From: a virus
Length of the DNA: 30,123 nt
IMG/VR virus record: IMGVR_UViG_3300017963_000605
Coordinates: 1-30,123 of that record
Direction: 5' to 3' (one strand)
The translations under genes were made by a program, and so were the position numbers. Below the pieces are notes generated by a model. It was not told the origin of the DNA, searched no databases, and saw only the letters and a program-made list of their open reading frames with translations. Below, in pieces: positions 1 through 30,123 of the stretch. Each line of letters begins with the position of its first letter. Position 1 is the first letter of the stretch.

Positions 1-170
1 TCTGCGCCTCTGAGGTCTGCGTCTCTGAGGTCTGCGCCTGTGAGATATGCGCCTCTGAGGTCTGCGCCTGTGAGGTCTGCGTCTCTGAGGTCTGCGCCTC
101 TGAGGTCTGCGCCTGTGAGGTCTGCGTCTCTGAGGTCTGCGCCTCTGAGGTATGCGCCTCTGAGGTCTGC
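1..170. repeat. 15-bp tandem repeat encoding pentapeptide units
   Basis: About eleven 15-bp units of the form TCTGCGYCTSTGAGG stand head to tail with very little variation. Differences are mostly C/T or C/G at two positions, plus occasional TATGC for TCTGC. They encode the pentapeptides of the minus-strand gene. Near-identity at the DNA level, beyond what the protein needs, suggests recent expansion by slippage or unequal recombination. Confidence 0.9.
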
Positions 171-203
171 GTTCGGTTTAATTTCATACCCATTTACTTT
201 CAT
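1..203 (-). CDS. Pentapeptide-repeat protein, N-terminal part (runs off left edge)
   Basis: Read on the minus strand from an ATG at 203, with a GATAGGAG ribosome site about 7 bases upstream. After an 11-residue leader ([11 protein letters not shown]) the protein is an unbroken run of about eleven five-residue units of the form A(D/Y)L(R/T)(G/D), the classic pentapeptide-repeat signature with a central Leu. Such repeats fold into a right-handed square beta-helix. Some family members (Qnr, MfpA) mimic DNA and protect or inhibit gyrase, but most phage copies have no known role. The gene is incomplete: 67 codons are visible and no stop is reached. The plus-strand frame through the same repeats is a by-product. 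The family is clear; the function is not. Confidence 0.85.
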
Positions 204-305
204 TTTAATACTCCTATCGTTATTAAGTGTCCTCCTTAACTAATCGAATACTACCATATAAAAAAAGATTTGCAAAAATAAAAAATAAAATTATTTTGTG
301 AAAAG

Positions 306-314
306 TGCTAAAAT
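306..314 (+). promoter_or_regulatory. Possible extended -10 promoter for the structured RNA
   Basis: TGCTAAAAT fits an extended -10 element (TGnTAnAAT-like) downstream of an A/T-rich stretch (250-300). No good -35 box is visible at the right spacing. A start near 321 would place the whole folded region in one transcript ending at the hairpin of 830-843. Confidence 0.25.
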
Positions 315-632
315 GCGAGCTTTACCCCGATTCCCACCCTTAGAAGGGCGGTGTTGACACTTGTAATTGGGTGATCTAGCCGTAAACAGGTAGTATGGGG
401 GGTGTATGAGTCGGTCCCAACGTAAATACGGCTCGAATATGGAGGTTAGGAGCGAAAATTGTCAACTATAAAATGCCCTCCCAGGTGTAAACCTTTATGG
501 CCCTTGGGGTTAGAGCTAAGTCTAATTATATTCATACTCCCGCCAGAAGTCCTTATACCGTAAGGTATTATGTCAAAGCGGGAGGCGGGAGCGCAAAAAC
601 CATTTCTAGATCACAAATAAGTTAAGCGTGAT

Positions 633-690
633 TTATTTAATTACATTAAATTTAAATTAAAAGACATTAAATTAAAACCCTTTACTCATT
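633..690. other. AT-rich tract with direct repeat, possible unwinding element
   Basis: A nearly pure A/T stretch containing ACATTAAATT twice (643-652 and 664-673) and the palindromic TTAAATTTAAATTAA. It could be a single-stranded linker in the RNA candidate, or an easily melted element beside the iterons at 936-1000. Sequence alone cannot decide. Confidence 0.3.
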
Positions 691-829
691 TTCGATCTCA
701 TTAGGTTTAAAATTGCTCCCAGGCTCCCAGATTTAGGTAAACCTTTAGAACTTATGACGGTTAGAGCGGGATCTGGTGTTCTCCCACTAGATCCCAAAAC
801 GGTTGTAAACCCTTGGTATTAAACAAAAC

Positions 830-850
830 GTGCGGGAGCGCACACTTTTT
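830..850 (+). terminator. Intrinsic terminator-like hairpin
   Basis: GTGCG (830-834) and CGCAC (839-843) form a perfect stem around GGAG, followed by ACTTTTT. On the minus strand the same stem is followed by GTTTTGTTT, so it may work in both directions and separate the pentapeptide gene from the plus-strand operon. Confidence 0.55.
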
Positions 851-885
851 ATGTTTCGTTTTGGTAACGCTTTTTGGCTCTTATC

Positions 886-898
886 AGGAATCATTCCT
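886..898. promoter_or_regulatory. Operator-like palindrome
   Basis: AGGAATCATTCCT is a perfect 13-bp palindrome with one central base, the form expected of a dimeric repressor site or a small hairpin. It is the first of four such palindromes between here and 1080, all of different sequence. Confidence 0.35.
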
Positions 899-935
899 AT
901 TAGTAGAACTTAGACGTCATTTATATAGGGTAAAA

Positions 936-1000
936 AGTCCGAAAAATGAGTCCGGAATTTAAGTCCATTAAATCAGTCCTGATGGGCAGTCCTTTGAATG
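936..1000. repeat. Five iterons, AGTCC every 13 bp
   Basis: AGTCC begins at 936, 949, 962, 975 and 988, giving four consecutive intervals of exactly 13 bp. The eight bases between cores vary but are mostly A/T-rich in the first three units. Regular short direct repeats in a non-coding, AT-rich setting are typical of replication initiator binding sites (iterons) or of a cooperative regulator array. No initiator gene is recognised in the window. Confidence 0.6.
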
Positions 1001-1013
1001 GCATTTAATTAGG

Positions 1014-1035
1014 TGGTCAGGATCTGGTGACCAGA
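1014..1035. promoter_or_regulatory. Overlapping palindromes, operator-like
   Basis: TCTGGTGACCAGA (1023-1035) is a perfect 13-bp palindrome with one central base. It overlaps a second inverted repeat, TGGTCA/TGACCA (1014-1019 with 1028-1033). A further CTGGTGA follows at 1038. It may be a repressor binding site. Confidence 0.4.
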
Positions 1036-1045
1036 AACTGGTGAG

Positions 1046-1062
1046 TGTACAGAATCTGTACA
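1046..1062. promoter_or_regulatory. Perfect 17-bp palindrome, operator-like
   Basis: TGTACAGAATCTGTACA has 8-bp arms and one central A. The arm length and single-base centre resemble binding sites of dimeric helix-turn-helix repressors. The protein that would bind is not identifiable here. Confidence 0.5.
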
Positions 1063-1065
1063 TAG

Positions 1066-1080
1066 TTTACATAATGTAAA
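1066..1080. promoter_or_regulatory. Perfect 15-bp palindrome, operator-like
   Basis: TTTACATAATGTAAA has 7-bp arms and one central A, and starts three bases after the preceding palindrome ends. Its GTAAA/TTTAC half-sites recur between 1146 and 1205 just ahead of the rightward promoter. On the minus strand it overlaps a possible -10 downstream of TTGACT (complement of 1090-1095). Confidence 0.45.
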
Positions 1081-1145
1081 AATAGAAAAGTCAAGGAAAA
1101 AATAATTTTATTTCTCGGTCTTTTGTTTGGCATTATGTTTGCTAT

Positions 1146-1205
1146 GTAAAGCCGATTTTACCTTTTTGTAAAGTGTAAAGTGGGTTTTACGTTTTGTCAA
1201 GTAAA
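1146..1205. repeat. Cluster of GTAAA/TTTAC half-sites
   Basis: GTAAA occurs at 1146, 1168, 1175 and 1201, and its complement TTTAC at 1157 and 1186, all within 60 bp just upstream of the promoter at 1222-1249. The same half-sites form the arms of the palindrome at 1066-1080, suggesting one regulator binding repeatedly. The region is AT-rich, so some copies may be chance. Confidence 0.35.
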
Positions 1206-1221
1206 ATTTTTTATTTTTTAG

Positions 1222-1249
1222 TAGACGGGAATAGGGGATAGGGTATAAT
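1222..1249 (+). promoter_or_regulatory. Sigma70-like promoter for the early operon
   Basis: A perfect TATAAT (1244-1249) lies 16 bp downstream of TAGACG (1222-1227), a partial match to TTGACA. The expected start near 1256 is about 40 bases before the first gene. The half-site cluster immediately upstream suggests control of this promoter. Confidence 0.6.
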
Positions 1250-1298
1250 AAAAGAGTAAGGATATTTAATTTAATGTCATTTAAAGAAAGGTAATAAG

Positions 1299-1454
1299 AT
1301 GGTAGTAAGTATAGAAGAGATACAGGAGAGGTTAGACAGCGGAGATGCTAAGATAGTTGATAAGGTCTGCACTGGCGTGGTTTGGCCGGAAGGAGATCAT
1401 TATTTGGTTATTGAGGATTATATTGATCAATGCGTTAAACACGTTATTATTTAA
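1299..1454 (+). CDS. Small hypothetical protein, 51 aa
   Basis: A short acidic protein beginning MVVSIEEIQERLDSGDAK, first in the operon behind the TATAAT promoter. An AAAGAAAGG ribosome site sits seven bases before the ATG. The leader TTTAAAGAAAGGT (1280-1292) is repeated before the next gene (1450-1462), which supports translation of both. The predicted form is an N-terminal helix, then a beta-rich segment with two Cys (residues 24 and 45). No family is recognised. Small size and position fit an early phage accessory protein. Confidence 0.6.
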   Translation: MVVSIEEIQERLDSGDAKIVDKVCTGVVWPEGDHYLVIEDYIDQCVKHVII

Positions 1455-1468
1455 AGAAAGGTTTAACT

Positions 1469-1666
1469 ATGGGTAATTCAAATTTGACTAAAGATGAAAG
1501 AAAAGAGATTCGTTTATTATTGATAGATTACTATACTATGTTGGATTCTACTATCTATACTGAAGAAGAAAGGGAAGAAAACAAAGAATATTTAGAGAGA
1601 GTAAAAAACATTTTAGAGGTATTAGATTTATTAGAGAGAATGGATTTAGGAAAGGAAATAACATGA
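1469..1666 (+). CDS. Small helical acidic protein, 65 aa
   Basis: Preceded by AAAGAAAGG in the same leader context as the gene before it. The sequence is almost entirely charged helix (KDERKEIRLLLIDYY, then an EEEREENKEYLERVKNI stretch), suggesting a short coiled-coil or helical hairpin. Its stop overlaps the ATG of the next gene (ATGA at 1663-1666), a sign of translational coupling. No known family is recognised. Confidence 0.7.
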   Translation: MGNSNLTKDERKEIRLLLIDYYTMLDSTIYTEEEREENKEYLERVKNILEVLDLLERMDLGKEIT

Positions 1667-1944
1667 AAGTAACAGGATATTACCATTATGCGGGGGGGAA
1701 TTACGGGAAAAATGCTTTGAAAGTAGAAATAGGGAATAATAGCTTTTACTTTAGCTATAAAACCTGCATTGCTTTTACTTTTGGAGGAAAGCTTTATATT
1801 TCGGAAAATCTTTGGGGACCGACCACGGGAAAGCATTTAAATTCAATCGATAGAGATAAGAAAAAGAGGATGAAAAGGGAGGATTTTGAGGCAAAACTAA
1901 AAAGTATTGAATCGGGAATTGAGCAAATAGAATTTGATATTTGA
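1663..1944 (+). CDS. Small conserved phage protein, DUF8033-like, 93 aa
   Basis: The ATG overlaps the previous stop. The core pattern is a strand carrying SYKTCIAF, then a short strand LYISENLWG, then TTGKHLNSID. From memory this order (Y-[ED]T-x-[VI]-A, then T-T-x-K-H-[LI]-N) matches a small phage and plasmid family catalogued as DUF8033, of unknown function. The C-terminal third is a basic then acidic helix. The protein is probably cytoplasmic. The family link is an inference from recalled motifs and needs a profile search. Confidence 0.65.
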   Translation: MKVTGYYHYAGGNYGKNALKVEIGNNSFYFSYKTCIAFTFGGKLYISENLWGPTTGKHLNSIDRDKKKRMKREDFEAKLKSIESGIEQIEFDI

Positions 1945-1961
1945 TATGTAAAGGAGAGACT

Positions 1962-2543
1962 ATGAAAACAAGTGAACAACTAAAAGAGGAGTATTTAAAG
2001 GAGATCTCCTCTTGGGACTGGAAAAGTATCAAGAAAGAGGCAATTGAGAATTATCACGAATACAAGGGAGACAAGATAGAAGGAGAAGAACCTATAGGAC
2101 AGTGTTTTCTCGGTACGGTTTTCAATCTTACCCCATCAGGAAAGTATTATATGCCTTTCGCTTGTTCTAATGTTGATCTTTGTCCAGTATGTCAAGGGGA
2201 AGGAGAGTTACCCAATAAACATTACTCAAAAGCTTTTTTTGAAATCTTTTGGAAAGCAAAGAGGAAATATACGGAAAAACAATACCAAAAATACGGTAAG
2301 GAATGGAAGGATATACCAAAAGAGAAAAGGGATTTTATAAGCGATTTAGTAGAAAAGGGGAATAATGAGATCTCCCCTATAAATTGTCCAGGTTGCGAAG
2401 GTCTCGGATCAAGAGAGGCAATGAAGGATGAAATATATAGAGAGGTATTAGAGGAAATAGCAGAAAAGCATGGAATGTTTATCACTAATGGGGAAGGTGA
2501 TCCATGTGATATTCTAGCGGGTATTGTAGTGGAGGGAGAATAA
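1962..2543 (+). CDS. Zinc-finger-like hypothetical protein with two CxxCxGxG motifs
   Basis: The ATG at 1962 is preferred because AAAGGAG lies at ideal spacing before it; an in-frame TTG at 1941 would bury that site inside the gene. The 193-residue protein contains CPVCQGEGELP and CPGCEGLGS about 70 residues apart. This pair of CxxCxGxG motifs is the type used in DnaJ-like zinc fingers and is likely to bind one zinc. Between them is a basic helical region. The C-terminus (NGEGDPCDILAG) recalls conserved phage early proteins of unknown role. No enzymatic motif is seen. Confidence 0.75.
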   Translation: MKTSEQLKEEYLKEISSWDWKSIKKEAIENYHEYKGDKIEGEEPIGQCFLGTVFNLTPSGKYYMPFACSNVDLCPVCQGEGELPNKHYSKAFFEIFWKAKRKYTEKQYQKYGKEWKDIPKEKRDFISDLVEKGNNEISPINCPGCEGLGSREAMKDEIYREVLEEIAEKHGMFITNGEGDPCDILAGIVVEGE

Positions 2544-3385
2544 TGCCGAAAGTAAAAAGATTCAAAAGTGATAAACTTAGAACATTAGATCAAGCTATGA
2601 ATTCAGGAGGTTTGGATTCTTGGGATAATTATATAGGGGATAGATCGTTTAAAGACTGGTATCTTTGTGCAGGCCATTCTAGGGATTCCTCCATATTAGA
2701 GGAAAGTAATTATCAAAGGATATTAGAGGATTTAATAGCAGACTTTGGAGAGGATAGTATAGAAATACATTCTGTTAATCACTGGGCTTGTGGATGGATA
2801 GAGGAGATATTAATAGATCCTACTAATAGGGCGTTGATAGAGAGAGTAGAGGAGATTAGAGAAGATTTAGAGAGTTATTGTATTTACGACGAAATAGATT
2901 ATTATGAGAAAGAATCAGAAGCAAAAGAAGAGTGTTGGGAGAATTACGGGGAATCAGATTTTAAAAGCGAATTAGAAAAGGTATTTAACATAGACTTCGA
3001 TTTAGCAGACAAAGAGGATTTATCGGAGAAATTAATAGAATTTTGTTTTGATTATCTTGGAATAGTGGAGGAGATAGAAAATAATTCTGTTTATTATTAC
3101 AGAATGGAGGAGGAGATAAAAGAATTATCAGAGAAGGATTTTTTCACTTGGGAGAATGGGTATTTCAGAGGGTTTAAACTACCGTACGAACGGAATGGTG
3201 AGCTTTTCTTTGAAGGAGAGGAGATTATTACATTAGATAATATCAATCCTCTCTATAGGCGGGAAAAGGGAAAGATAGTAGAATGTTTACAAGAGGATAA
3301 GTATAGAGTAAGACTTACTTGCAATACAGAACTAATATTGGACGCAAAGGAAGAGGAATTCAGGAGGATAGAAGATTATGATTAA
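2543..3385 (+). CDS. Conserved hypothetical acidic phage protein, 280 aa
   Basis: The start overlaps the previous stop (TAATG). The N-terminal half has the order WYLCAGHSRDSSILEESNY, then VNHWACGWIEEILIDP, then DEIDYYEKESEA. I recall the same order in a widespread phage and plasmid family of unknown function (RDS...SN, HWACGW, VLDE-DYSE-type). The C-terminal part has an SH3-like feel (GKIVECLQEDKYRVRLTCNTELILDAKEEEFRRI), typical of small nucleic-acid or protein-binding barrels. It is strongly acidic and lacks a signal peptide. The family resemblance is recalled, not computed. Confidence 0.8.
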   Translation: MPKVKRFKSDKLRTLDQAMNSGGLDSWDNYIGDRSFKDWYLCAGHSRDSSILEESNYQRILEDLIADFGEDSIEIHSVNHWACGWIEEILIDPTNRALIERVEEIREDLESYCIYDEIDYYEKESEAKEECWENYGESDFKSELEKVFNIDFDLADKEDLSEKLIEFCFDYLGIVEEIENNSVYYYRMEEEIKELSEKDFFTWENGYFRGFKLPYERNGELFFEGEEIITLDNINPLYRREKGKIVECLQEDKYRVRLTCNTELILDAKEEEFRRIEDYD

Positions 3386-3464
3386 GATAGTACAAGTAGC
3401 AAGGGATCCTTTCGGTAGGTATGATATAGTAAGGAAAACCATAGATAAAGAGGATAGGGGATAA
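3378..3464 (+). CDS. Very small ORF, 28 aa
   Basis: MIKIVQVARDPFGRYDIVRK begins inside the last codons of the previous gene, with GGAGGATAG upstream of the ATG. The ARDPFGRY...VRK pattern looks protein-like and resembles the N-terminus of small phage Cys-rich proteins, but the frame stops after 28 codons. It may be a genuine microprotein or the surviving front of a truncated gene. Confidence 0.4.
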   Translation: MIKIVQVARDPFGRYDIVRKTIDKEDRG

Positions 3465-3493
3465 CGCAAGAGGATTAATAAAAAGATTTTTCC

Positions 3494-3522
3494 TTGACTA
3501 TGGATTGATAGTATGGTAGGGT
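3494..3522 (+). promoter_or_regulatory. Sigma70-like promoter, copy 1 of a repeated module
   Basis: TTGACT (3494-3499) is followed 17 bp later by TAGGGT (3517-3522), a weak -10. It lies 71 bases before the ATG of the next gene, almost the same distance as in the second module at 3839. The two leaders end in the same AGGAGAAACGACGATG. Confidence 0.4.
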
Positions 3523-3564
3523 TTTATTGAGGTTAAGAGACAATGTAATAAAGGAGAAACGACG

Positions 3565-3792
3565 ATGAAAGCTGTTTGTGATGAATGCAAAAAAGATATT
3601 ATAGTTGATAGTATTGAGGATTATTACTATTGTAATGGGTTATGCTGCAAGGTGTGCTATAGAGAGAGGAAAAGGAGAAGGGGGGAAAGAAAGATAATTT
3701 GTATGGTATGTAGGAAAGAAATAAAAGTGAAAGATTTATCGTATACGTACTATCCTAAAGGTTTGCGTTGTAATAATTGCTATACATGTTGA
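3565..3792 (+). CDS. Double zinc-ribbon microprotein, 75 aa
   Basis: Preceded by AAAGGAGAAACGACG. The protein carries two internally similar halves, each with CxxC, a linker with a YYY-type hydrophobic patch, and another CxxC: CDEC with CKVC, and CMVC with CNNC. Between the halves is a very basic segment (RERKRRRGERK). Each half probably binds one zinc; the basic linker suggests nucleic-acid contact. It looks like an internal duplication of the single-ribbon proteins encoded nearby (3911 and 4760). It has its own promoter-like element. The precise target is unknown. Confidence 0.75.
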   Translation: MKAVCDECKKDIIVDSIEDYYYCNGLCCKVCYRERKRRRGERKIICMVCRKEIKVKDLSYTYYPKGLRCNNCYTC

Positions 3793-3838
3793 TAGAATAC
3801 CTTCCACCAAAAAAATTCAATTTTTCTTCCATTATTAT

Positions 3839-3870
3839 TTGACATTTAATCCAAACCATGATAATATATA
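3839..3870 (+). promoter_or_regulatory. Sigma70-like promoter, copy 2 of a repeated module
   Basis: A perfect TTGACA (3839-3844) is followed by GATAATATATA (3860-3870), offering a -10 at 15 to 17 bp. It lies 72 bases before the ATG at 3911, whose leader is the same AGGAGAAACGACG as the previous gene. Confidence 0.6.
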
Positions 3871-3910
3871 AGTAGTGAACGATTAATACTACTTTATAGG
3901 AGAAACGACG

Positions 3911-4057
3911 ATGAGCGAAGTGAAAAAAGCTTGTGCTGATTGCTTTAAAGAAGTATCGGCAAAAGAGCCGCAAATCATGGTTTTCCGTGATGGGGAATCC
4001 GCAATGGTGTGTGAGGATTGTTATTATACTCAAAGCGATATTATAGACCTGAATTAA
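3911..4057 (+). CDS. Zinc-ribbon microprotein, 48 aa
   Basis: The start MSEVKKACADCFKEVSAKEP is preceded by AGGAGAAACGACG. Two CxxC pairs, CADC near residue 8 and CEDC near residue 34, fit a single zinc ribbon. It matches the layout of each half of the 75-residue protein upstream and shares its leader, suggesting a common origin. It is the first of three closely packed genes behind the 3839 promoter. Confidence 0.7.
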   Translation: MSEVKKACADCFKEVSAKEPQIMVFRDGESAMVCEDCYYTQSDIIDLN

Positions 4058-4068
4058 GGAGAAACGCA

Positions 4069-4206
4069 ATGGACAAGCAAGCAAGCAAGGCAATGAAGAA
4101 CGGCAATGTGAAGGTTACTCAATACGAATACACAAGAATCGGCAATAACGGCGAAGTTAAAAGGTTTTTCTGGCTCGTGACGGCCATGATGAAGGAGGGG
4201 AAATAG
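4069..4206 (+). CDS. Small basic hypothetical protein, 45 aa
   Basis: The ATG at 4069 is chosen because GGAGAAACGCA, a variant of the two preceding leaders, sits directly before it; an earlier in-frame start at 4018 would overlap the previous gene and lacks a ribosome site. The protein starts MDKQASKAMKNGNVKVTQYE, with a basic N-terminus and a beta-hairpin-like middle, and ends in a short hydrophobic WLVTAMM patch. No family is recognised. Confidence 0.6.
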   Translation: MDKQASKAMKNGNVKVTQYEYTRIGNNGEVKRFFWLVTAMMKEGK

Positions 4207-4208
4207 AC

Positions 4209-4424
4209 ATGCTACCAAATCAATCAAAGTATAGAGGACTCATAATTAACGAAGAAACGGGCGAAGAAAAGGACTCTAACAACAGGCAAAATTTCGATAG
4301 TATCAATGCCGCGAGATTGTTCGCGGCAGACAAGCTTTCTGGCCTTGAGCTTTTAGATCTCTACGATGAGACGGGCGAAACGGTGATAACCCTTGATCCT
4401 TGGGGTGAGGCATTCTATAGATAG
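4209..4424 (+). CDS. Small hypothetical protein, 71 aa
   Basis: Preceded by GAAGGAGGGG and two bases after the previous stop. Acidic, soluble, likely alpha/beta: an N-terminal region with YRGLIINEETGEE, a helix around INAARLFAADKL, and a C-terminal strand TVITLDPWG. No motif is recognised. It is the last gene before a 330-base non-coding gap with a long hairpin, so it probably ends this transcription unit. Confidence 0.65.
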   Translation: MLPNQSKYRGLIINEETGEEKDSNNRQNFDSINAARLFAADKLSGLELLDLYDETGETVITLDPWGEAFYR

Positions 4425-4432
4425 CCATAACT

Positions 4433-4481
4433 CGCGGTCTTGCAAGGGGTTATCGTTTCTCCTTCCCCTTGCAAGGCTGCG
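4433..4481 (+). terminator. Long near-perfect hairpin after the early operon
   Basis: CTTGCAAGGGG (4439-4449) pairs perfectly with CCCCTTGCAAG (4465-4475) around a 15-base loop. Six further outward positions (4433-4438 with 4476-4481) extend it to 17 pairs, two of them G-U. There is no T-run after it, so a simple intrinsic terminator is not certain. It could instead protect the mRNA 3' end or be a protein-binding structure. Confidence 0.5.
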
Positions 4482-4528
4482 TGAGGGATATGCTTCATAT
4501 AATATGCAAACCGTTAGATCACGCGCCG

Positions 4529-4620
4529 TCAAAAAAATTTGGGGATTTATTTTTTAGCCATTTAATCTAAATCAAGTACGAACTTCAAAAAAATTTGGAG
4601 ATTTATTTTTTAGCCATTTA
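4529..4620. repeat. Two 36-bp direct repeats, one mismatch
   Basis: The segment 4529-4564 recurs at 4585-4620 with a single difference (GGGGAT against GGAGAT). Each copy holds an A7 run, AAATTTGG, a T-rich stretch and TTTAGCCATTTA. The copies start 56 bp apart and lie 62 bp upstream of the strong promoter at 4682. A smaller pair, AAAACCTACCC/AAAACTACCC, follows at 4638-4658. An activator site or a replication-related element is possible. Confidence 0.6.
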
Positions 4621-4681
4621 TTTAAAACAGATAGCCTAAAACCTACCCAAAACTACCCATAAAATATTTTTTAAAAATTAC

Positions 4682-4710
4682 TTGACTTTTCACAGTCCAT
4701 ATGATATACT
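4682..4710 (+). promoter_or_regulatory. Strong sigma70-like promoter for the packaging operon
   Basis: TTGACT (4682-4687), a 17-bp spacer and TATACT (4705-4710) form the closest consensus promoter in the window. Transcription would start about 43 bases before the first gene of the operon that contains the terminase. Confidence 0.75.
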
Positions 4711-4759
4711 ATATCTGAAATTCTAGCTACATCTAGCAGTCCTGTTTGGAGGTAAGCTT

Positions 4760-4924
4760 ATGCAAGTGGACCATGAGCATCTCTTTAATAGGTACTGTAC
4801 TCGATGTAAGAAAACGAGGCCTTATAGCTATCTTACTAAAGCGAATGGGCTAAAGTATGAGGTATGCCTCTACTGCTTTAAGGAATATAGATGTCGAACT
4901 TCGAAGAAACCTACGGGGGAATAA
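4760..4924 (+). CDS. Zinc-ribbon microprotein, 54 aa
   Basis: TTGGAGGT lies at good spacing before the ATG. CTRC (residues 13-16) and CLYC (36-39) fit one zinc ribbon, followed by a basic tail. The first gene behind the strong promoter, it overlaps the next gene by 34 bases in another frame. It belongs to the same structural type as the proteins at 3565 and 3911. It may be a small regulator, though no partner is visible. Confidence 0.65.
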   Translation: MQVDHEHLFNRYCTRCKKTRPYSYLTKANGLKYEVCLYCFKEYRCRTSKKPTGE

Positions 4925-5799
4925 AGAGAAATAAATTCGCCCCAGAGGAACAGAGACGGTTTTGGAGAGAGGCGGTCGCTTATGACCAAGCTACCGGTGA
5001 GTCTACTTATCAGGAACGATTACTAACGGCGTATCGGCTAGTCCGGGAGCTCGCTCACATCCGGGGAGCCATTAAGCCCGACGAATCTCTAATCCAGGGC
5101 CTAAGCCTCATCCACGACCAAAAGAAAGAGAGTATGTGGACCGCCGAAGTCCCAGGCTCTAAGTCCAATACTAGAGCTAAATATGCTCTAGATTTACAAG
5201 AAGCCACGATGAGCATCCTCCCACCCCAGAAACCCCATAATATGAATGGTGATTACCTCCCGGCGAAGGATCCAAAAATCCAGAACTACCTAAAAACCCT
5301 AGACTTTTTAGCCCAGAGACTATCTCTTTATGCTACTCATAAGTCCTCACTAGGAATGAAATCTTTCCTAGACCCAAACACTATCCAAGCCGCCTTTCCT
5401 AGTGCGCCTGAGATTATGGCCTTTGAGCAAACCCTTATCAAAGAAGGAATTGAGGCTCTCGTAACCCAAGGAACCCTCTCGGCTATCGATTGGTTCTCCT
5501 CTAATTACGAGTTTAATCTCCCAGAAACCAAAAGAATTTTAAAAATAGCTCTTGACTCTTCGCAAGAATTGATGTATATTGATAAGAAGGCGCATCAAGC
5601 TCTTCTCTTGTTGGATATAGAGCGCATCAAAGCCAAAGCGCAGGAGGACGGCGAACTGAGAACCGCCCTCGCTGCGATAAAGTTGAAGGCGGAAATGTTA
5701 GGATTGAAGCAAACGAACGAATCAGGAAGCACGATGGGGAAATACTTACAGGAAATGTATGAAGTAGCAAAAACGAAGAAATTGAAGGGGCCTAAGTAA
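4891..5799 (+). CDS. Possible terminase small subunit or packaging-associated protein, 302 aa
   Basis: The start has AAGGAAT upstream. The protein is soluble and mostly helical. The C-terminal part (about residues 225-290) reads LLDIERIKAKAQEDGELRTA followed by a helix ending in KAEMLGL, a pattern often seen near the end of phage small terminases (helical D-x-x-A-A/L-K-L-K...MLGL). It opens the operon that contains the large terminase, though seven small genes intervene. The N-terminal 100 residues do not show an obvious helix-turn-helix. The assignment rests on context and a short resemblance, so another packaging or regulatory role is quite possible. Confidence 0.5.
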   Translation: MSNFEETYGGIKRNKFAPEEQRRFWREAVAYDQATGESTYQERLLTAYRLVRELAHIRGAIKPDESLIQGLSLIHDQKKESMWTAEVPGSKSNTRAKYALDLQEATMSILPPQKPHNMNGDYLPAKDPKIQNYLKTLDFLAQRLSLYATHKSSLGMKSFLDPNTIQAAFPSAPEIMAFEQTLIKEGIEALVTQGTLSAIDWFSSNYEFNLPETKRILKIALDSSQELMYIDKKAHQALLLLDIERIKAKAQEDGELRTALAAIKLKAEMLGLKQTNESGSTMGKYLQEMYEVAKTKKLKGPK

Positions 5800-6032
5800 T
5801 GAAGCAGATAGTAGAATTTACAATCCATATCCAAAAAGAGGATTATGATACGGATCAGTACTTAAAGGTAGAGGATTGCGCTTACAAGAGTCCTCAAGAG
5901 CACATCCTGGAGTGGATAGAAAACGGGGTAATAGTGGAAGCGCACGAATACGTTTGGTTCCCTCCAGATAGGATACGAGAGATTAACTTTAGATGGTTAA
6001 AAGAGGAAGAAGATGCCCCCGAAGAAAAATAA
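5799..6032 (+). CDS. Small hypothetical protein, 77 aa (paralogue of next gene)
   Basis: The ATG overlaps the previous stop (TAATG), with GAAGGGG upstream. It ends with EYVWFPPDRIREINFRW, closely matched by EVWIPPHRILSINLTYF at the end of the next protein. That W-x-PP-x-RI-x-x-IN signature suggests two paralogues that arose by tandem duplication. Alpha/beta, acidic, no signal peptide. Function unknown. Confidence 0.7.
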   Translation: MKQIVEFTIHIQKEDYDTDQYLKVEDCAYKSPQEHILEWIENGVIVEAHEYVWFPPDRIREINFRWLKEEEDAPEEK

Positions 6033-6258
6033 GGTAGGATTAGAGGTTTTGGTGGAGGACATAAACGCTCTCCACGGATATAAAGTCCACAGGAGAACGG
6101 TGGACGTATCAGGTGGAAATCAAGCGATAGATAACCTCCTGGAAAACATTACGAATAAGGGATTTCGGTATCCGGGGTCCACGGGGGATCCAGAGAGTAC
6201 AGAAGTTTGGATACCCCCACACAGAATCCTAAGTATTAATTTGACGTATTTTGATTAA
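6013..6258 (+). CDS. Small hypothetical protein, 81 aa (paralogue of previous gene)
   Basis: Starts inside the end of the previous gene behind AGAGGAAG. It has a lysine-rich N-terminus, then an alpha/beta domain ending in W-x-PP-x-RI-x-x-IN as in the protein before it. The overlap and shared signature support a duplicated pair that may form a hetero-oligomer. No known family is recognised. Confidence 0.65.
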   Translation: MPPKKNKVGLEVLVEDINALHGYKVHRRTVDVSGGNQAIDNLLENITNKGFRYPGSTGDPESTEVWIPPHRILSINLTYFD

Positions 6259-6267
6259 GGAGCAAAA

Positions 6268-6558
6268 ATGGACGAATTGAAAGAAGCATTACAGGAACGA
6301 TTGACGAATCTTTTACAAGAGTTTAAGAAGGATGCTGCTACGGACTTGACGGAATTTGCCTCGGCAATCTCTACAGACATGACGTTGGCTATGCAATCGG
6401 ATGCCTCATCAGAACACATGAACCGGCTCTTGCGGCAATTGAATGCTTTGCAAGAGCAATACCAAGTGAAGTTGGTATCCAAGGGGCTTGTGAGCTTGAA
6501 CAGTATCCTTATGCTGGTATTCGAAGTGGCATCAAAAGCTTTAGTAGCAACGATTTAA
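6268..6558 (+). CDS. Helical phage protein with C-terminal hydrophobic segment, 96 aa
   Basis: Preceded by TTAAGGAG. The first 70 residues are amphipathic helix (ELKEALQERLTNLLQEF, later MNRLLRQLNALQEQYQVK) and the last 25 are hydrophobic (LNSILMLVFEVASKALVATI). Layout and size match a group of small proteins common near terminase genes, usually called hypothetical. A membrane or lysis role is possible because membrane proteins follow, but there is no direct evidence. Confidence 0.7.
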   Translation: MDELKEALQERLTNLLQEFKKDAATDLTEFASAISTDMTLAMQSDASSEHMNRLLRQLNALQEQYQVKLVSKGLVSLNSILMLVFEVASKALVATI

Positions 6559-6574
6559 CGAAAGGACTAAATAT

Positions 6575-7144
6575 ATGCCTTGGTATCAAGATGGAGCTTG
6601 GGTGATTAAGATTTTGGCCCTGATGGGAGCCATTATCGCAATGTGGTTAGGACAGACGGAGATCGCTACGGTCCTTATCGGATTAGTAGGAATTGGGAGT
6701 ATCTATAACCAACAAAAAAATGGGGGCGGAACAAAATCAGATGTAGGTAGATTTCTGATTCCTCTCGTTATTGCATCATTTTTCATTGGCCTTATGTGTT
6801 TTTCCTGTATTTCTTTGAATGTAAAAGAAATGCCAGAGGCTACGGGGGAAATTGCAGCCGATATTATTGTAAGACACGACGAATACGTGGAATTTGATCC
6901 GGATATCACAGATAAGGAGCGGGTAGCGTATCTTTATCAGTCGTCCGCAGTAAAAGTCTTTACGACTGGGGAAATCCCGATTACAGAAGAGGGAATCACG
7001 TTTTTCTATGCAATAATTGCCAGACATGACCGTTATTGCAACGAAGATTTGAATACTTCGTATCTACACAGAAGGATTAATCTAAGGGATTCGGCTATTT
7101 TGAAGCGATATTTGGACAATATTACGGATGCGCCAACAGATTAG
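6575..7144 (+). CDS. Membrane protein with three predicted transmembrane segments, 189 aa
   Basis: Preceded by CGAAAGGA. Hydrophobic segments lie at about residues 11-25, 29-44 and 60-81, followed by a soluble acidic domain of about 105 residues. Its last residues, LDNITDAPTD, recur as LDNITDELRD at the end of the next gene. The two-helix hairpin at the N-terminus is holin-like, but the large C-terminal domain is unusual for a holin. FSC at the end of the third segment does not fit a lipobox. It overlaps the next gene by 17 bases. Confidence 0.7.
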   Translation: MPWYQDGAWVIKILALMGAIIAMWLGQTEIATVLIGLVGIGSIYNQQKNGGGTKSDVGRFLIPLVIASFFIGLMCFSCISLNVKEMPEATGEIAADIIVRHDEYVEFDPDITDKERVAYLYQSSAVKVFTTGEIPITEEGITFFYAIIARHDRYCNEDLNTSYLHRRINLRDSAILKRYLDNITDAPTD

Positions 7145-7268
7145 TTTAAAAGAAGCTAGAGATTTGGCTTTAGAAATCACCAAAAAGACAGATGAGCGAT
7201 TGGAACAAGAGCGAAAAGTCTTTTTGGACTCTTTATTGGACAATATTACCGATGAATTACGGGACTAA
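7128..7268 (+). CDS. Small helical protein, 46 aa
   Basis: Translated as MRQQISLKEARDLALEITKK, then a charged helix ending in DSLLDNITDELRD. The ATG lies within the coding end of the previous gene and its own end contains the ATG of the next, so the three are overlapped in series. There is only a weak TTGGA ribosome site, so translational coupling is likely. Its end and start junctions are copies of one another (see the duplication finding). No family is recognised. Confidence 0.6.
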   Translation: MRQQISLKEARDLALEITKKTDERLEQERKVFLDSLLDNITDELRD

Positions 7269-7428
7269 TTTAAAAGAACGCCAAAGAATTATACTCGAAG
7301 CAGAAAAGACCTTATACAAAGGAAAAAAACTTACGGATTTGGCGTATTGGGAGCTTTTAGAGGCTGTTTTATTTTTTAGAAATGGCCTTAAAGAGGAATT
7401 ATATTTACAAACAAGGGAATTAGCGTAA
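7252..7428 (+). CDS. Small helical protein, 58 aa
   Basis: The ATG at 7252 is preferred over 7192 because it sits in the same TTGGACAATATTAC-ATG context as the previous gene's start at 7128. The protein begins MNYGTNLKERQRIILEAEKT and continues as amphipathic helices with an aromatic patch (YWELLEAVLFF). It resembles the 46-residue protein at its N-terminus (NLKERQRI against SLKEARDL), pointing to a tandem duplication. Its stop abuts the next ATG. Function unknown. Confidence 0.6.
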   Translation: MNYGTNLKERQRIILEAEKTLYKGKKLTDLAYWELLEAVLFFRNGLKEELYLQTRELA

Positions 7429-7728
7429 ATGCCAGCAGAAAAGCCCAAGGATAAAACCATTAGAGATCATCTCCAGGAGCAAGGAGAAGGAATTGCTTAC
7501 TTAAAAGGTAAGATGGATGCTTTGCACGAACACTCGAAAGAGTGTACGGAAAGGTGTCTAGGAAAGGAGGGAAAAGGAGGATTAGTGGATAGGGTGGGAT
7601 CCCTAGAAACTAAAGTCAAATGGGGCCTTGGGCTTATTTCTGCTACCTTTACGGCGGTGATTGGGGCCACCATAGCCGCCGTAAAGATGTTCTTTTTCTC
7701 TAAATTCACTGGAGGAGGAAGTGTTTAA
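7429..7728 (+). CDS. XhlA/holin-like protein with C-terminal membrane segment, 99 aa
   Basis: The ATG follows the previous stop directly. The N-terminal 60 residues are charged and predicted coiled-coil, with two Cys around a Gly-rich turn. They are followed by a hydrophobic segment at about residues 64-90 (WGLGLISATFTAVIGATIAA). This layout of coiled coil then C-terminal anchor is that of XhlA-type hemolysin or holin accessory proteins. No endolysin lies next to it, although the tail protein at 14847 has a wall-hydrolase fold. A lysis role is inferred only. Confidence 0.55.
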   Translation: MPAEKPKDKTIRDHLQEQGEGIAYLKGKMDALHEHSKECTERCLGKEGKGGLVDRVGSLETKVKWGLGLISATFTAVIGATIAAVKMFFFSKFTGGGSV

Positions 7729-9237
7729 TTGAGGGATCGTTATGTTATCTCTGAAATTAGAGAGAGGGGATTTGAACCTCCCGATATTATAAAACAATTA
7801 TCAGAGAAAATAGGAGGGAGTATTCAAGCTGTGCTAACGCCATTCCAAGAGATTTATAGCGAGTTTAGGGACGACATCTTTAAGTTTGCCGCCCTTATAG
7901 GTTTCGAACCAACTTGGCAACAAGCGGAGATTATGAAATGTGTACAATGGGAAGAAACTATAGCAAAACCAGAACAAAAGCTACGCCGTATTGCAGTCAA
8001 ATCTGGTCAGGGGCCTGGGAAAACCGCACTTACAACGGTTCTTGCCCTTTTTCGGCAGTTCAGACATCCTGGGGCGTGGTGCGTTGTTATGGCTCCTTCA
8101 GAGAAACAAGCGAAGAATTGGCTGAAAGAATGCGAGCGGTCTCTAGAACATGCTCCGGAATTTCTAAGAGCAATGGTTAGAGCCCAGAAGAAGGTAATCT
8201 CATTCTTGGGAGATGGGAAATACGCTATCGAAGTAGCTACCGCCGCAAAGAAAGAGAACGCCGCTGGAGTCCATCACCCTTACCTTACAGTAATTATAGA
8301 TGAGGCGACCGGGGTTGACCGGGAAATTATCGAAACATGCTTAGGGACTATGACACAACCCGGAAACCTCATCTTTTTAATCTCGAATCCTACGGACCGG
8401 GATACGGCGTTTTTTGATTGTTTTAACGAACAGCAACACCTTTGGCATACGTTTACCTTTAACTCGGAAGAGTCGCCTATCGTAGACAAAAACCACATCA
8501 AGGCGCTGGAGGACCAATACGGTAGAGACTCAGACTTGTATCGCTTTAGGGTATTGGGGAAATTCCCGAAGGTGGATCGAGATACCGTTATCAATATAGA
8601 CGATTTACATGCCTGTACGAAGACCGACCCTTACCGTTGCGCTATGATGTTGGACCGCTCTAAGCAGGTAGGGATAGACCTAGCCAGATTTGGAAGCGAC
8701 GAATCTGTCGTTTATGCGCGCTCAGGTGGAACTGTAGTAGACACAAAGATTTACACCAAGACGGAACCAATTACGGTGATTTTGGAGGCGTTTGAACGAC
8801 AAAAATCTCTTGGTTGGTCTGATGATGTCGTGAAATATGTACAGGATATGGGAGGCTTGGGAGGGGGGCTTGCTTATAATTACCATGACCGAGGGAAGCA
8901 GATTTTAGAGTTTTACTTCCATGCTCACGCGCATAATTCGAAGGATTACCAGAATAAGATTACGGAGGCGTACTTCCATTTTTCGAATTTGTTAAAGCAG
9001 AGGAAGGTTCATCTAAAGTATGATAGGCTATTGTTCCATCAATTGTCTTCCAGGAAGTATGAGGCCCCTAAAGGAAGGCTGAAGCTGGAGACGAAAGAGA
9101 AGTTTGCGGATAGGAATAACAAGATGTCCCCCGATAGAGCAGATGCTATGGTATTAACTTTTTATTATATGACTGGTTCTGGAGGGATTATTACGACGAA
9201 ACGCTCAGATAAGAGGGTGGGGGTACAATTGAGGTAA
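7729..9237 (+). CDS. terL: Terminase large subunit
   Basis: DNA-packaging motor ATPase and nuclease, 502 residues. The ATPase domain has Walker A SGQGPGKT (92-99), Walker B VIIDEA (188-193, catalytic E192) and a coupling motif SNPT (219-222). The C-terminal RNase H-like nuclease has GIDLARFGSDES (D317), VQDMGG (D373) and SPDRADAM (D469, D472), which supply the metal ligands. The frame opens with TTG directly after the previous stop, with GGAGGAGG upstream; no earlier start is possible in frame. Length is normal. The enzyme would act at the portal with the small subunit. It lies on the opposite strand to the structural genes. Confidence 0.95.
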   Translation: MRDRYVISEIRERGFEPPDIIKQLSEKIGGSIQAVLTPFQEIYSEFRDDIFKFAALIGFEPTWQQAEIMKCVQWEETIAKPEQKLRRIAVKSGQGPGKTALTTVLALFRQFRHPGAWCVVMAPSEKQAKNWLKECERSLEHAPEFLRAMVRAQKKVISFLGDGKYAIEVATAAKKENAAGVHHPYLTVIIDEATGVDREIIETCLGTMTQPGNLIFLISNPTDRDTAFFDCFNEQQHLWHTFTFNSEESPIVDKNHIKALEDQYGRDSDLYRFRVLGKFPKVDRDTVINIDDLHACTKTDPYRCAMMLDRSKQVGIDLARFGSDESVVYARSGGTVVDTKIYTKTEPITVILEAFERQKSLGWSDDVVKYVQDMGGLGGGLAYNYHDRGKQILEFYFHAHAHNSKDYQNKITEAYFHFSNLLKQRKVHLKYDRLLFHQLSSRKYEAPKGRLKLETKEKFADRNNKMSPDRADAMVLTFYYMTGSGGIITTKRSDKRVGVQLR

Positions 9238-9455
9238 TGAAAAAATATAAAGATTTTAAATCGAATTGTTCTTTTGCTTCGTTTAAGTTTGATGTACTGT
9301 GGCATGATAAAGAGAAAAAGTTTATGGGGATCTGTTTAGATCCTCCCACATTTGCTGGAGAAAAGTTTTTTGCGGATTGGGAAGATGGGGCATTAATCGG
9401 TATAATGAATAAGATTTGTTCAAGGTTATATCAAAAACCACCAGAAAGTTATTAA
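9237..9455 (+). CDS. Small hypothetical protein, 72 aa
   Basis: The ATG overlaps the terminase stop (TAATG). An alpha/beta pattern is seen: strands around FKFDVLWHD and KFMGICLD, then a helix ALIGIMNKICSRLY. The strand-strand-helix order with a central Gly is faintly like HicB-type folds, but key features are not clear. No toxin partner lies beside it. It is better left unassigned. Confidence 0.6.
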   Translation: MKKYKDFKSNCSFASFKFDVLWHDKEKKFMGICLDPPTFAGEKFFADWEDGALIGIMNKICSRLYQKPPESY

Positions 9456-9694
9456 TGCTCTGTGATGTATGCGATATCCGTTTAAAAATAACGCACTCCT
9501 TTTCCGCAGGACGAGGAGGAAAGACCGCTACTGCCAAATGCCCCGAATGTGGAAAGCGATTTACTCTTGTTTCTATTTTGGTTCCTTACGCAGGAAGGGG
9601 AAACGGGGCAGCAGCTATGGCAAGAAAATTAAAAAGGGCTGGACAGGAAGGCAAAAATAAGGTAGAATTATTAAATGAGAGTAACGAAGCCTAG
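9455..9694 (+). CDS. Zinc-ribbon protein, NrdR-N-terminus-like, 79 aa
   Basis: The ATG at 9455 overlaps the previous stop and is chosen over 9416. CDVC (residues 3-6) and CPECGKRFTL (29-38) form a four-Cys zinc ribbon with the C-x-x-C-G-x-R-F-T ending typical of the NrdR N-terminal domain and related small phage proteins. The ATP-cone domain of NrdR is absent; the tail is basic (MARKLKRAGQ). It may bind nucleic acid. The next gene overlaps by 20 bases. Confidence 0.65.
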   Translation: MLCDVCDIRLKITHSFSAGRGGKTATAKCPECGKRFTLVSILVPYAGRGNGAAAMARKLKRAGQEGKNKVELLNESNEA

Positions 9695-10385
9695 ATATAA
9701 AGTAGTTGCTGGAGGAGATATCCACTTCCCCTTCCATAACAGGAAGGCGGTTAGTGAGTTCCTAACACTTATACGATGTGAGCAACCTACTCATACTGTT
9801 CTAATGGGCGATACTTTAGATATGTATAATCTCTCTAGGTATTTAAAAAAGCCTAAGTCCTACTCTTCTATGTACGAGATCCAAGAGGCAAGAAGGTTCT
9901 TTAAAAAACTAAAAAAGGTATCTCCTAATAGTATAGATTATATTTTAGAAGGGAATCACGAAGAACGACAAACCAAATACCTATTAAGGAATTCTCCAGA
10001 ACTTTTAGAATATGAGTGTCTTAAAGTTCCTAATCTTTTGGGTTTAGACGATTTCGGTATCCATTGGGTTCCTGCGAGATCCGAACTTCGAATAGACGGA
10101 ATCCTATATACGCACGGAAGGCATACGTGCGTAGATGCTGGAGGCTCTGTAAAGAAAGAGCAGTTAAAATATAGAGAGGATATGGTGATGGGGCATTGTC
10201 ATCGCTTAGCTTTAATCCATACGCAAGCGGGGATACCTGGAGGGCCAAACCAGATAGTAGGAGTAGAGGCAGGATTCTTGGGCGATAAGAAGTCCGAAGG
10301 ATTTGCTTACGTAAATAAGCCCAATTGGTGCAATGGGGCTGTAGTGATAAATAAAAGAAAAGTACGATTGGAGGTTTTTGAATAA
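9675..10385 (+). CDS. Calcineurin-like metallophosphoesterase
   Basis: A 236-residue enzyme with the full metallophosphoesterase signature in order: GDIH (14-17), GDTLD (45-49), GNHEER (93-98), THGRH (146-150) and GHCHR (173-177). These supply the ligands for two metals. Family members cleave phosphomonoesters or diesters, including nucleic acids and cyclic nucleotides; the phage substrate is unknown. AAGGTAG precedes the ATG, which lies inside the end of the previous gene. It sits between terminase and a likely virion protein, as in several other phages, suggesting a role in late DNA handling. No signal peptide is seen. Confidence 0.9.
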   Translation: MRVTKPRYKVVAGGDIHFPFHNRKAVSEFLTLIRCEQPTHTVLMGDTLDMYNLSRYLKKPKSYSSMYEIQEARRFFKKLKKVSPNSIDYILEGNHEERQTKYLLRNSPELLEYECLKVPNLLGLDDFGIHWVPARSELRIDGILYTHGRHTCVDAGGSVKKEQLKYREDMVMGHCHRLALIHTQAGIPGGPNQIVGVEAGFLGDKKSEGFAYVNKPNWCNGAVVINKRKVRLEVFE

Positions 10386-11029
10386 TGACGGATAGTTATG
10401 AACTAAGAACATATCAGGATAGGATTTTTTCTAAGCCTGTAGGGTTAAACGGAAACACTACAGGAACTTTAGATATGGTGGGCGACCACTCTGATGGTGG
10501 AGCCAAGGACGGTAACTTTTATTGGCTTGCTGCAAAAGACGGAGAGACTCTTGAGATAAAGAGGATGATGTATCGGATCTCTATCGGCGCGGGGGCTCAA
10601 GCTGATTCCGATGGATTTGGGTCTGGAGCTGCTTTGGGGACAGATGTAGGAACGCTTATTAAAATCAAACGAAAAGGAACAAATGTTTCTGTTTGGGACC
10701 AGACGGGAGTAACTCCCTCTACGGATCAACTATTACAAGACGTTACAGGAGATTTTGGAGTCACGTTTCGAAGAAATATCGATGCCCTAAAGTGGGGTGG
10801 AACTCTTTGTAACGTAATGGCTTCTGAGTGGGGAGGTACGATAGGCGACCAAGTGATAGGAACTTTGGATTTTATGAACACCTTCGGGAGACCGATTACC
10901 CTAAAGGGGTCTCTTGGGGATTATATTGTCGTGCAGCCTCAAGCAAATATACAGAATGTTGTAGGGTTTTCTATTACGCTTTTAGGCGTTGTGAAAAACC
11001 ACTACGGTTGGTGGAATGCTGCTACGTAG
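10385..11029 (+). CDS. Probable virion-associated beta-rich protein, 214 aa
   Basis: The ATG overlaps the previous stop. The composition is rich in Gly, Thr, Asp and aromatic residues with alternating strand patterns, as in capsid decoration or fibre proteins. Recognisable pieces are an N-terminal DRIFSKPVGLNGN segment, a Gly-rich loop around GFGSGAALGTDVG and a C-terminal jelly-roll-like stretch (LKGSLGDYIVVQPQANI, then ITLLGVVKNHY). No enzymatic motif is seen. The virion role is inferred from composition. Confidence 0.6.
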   Translation: MTDSYELRTYQDRIFSKPVGLNGNTTGTLDMVGDHSDGGAKDGNFYWLAAKDGETLEIKRMMYRISIGAGAQADSDGFGSGAALGTDVGTLIKIKRKGTNVSVWDQTGVTPSTDQLLQDVTGDFGVTFRRNIDALKWGGTLCNVMASEWGGTIGDQVIGTLDFMNTFGRPITLKGSLGDYIVVQPQANIQNVVGFSITLLGVVKNHYGWWNAAT

Positions 11030-11038
11030 GAGTATAAA

Positions 11039-11308
11039 ATGGGTGATAAGAGACCTTGGGTTTGCCCTTTGTGTAATACAGCATATCCCCCTTGGATAAG
11101 TTCTTGTGCTTGTTCTCAGACAAAGCTTCGTGGCCCTATTTGGGTTGTTCCGTATTGGGAAAGACCTTATTTTTATGAGGAATCTCCTTGGGGAAAACCT
11201 TCTCGGTTTGAGACTATTCGTTGGACAAGTACGGAAGCAGATCCGGTAGGAGATGTAAAGCTTTTTCAGGACAGCGAAGGATATTGGTCAGATCAATCAG
11301 AGACGTAA
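11039..11308 (+). CDS. Zinc-ribbon phage protein, 89 aa
   Basis: TAGGAG precedes the ATG. The N-terminus carries CPLC and, twelve residues on, CAC after a PPWISS turn: CPLCNTAYPPWISSCAC. From memory, this resembles a common small phage protein with a C-P-x-C-x-x-x-Y-x-P-W-x-x-x-C-x-C ribbon. The remainder is Trp/Tyr/Pro-rich and probably unstructured. It is the last intact gene before the operon's terminators. Function unknown. Confidence 0.65.
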   Translation: MGDKRPWVCPLCNTAYPPWISSCACSQTKLRGPIWVVPYWERPYFYEESPWGKPSRFETIRWTSTEADPVGDVKLFQDSEGYWSDQSET

Positions 11309-11314
11309 AAATAT

Positions 11315-11460
11315 ATGGCCCGGATAAGGCTATGCCTCGATTAAGGGAAAGGCTATAGACGAGTACCTTGATTCTCAACGTAAAAGTTGGGCGGGTCTCC
11401 AATGACTCTCGAAAAAGTAGCAAAGGGGGGGTTGACCTTTTTGTAGAAATCTTAGAGTAG
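11315..11460 (+). pseudogene. Possible decayed or frameshifted ORF
   Basis: Protein-like pieces lie in successive frames: MARI (from the ATG at 11315), AMPRLRE, KAIDEYLDSQRKSWAGLQ (stop TGA overlapping ATGA at 11402), MTLEKVAKGG, then after a run of seven G (11425-11431) VDLFVEILE with a TAG at 11458-11460. Each junction is a one-base shift. Either a small gene has decayed, or the tract has sequencing indels, or the G7 run supports a real -1 frameshift between a 14-codon ORF (11402-11446) and its extension. There is no clear ribosome site. Confidence 0.3.
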
Positions 11461-11473
11461 GGAGTTGCATAGA

Positions 11474-11506
11474 CCTCGACATTTCTTAGGAAGTGTCGGG
11501 GTTTTT
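11474..11506 (+). terminator. Intrinsic terminator of the plus-strand operon
   Basis: CCTCGACA (11474-11481) pairs with TGTCGGGG (11494-11501) through eight pairs including one G-U, with TTTTT directly after. This is a canonical rho-independent terminator at the end of the terminase operon. Confidence 0.85.
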
Positions 11507-11519
11507 GCGTTTAGGGAGG

Positions 11520-11554
11520 AGCCCCGTCAAGCGGACCAGGGACTTGACGAGGCT
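11520..11554 (-). terminator. Hairpin between convergent operons
   Basis: AGCC-C-CGTCAAG (11520-11531) pairs with CTTGACG-A-GGCT (11543-11554): eleven pairs with one C/A mismatch around an 11-base loop. It follows the stop of the last minus-strand gene and probably stops or stabilises that long transcript. No T-run follows on either strand. Confidence 0.5.
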
Positions 11555-11570
11555 TATGGGAGGGAGGCGA

Positions 11571-12152
11571 TTACGCTGATTTAGTATAGAAAAGGGTACA
11601 ATACCCAGTAGAATCATCTCTATCGCTTTCTACTTTTATTATTACATTAGTGTCATTGATCTGGAGCTGGACATTTGAGGATGCTACTGTAGAAACTAAA
11701 GGAACTGGGTTTTGATTTCCTGCGGTTTCGTTATTAATCCAACATTCGTGTTTTATTACCAAATCCAAATTGGAAATACTGTGGGCTACAGATTTAGTTC
11801 CTGTAGCTGCTGTAGGGAGGGTTCCTAAGTCTATAGTCTTTTGATAAATCCTAGGATAAGACCCGGATAACCAGTCAATTCCTGTATCTTGTTCTGAGGT
11901 ACTGTAATCTAGAGTAGTTGCTGATTTCTTTACCCAGGTAGATCCGTTAGAGACGTAAATTTCGTGGGTATCCGCCGTAATAGCCATACAATCATCATAA
12001 GAAGAGGCGGTATAAGTAGAGGTTAGGGTAGATAAGTCAGCTACTTGAAATACGGGCGTAGGCGCATCAAAAATGGCCTGGAAATTTGCATCTGTGGGTC
12101 CATCCCAAGCTTCCGCTAAGGATCCAATTGCTTGTCGTTCTGGTCTACTCAT
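11571..12152 (-). CDS. Tail fibre-like beta-rich protein, 193 aa
   Basis: Last gene of the structural operon, with GGGAGTC before the ATG. Thr/Ser/Asp-rich strands dominate. The stretch around ITADTHEIYVSNGSTWVKK resembles the 'value shown in a web-form' type repeats of phage fibre adaptors. The C-terminal half (YQKTIDLGTLPTAATGTKSV, then a beta-sandwich) resembles a receptor-binding or fibre-tip domain. Its place downstream of the tail hub supports a fibre or adsorption role. The family is not identified. Confidence 0.6.
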   Translation of the reverse strand: MSRPERQAIGSLAEAWDGPTDANFQAIFDAPTPVFQVADLSTLTSTYTASSYDDCMAITADTHEIYVSNGSTWVKKSATTLDYSTSEQDTGIDWLSGSYPRIYQKTIDLGTLPTAATGTKSVAHSISNLDLVIKHECWINNETAGNQNPVPLVSTVASSNVQLQINDTNVIIKVESDRDDSTGYCTLFYTKSA

Positions 12153-12153
12153 T

Positions 12154-14868
12154 TTAAGACTCCCTAGTTACTGTTATAGAGGTTGCTTCGGATTCATAGC
12201 TTCCTCGATATACATAAATTTTAAATTTTAAGGTAGTAGGCTCTCCGGAGAAGTCGCTTACCATATCTGCATTGTCGTAAGTGTAGGTCGTAGTATCAGC
12301 ATCTAGAGCTTCTACCCGTTTTACAATATCTGCTCCATCTGTGATTCGTAAGATATAAGAACCGTCCACGTCTTCTGAAACGTGAGATTGCCCGTATCCT
12401 TGCTGTCCTGCTCCGGACAAAGTACGATAGCTCCATTTTACGGAAATATCATTACCTGTATAGAAGGCAGGGGAGCAAAGAAAAGGCGAAGTTACCCAGA
12501 TCGCTGGACAGCGCATAGGAACTAGCCCCTTACCTTGGGTTGTGCTTATCTTTAGTTTAGGAGCAGCATCCAGAGTTATTTCCCCGCCTCCAGAGTAGGC
12601 TGTAGCTTTAACGTATAAGTCTACATCCGGAGAGAATAGCAAAGAATCAAGCCATTCTACTTCATCGTACTGGAAGATGATTACGGAGTCTCCAGAGGCG
12701 TGAGCTTCTGCATCTGTATCCCATCTAGCCCGGATTAGTCCATCCAATCGGTAAGTCGTTCCCCCAAGAGCTGTGATATTCCTTACGAAGAACGCCTCTC
12801 GTCCGATAACGGCGATTTGTTTTCCTCGCTCCCATAGGAGTTTGTTAGCCGCTCCCGTACTTAAATCCTCTACGGTAGCTATATCATCTCCCAGAGCCGT
12901 GAATGTAGGCCCTTGGGCTTGGTAATAGGGGTCATTTGCCTCGATAGCGTCTATCAGAGAGCCTCCAGCGTGGATATTAGTCTCATTTAGCTGGTATTCG
13001 TAAGCTACATCATCGGTAGAGAGATGAATACCAGAGCCTACGATTTGGTCATGAGCGCGTATCTTAGGAACCCAAGCAGCCATTTTACCCGCCCCAGGAG
13101 CCGCGACTTCTGGGACTTCCACGAAGTTAATCGCTAAATCCGCTGCTACAGGGTCAAAATCGGACTCCCCGCCGCCCTCAGTATTACTAAAATCGCTTAG
13201 AGGGACCCCGTAGAAGTCAGCCACGGCTTTTACCTTGGTCTTACTCTCTGTTGGTTGGGCGTTTATTTCAGTAACTCGTAATACTTCGTTTATATCTGGA
13301 TGGACGATGACATCCCCAGGAAGCAAGAGTCTGGCCTCTCGATTAGCATTTATAGTGTAGACGTTGTTTCCAGCTAACTCTTCTTGAGAGCGTCTTTCCG
13401 CGATTCTAGAGGCTACCTCAAAGTTAGTGGCTATCGTGATGTCTACTTTCCTGCCATTTTGGTATTCTAGATAGCTACCTTGCCCGTCCTCGTCGATAGC
13501 TATAGTATTATCCCGGTAGTTGTAGGCTTGGTCTGAGAAGGTAAAAATGAGCTTATCCGCTCGTTTGACTCCGTGGTCTACCTCTCGCTCAGTGAGAGGA
13601 GACGTAATTTGTTTCTCATCAAGGGTTTGTGTTTCTCCCACTTGAGGCTCTCTTACTGGTCGGAACGTGAGTTTCCCGGAATCCATATCGAAGGGGGCCA
13701 TAACTCCCAAATCTTGCATTCCAGCTCCTAGAATCGCCTGAGCCGTTTCGCCGTTTTGTCCTATCCAGTTAGAGAATAAATCCTCGTTGGGCGCACTACA
13801 GAGCGTACCAAGGGCCTCCAGAGCGTCTAAATCCCAGTCGTCTTGGTCTAGTGCTAATCCTCTAGGGTAATCCGCGAATAAAACCTCAGCCATAGCGTGA
13901 GCGGGGTTTACTCCGAATCCTGCGGATACCTCGTAGGGGTTTAGGGTATCATCCGAAGAGGTTCCCGATAGAGTTTCATCGAAGTATATGGTAGTAATCG
14001 TTTTATATACGGTGATATCTCCGTTGACATAATCTACCTCTTGGGCGGTATCCGTATCTCGAACAGTAATATCGCTGTTTGTTCCGGAATCAGGATCCCA
14101 GTCAACTTCATTCCCAGGCTTAAAGTAAGGGGTTACATCTCCCTCAACTTTAAAATACCCCACTCCAGGAGCCCCATCATTGGAGTCCGTAACGGGGTAA
14201 ACTGTGCTTCCCGCGATTTGTTCGGGGACCATATAGGCGGAAGTATCGCTAAGAACGGAATTGGTAGGCCGTGTCTCGATTACATATTCGATTAGGGGCC
14301 ATTGGGCTGCTGTTCCAAGTCGTTTTTTGTTCCAGAGGACAGCACACAAGTAAGGCCATTTGGAGTCGATCCCTATAGCTGTATTTAATGTGCTCCAGGT
14401 ATTTAACGCTCCCCAACCAGCATCAGAGGGGCCTATTCCCCACCAAATCTCGAAGGAGCCCTCTTTGCCGAGGTCTACAGTACTCCCGGATGGGTGAGTT
14501 GTAGAGTCGATAGGCCCTTCGAAGATTACCTTACCCCCTTGGTAGATTCGATGGAGCTTAAATGCAGGGCCTACGCAAAGCGCGTGTAAGCCTTGCTCGT
14601 GGTAGATAACTTGCTTGGGCTCGTCTCCCCCAAAGAGTCCTTTGCCTCCGCTTCCTGCTTTTTCCTTTGTGGTGGATCGTCCTCCTACATAACAAAATAC
14701 AGGTCCGAGTCTTCGAGTGCCGCAAAGCCAAGGGATATAGGAACCTCTAGTCGATAAGGTAGTGGGCTTATCGTCTATTACGGGGGTTTTATCTTTTGGC
14801 TTCATCAAGAGATTAGCCAAAAGGTGCATTCCTACTCCGACAGCACCTATCGCCAGTTCAACTGCCAT
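12154..14868 (-). CDS. Tail hub/host-specificity protein, GTA gp15-like
   Basis: A 904-residue tail-tip protein. After an N-terminal hydrophobic helix (about 5-22) comes RGSYIPWLCGTRRLGPVFCYV, the opening seen in 'putative phage tail protein' hubs. At about 485-525 it has VASRIAERRSQEEL and then LLPGDVIVHPD, a pattern shared by lambda J-like and gene-transfer-agent gp15 proteins. The C-terminal 300 residues contain fibronectin-like or lectin-like beta domains. GAGGAAA precedes the ATG, which overlaps the end of the peptidase gene. It would form the central hub on the DUF2163-like protein and carry receptor-binding parts. Confidence 0.8.
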   Translation of the reverse strand: MAVELAIGAVGVGMHLLANLLMKPKDKTPVIDDKPTTLSTRGSYIPWLCGTRRLGPVFCYVGGRSTTKEKAGSGGKGLFGGDEPKQVIYHEQGLHALCVGPAFKLHRIYQGGKVIFEGPIDSTTHPSGSTVDLGKEGSFEIWWGIGPSDAGWGALNTWSTLNTAIGIDSKWPYLCAVLWNKKRLGTAAQWPLIEYVIETRPTNSVLSDTSAYMVPEQIAGSTVYPVTDSNDGAPGVGYFKVEGDVTPYFKPGNEVDWDPDSGTNSDITVRDTDTAQEVDYVNGDITVYKTITTIYFDETLSGTSSDDTLNPYEVSAGFGVNPAHAMAEVLFADYPRGLALDQDDWDLDALEALGTLCSAPNEDLFSNWIGQNGETAQAILGAGMQDLGVMAPFDMDSGKLTFRPVREPQVGETQTLDEKQITSPLTEREVDHGVKRADKLIFTFSDQAYNYRDNTIAIDEDGQGSYLEYQNGRKVDITIATNFEVASRIAERRSQEELAGNNVYTINANREARLLLPGDVIVHPDINEVLRVTEINAQPTESKTKVKAVADFYGVPLSDFSNTEGGGESDFDPVAADLAINFVEVPEVAAPGAGKMAAWVPKIRAHDQIVGSGIHLSTDDVAYEYQLNETNIHAGGSLIDAIEANDPYYQAQGPTFTALGDDIATVEDLSTGAANKLLWERGKQIAVIGREAFFVRNITALGGTTYRLDGLIRARWDTDAEAHASGDSVIIFQYDEVEWLDSLLFSPDVDLYVKATAYSGGGEITLDAAPKLKISTTQGKGLVPMRCPAIWVTSPFLCSPAFYTGNDISVKWSYRTLSGAGQQGYGQSHVSEDVDGSYILRITDGADIVKRVEALDADTTTYTYDNADMVSDFSGEPTTLKFKIYVYRGSYESEATSITVTRES

Positions 14869-15371
14869 TTTCCTCGATTCCTTAATCTATAGATACCAAA
14901 TACCTTTTGGTATTTAGGCGGGAGACTAAATCCAGTTTTACAGACTCCGGTTCTTTGGGTAGTATGCCAAAGGGTGTAGGGCTCTGTTCCCACTATCATA
15001 GCATGACCAGGGCCTCCTGCTGGGGGGCCGGTTACTAATACATCTCCGGGTTGTACTGTTTTTCTTTTATGTAGTTTGTTGGGGGGAAACGTGTTTCTTA
15101 GTACTTTTAATGCTTTTTGCGTTGTTTCGCGATTGTGTAAAGAGGCATCTGAGGGGAGCGTTTCTAAAGGTAGGGAAGAGGAAGTAAGTACCGACAAAAC
15201 GGAACTTATAAACCGGATACAATCAACTCCAGATCCTTTAGCGCACTGTCCTTCCATATAGGGGGTTTTTTCCCAAGACTTTAGTATTTTGTAAAGTTCT
15301 AAAGTTAAAAGTTGGGCTCTTCTTCCTTTCCCGATAGGCTTCCAAATCAAATCTAGCGTTTCATATTTCAT
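14847..15371 (-). CDS. NlpC/P60-family tail peptidase
   Basis: A 174-residue cell-wall hydrolase. The catalytic Cys is in GSGVDCIRF (C51), the His in GPGHAMIVG (H123), and a third polar residue is likely H136 in LWHTTQ. The family cleaves peptide bonds in peptidoglycan stem peptides. In gene transfer agents and many siphoviruses the equivalent protein (gp14) sits in the tail tip and opens the wall during DNA entry. The surrounding order, DUF2163-like then peptidase then hub, is the same. No signal peptide, consistent with assembly into the virion. The start overlaps no ribosome site but abuts the previous stop. Confidence 0.85.
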   Translation of the reverse strand: MKYETLDLIWKPIGKGRRAQLLTLELYKILKSWEKTPYMEGQCAKGSGVDCIRFISSVLSVLTSSSLPLETLPSDASLHNRETTQKALKVLRNTFPPNKLHKRKTVQPGDVLVTGPPAGGPGHAMIVGTEPYTLWHTTQRTGVCKTGFSLPPKYQKVFGIYRLRNRGKWQLNWR

Positions 15372-16202
15372 TTATTCTGGGTCTTCCAGGTTGGGGTTAT
15401 AGGCGGGGATAGCATAGCCTATTCCTGCAAAATAATCTTCTGCGTTAAATCTAGCTCTACATGTTTCTATCGTTTTATCGCATCCTGCGAAAAATCCCAC
15501 TAAGTTACCCTCCCAATCTGAGGAGGGCGTTCTTATCATATGAAAAGTAGTAGGGGCTGAGTTGCTCCAATATTGAATTCCAACCCTTTGGCCTTGATAT
15601 CTAGCAAATCCCCGATGAAAATAGTTTCCAGTTTTGCCGGGGTCACTAGATACGGTGACAATTTTTCCATCTACAGAGGATACGGTTAAGTTTACGGTAT
15701 GGGAGGCTTCGACAACTCCGCAACCGCCCTTAAATAAAGTCCAAGGGCAATGGTGATTCGCAGGAATTCCCATAGGAACTTCTAGAAGTCCTTTTGGGCT
15801 CTTGAATTCGAGTTTAACTCGATTGCTTTTTCCCCCAGGATTTCTTATGGTTTTTTGGAGCCTTCCCCGAAAGAATTTACGATTAATCCCTGCGGGGCCT
15901 GATTCTATAGGCAAGATAACTTCTGTTGCTTCTACGAATACAGCAGAGAAAGCTTCCCCAGAGGACATAGAGGTTAGCAAAGAATCTAAGGGCATTTCTA
16001 AAGTTAAGGTTTTCGCATCTAAAACCCCCGTGTTCTCTGGGGCAGTAACTTCCATCGTAGGCACACTTTCAAAAATAGGATTGCCGGGAAGTTGGCTAGT
16101 CCAATTCGTGTATGCCTTATATTGTAAATTCCCAGTTCCTCCATACGTTAAGCGAATCAAAACGTAGGAGACTTTGGAGGGAAGGGTTAAAGCATCACTC
16201 AT
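15372..16202 (-). CDS. Tail tip protein, DUF2163/BR0599-like (GTA gp13-like)
   Basis: A 276-residue beta-rich protein. The C-terminal half holds HHCPWTLFKGGCGV (C152, C161) and GCDKTIETCRARF (C241, C248), followed by FAGIGYAIPAYNP. This matches the recalled end of DUF2163/BR0599-type phage proteins: CP..L...CG, then CD.R...C..RF....F.G...IP. The four Cys could bind metal. In gene transfer agents this protein joins the distal tail ring to the hub. The start overlaps the upstream stop (TAATG). Confidence 0.8.
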   Translation of the reverse strand: MSDALTLPSKVSYVLIRLTYGGTGNLQYKAYTNWTSQLPGNPIFESVPTMEVTAPENTGVLDAKTLTLEMPLDSLLTSMSSGEAFSAVFVEATEVILPIESGPAGINRKFFRGRLQKTIRNPGGKSNRVKLEFKSPKGLLEVPMGIPANHHCPWTLFKGGCGVVEASHTVNLTVSSVDGKIVTVSSDPGKTGNYFHRGFARYQGQRVGIQYWSNSAPTTFHMIRTPSSDWEGNLVGFFAGCDKTIETCRARFNAEDYFAGIGYAIPAYNPNLEDPE

Positions 16203-17845
16203 TACGTTAGCTCCACATCAGATTCTTCTAGAAGCTCGATAGTAGCAATTTCTGTTTGCATCCAATTTGAGGTAATCCAATTTTCCTCTAACTCGTCTTT
16301 TAAGAATCGAGAGAGTCTAGCTCGTGACACCCTTACGACATTTCTTGGGATAATCGAAGAAGGCAGGGCGGAAGTAACGGTTACTCTATATAAATCTCCT
16401 ACTTGAGAGAAAGAGGCGGTTTCGCGCACGTAGGCAGTCCCATCAGACATTATAATCCCGATATAGTCGTGGTCTTCCGTAAATTCCGTGAAGTCTCCCT
16501 CTACTTCCAGGTCAATAAAGGTAAGAGAGGGGCCACTAATGGCCGCGAATCTCCAGGAATAGTCGTGGTCTACCATCCAGAAGGGTAATAGTCTACCTCT
16601 CCTGGAGTCAAAGAATTTGATTAGATTAAAAGCGTCTTCTCGTTCGAATCCTGCTTCGAAGGTTTGTTTGTATCTGTAACGGTCTCCTAAGAGGTTTTCA
16701 GATAGGCCATGTCCTTTTTGGTCTATGCTTCCTTCTCTTAGATAGGAGATTTTAGGAGGCTCCGTCCAATTAGGCTCAAATGTAAAGATAGGGTAGTCTC
16801 CATAAAAGGATACTGGAGGATCTCCCGTCCAGGAAGCGGGTAGGGTGCTGTTCCCTGCTATTTCTTGGACTGTTAGTTCTACCTCTCCTGTTTCAGGCCC
16901 AGGCCCAAAAGTAATCGTAGGTTCTAGGACTGTATGAACATCAAATAGAGGGAAGATGATGTATTGATTTGCCGTAAATTCTATATTAGGCAAAGCAGAT
17001 TGCAAATCTATCCTATTTACCGAGATACTATCAACTTCTCGAATAATGGGATTAAAATCTTCAGAAGGTAAAATTCCTTCGCTTTGTTTAACAATGGCAA
17101 TCCTTTGATTTTTAAATAGTCTAACATCTGTAGGGTCACAATATATAAAAGTAGATAAAGCGGGAGTCGTTTGGTTTACTACCATAAAGTCAGAATAGAT
17201 AGGGGCGAAGTTTCTCTCGTCCGTAAGTTTTCGGAGATAGGTTCGCATCTTATCGTATTCTTTTCGCTCTAAAGCAGACCATTTAAAAGAGGCGGTTCTT
17301 AGAGGCTTTTCCAGGAGTCCTTTCCTGGCTTCCGTTAAGGTGTCTTGAGACATCGATATATTGGTTTTATAGGCGGTAGATAATACAAAGTTATCTGCCC
17401 AGTTCTTAAAAAAGATATTCCAATACGTAGGTTCTGCTTTTGGGTTAGTTAGGATAGGCCCTGTTCTGGAGAGAACCTCGAATCCGAATTTGTAGATATT
17501 GATTTGAGCATCATTTATTACATTTTTTGCAAAGACTTCTATATCTTGTCGAGTCGTTTTTATAGGAACAGGAGTTTTGGAAAGAACTTCGATACCAAAT
17601 TTATATACATTAAACTGTGCCTGATTTGCTACGTTTTTAGCAAATACTTCTACATCTTGCTTTGTAACTCCAGCCTTTAGGGGAGTCTCAGAAAGAACCT
17701 CAATGCCGAATTTATACACGTTTAGTTGTGCCTGATTTGCTACATTTTTAGCGAAGACTTCTACATCCTGCCTAGTCGTATGGGCAGTTGTGGGAGTCTT
17801 CGATAACATTTCGATACCGAATTTATATACTTGCAAATCAGCCAT
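16202..17845 (-). CDS. Distal tail protein, DUF2460-like, with N-terminal repeats
   Basis: A 547-residue protein with AAAGGACT before the ATG. The first 128 residues are three 37-residue repeats and a partial fourth (YKFGIEVLSKTP, then TTRQDVEVFAKNV). The C-terminal 180 residues, including FEAGFEREDAFNLIKFFDSR and GRLLPFWMVDH, resemble DUF2460 (GTA gp12) distal tail proteins, whose core ends with a GR...FW/F..D motif. The middle resembles fibre-type beta domains. Order in the operon, after the tape measure and before the DUF2163-like gene, agrees. The DUF2460 link is recalled by motif and needs a profile test. Confidence 0.65.
   Translation of the reverse strand: MADLQVYKFGIEMLSKTPTTAHTTRQDVEVFAKNVANQAQLNVYKFGIEVLSETPLKAGVTKQDVEVFAKNVANQAQFNVYKFGIEVLSKTPVPIKTTRQDIEVFAKNVINDAQINIYKFGFEVLSRTGPILTNPKAEPTYWNIFFKNWADNFVLSTAYKTNISMSQDTLTEARKGLLEKPLRTASFKWSALERKEYDKMRTYLRKLTDERNFAPIYSDFMVVNQTTPALSTFIYCDPTDVRLFKNQRIAIVKQSEGILPSEDFNPIIREVDSISVNRIDLQSALPNIEFTANQYIIFPLFDVHTVLEPTITFGPGPETGEVELTVQEIAGNSTLPASWTGDPPVSFYGDYPIFTFEPNWTEPPKISYLREGSIDQKGHGLSENLLGDRYRYKQTFEAGFEREDAFNLIKFFDSRRGRLLPFWMVDHDYSWRFAAISGPSLTFIDLEVEGDFTEFTEDHDYIGIIMSDGTAYVRETASFSQVGDLYRVTVTSALPSSIIPRNVVRVSRARLSRFLKDELEENWITSNWMQTEIATIELLEESDVELT
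17462..17836 (-). repeat. Tandem 111-bp coding repeats (37-aa units)
   Basis: Three full units and a partial fourth within the DUF2460-like gene. Each encodes VYKFGIEVLSKTP, a variable 4-6 residue link, TTRQDVEVFAKNV and ANQAQ. Conservation is high in the strands and low in the link, so the copies are constrained rather than simply recent. Confidence 0.85.
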
Positions 17846-17870
17846 TAATTAGCTAGTCCTTTGGCTATTA

Positions 17871-18956
17871 TTAAGCTACTGTCTTAATTCCAAACTCAGC
17901 GGCATTTAAGCCAGAAGCGGTCCAAGCCGCAGTTGTGTCTGGGTCTTCTTCCACAACCTCAGAAAAACAATTCCATGCTACATCGGAGAGAGTAAAGGTT
18001 GTAGAGCCTTCTGTTTCTGTTCCATTAGATTCCATGTAGTGTTTAAAGTCTCTAGACCCAGAAGATTGCATAGCAGCATAGGTATTTATTTGAATAGCGG
18101 CATTATCGTCTTTAATCTTAGTGATAGCCCCATAGCCCCATAGGTCTCTGAGGTTGTCTGATTCTGCGGATACAAAGTCGCTATCGCTTGGGGAAGTATC
18201 GGAATCATCTACGAGGGCGTAATGGTCTGAGCCCGTAGAGGGGGTCCATTCGGAATGAGTTCCATCAGAATCAGGCAGCTCTCCCCGAACAATACCGTCT
18301 CCAGAGAAAGTGTTATTGGCCGTTCCTGTAGAATCGTTCATAATAATATCGTCGATGTCTACATTTACTGCTGTAGCAAATTGAGCATCCAGTTTAAAAC
18401 CTATAGAGTCGGCTCCCTCATTTGTAGATAGTTCAGAGAGGTCTACAGAAGAGCCAGAGACATCTGTAGTTCCATCTATTTTTAATTCGTAAGCTCCATT
18501 GGGGGCATTCTCAAGAATCACCTTTAATTGGAAATGATACCATCGTTCTGCCCAAAAAGAACTAGAGGTAGCGATAAGAGAACCAGATCTATCTGCGCCT
18601 CGATAAAGCTTCCATTGATAGGAGTTATTGGTTACTCTTTCTAAAGTAAGAGCTACTTGCTCTGTGAGGGAGGAGTCCGTATCGGCAAAGAAGATTAATC
18701 CCATAAATTCTGCATCTCCTGGAGTTCCTGCTCCCGTATTTGCCGCTACTTTTTGTCTCCAGGTGATATACCATTCGTTTTCGTTTGCTGTAGTCAAGGC
18801 TTTAGTGTAGAGGTATCCATCGGTATCCCATCGTCCAGCATAACCGCCGTGCTTTCCCGTTACAAATCCAGCAACTCCGGATTGGGATCTGTATTTTCTA
18901 TTTAAATAGGTTTCATTTCGGGCATTCTCAAAGCCCTCAATCCATCTAGTAGCCAT
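17871..18956 (-). CDS. LamG/concanavalin-like tail protein, 361 aa (paralogue 2)
   Basis: AAGGATT precedes the ATG. It opens with MATRWIEGFENARNETYLNR, as does the next gene upstream (MADVIWLEGFELDADNDG). A jelly-roll lectin-like core follows: strands ending YHFQLKVILE, ELKIDGT, then VNVDIDDIIMNDSTGTANN. The C-terminal region (GIVRGELPDSDGTHSEWTPS, then YALVDD) is a common tail-protein module in phages. It probably decorates the tail tip or binds host carbohydrate. No catalytic motif is seen. Confidence 0.7.
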   Translation of the reverse strand: MATRWIEGFENARNETYLNRKYRSQSGVAGFVTGKHGGYAGRWDTDGYLYTKALTTANENEWYITWRQKVAANTGAGTPGDAEFMGLIFFADTDSSLTEQVALTLERVTNNSYQWKLYRGADRSGSLIATSSSFWAERWYHFQLKVILENAPNGAYELKIDGTTDVSGSSVDLSELSTNEGADSIGFKLDAQFATAVNVDIDDIIMNDSTGTANNTFSGDGIVRGELPDSDGTHSEWTPSTGSDHYALVDDSDTSPSDSDFVSAESDNLRDLWGYGAITKIKDDNAAIQINTYAAMQSSGSRDFKHYMESNGTETEGSTTFTLSDVAWNCFSEVVEEDPDTTAAWTASGLNAAEFGIKTVA

Positions 18957-18965
18957 AATTAATCC

Positions 18966-19970
18966 TTAAAGTGTAATCTTAGGGCCTAATCGGATATCGT
19001 CTATATCTCCTGTAGTCCAAGGATTAGAAGTGTCGGGGTTTTCGGTAGCAATATCAGTATAAGCGAAGGTAGCTGTTCCTGAAACAGTATGTTCGGTTCC
19101 TGTAAGGTCGTTTTCAGACTCTACTACAGAATCTTCATGCCTTACTTTGAATTTCCGTTGTCCTGCTTCATTTAGTCCTGCATAAGTAACAGCCATGATA
19201 GCCTCTATCGCTCCAGTAATGCCTGAAGTGTTTTGATGTTCATAGAGGTCTACATGATTGAGAGTGCTACTATATACATAAGTGGATTCAGAATAGGAAT
19301 CAGCCGCATCATCAACTTCGGTATAGTTATTACCTCCAGTTGAGCTAAAATCCGATGTGTCATCCCCATTTGGGAAATACGCCGTAACATTTTGGTCTCC
19401 TAGGAACGCATCTGTAGTTACATAGATATCATCGACTCTCACATTATAAGAGTCACCAAATTTAAACTGGTCTGCTTGGTTGTTACCTGAAGGCGCTGTG
19501 TTTTTACTAGAAAGCGGAAAATTAGAATCAACGGATTCATTAATCCTAAGACTTACGGTTCCAGCAGAGCCGTGGAAGTAGACATGCCACTCTAAATAAT
19601 ACCAAGTATTAGCGGCTAAAGTAGTAGCGGCAGTTCCTAAAAGGGTATCGTCTCCATTATATACCGCCATAGTCCAAAAGGTATCAGAGGGGTCATCCCT
19701 ATAAATAGATAAGTAAACCTGTTTACTAGCTCCATCGAACCATTGGACTTTTCTAGTTCCAGATCCAGGATTTCCATAAAACCCAAAGCCCATATACATA
19801 TTTTGAGATGTCCCAAGACTATGAGAGAGGAGTTTGGATATCGTAACGGATTGATTTCCCAACACTCTAGGCCCGTGTGTGCTGGATACGTTTACTTCTT
19901 GATATTTAGCTTCAAGTCCATCATTGTCGGCATCAAGTTCAAAGCCTTCCAGCCAAATAACGTCAGCCAT
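18966..19970 (-). CDS. LamG/concanavalin-like tail protein, 334 aa (paralogue 1)
   Basis: Preceded by AGGAG at good spacing, directly after the tape measure. Same architecture as the following gene: opening 'W(I/L)EGFE', a jelly-roll core with YYLEWHVYFHG and VRVDDIYVTTD, then a second beta module with YFPNGDD and YTEVDDAAD. The pair is diverged but clearly homologous. Location and fold suggest virion surface proteins at the tail tip with a carbohydrate-binding role, which is inference. Confidence 0.7.
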   Translation of the reverse strand: MADVIWLEGFELDADNDGLEAKYQEVNVSSTHGPRVLGNQSVTISKLLSHSLGTSQNMYMGFGFYGNPGSGTRKVQWFDGASKQVYLSIYRDDPSDTFWTMAVYNGDDTLLGTAATTLAANTWYYLEWHVYFHGSAGTVSLRINESVDSNFPLSSKNTAPSGNNQADQFKFGDSYNVRVDDIYVTTDAFLGDQNVTAYFPNGDDTSDFSSTGGNNYTEVDDAADSYSESTYVYSSTLNHVDLYEHQNTSGITGAIEAIMAVTYAGLNEAGQRKFKVRHEDSVVESENDLTGTEHTVSGTATFAYTDIATENPDTSNPWTTGDIDDIRLGPKITL

Positions 19971-19971
19971 A

Positions 19972-22900
19972 TTAAGTTACTCCTAATGCGCTTTTTATTT
20001 CTGGCCCCCAATCTTTAAATCTTCTAAGGAGTGCGCCTTTTCCGCCGAAGAGAAGGGTATCCATCGTGTCTTCATTTGCTACAATCGCGGGTTGTACAAA
20101 AGTCCTAGAGGAGGAAGTCTGTTGTCCTGTCCTTTGTTCTGCCTGATTAGCAGACATAGCACTGGAAGTAAAGCCTCCTTGATTAAAACTAGGTTGTGTA
20201 GGACTTGCTATCCTAGAGGAGCGAGAAGAGACGTTTGCTAAGGCATTTAGCCCCATTGGGTCTATTGACCCATCTATAATACGAGATATTGCGGTTTTCC
20301 CGTATTGCATTACTCGATTAACGGGTATAATGCCCTCTCCTGGAGCCAGCCAAGCGGGGATAGTATCTTTAGGATGAATCCAAGAAGGTTTGGAGATTCC
20401 CCCAGAAGCAAAACCTCTAGCGTGAGGTCCAAAGTGAGCAAAGCCTCCTCTGTTGAATCCAGAAGCTCCAGCGAATCCTCCATCGTTAAAGCCCAAGAGC
20501 CCTGGGAAGAGTCCTATCGTTGCTTTAGCGAGAGCTACTCTAGTTAATTGTTGGATAATCATATTGCCAATTCCTCTTAGAAAATTGGCGAAGTTCTCTC
20601 GAATCCCTTTCCCATTAGGGTCAAGGGAGTCTGTAATCGCAGTCGAGAGGAAGTCAGCGAATCCTTCCATTGAGGATTGCATGATAGCGACTCCAGCTTC
20701 GAAAGAGCTTTGGAAGTCAGTAACGAAGTACTCAGCCGCTTGTTCAAAGCCCCCTATAAGCCCCCTAGAGATTCTAGCTTCGAGTCGTTTAGCTTGGGCT
20801 TCTTGCTCTTTCAGGAGTTCAGTTTGAAGTCCTAATTCTGCGGCTCTTTGTGCCTCTAAAGCGTTTATCCCCTCTAGTATCTGTTCGGATTCTTCAAGAG
20901 ATGTGGCGTGGGCTAAGGCTATTTCTTGGGCTCTTATCTCTCTATCAAATCGTTCATTGATTAGAGAGATTTCGTGTCGTATTTCGTCAGCCCTATTCTT
21001 GGCCGTAACCAAATCTAATTGAGAGACAGAAGCTCCTTCGGAGTAAGCTTTATTAAGTCTTTGCTGATTGGTTACCTGAATCGCAAGCTCTTGAGTAGCA
21101 ATTCGGTTTTCTTCTATCCTACGGTCTCTAGCGACTTGGGCTCTGGCTTTGGCTAAGTCTAAGATAGCTTTGGACACATCTTTTTCAGCATTTTGGATAG
21201 CAAGAAGTTTTTCTCGTTCTCCTTTAAGTTGTCCTACAATAGGTAGAAGCTGTTGAGCGAGATTCGCTGTTTTTGGGTCTACAAAGCGAAGCCCTACAGC
21301 AATGGCTTGCAATTCGGTTTGCAATTGCTCTTTCGCTGTTTTTGCAGAAGCTACTTTATTTCTAAGTCTATCTGCTTCTGCTTTATCTCCTTTATCCTCT
21401 GCGGCTGATATTTCTTTAGTAAGGAGGAGTATCTCATCTTCTACAGCTTTAGTCTCTTTTTGGGCTTTTATACGTTCTTGGTGTATAGCCAAGACTTGAT
21501 TCAATTCTGCACGTTCTTTAGCAGAAAGATTGATTACCTTTTCTTGATATTCAGAACCTCGTTTAATTAAATTGGATATAGTTTGCCTAGTCCCAATTAT
21601 GTCTTTCTGAGTTTGTTGAAGACTTTGATGAATTTCCCCTCTAGCCTTAATGAGGATTTGGAGTTCTTCTCCTCCTACTCCCGCGAGAGAGGTCTCTAGT
21701 CCAGAAGTTACTTGAAAAGCTTTTAGCTTTTTCTGAGCATCCGTAATAACTTTTTCGGTTTCTTTAAAGGCATCTGTAGCAGAAGAGATAAGGACAGGAG
21801 ATTTATTAAGCTCTTCGTTCAGCTCTTTAAGCCGTTTGTCTTGTTCTTTTGCTTCAAATTTTCTTCGTTGTTCTCTATCTCTAGCAGTTTCTATAAGGGC
21901 AAGTTGTTTTCCGTATTCTTCTTTTTGTCTCTCTATAGCATCAGAGATATCCTTAAGGGCTTTTTTTCTCAAAGGTGCGGCTCCAGGAGTAACATAAGTT
22001 GCCGCTACTTTGGCCGCTAATATAGCTAATTCTGCTCTTTGCTTTAGTAGTGTGGTTTGAAGTTGGGTTGTCTGTGCTAAAGTTATTTCTGAGGTTTCGG
22101 CAGTATTTTGTAAAATAATTTTAGAAAGCTGAGCCGCAACAAAAAAAGCTCCAGTGAATCCTACTTTTAATAATCCTACTTTTGAGTTTATGTTCCCAAA
22201 AACTAAATTTAGGGCCTTGAAGGTAAATAAGATTTCTACAGCACTAGCTACTATATCTCGCAATTCAGAAGCCGGAAGTTTTCCAGTTATGCCTGTAAGT
22301 AATTGGAATATATTTTTAAATATTCCAATTATGTTATTTCCAGCTTCTACGATTCCTTGTAGGATTCCTAAGACTATCGTGAGCCCCGTTCCTAGTGCTT
22401 CTCCGAAAAATTCAGCAATAGTTTCAAAAGTGCTTCCTCCGCTAAGAGTAGCTATCATCTCTTTAGCTTGAGCAAGTCCTACTCGTAAGCCATCGAAAAT
22501 GAACTTGAAAGATTTTACAGCTTTTTCATTAGGAGTAATAAAATCGCCCTTGACTTCCGTAAAAGCCCCGAAGACGGTTTCAAGTTCCCCCTTCAACTCA
22601 TCGAAGAGTCCTTTACCTGCGGCTCCCAGGACTCCACGAAAAGCATCTCGGACCCTAGCAACTAATCCGGAGAAAGATTTAGCTGTCTTAGCAGAAGCTT
22701 CCTCAAAGGCGGAAAACTTCTCTGTAAGGAATTCCCCTAGCCTACCCGCCTCTTTCATTCTGCGGATATCAGCGTTCGTGATTCCGAGACTTACAGCAAT
22801 TCGAGTAGTCCTAGCTTGAATCGTACCTGCTAGGATAGAACGAATCTCTTCTGCTAGTTGATTCTGAGAGAGCCCAATTGCAGCCGCCGCTTGCGAAATA

Positions 22901-23760
22901 CGTAGGGTAAATCTGCGAATCTCATTTACATCTAGCCCCGCCTGAACCCCAGGAGCTAAACCAACCTGGAAGGTCTCTAACAGTTCCTCGAAGGTTGCTG
23001 TAGTCGTTAGAGCATCTTTACGGAGGAGTTGAACCTGTTTACGCGCTTCTGCTTGTGCGAGGATGAACCGTTCGGAGATATCTACAGTCTCTCCCATCTC
23101 CCCTCGCAAATCTCCTACGGCAAGGAGCAAAGACGCAACTCCAAGATTAGCTTGCTCTAAGCGCCTATTGAAGTCTAGGGAGGAGCGTACTAGGTCTTTA
23201 AAGCCTTGAATGGCTACTCTAGCAGCAGCAAAGGCGGCTAGAATTCCAAACAATCGCCTGAAAGTAAAGGAGATTCGATTTGCGTTCTCTCCAGACTTTT
23301 TCAATTCGGCATTGGTAAAGTTAAGGAAGCGCCTAAAGATTCCTATCTTTTTGGATCCATCGGCTACCGTTTTTCCAAATTTTTGTATGGATTGCGTTTG
23401 CTTTCTTCTTAACCCAAGATTTTGTTTTGTGGTTCTTTGAGAATCTTTTAATATCTCTGCTTCTTTTTTTAAGTTTTTGGCTGTTTCTTTTGAAGCTAAT
23501 GCTCTTTCCTTTTCTTCTTTAGCAAGGGACTTAGCCGCCGCTTTTAACAATTCTGCGGCGGATTGTGCCCGTTTAAAAGAACTAGCAACTTGGTCATTGG
23601 AAGCAGAAACAGAAGAGGCGGTTTGTCTATAATTGTCAGCTTGTTGTTTCAGTTGACGGAAAGCTTCTTCCATATCCTGAGCGGCGGCTTTTGACCGTTT
23701 CAGATGCTCTGGGACATTTCCGGTTATGTTAAAGGGTATGGTAAAACCTTCGTCAACCAT
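19972..23760 (-). CDS. Tail tape measure protein
   Basis: The largest gene (1262 residues). Coiled coil at about 20-130 and again at about 590-1000, hydrophobic stretches between about 453 and 550 (GLTIVLGILQGIVEAG and others), and a Gly-rich C-terminal region with FNDGGFAGASGFNRGGF and WIHPKDTIPAWLAPGEGIIP. This mixture of long helices with a central membrane-like part and a GF-rich end ending in an 'APGEG.IP' motif is typical of tape measures. It sets tail length and may pass into the host envelope. It follows the chaperones with TAATG overlap. Confidence 0.95.
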   Translation of the reverse strand: MVDEGFTIPFNITGNVPEHLKRSKAAAQDMEEAFRQLKQQADNYRQTASSVSASNDQVASSFKRAQSAAELLKAAAKSLAKEEKERALASKETAKNLKKEAEILKDSQRTTKQNLGLRRKQTQSIQKFGKTVADGSKKIGIFRRFLNFTNAELKKSGENANRISFTFRRLFGILAAFAAARVAIQGFKDLVRSSLDFNRRLEQANLGVASLLLAVGDLRGEMGETVDISERFILAQAEARKQVQLLRKDALTTTATFEELLETFQVGLAPGVQAGLDVNEIRRFTLRISQAAAAIGLSQNQLAEEIRSILAGTIQARTTRIAVSLGITNADIRRMKEAGRLGEFLTEKFSAFEEASAKTAKSFSGLVARVRDAFRGVLGAAGKGLFDELKGELETVFGAFTEVKGDFITPNEKAVKSFKFIFDGLRVGLAQAKEMIATLSGGSTFETIAEFFGEALGTGLTIVLGILQGIVEAGNNIIGIFKNIFQLLTGITGKLPASELRDIVASAVEILFTFKALNLVFGNINSKVGLLKVGFTGAFFVAAQLSKIILQNTAETSEITLAQTTQLQTTLLKQRAELAILAAKVAATYVTPGAAPLRKKALKDISDAIERQKEEYGKQLALIETARDREQRRKFEAKEQDKRLKELNEELNKSPVLISSATDAFKETEKVITDAQKKLKAFQVTSGLETSLAGVGGEELQILIKARGEIHQSLQQTQKDIIGTRQTISNLIKRGSEYQEKVINLSAKERAELNQVLAIHQERIKAQKETKAVEDEILLLTKEISAAEDKGDKAEADRLRNKVASAKTAKEQLQTELQAIAVGLRFVDPKTANLAQQLLPIVGQLKGEREKLLAIQNAEKDVSKAILDLAKARAQVARDRRIEENRIATQELAIQVTNQQRLNKAYSEGASVSQLDLVTAKNRADEIRHEISLINERFDREIRAQEIALAHATSLEESEQILEGINALEAQRAAELGLQTELLKEQEAQAKRLEARISRGLIGGFEQAAEYFVTDFQSSFEAGVAIMQSSMEGFADFLSTAITDSLDPNGKGIRENFANFLRGIGNMIIQQLTRVALAKATIGLFPGLLGFNDGGFAGASGFNRGGFAHFGPHARGFASGGISKPSWIHPKDTIPAWLAPGEGIIPVNRVMQYGKTAISRIIDGSIDPMGLNALANVSSRSSRIASPTQPSFNQGGFTSSAMSANQAEQRTGQQTSSSRTFVQPAIVANEDTMDTLLFGGKGALLRRFKDWGPEIKSALGVT

Positions 23761-24020
23761 TAGATACCTCTCCCAAATTTACCAAGGAAGTCATCAGAAG
23801 TTTTCATCCCAGTAGGCTGCTCTTTTTTAAACATCCCTTTTAGCCATTTCCCTAAATCCTTTCCAGAGGCTTGCGAAGTATGCCAATTGGTCCAGGATTG
23901 GTTAATGGTTTTAGCTTCGTCTAGGCGTTCTATAGATCCAACCAAACTGTTAAAACTCCGTAAATCCATGCTCATAATCAAATCTAAGCTAATATTCTCG
24001 GTCATTAGGGAGACTATCAT
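23760..24020 (-). CDS. Tail assembly chaperone, downstream frame (T-like)
   Basis: An 86-residue frame counting from the first ATG, but it has no ribosome site of its own, and the frame is open upstream through the end of the preceding gene as far as about 24173. That is how the second frame of a tail chaperone pair is normally expressed: by -1 frameshifting into it. Read through, the linker would be Gly/Arg-rich and then DPWLTLQDMIVSLM. It includes a Lys/Trp helix WLKGMFKKEQ. It overlaps the tape measure start. The downstream position between chaperone and tape measure is the expected one. Confidence 0.75.
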   Translation of the reverse strand: MIVSLMTENISLDLIMSMDLRSFNSLVGSIERLDEAKTINQSWTNWHTSQASGKDLGKWLKGMFKKEQPTGMKTSDDFLGKFGRGI

Positions 24021-24043
24021 ATCTTGTAAAGTAAGCCAGGGGT

Positions 24044-24640
24044 CTAATTGTTTTGGGCTTTCTCCTTTACGTTTTTGGCGATTGTTTCCAGACCGCCCAT
24101 GATTTCTCCCTGCAACTGGACGATCCTTTCCGCCAAAGGGCCTAGGGCTTTCATATTTGCTTTAACAATTCCTATCACCATATCTTTCAGGGCGGGAAGG
24201 GGAGTTACTTGTACGAATTCTAGAATCTCGCCCTTTTTCATATCAGCGGGGAACTTATCCCTTAGAGAGTGAACCAACAAATCGCCAAGAATGGTGAAGT
24301 TACTCTCATCTAGAAGAATGGTTATAATATTATGAATCGCCGATTTTCTCTCTTTGTCTTTGTGTTCCAGAATAGCGATAGACGCTTCTTGCTGTGTGTC
24401 ATTTTCAAAACTCCCTGTCTTTTTGTCCTCTTTGTAAGTAGAGGAGGATAGAGTCTCAGACACTTTATCTTGAAACATAATAGACGCGATTGCTTGAGCT
24501 AGAGAGGAGGCAGTCTCTTTAATCTCTTTTAATTTGCCTAAAGTGATAGGATAGAAGGTCAGTTCTTCGCCTTCTACCTCGTGCTTAACCCCTTTAGGAG
24601 AGAAGATAAAACTAAATGATTCTTTAAGTTCGGGTCTCAT
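24044..24640 (-). CDS. Tail assembly chaperone, upstream frame (G-like)
   Basis: A 198-residue soluble protein with AAGGACCAG before the ATG. It lies between the tail tube gene and the tape measure, the universal slot for the G/GT-type chaperones that bind the tape measure and recruit tube subunits. The middle has a helical acidic segment; the end carries a GEIMGGLETIAKNVKEKAQ helix. No sequence family is recognised directly, so the call rests on gene order and the frameshift site. Confidence 0.75.
   Translation of the reverse strand: MRPELKESFSFIFSPKGVKHEVEGEELTFYPITLGKLKEIKETASSLAQAIASIMFQDKVSETLSSSTYKEDKKTGSFENDTQQEASIAILEHKDKERKSAIHNIITILLDESNFTILGDLLVHSLRDKFPADMKKGEILEFVQVTPLPALKDMVIGIVKANMKALGPLAERIVQLQGEIMGGLETIAKNVKEKAQNN
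24134..24140 (-). other. Candidate -1 frameshift site CCCTTTG
   Basis: On the minus strand the codons read GGC CCT TTG, giving C-CCT-TTG, an X-XXY-YYZ heptamer in the correct phase near the end of the chaperone gene. It is the only such heptamer I find in the last ~60 codons where the -1 frame is open. A slip here makes a G-T fusion of about 300 residues. Confidence 0.55.
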
Positions 24641-24660
24641 AATTCACTGGTCCTTAAATG

Positions 24661-24688
24661 TAGGGGGGTAGGTTTCCCTACCCCCCTA
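24661..24688 (-). terminator. Hairpin with GAAA loop after the tail tube gene
   Basis: TAGGGGGGTAGG (24661-24672) pairs perfectly with CCTACCCCCCTA (24677-24688), 12 bp around a tetraloop that reads GAAA on the minus strand. It follows the tail tube stop, with no T-run. Partial termination or mRNA protection would keep tube protein in excess over the chaperone. Confidence 0.6.
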
Positions 24689-24699
24689 GTTACCTTACT

Positions 24700-25578
24700 T
24701 TATTGCTGAACCCCATCTTCGTAAGTAATTACGGTAAGAGTAGGACTATTAGCATCAATAGCAGAATTCTCTTCAGCGGCTCCTGAGAGTTGCATTCCTG
24801 CCCACTCATCGCCAAGCAGAGGAATATCTCCCTCAGCCTTGAGAGTCACCTTATGAAAATTCCACTCCTGGAGATGTCCAGAATTGGCAGCATTGTAAGA
24901 GATAAACTTCAATGCGCCAACAGCCCCGGAGTTTTTCAGGGCTCGAACAGCATCTACATTAGCAGGAGCAGAGGCATTAGCCGCTACTGTAACTTCATAA
25001 GTACCGGAGTCCATATTTCCGCCGTTAATGACGAAAATTCGGCCCATAGCTCTGTCTACAGTAAAGTCTGTTCCTTCCACCATAGTAGAACCGCCAGCTT
25101 GCTCTTCGATAGTCACAGCACCGATATCATAGAGCCTATCAGCCATAATATCAGAAGAGGGCATACCTGTAGTAGTCCCGAAGAGATCATACCACCTACC
25201 TTGAGTAGTGATGGTCAAATTCCCTGCGGAATCTGGAGATACTCCTGCAACAGCATCAGCATTGGATTGAGTTGTAGCATCTCCTGCGAAGAAGAGGCTC
25301 ATATTCTCAAAGTTAAATTCTTCAAGAGTCAGATTTGTAATAGCGACTTTCTGAGAGATAGTCACTTCCTTATCGAGAGTCTTCGTTCCCTCCGTAGTAT
25401 CGTAGTGTTCGAGTTTCTCCGTTTCTACGTTGATAACGAATTCAGCAGCATTTCCCAAAAATCGCCACCCCGCCGTATCGGGGAGATCACCTGTGGTGAG
25501 GCTGGTAAAGTATACCTTCCCTCTTCCCAACAGATAATCGTCAGCGTCTTTGGTTCCTGCAAGATTTCGGCCAGCCAT
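24700..25578 (-). CDS. Major tail tube protein
   Basis: A 292-residue protein behind AAGGAGGAAAAG. The opening RGKVYFTSLTTGD and GWRFLGNAAEFVI, then ETEKLEHYDTTEG and KTLDKEVT, follow the pattern of tail tube subunits (short N-terminal strand, then 'E.L...S/T.G.K...' loops). About 210 residues of beta domain are joined by an Ig-like insertion around 150-215 (VTIEEQAGGSTMVEGTDFTV). It would polymerise as rings around the tape measure. The strongest ribosome site among the tail genes agrees with high expression. Confidence 0.85.
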   Translation of the reverse strand: MAGRNLAGTKDADDYLLGRGKVYFTSLTTGDLPDTAGWRFLGNAAEFVINVETEKLEHYDTTEGTKTLDKEVTISQKVAITNLTLEEFNFENMSLFFAGDATTQSNADAVAGVSPDSAGNLTITTQGRWYDLFGTTTGMPSSDIMADRLYDIGAVTIEEQAGGSTMVEGTDFTVDRAMGRIFVINGGNMDSGTYEVTVAANASAPANVDAVRALKNSGAVGALKFISYNAANSGHLQEWNFHKVTLKAEGDIPLLGDEWAGMQLSGAAEENSAIDANSPTLTVITYEDGVQQ

Positions 25579-25609
25579 ACGCTTTTCCTCCTTATCTCTA
25601 AGTTATTCC

Positions 25610-26053
25610 TTATTTTCGGATTGTGGCCTCAAAAGTATATACTATTGAAGTACCTGAAGAAGGTTGTTTCTTTGTTGGATGTTTATATTGTGCGTTAGTT
25701 ATATCTACCCACACTAAGAGTAGGTTGTTGTTATTTACATCACTTGGAAGTACGATAGGTTCATCGGTTAAGGCTTTTTCGAAGATATCCGCTACGACTT
25801 CTCCATCAAAAGCAACTCGCACATCCCAAATCCATTTTCCTCTATCCGCTATCCAGGACGTTTTATCTCTAGAATTTTGAGCAGGAATAAAGTTACTGGA
25901 CACATCATTTAATACGCAAGTCTTAGGTTCTACGGTGTCTTCTCCCAAGTCAGCCATCGAACCATCTGCTTCGTATTCTACTGGAACCCAAGGCCCCGCC
26001 TTTATTTTTTCCAGAATCGCATTATGGATTCTTTGTTTATTGGAGTAATACAT
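25610..26053 (-). CDS. Possible nested in-frame product: tail terminator-like, 147 aa
   Basis: Within the 722-residue frame an ATG at 26053 is preceded by a perfect GGAGG (26059-26063) at five-base spacing. The resulting protein starts MYYSNKQRIHNAILEKIKAG, then has alternating strands such as KWIWDVRVAFDGEV and TSIVYTFEATIRK. Its length, its fold pattern and its position directly before the tail tube are those of tail terminators. It may be made separately as well as in the fusion. Not shown experimentally. Confidence 0.45.
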   Translation of the reverse strand: MYYSNKQRIHNAILEKIKAGPWVPVEYEADGSMADLGEDTVEPKTCVLNDVSSNFIPAQNSRDKTSWIADRGKWIWDVRVAFDGEVVADIFEKALTDEPIVLPSDVNNNNLLLVWVDITNAQYKHPTKKQPSSGTSIVYTFEATIRK

Positions 26054-27778
26054 ATCATCCTCCGTAGTAATTCTCGAAGGCCGAGTGAACCACCTAAACA
26101 CCGCTTTCCCTGCGGAGATTATAACGTCAATCGCCGCAGACAAAACAGAATCATTCGTTGCTTGAAAGTTTAAATCAGCTTTTCCAGAAGTCACAGTAGA
26201 AGAAGAGGAGGCTGTTCCTCCAACCCCCACCCAACTCATAATTGCCGCAGTAGCATTCATAATCACAGCCAAAACCGTGACTAAAATGGAGTCTTCGGTT
26301 GCTACGAAGTTTAAATCCGCTTGGGTGCTTGTCAACGTATCGTCAACCAAGAGGTCAGGATCATCTACAACTAGATTTAAGTCTGCTTTATTGGCGGTAA
26401 TTGAATCGTCGCTTCCTAGAAGTCCATCTTTTCCTAGGAAATTTAAGTCGGCGTTTTCTGAGGTTAAGGTTGCGTCTTCTCCCAAGTCTGCTTCTTTAGT
26501 AGCAAAATCCAATTCAGCCCAAAGACTAGCAATAGTGTCGTCGCTAAACAGTTCCCCGTCTTTTCCTGCAAAATTTAAATCAGCTTTATCTGAGGTTAAT
26601 GTAGACTCTTCTGCCAAAGACCCATCTTGCCCTAGGTAATCGATTTGAGAATACCCTGCGGAAATTAAAGCTTCTTCCAGTAAATCAGCTTCCTTACTAG
26701 CAAAATTCATTTCCGCTTCATTTCCAGTTAAAGTACTCTCTTCTGATAGCGTTCCATCTTTACCAGAGAAGTTAAGTTCTGATTTATCAGAGGTTAAAGT
26801 ATCTGCTGCGGAGATTAGCGCGTTATTCCCCGCAAAACTCATTTCCGCTTCATTTCCAGTTAATACGGAATCTTCTACTAATACTCCATCTTTCCCCACA
26901 AAGTCTAAATCCGCTTTGGAAGCTGTTAGTTTATTGGCTTTTTGTCCATGAACAGGAACTAAATAAAATTTCCGTCTTCGTATTGTCCCCCAAGGGTCAT
27001 CATATATCTGTAAAATCTGAGCTTGGGATAATTGGTTATCATAACAAGCGAAATAGCTGATATTACAAAGGTCATGCAAGGAGGTTGCCCAAGAAGCGCC
27101 TACACCCCCTTGGCCTAGGTAAAAAGAAGAGGGGGTTCCAGCTAAGACCCCTAAAGTAGCACTATTTCCGTGGGAGGCTTCTAATTTCCCGTTTCTCCAA
27201 ATCTCCATACCTCTAGGACCTACAGAACAAACCCAAAGGTCTTCTTCCGCTTGTGTAATATTAGGGCTTGGGTTATACCAAACCATAGAAGTCCCAGGAG
27301 TAGCTCCCCCAAATCCGAAATACACGTTTCCATCGGAGTGAGGAGCCCGGAAATAAACACCGTAAGCGGCCCAGGGAGTAGGGACTACATTGCCAAACAT
27401 CCCTACGTTTCTGGCAGTAGAATCTGTTTTGTGAATGTGGATTACAAAGGTAGCCTGAGTTCGGTCTTTGATAACGTCTCGTACTCTGCCTAAATAAACC
27501 CGTTTCTGGCTAGGAGTCCCGGAAAAAGGCCAAAGTTTTATGGCAGGACCAATTAAATCGCAGCACCATTCCGCCCCATTTACTAAAGATACAGTCGTAA
27601 TGGAGTTCCCGTTAATCCCTCCCCCTCCAGTATAAGAAGCACAAGGAGCAATATTAGGAATCGTAGTTTGATGTCCTATCATATCCTGGGTAAAAGGCAA
27701 ACAAAATCTACAACTACTAGCTCCAGGAGCATCCCCCCGGAAAATCGCATTTGTAGGTTTTGTTCGGTAAAAGCCCAT
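25610..27778 (-). CDS. LamG-like domain plus 22-aa repeats protein, 722 aa
   Basis: Residues up to about 280 form a jelly-roll LamG/concanavalin-like domain (MEIWRNGKLEASHGNSAT, then LSQAQILQIYDDPWG, the usual helix closing such domains). Then follow about eleven 22-residue repeats (LTSDKADLNFAGKDGELFSD type) to about residue 540. The last 147 residues (from 576) form a different compact domain. The gene lies just upstream of the tail tube, where a tail terminator or connector is usually found. The start overlaps the previous stop. Probably a virion surface protein; the C-terminal domain may be separate. Confidence 0.7.
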   Translation of the reverse strand: MGFYRTKPTNAIFRGDAPGASSCRFCLPFTQDMIGHQTTIPNIAPCASYTGGGGINGNSITTVSLVNGAEWCCDLIGPAIKLWPFSGTPSQKRVYLGRVRDVIKDRTQATFVIHIHKTDSTARNVGMFGNVVPTPWAAYGVYFRAPHSDGNVYFGFGGATPGTSMVWYNPSPNITQAEEDLWVCSVGPRGMEIWRNGKLEASHGNSATLGVLAGTPSSFYLGQGGVGASWATSLHDLCNISYFACYDNQLSQAQILQIYDDPWGTIRRRKFYLVPVHGQKANKLTASKADLDFVGKDGVLVEDSVLTGNEAEMSFAGNNALISAADTLTSDKSELNFSGKDGTLSEESTLTGNEAEMNFASKEADLLEEALISAGYSQIDYLGQDGSLAEESTLTSDKADLNFAGKDGELFSDDTIASLWAELDFATKEADLGEDATLTSENADLNFLGKDGLLGSDDSITANKADLNLVVDDPDLLVDDTLTSTQADLNFVATEDSILVTVLAVIMNATAAIMSWVGVGGTASSSSTVTSGKADLNFQATNDSVLSAAIDVIISAGKAVFRWFTRPSRITTEDDMYYSNKQRIHNAILEKIKAGPWVPVEYEADGSMADLGEDTVEPKTCVLNDVSSNFIPAQNSRDKTSWIADRGKWIWDVRVAFDGEVVADIFEKALTDEPIVLPSDVNNNNLLLVWVDITNAQYKHPTKKQPSSGTSIVYTFEATIRK
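25930..26920 (-). repeat. 66-bp coding repeats (22-aa units)
   Basis: About eleven 22-residue units encoded in the 722-residue gene, nine of them contiguous. Common elements are L-T-S/G, then A/E-D/E-L/M-N/D-F, then K/E-D-G/A. The last two units are separated and worn. The boundaries given are approximate. Confidence 0.75.
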
Positions 27779-28254
27779 TAAGGATCACTCTGTTCAGGTA
27801 CGTAGTAGTTGTAATACGTATCGTGATTCGCTTCCGTAGAATGAATCGATTGCCCAGAAGAATTCACAATCGCGATACCCCAAGTCGGACCAAGAGGACC
27901 AAGAGGGGCAGTATCAAATACCTTAGCAAAATCTGTAGAGGCGTTTGCCGTTACGATAATACTTCCCAAAAGGGGGGCATTAACGTGGGTATAGGAGGCA
28001 TCAGACCCGCCCCATCCATCATCGGCTACTGTTCCAGTATCTCTAAGTAAGTATATAAAATAACCATACCCTGCTGTAGGCGCAACCAGCCCAGACATGA
28101 TGTTGATACTTACTAAAGCGGCTGGATAGTCGTTGGAATTGGATACAGAAGCGGAACTTCTCCCACTACCATTTGCAAGTCCTACCCCAGAAGGAGCCAT
28201 AGTAATAGTAAATGACGCTTCCGCAATATCTTTTGTAATTATTTCGTTAGCCAT
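27778..28254 (-). CDS. Hypothetical structural protein, 158 aa
   Basis: The start overlaps the preceding stop and its end overlaps the next start, so it is fully embedded in the operon. The sequence is rich in Ser, Ala, Gly, Asn and Tyr with beta patterns (NDYPAALVSINIMSG, then YGYFIYLLRD). It looks like a beta-sandwich decoration or adaptor protein. No known family. Position between connectors and the lectin-like protein supports a virion role. Confidence 0.6.
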   Translation of the reverse strand: MANEIITKDIAEASFTITMAPSGVGLANGSGRSSASVSNSNDYPAALVSINIMSGLVAPTAGYGYFIYLLRDTGTVADDGWGGSDASYTHVNAPLLGSIIVTANASTDFAKVFDTAPLGPLGPTWGIAIVNSSGQSIHSTEANHDTYYNYYVPEQSDP

Positions 28255-28565
28255 TAGAGTAGATTCGGATTAAAGATTCTGGCTAAATGTTCAAATTTGG
28301 CATTAATTACAGTCTCGATTTCTTGGTCTGTGGAGTCTTGGGTTACCCCCTCTTCAATTAACGCCCTAGTAAAGAATTTAGCATTGGGTGTCTGAGTATT
28401 TAAAACTTCCCTGGCAAGTTGAGCCATCAATTTATAATATTGGTCTGAAACAGGGAGCACAAAAAGGGTAGCTACGATTTTATTAATCATAGCTGTGAGC
28501 CCCCTAGCAGTTAGCTCAGTACCCTCAGCATTTTCCGCTTCTTGGTATTGGTCTATTAATCCCAT
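28254..28565 (-). CDS. Small helical hypothetical protein, 103 aa
   Basis: The ATG at 28565 overlaps the previous stop (TAATG); an in-frame TTG at 28583 would extend it by six residues without a ribosome site. Helical throughout (MGLIDQYQEAENAEGTELTA start, EEGVTQDSTDQEIETVINAK later). The layout of a short helical protein in the connector region resembles small head-tail joining or assembly-chaperone proteins, but no motif fixes this. Confidence 0.6.
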   Translation of the reverse strand: MGLIDQYQEAENAEGTELTARGLTAMINKIVATLFVLPVSDQYYKLMAQLAREVLNTQTPNAKFFTRALIEEGVTQDSTDQEIETVINAKFEHLARIFNPNLL

Positions 28566-29011
28566 TACGTAGTATTCCCCCAAATCCAGCCGTCTGCTCC
28601 GAATTCGATTGAAAAGTCTCCACCTTGAGTAACGAAGTCGAAATCCGGAGTCCCCGTCACCGTATCAATCCAGGCTACTAGCTCAGAGGTAGCATCCGCT
28701 CCAGAGTTTCGGTAAATAACGAAACCCCCAAGCGTGTTATCCACCGCTCCTCCTAGAGAGGTCCAGGTTGTAGGATTATCGGAATCGATTTCGATTCTAT
28801 CGTTAGCATCATCTACAGAGATTGCGGGATTTGCAATTGCTTTTCTGACATAGTTGGTAGCATCACACTCATCAGCAGAAATATCGTCTACATAATCGTG
28901 GTCTCTATCCGGGGAGTATGAGTTTTTCATTAGCATAACTCCCCAAGTGACGGACTCTACATCATATTTAGCAATTACATAGGCTCCTCTGTTATAGACA
29001 AAGTTAGCCAT
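28565..29011 (-). CDS. Conserved beta-rich phage structural protein, 148 aa
   Basis: The opening MANFVYNRGAYVIAK, then GVMLMKNSYSPDRDHDYVDD and a Y-R-K-A segment, matches a pattern I recall from a common family of small virion proteins in diverse phages (Y..G...I..G.I.W....K..L....Y....DHDFV.DI...E). The function is usually unassigned; a decoration or fibre role is suggested. Directly after the connector-like gene, with which it is adjacent. Confidence 0.7.
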   Translation of the reverse strand: MANFVYNRGAYVIAKYDVESVTWGVMLMKNSYSPDRDHDYVDDISADECDATNYVRKAIANPAISVDDANDRIEIDSDNPTTWTSLGGAVDNTLGGFVIYRNSGADATSELVAWIDTVTGTPDFDFVTQGGDFSIEFGADGWIWGNTT

Positions 29012-29551
29012 CTATTCCTCCTCGTCATCGTAACTATCAGGAAAAGCACTCTCGCCTATCTTAGGAGGAGCGTCTTCTGGTTCAAATGTAGTAATACTCC
29101 AGGTTGTTTCTGCCCCCGCCGTTTCTTCTCCCTCTAGGAATTGAAAGTTTTGCTCTATTTCAAAGTGGAGCATATCTCGTAAAGAGCCCAAAGAGAATTG
29201 GTCCTCTCCTCGAAACACGCCCTCTTCGTTCCATAGCTGTTGAGCCTCTCCGGAAGCGTCTTGGAAGAGCATAGGCAGGGTCCAGGTTAATTCCTGCTTT
29301 ACAATCATGATTTCCGTTTGCCTGGCAATCTCTCGTAGGTTTTCGTTTGTAGTGGATGGGGTATCTGATGGAGTGATAGCAATTAAAGTATCCATCCTGG
29401 ATTGCCCCAGTCTACGATAGAATTGGCTTCTCGCTTTTCGTATTGCTTGTTCCAAAAGAGTAGCTGAGTCTTTAGCAGAATCCATTCCAGAGAGTCTTAG
29501 GTTCTCTTTTAGGACCGCTGTAGATTCTACAAAAGCTGGAGAGATTGCCAT
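29012..29551 (-). CDS. Putative head-tail connector/adaptor protein, 179 aa
   Basis: A mostly helical protein beginning MAISPAFVESTAVLKENLRL. Helices such as LLEQAIRKARSQFYRRLG and NLREIARQTEIMIVKQELTW, with an acidic C-terminal tail, match the pattern of small gp6-like head-tail adaptors that sit beneath the portal. Its location upstream of the tail genes on the minus strand agrees. The assignment is based on helical layout and order. Confidence 0.55.
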   Translation of the reverse strand: MAISPAFVESTAVLKENLRLSGMDSAKDSATLLEQAIRKARSQFYRRLGQSRMDTLIAITPSDTPSTTNENLREIARQTEIMIVKQELTWTLPMLFQDASGEAQQLWNEEGVFRGEDQFSLGSLRDMLHFEIEQNFQFLEGEETAGAETTWSITTFEPEDAPPKIGESAFPDSYDDEEE

Positions 29552-29554
29552 AGT

Positions 29555-30046
29555 TTACCCCTGAAAATCTTGAGTCAGAAAGTCAATTGCTTCTTCTTTT
29601 TCTTCGAAAGATGGAGCGTCTTCCGGATTGTCGTATTTTTCCTGGACCATAATATTAAGTTGTTCTACAGATTTATCTCCCAAAAGCCTGGGGTCTGCAT
29701 TCCATTTCCTTACAGGTCTTGGGTATGAGTCTTTAAAAGGCTGTTTTCGTTCAACACCCTTCCCAGTCTTTTTCTCATTTACGTTTTTAGGCTCTAGGAA
29801 ACTGCCTTCGCTATTTTTAACGAGGATTTCGTTTTTAAGAATCGGACCATCCTCATCATACTTTTCTATTGTAGGAGGGGAGGTCGCTTTTATCACGAAT
29901 CCTTTTTCTATAGCGTCTTCCAAGAGCTTTTTGTCTACTTTCGCCAAACGTTTTGGGTCTAGTTCTTTTCCTTTAACAAAATAAACTCCACCAATGGTGA
30001 AGTTCTCTCTGGGATTCCCGTATAGTTTCATTTCTTTTTCAGTCAT
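29555..30046 (-). CDS. Hypothetical protein, 163 aa, connector region
   Basis: GAAAGGACCAG precedes the ATG. A highly charged Lys/Glu/Asp-rich protein: MTEKEMKLYGNPRENFTIGG, then a GKELDPKRLAKVDKKL helix, a long low-complexity middle and an acidic end EDAPSFEEKEEAIDFLTQDF. It may be a head-decoration, scaffold-like or adaptor protein, but no motif is recognised. Only three bases separate it from the next gene. Confidence 0.6.
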   Translation of the reverse strand: MTEKEMKLYGNPRENFTIGGVYFVKGKELDPKRLAKVDKKLLEDAIEKGFVIKATSPPTIEKYDEDGPILKNEILVKNSEGSFLEPKNVNEKKTGKGVERKQPFKDSYPRPVRKWNADPRLLGDKSVEQLNIMVQEKYDNPEDAPSFEEKEEAIDFLTQDFQG

Positions 30047-30067
30047 TTTCTGGTCCTTTCGTTATAA

Positions 30068-30095
30068 GGGGCCTGGGCAAAATTACCCAGGCCCC
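30068..30095 (-). terminator. GC-rich hairpin before the connector genes
   Basis: GGGGCCTGGG (30068-30077) pairs perfectly with CCCAGGCCCC (30086-30095) around an 8-base loop. On the minus strand it is followed by TTATAACG, with no clear T-run. It probably marks the end of an upstream highly expressed gene, such as the capsid gene expected beyond the right edge, and lies just before the gene starting at 30046. Confidence 0.55.
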
Positions 30096-30123
30096 GGCAA
30101 ACAGAAGCAAAATTAGCTAGTCA

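Follow-up and report, generated by a model that had tools for sequence, protein, structure and literature searches.

A fibre-like protein fused to a candidate tail terminator in an uncultured bacterial virus, with a putative internal start where the two meet

A gene of 722 codons in a virus of bacteria ends in a compact domain of 147 residues that is preceded by a putative ribosome site of its own, which raises the question of whether the gene gives one product or two, and of what has been joined to what. The source is an uncultured virus whose record holds 30,123 bases, and this whole stretch, which was analysed at its full length, is called the window below. A first-pass annotation made from the letters had placed the domain where a tail terminator would be expected and had offered two readings: a gene giving both a fused and a free form, or a fusion of two formerly separate genes.

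Gene order, relatives and fold of the probable terminator domain

Transcription on the minus strand runs through genes of 163, 179, 148, about 105, 158, and 722 aa, then the tail tube gene, two small genes, the tape measure protein gene (phrog_24, E 1.6e-8), and others. The features used here, in this order, are:

29555..30046, minus strand: 163-aa gene upstream of the connector; order preserved in relatives
29012..29551, minus strand: 179-aa head-tail connector gene; 29-41% identity to 8 relatives, and neighbour relation
28565..29011, minus strand: 148-aa cassette gene; phrog_644, E 1.7e-12; begins where the connector gene ends, and has a GGAGG of its own
28254..28583, minus strand: small cassette gene, 109 aa from a TTG or ~103 aa from an ATG at 28565; no convincing match
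27778..28254, minus strand: 158-aa cassette gene, its stop overlapping the start codon of the next gene (722 aa); searches of the loci gave no relatives
25610..27778, minus strand: 722-aa gene (fibre-like N-terminal part, repeats, and tail terminator domain); open frame with ATG start, codon use up to the joint
26954..27778, minus strand: residues 1-275, N-terminal domain; no relatives found
26276..26935, minus strand: residues 282-501, ten 22-residue repeats, probable stalk; period 22/44/66
26054..26275, minus strand: residues 502-575, linker from the repeats to the terminator domain; from sequence, its end not significantly repeat-like
26059..26063, minus strand: GGAGG, putative Shine-Dalgarno site for the internal start; sequence motif and anti-Shine-Dalgarno energy
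26051..26053, minus strand: internal in-frame ATG (Met576); in the alignment, at the position of the initial Met of free relatives
25610..26053, minus strand: tail terminator domain, 147 aa plus stop; profile of free relatives, E 2.5e-32, and fold
24700..25578, minus strand: major tail tube protein gene, adjoining the 722-aa gene downstream; phrog_807, E 1.8e-39; NCBIfam tail tube, 2.5e-39

Between the tube gene and the tape measure gene, the 198-aa and 86-aa genes (23760-24640, minus strand) look like a chaperone pair made via a frameshift. The frame of the 86-aa gene is open across the end of the 198-aa gene and has only a weak start codon of its own (-1.5), and a run of GCCCAAAAC lies ahead of the first stop in the pair.

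Direct searches of PDB sequences, phage records, and both viral and genome contigs with the 147 residues or with the whole 722 residues found no match, and relatives were therefore reached via the tube protein, for which a first scan using the window protein alone had given none. At all 13 of the closest loci (L016-L028), a separate gene of the terminator-domain family sits between the relative of the 179-aa connector gene and the tube gene. This free gene has 138-144 codons in 11 of the 13; those of L018 and L026 are longer when read from the first start codon, and a start at the family position is also present. The free proteins share 24-36% identity with the last 147 residues of the window protein. 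A profile built from 8 free relatives, with the window excluded, matched residues 579-720 (E 2.5e-32) and had no match among the remaining 184 window ORFs of at least 50 residues. The first-pass annotation had proposed looking for relatives with a separate gene; these were found, and the start Met of the free genes aligns with Met576.

The phrog_807 match identifies the tube protein as a Chi-like (Casjensviridae) tail tube protein, and the window domain directly precedes its gene, the cassette separating the domain from the connector. This is the place of a tail terminator. An annotated terminator stands at the corresponding place in six of nine Chi-like regions (those of the Chi, DSS3-P1, Loktanella, Clavibacter, JS26, and FoX4 phages), the gene at that place in Cr-LKS3 is annotated as a putative tail tube terminator, and those of the remaining two regions are hypothetical. 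By profile, none of nine family members scanned matched any PHROG family below E 0.05. The terminator domain itself had no PHROG or Pfam match, nor did the family profile match a profile of seven Chi-like terminators; a match of this kind is common for terminators but does not define them. Terminators are reported to have a common fold without sequence likeness (PMC11784142).

We then compared a fold model, built from an alignment of 21 family members, with solved structures. The model had a mean pLDDT of 92.5 and the order helix, strands, helix, strands, as against a pLDDT of 31.7 for the 147 residues modelled without an alignment. Among the 50 structural matches listed, 30 were by title tail, neck, connector, cap, or collar chains of phages or tailocins, including the P74-26 neck (Z 8.6), T4 gp15 (7.0), T5 p142 (6.9), lambda gpU (6.2), and 8vhx_C, the Chi tail terminator (5.9); 2GJV and 4ACV, both among the 50, are terminator crystals named in PMC11784142. 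The Z values are middling, only one of the 50 matches listed (the best, 8.6) lying above 8, and unrelated folds are interleaved: the other 18 of the 50 include PilO, collagenases, and S6 permutants. PilO is likewise among the matches shown in the T5 paper. Foldseek gave no PDB match below 1e-3, and in a viral model library the best matches included tail connector, tail sheath completion, and tube proteins. In this comparison, which the first-pass annotation had proposed, the predicted fold resembles that of solved terminators with moderate strength. Gene order, homology to the free genes, and fold support its placing of the 147-residue domain at the tail terminator position, and gene order and fold jointly make tail terminator the best name for these residues.

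Recurrence of the fusion and its fibre-like neighbours

The family searches gave 78 matches, which came to 44 distinct domains after 34 with an identical domain sequence had been dropped before counting. Four of the 44 are fused to a long upstream protein: those of the window (722 aa), L102 (746 aa), and L146 (915 aa), and that of L151, whose gene runs off the contig and has at least 449 aa. The other 40 were counted as free, with at most 106 residues ahead of the domain in the open frame. The L151 contig starts inside the fused gene, and no connector was found for it. That formerly separate genes were fused, one of the two readings first offered, is supported by the domain being free in relatives and by the like fusion in three other contigs.

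In a tree of the 44 domains, L146 and L151 form one supported clade beside eight free genes, with the window and L102 elsewhere. Supported branches force at least two changes between the fused and free states, and the best tree has three; tree support is thin, with 47 of 500 label shuffles as low, and losses could account for some of the changes. Outside the terminator domain, the window protein did not match the fused proteins of L102, L146, or L151. The N-terminal ends of L102 and L146 are weakly similar, and L146 and L151 have repeats in common, which match minor tail protein families. Repeats of 21-23 residues stand ahead of the terminator in all four fused proteins.

Codon use preferred the 722 frame in six of six 60-nt blocks preceding Met576, and both other frames have stops there. 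As codon use supports this frame up to Met576, a simple frame error in the 360 nt leading up to it does not explain the fusion, and a frameshift origin near the joint, which was tested against codon use and the stops in the other frames, was unsupported. Contig L002 carries a 904-aa gene identical to one of the window's, and its record held no match to the 722-aa protein; searches of viral contigs, phage records, and genome contigs found no second copy of the 722-aa gene.

The N-terminal domain of the 722-aa protein (residues 1-275), which may be a LamG-like jelly roll, had no match in Pfam, NCBIfam, PDB, phage, viral-contig, or genome-contig searches; we dismissed four phage matches of the N-terminal part, which had E values of 5 to 9. 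A further repeat unit in the 30 residues that precede Met576 was tested for and was unsupported (34 of 300 shuffles were equally good). As no relatives were detected for the fibre half, its role rests on its architecture and its neighbours.

Those neighbours belong to a cassette that fills about 3 kb from the connector to the terminator domain and ends with the 722-aa gene; in most relatives the connector directly precedes the terminator. The phrog_644 gene of the window has relatives in L112 and L012-L015, and its protein is related to proteins annotated as minor tail subunits in three phages. Next to the L146 fused gene lies another relative of this 148-aa gene (pairwise E 2e-8), which another search matched in one direction only. 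Relatives of phrog_644 (e.g., L014:7001-7417) occur in siphophages, phages with N4-like capsids, and Caulobacter phage phiCbK, where the gene after the relative is annotated as a putative lectin-like protein; phrog_644 is perhaps a general fibre-attachment protein.

Other viruses carry other genes in this slot. In L102, the gene immediately preceding the fusion is related to Gp80 of Pfam (PF23140, E 1.1e-39), to which a fibre role is ascribed by its Pfam title, podophage GP4 fibre I protein; a search of the literature on GP4 gp80 found no paper naming it. In both L112 and L173, 3-4 kb separates the connector from an unfused terminator. The L112 slot has tail-fibre and acetylesterase matches, with L112:5791-8010 encoding a 739-aa fibre-like protein that has an acetylesterase domain (SASA, E 2.4e-22). 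That of L173 (L173:3246-6525) has three frames (366, 614, and 109 aa as scanned) ahead of the free terminator, with no convincing Pfam or PHROG match. In the cyanobacterial Cylindrospermopsis phage Cr-LKS3 (L006:1726-5256), two annotated tail-fibre genes lie between the head-tail joining protein and the terminator. From these cases, the connector-terminator slot receives fibre-like genes in several viruses, and in some of these the last fibre-like gene of the slot is joined to the terminator.

Putative start sites at the joint

The sequence motif on which the first-pass annotation was built was confirmed within the 722-aa gene: GGAGG (26063-26059) lies 5 nt before the in-frame ATG (26053-26051). 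With an anti-Shine-Dalgarno energy of -9.5, it is the strongest of the 29 internal in-frame ATG, GTG, and TTG codons of the gene. The motif alone is not enriched, GGAGG-N3-9-ATG occurring 6 times in the window against 5.93 expected, and what is unusual about the site is its in-frame state and location rather than the motif itself. An energy as strong was found at 1 of 69 internal in-frame ATGs of 11 minus-strand genes and at 59 of 5161 codon positions. When the peptide before Met576 was held fixed, an equally strong site arose in 5.2% of synonymous draws with the codon use of the 11 genes and in 2.1% with that of the gene itself; because draws reach equal strength in 2-5%, the DNA of this single gene offers a hint rather than proof. 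The upstream start, which overlaps the stop codon of the 158-aa gene before it (TAATG), is weak (-3.0 vs -9.5 for the internal site), and predicted pairing around the internal site is a little above that of three gene starts (mean unpaired 0.40 vs 0.49-0.61). Like a gene for two polypeptides, the 722-aa gene has a putative internal start with a ribosome site that shares the frame and stop of the longer product and opens a candidate C-terminal oligomer domain.

The joints of the other fused genes were compared in the same terms. A GGAGG with an ATG or GTG stands at the joint in three of the four fused genes, and in each of these the joint start ranks first: an ATG in the window (-9.5, 1 of 29), a GTG in L146 (-9.5, 1 of 28), and an ATG in L151 (-11.0, 1 of 11 in the part present on the contig). 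The joint of L102 has a weaker GTG (-5.9, rank 2 of 23), and the best in-frame site of that gene is a GTG (-10.9) elsewhere. Synonymous-codon nulls were modest, at 0.021 for the window, 0.177 for L146, 0.291 for L151, and 0.079 for L102. The L146 joint reads GGA GGA in a G+C-rich gene in which GGA accounts for 10 of 92 Gly codons; the agreement of L146 with L151 is not independent, since both form one clade. The recurrence of a start at the joint favours its use, with L102 and the modest nulls weighing against certainty.

Readings of the locus and relation to known systems

We consider it fairly likely that the 722-aa gene encodes a neck fibre fused to a tail terminator, with the internal start yielding a free form and the ring mixing plain and fibre-bearing subunits. 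Domain homology, gene order, fold likeness, the recurring fusion, and the recurring start site at the joint are its computed support, and from these we infer the use of the internal start, the mixed ring, and host binding. Two products are suggested by the start sites at the joints of all four fused genes, which are strong except for the weak one of L102, and the two readings first offered, a two-product gene and a gene fusion, probably both apply, rather than one or the other. In the proposed mechanism, a neck-fibre protein made of the N-terminal domain and a stalk of 22-residue repeats would be fused to the tail terminator in the 722-aa gene, the weak upstream start giving the full fusion and the strong internal site at 26053 the free 147-residue terminator. 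Fusion and free terminator would enter one ring atop the tail tube, with free subunits filling the ring, which would cap the tail, bind the head, and bear neck fibres aiding host capture. The ratio of the two starts would then determine the number of fibres per particle.

We give distinctly less credence, about that of a one-in-several chance, to the view that only the fused protein is made, with a fibre on each terminator subunit and the GGAGG and ATG a relic of the separate gene or a product of chance. The L102 joint, which has no ATG and just a weak GTG site, agrees with it, as do the synonymous draws, which match the three strong sites in 2 to 29%, and the pairing around the window's site, which is not especially low; but in the window, L146, and L151 the top-ranked in-frame start falls precisely at the joint, and L146 has GGA GGA there despite the scarcity of GGA among its Gly codons. 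That the window gene is truly two genes, joined by a sequencing or assembly fault or by a recent loss of a stop codon, seems very improbable. The gene comes from one metagenome contig, no second copy of it was found, and an off-frame TGA lies just ahead of the ATG; against this, the 722 frame is preferred in every block before Met576, the other frames have stops, and similar fusions occur in three other contigs.

We likewise see little chance that the 147-residue domain is a neck or tail-completion protein instead of a terminator. The missing match to PHROG terminator profiles or to the seven Chi-like terminators could be read that way, and so could the middling Z, the PilO, collagenase, and S6 entries among the matches listed, and the Foldseek search without a PDB match below 1e-3. 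Yet terminator and neck entries dominate the matches listed, the domain immediately precedes the tube gene, as does the annotated terminator of the Chi, DSS3-P1, Loktanella, Clavibacter, JS26, and FoX4 phages, and a terminator fold shared without sequence likeness is what PMC11784142 reports.

We also compared the locus to known systems. The domain is like the siphophage terminators Chi gp21, T5 p142, and lambda gpU in its place before the tube protein, its helix-strands-helix-strands fold, and its structural match; unlike these free proteins of about 130-170 aa, it ends a 722-aa protein, and it has no sequence-profile link to them. T5 p142 is reported to be soluble and monomeric with an N-terminal tag and to form fibres with a C-terminal one (PMC11784142), behaviour that fits tolerance of an N-terminal fusion. 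An in-frame internal start also occurs in the endolysins LysP7951 and LysIME-EF1, where the separate C-terminal domain that it yields assembles with the full-length protein into one complex, at full-length to free ratios of 1:5 and 1:3, respectively (PMC9430671, PMC7098653). Those are lysis enzymes, whereas the two forms from the window are predicted to build a virion ring.

Neck passage structures of the 936 and TP901-1 phages are described as long neck proteins that carry stalks and, at their ends, domains for host binding, and the neck fibres of 936-type lactococcal phages as having carbohydrate-binding ends (PMC6669499). Their neck proteins, which in 936 phages have a BppU-like ring domain, come from separate genes and are proposed to form a collar of their own, whereas the window fibre would be a covalent part of the terminator ring; the window protein is not the product of a separate neck gene as in 936 phages, being fused to the terminator domain, and its N-terminal 275 residues match neither Pfam nor PDB. 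In the extended tail tube of 936 phages, a programmed frameshift places a host-binding extension, TpeX, on some copies of a ring protein (PMC6669499). That extension follows the ring domain, whereas the window's is N-terminal and its plain form would arise from an internal start. As for the podophage GP4 fibre Gp80 (PF23140), its relative adjoins the L102 fused gene upstream, and the window has phrog_644 there instead. A search of the literature on fibre-terminator fusions and on internal starts in phage structural genes found no description of the arrangement among the papers listed, which leaves its absence from the literature unproven. Whether these loci make up an undescribed class of neck appendage, in which different kinds of fibre have been fused on more than one occasion to the terminator with a ribosome start at the joint and the start ratio sets the fibre number, we judge to be about evenly balanced.

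The comparison brings out a terminator-like family of 44 distinct domains, of which none of the nine members scanned falls within PHROG below E 0.05. Tail terminators, neck fibres, and genes that give two products through an internal start are each known separately, and the proposed arrangement brings them together. If the reading holds, it would be a simple route to placing host-binding parts on the tail cap while the plain cap is retained, and translation could set the number of fibres.
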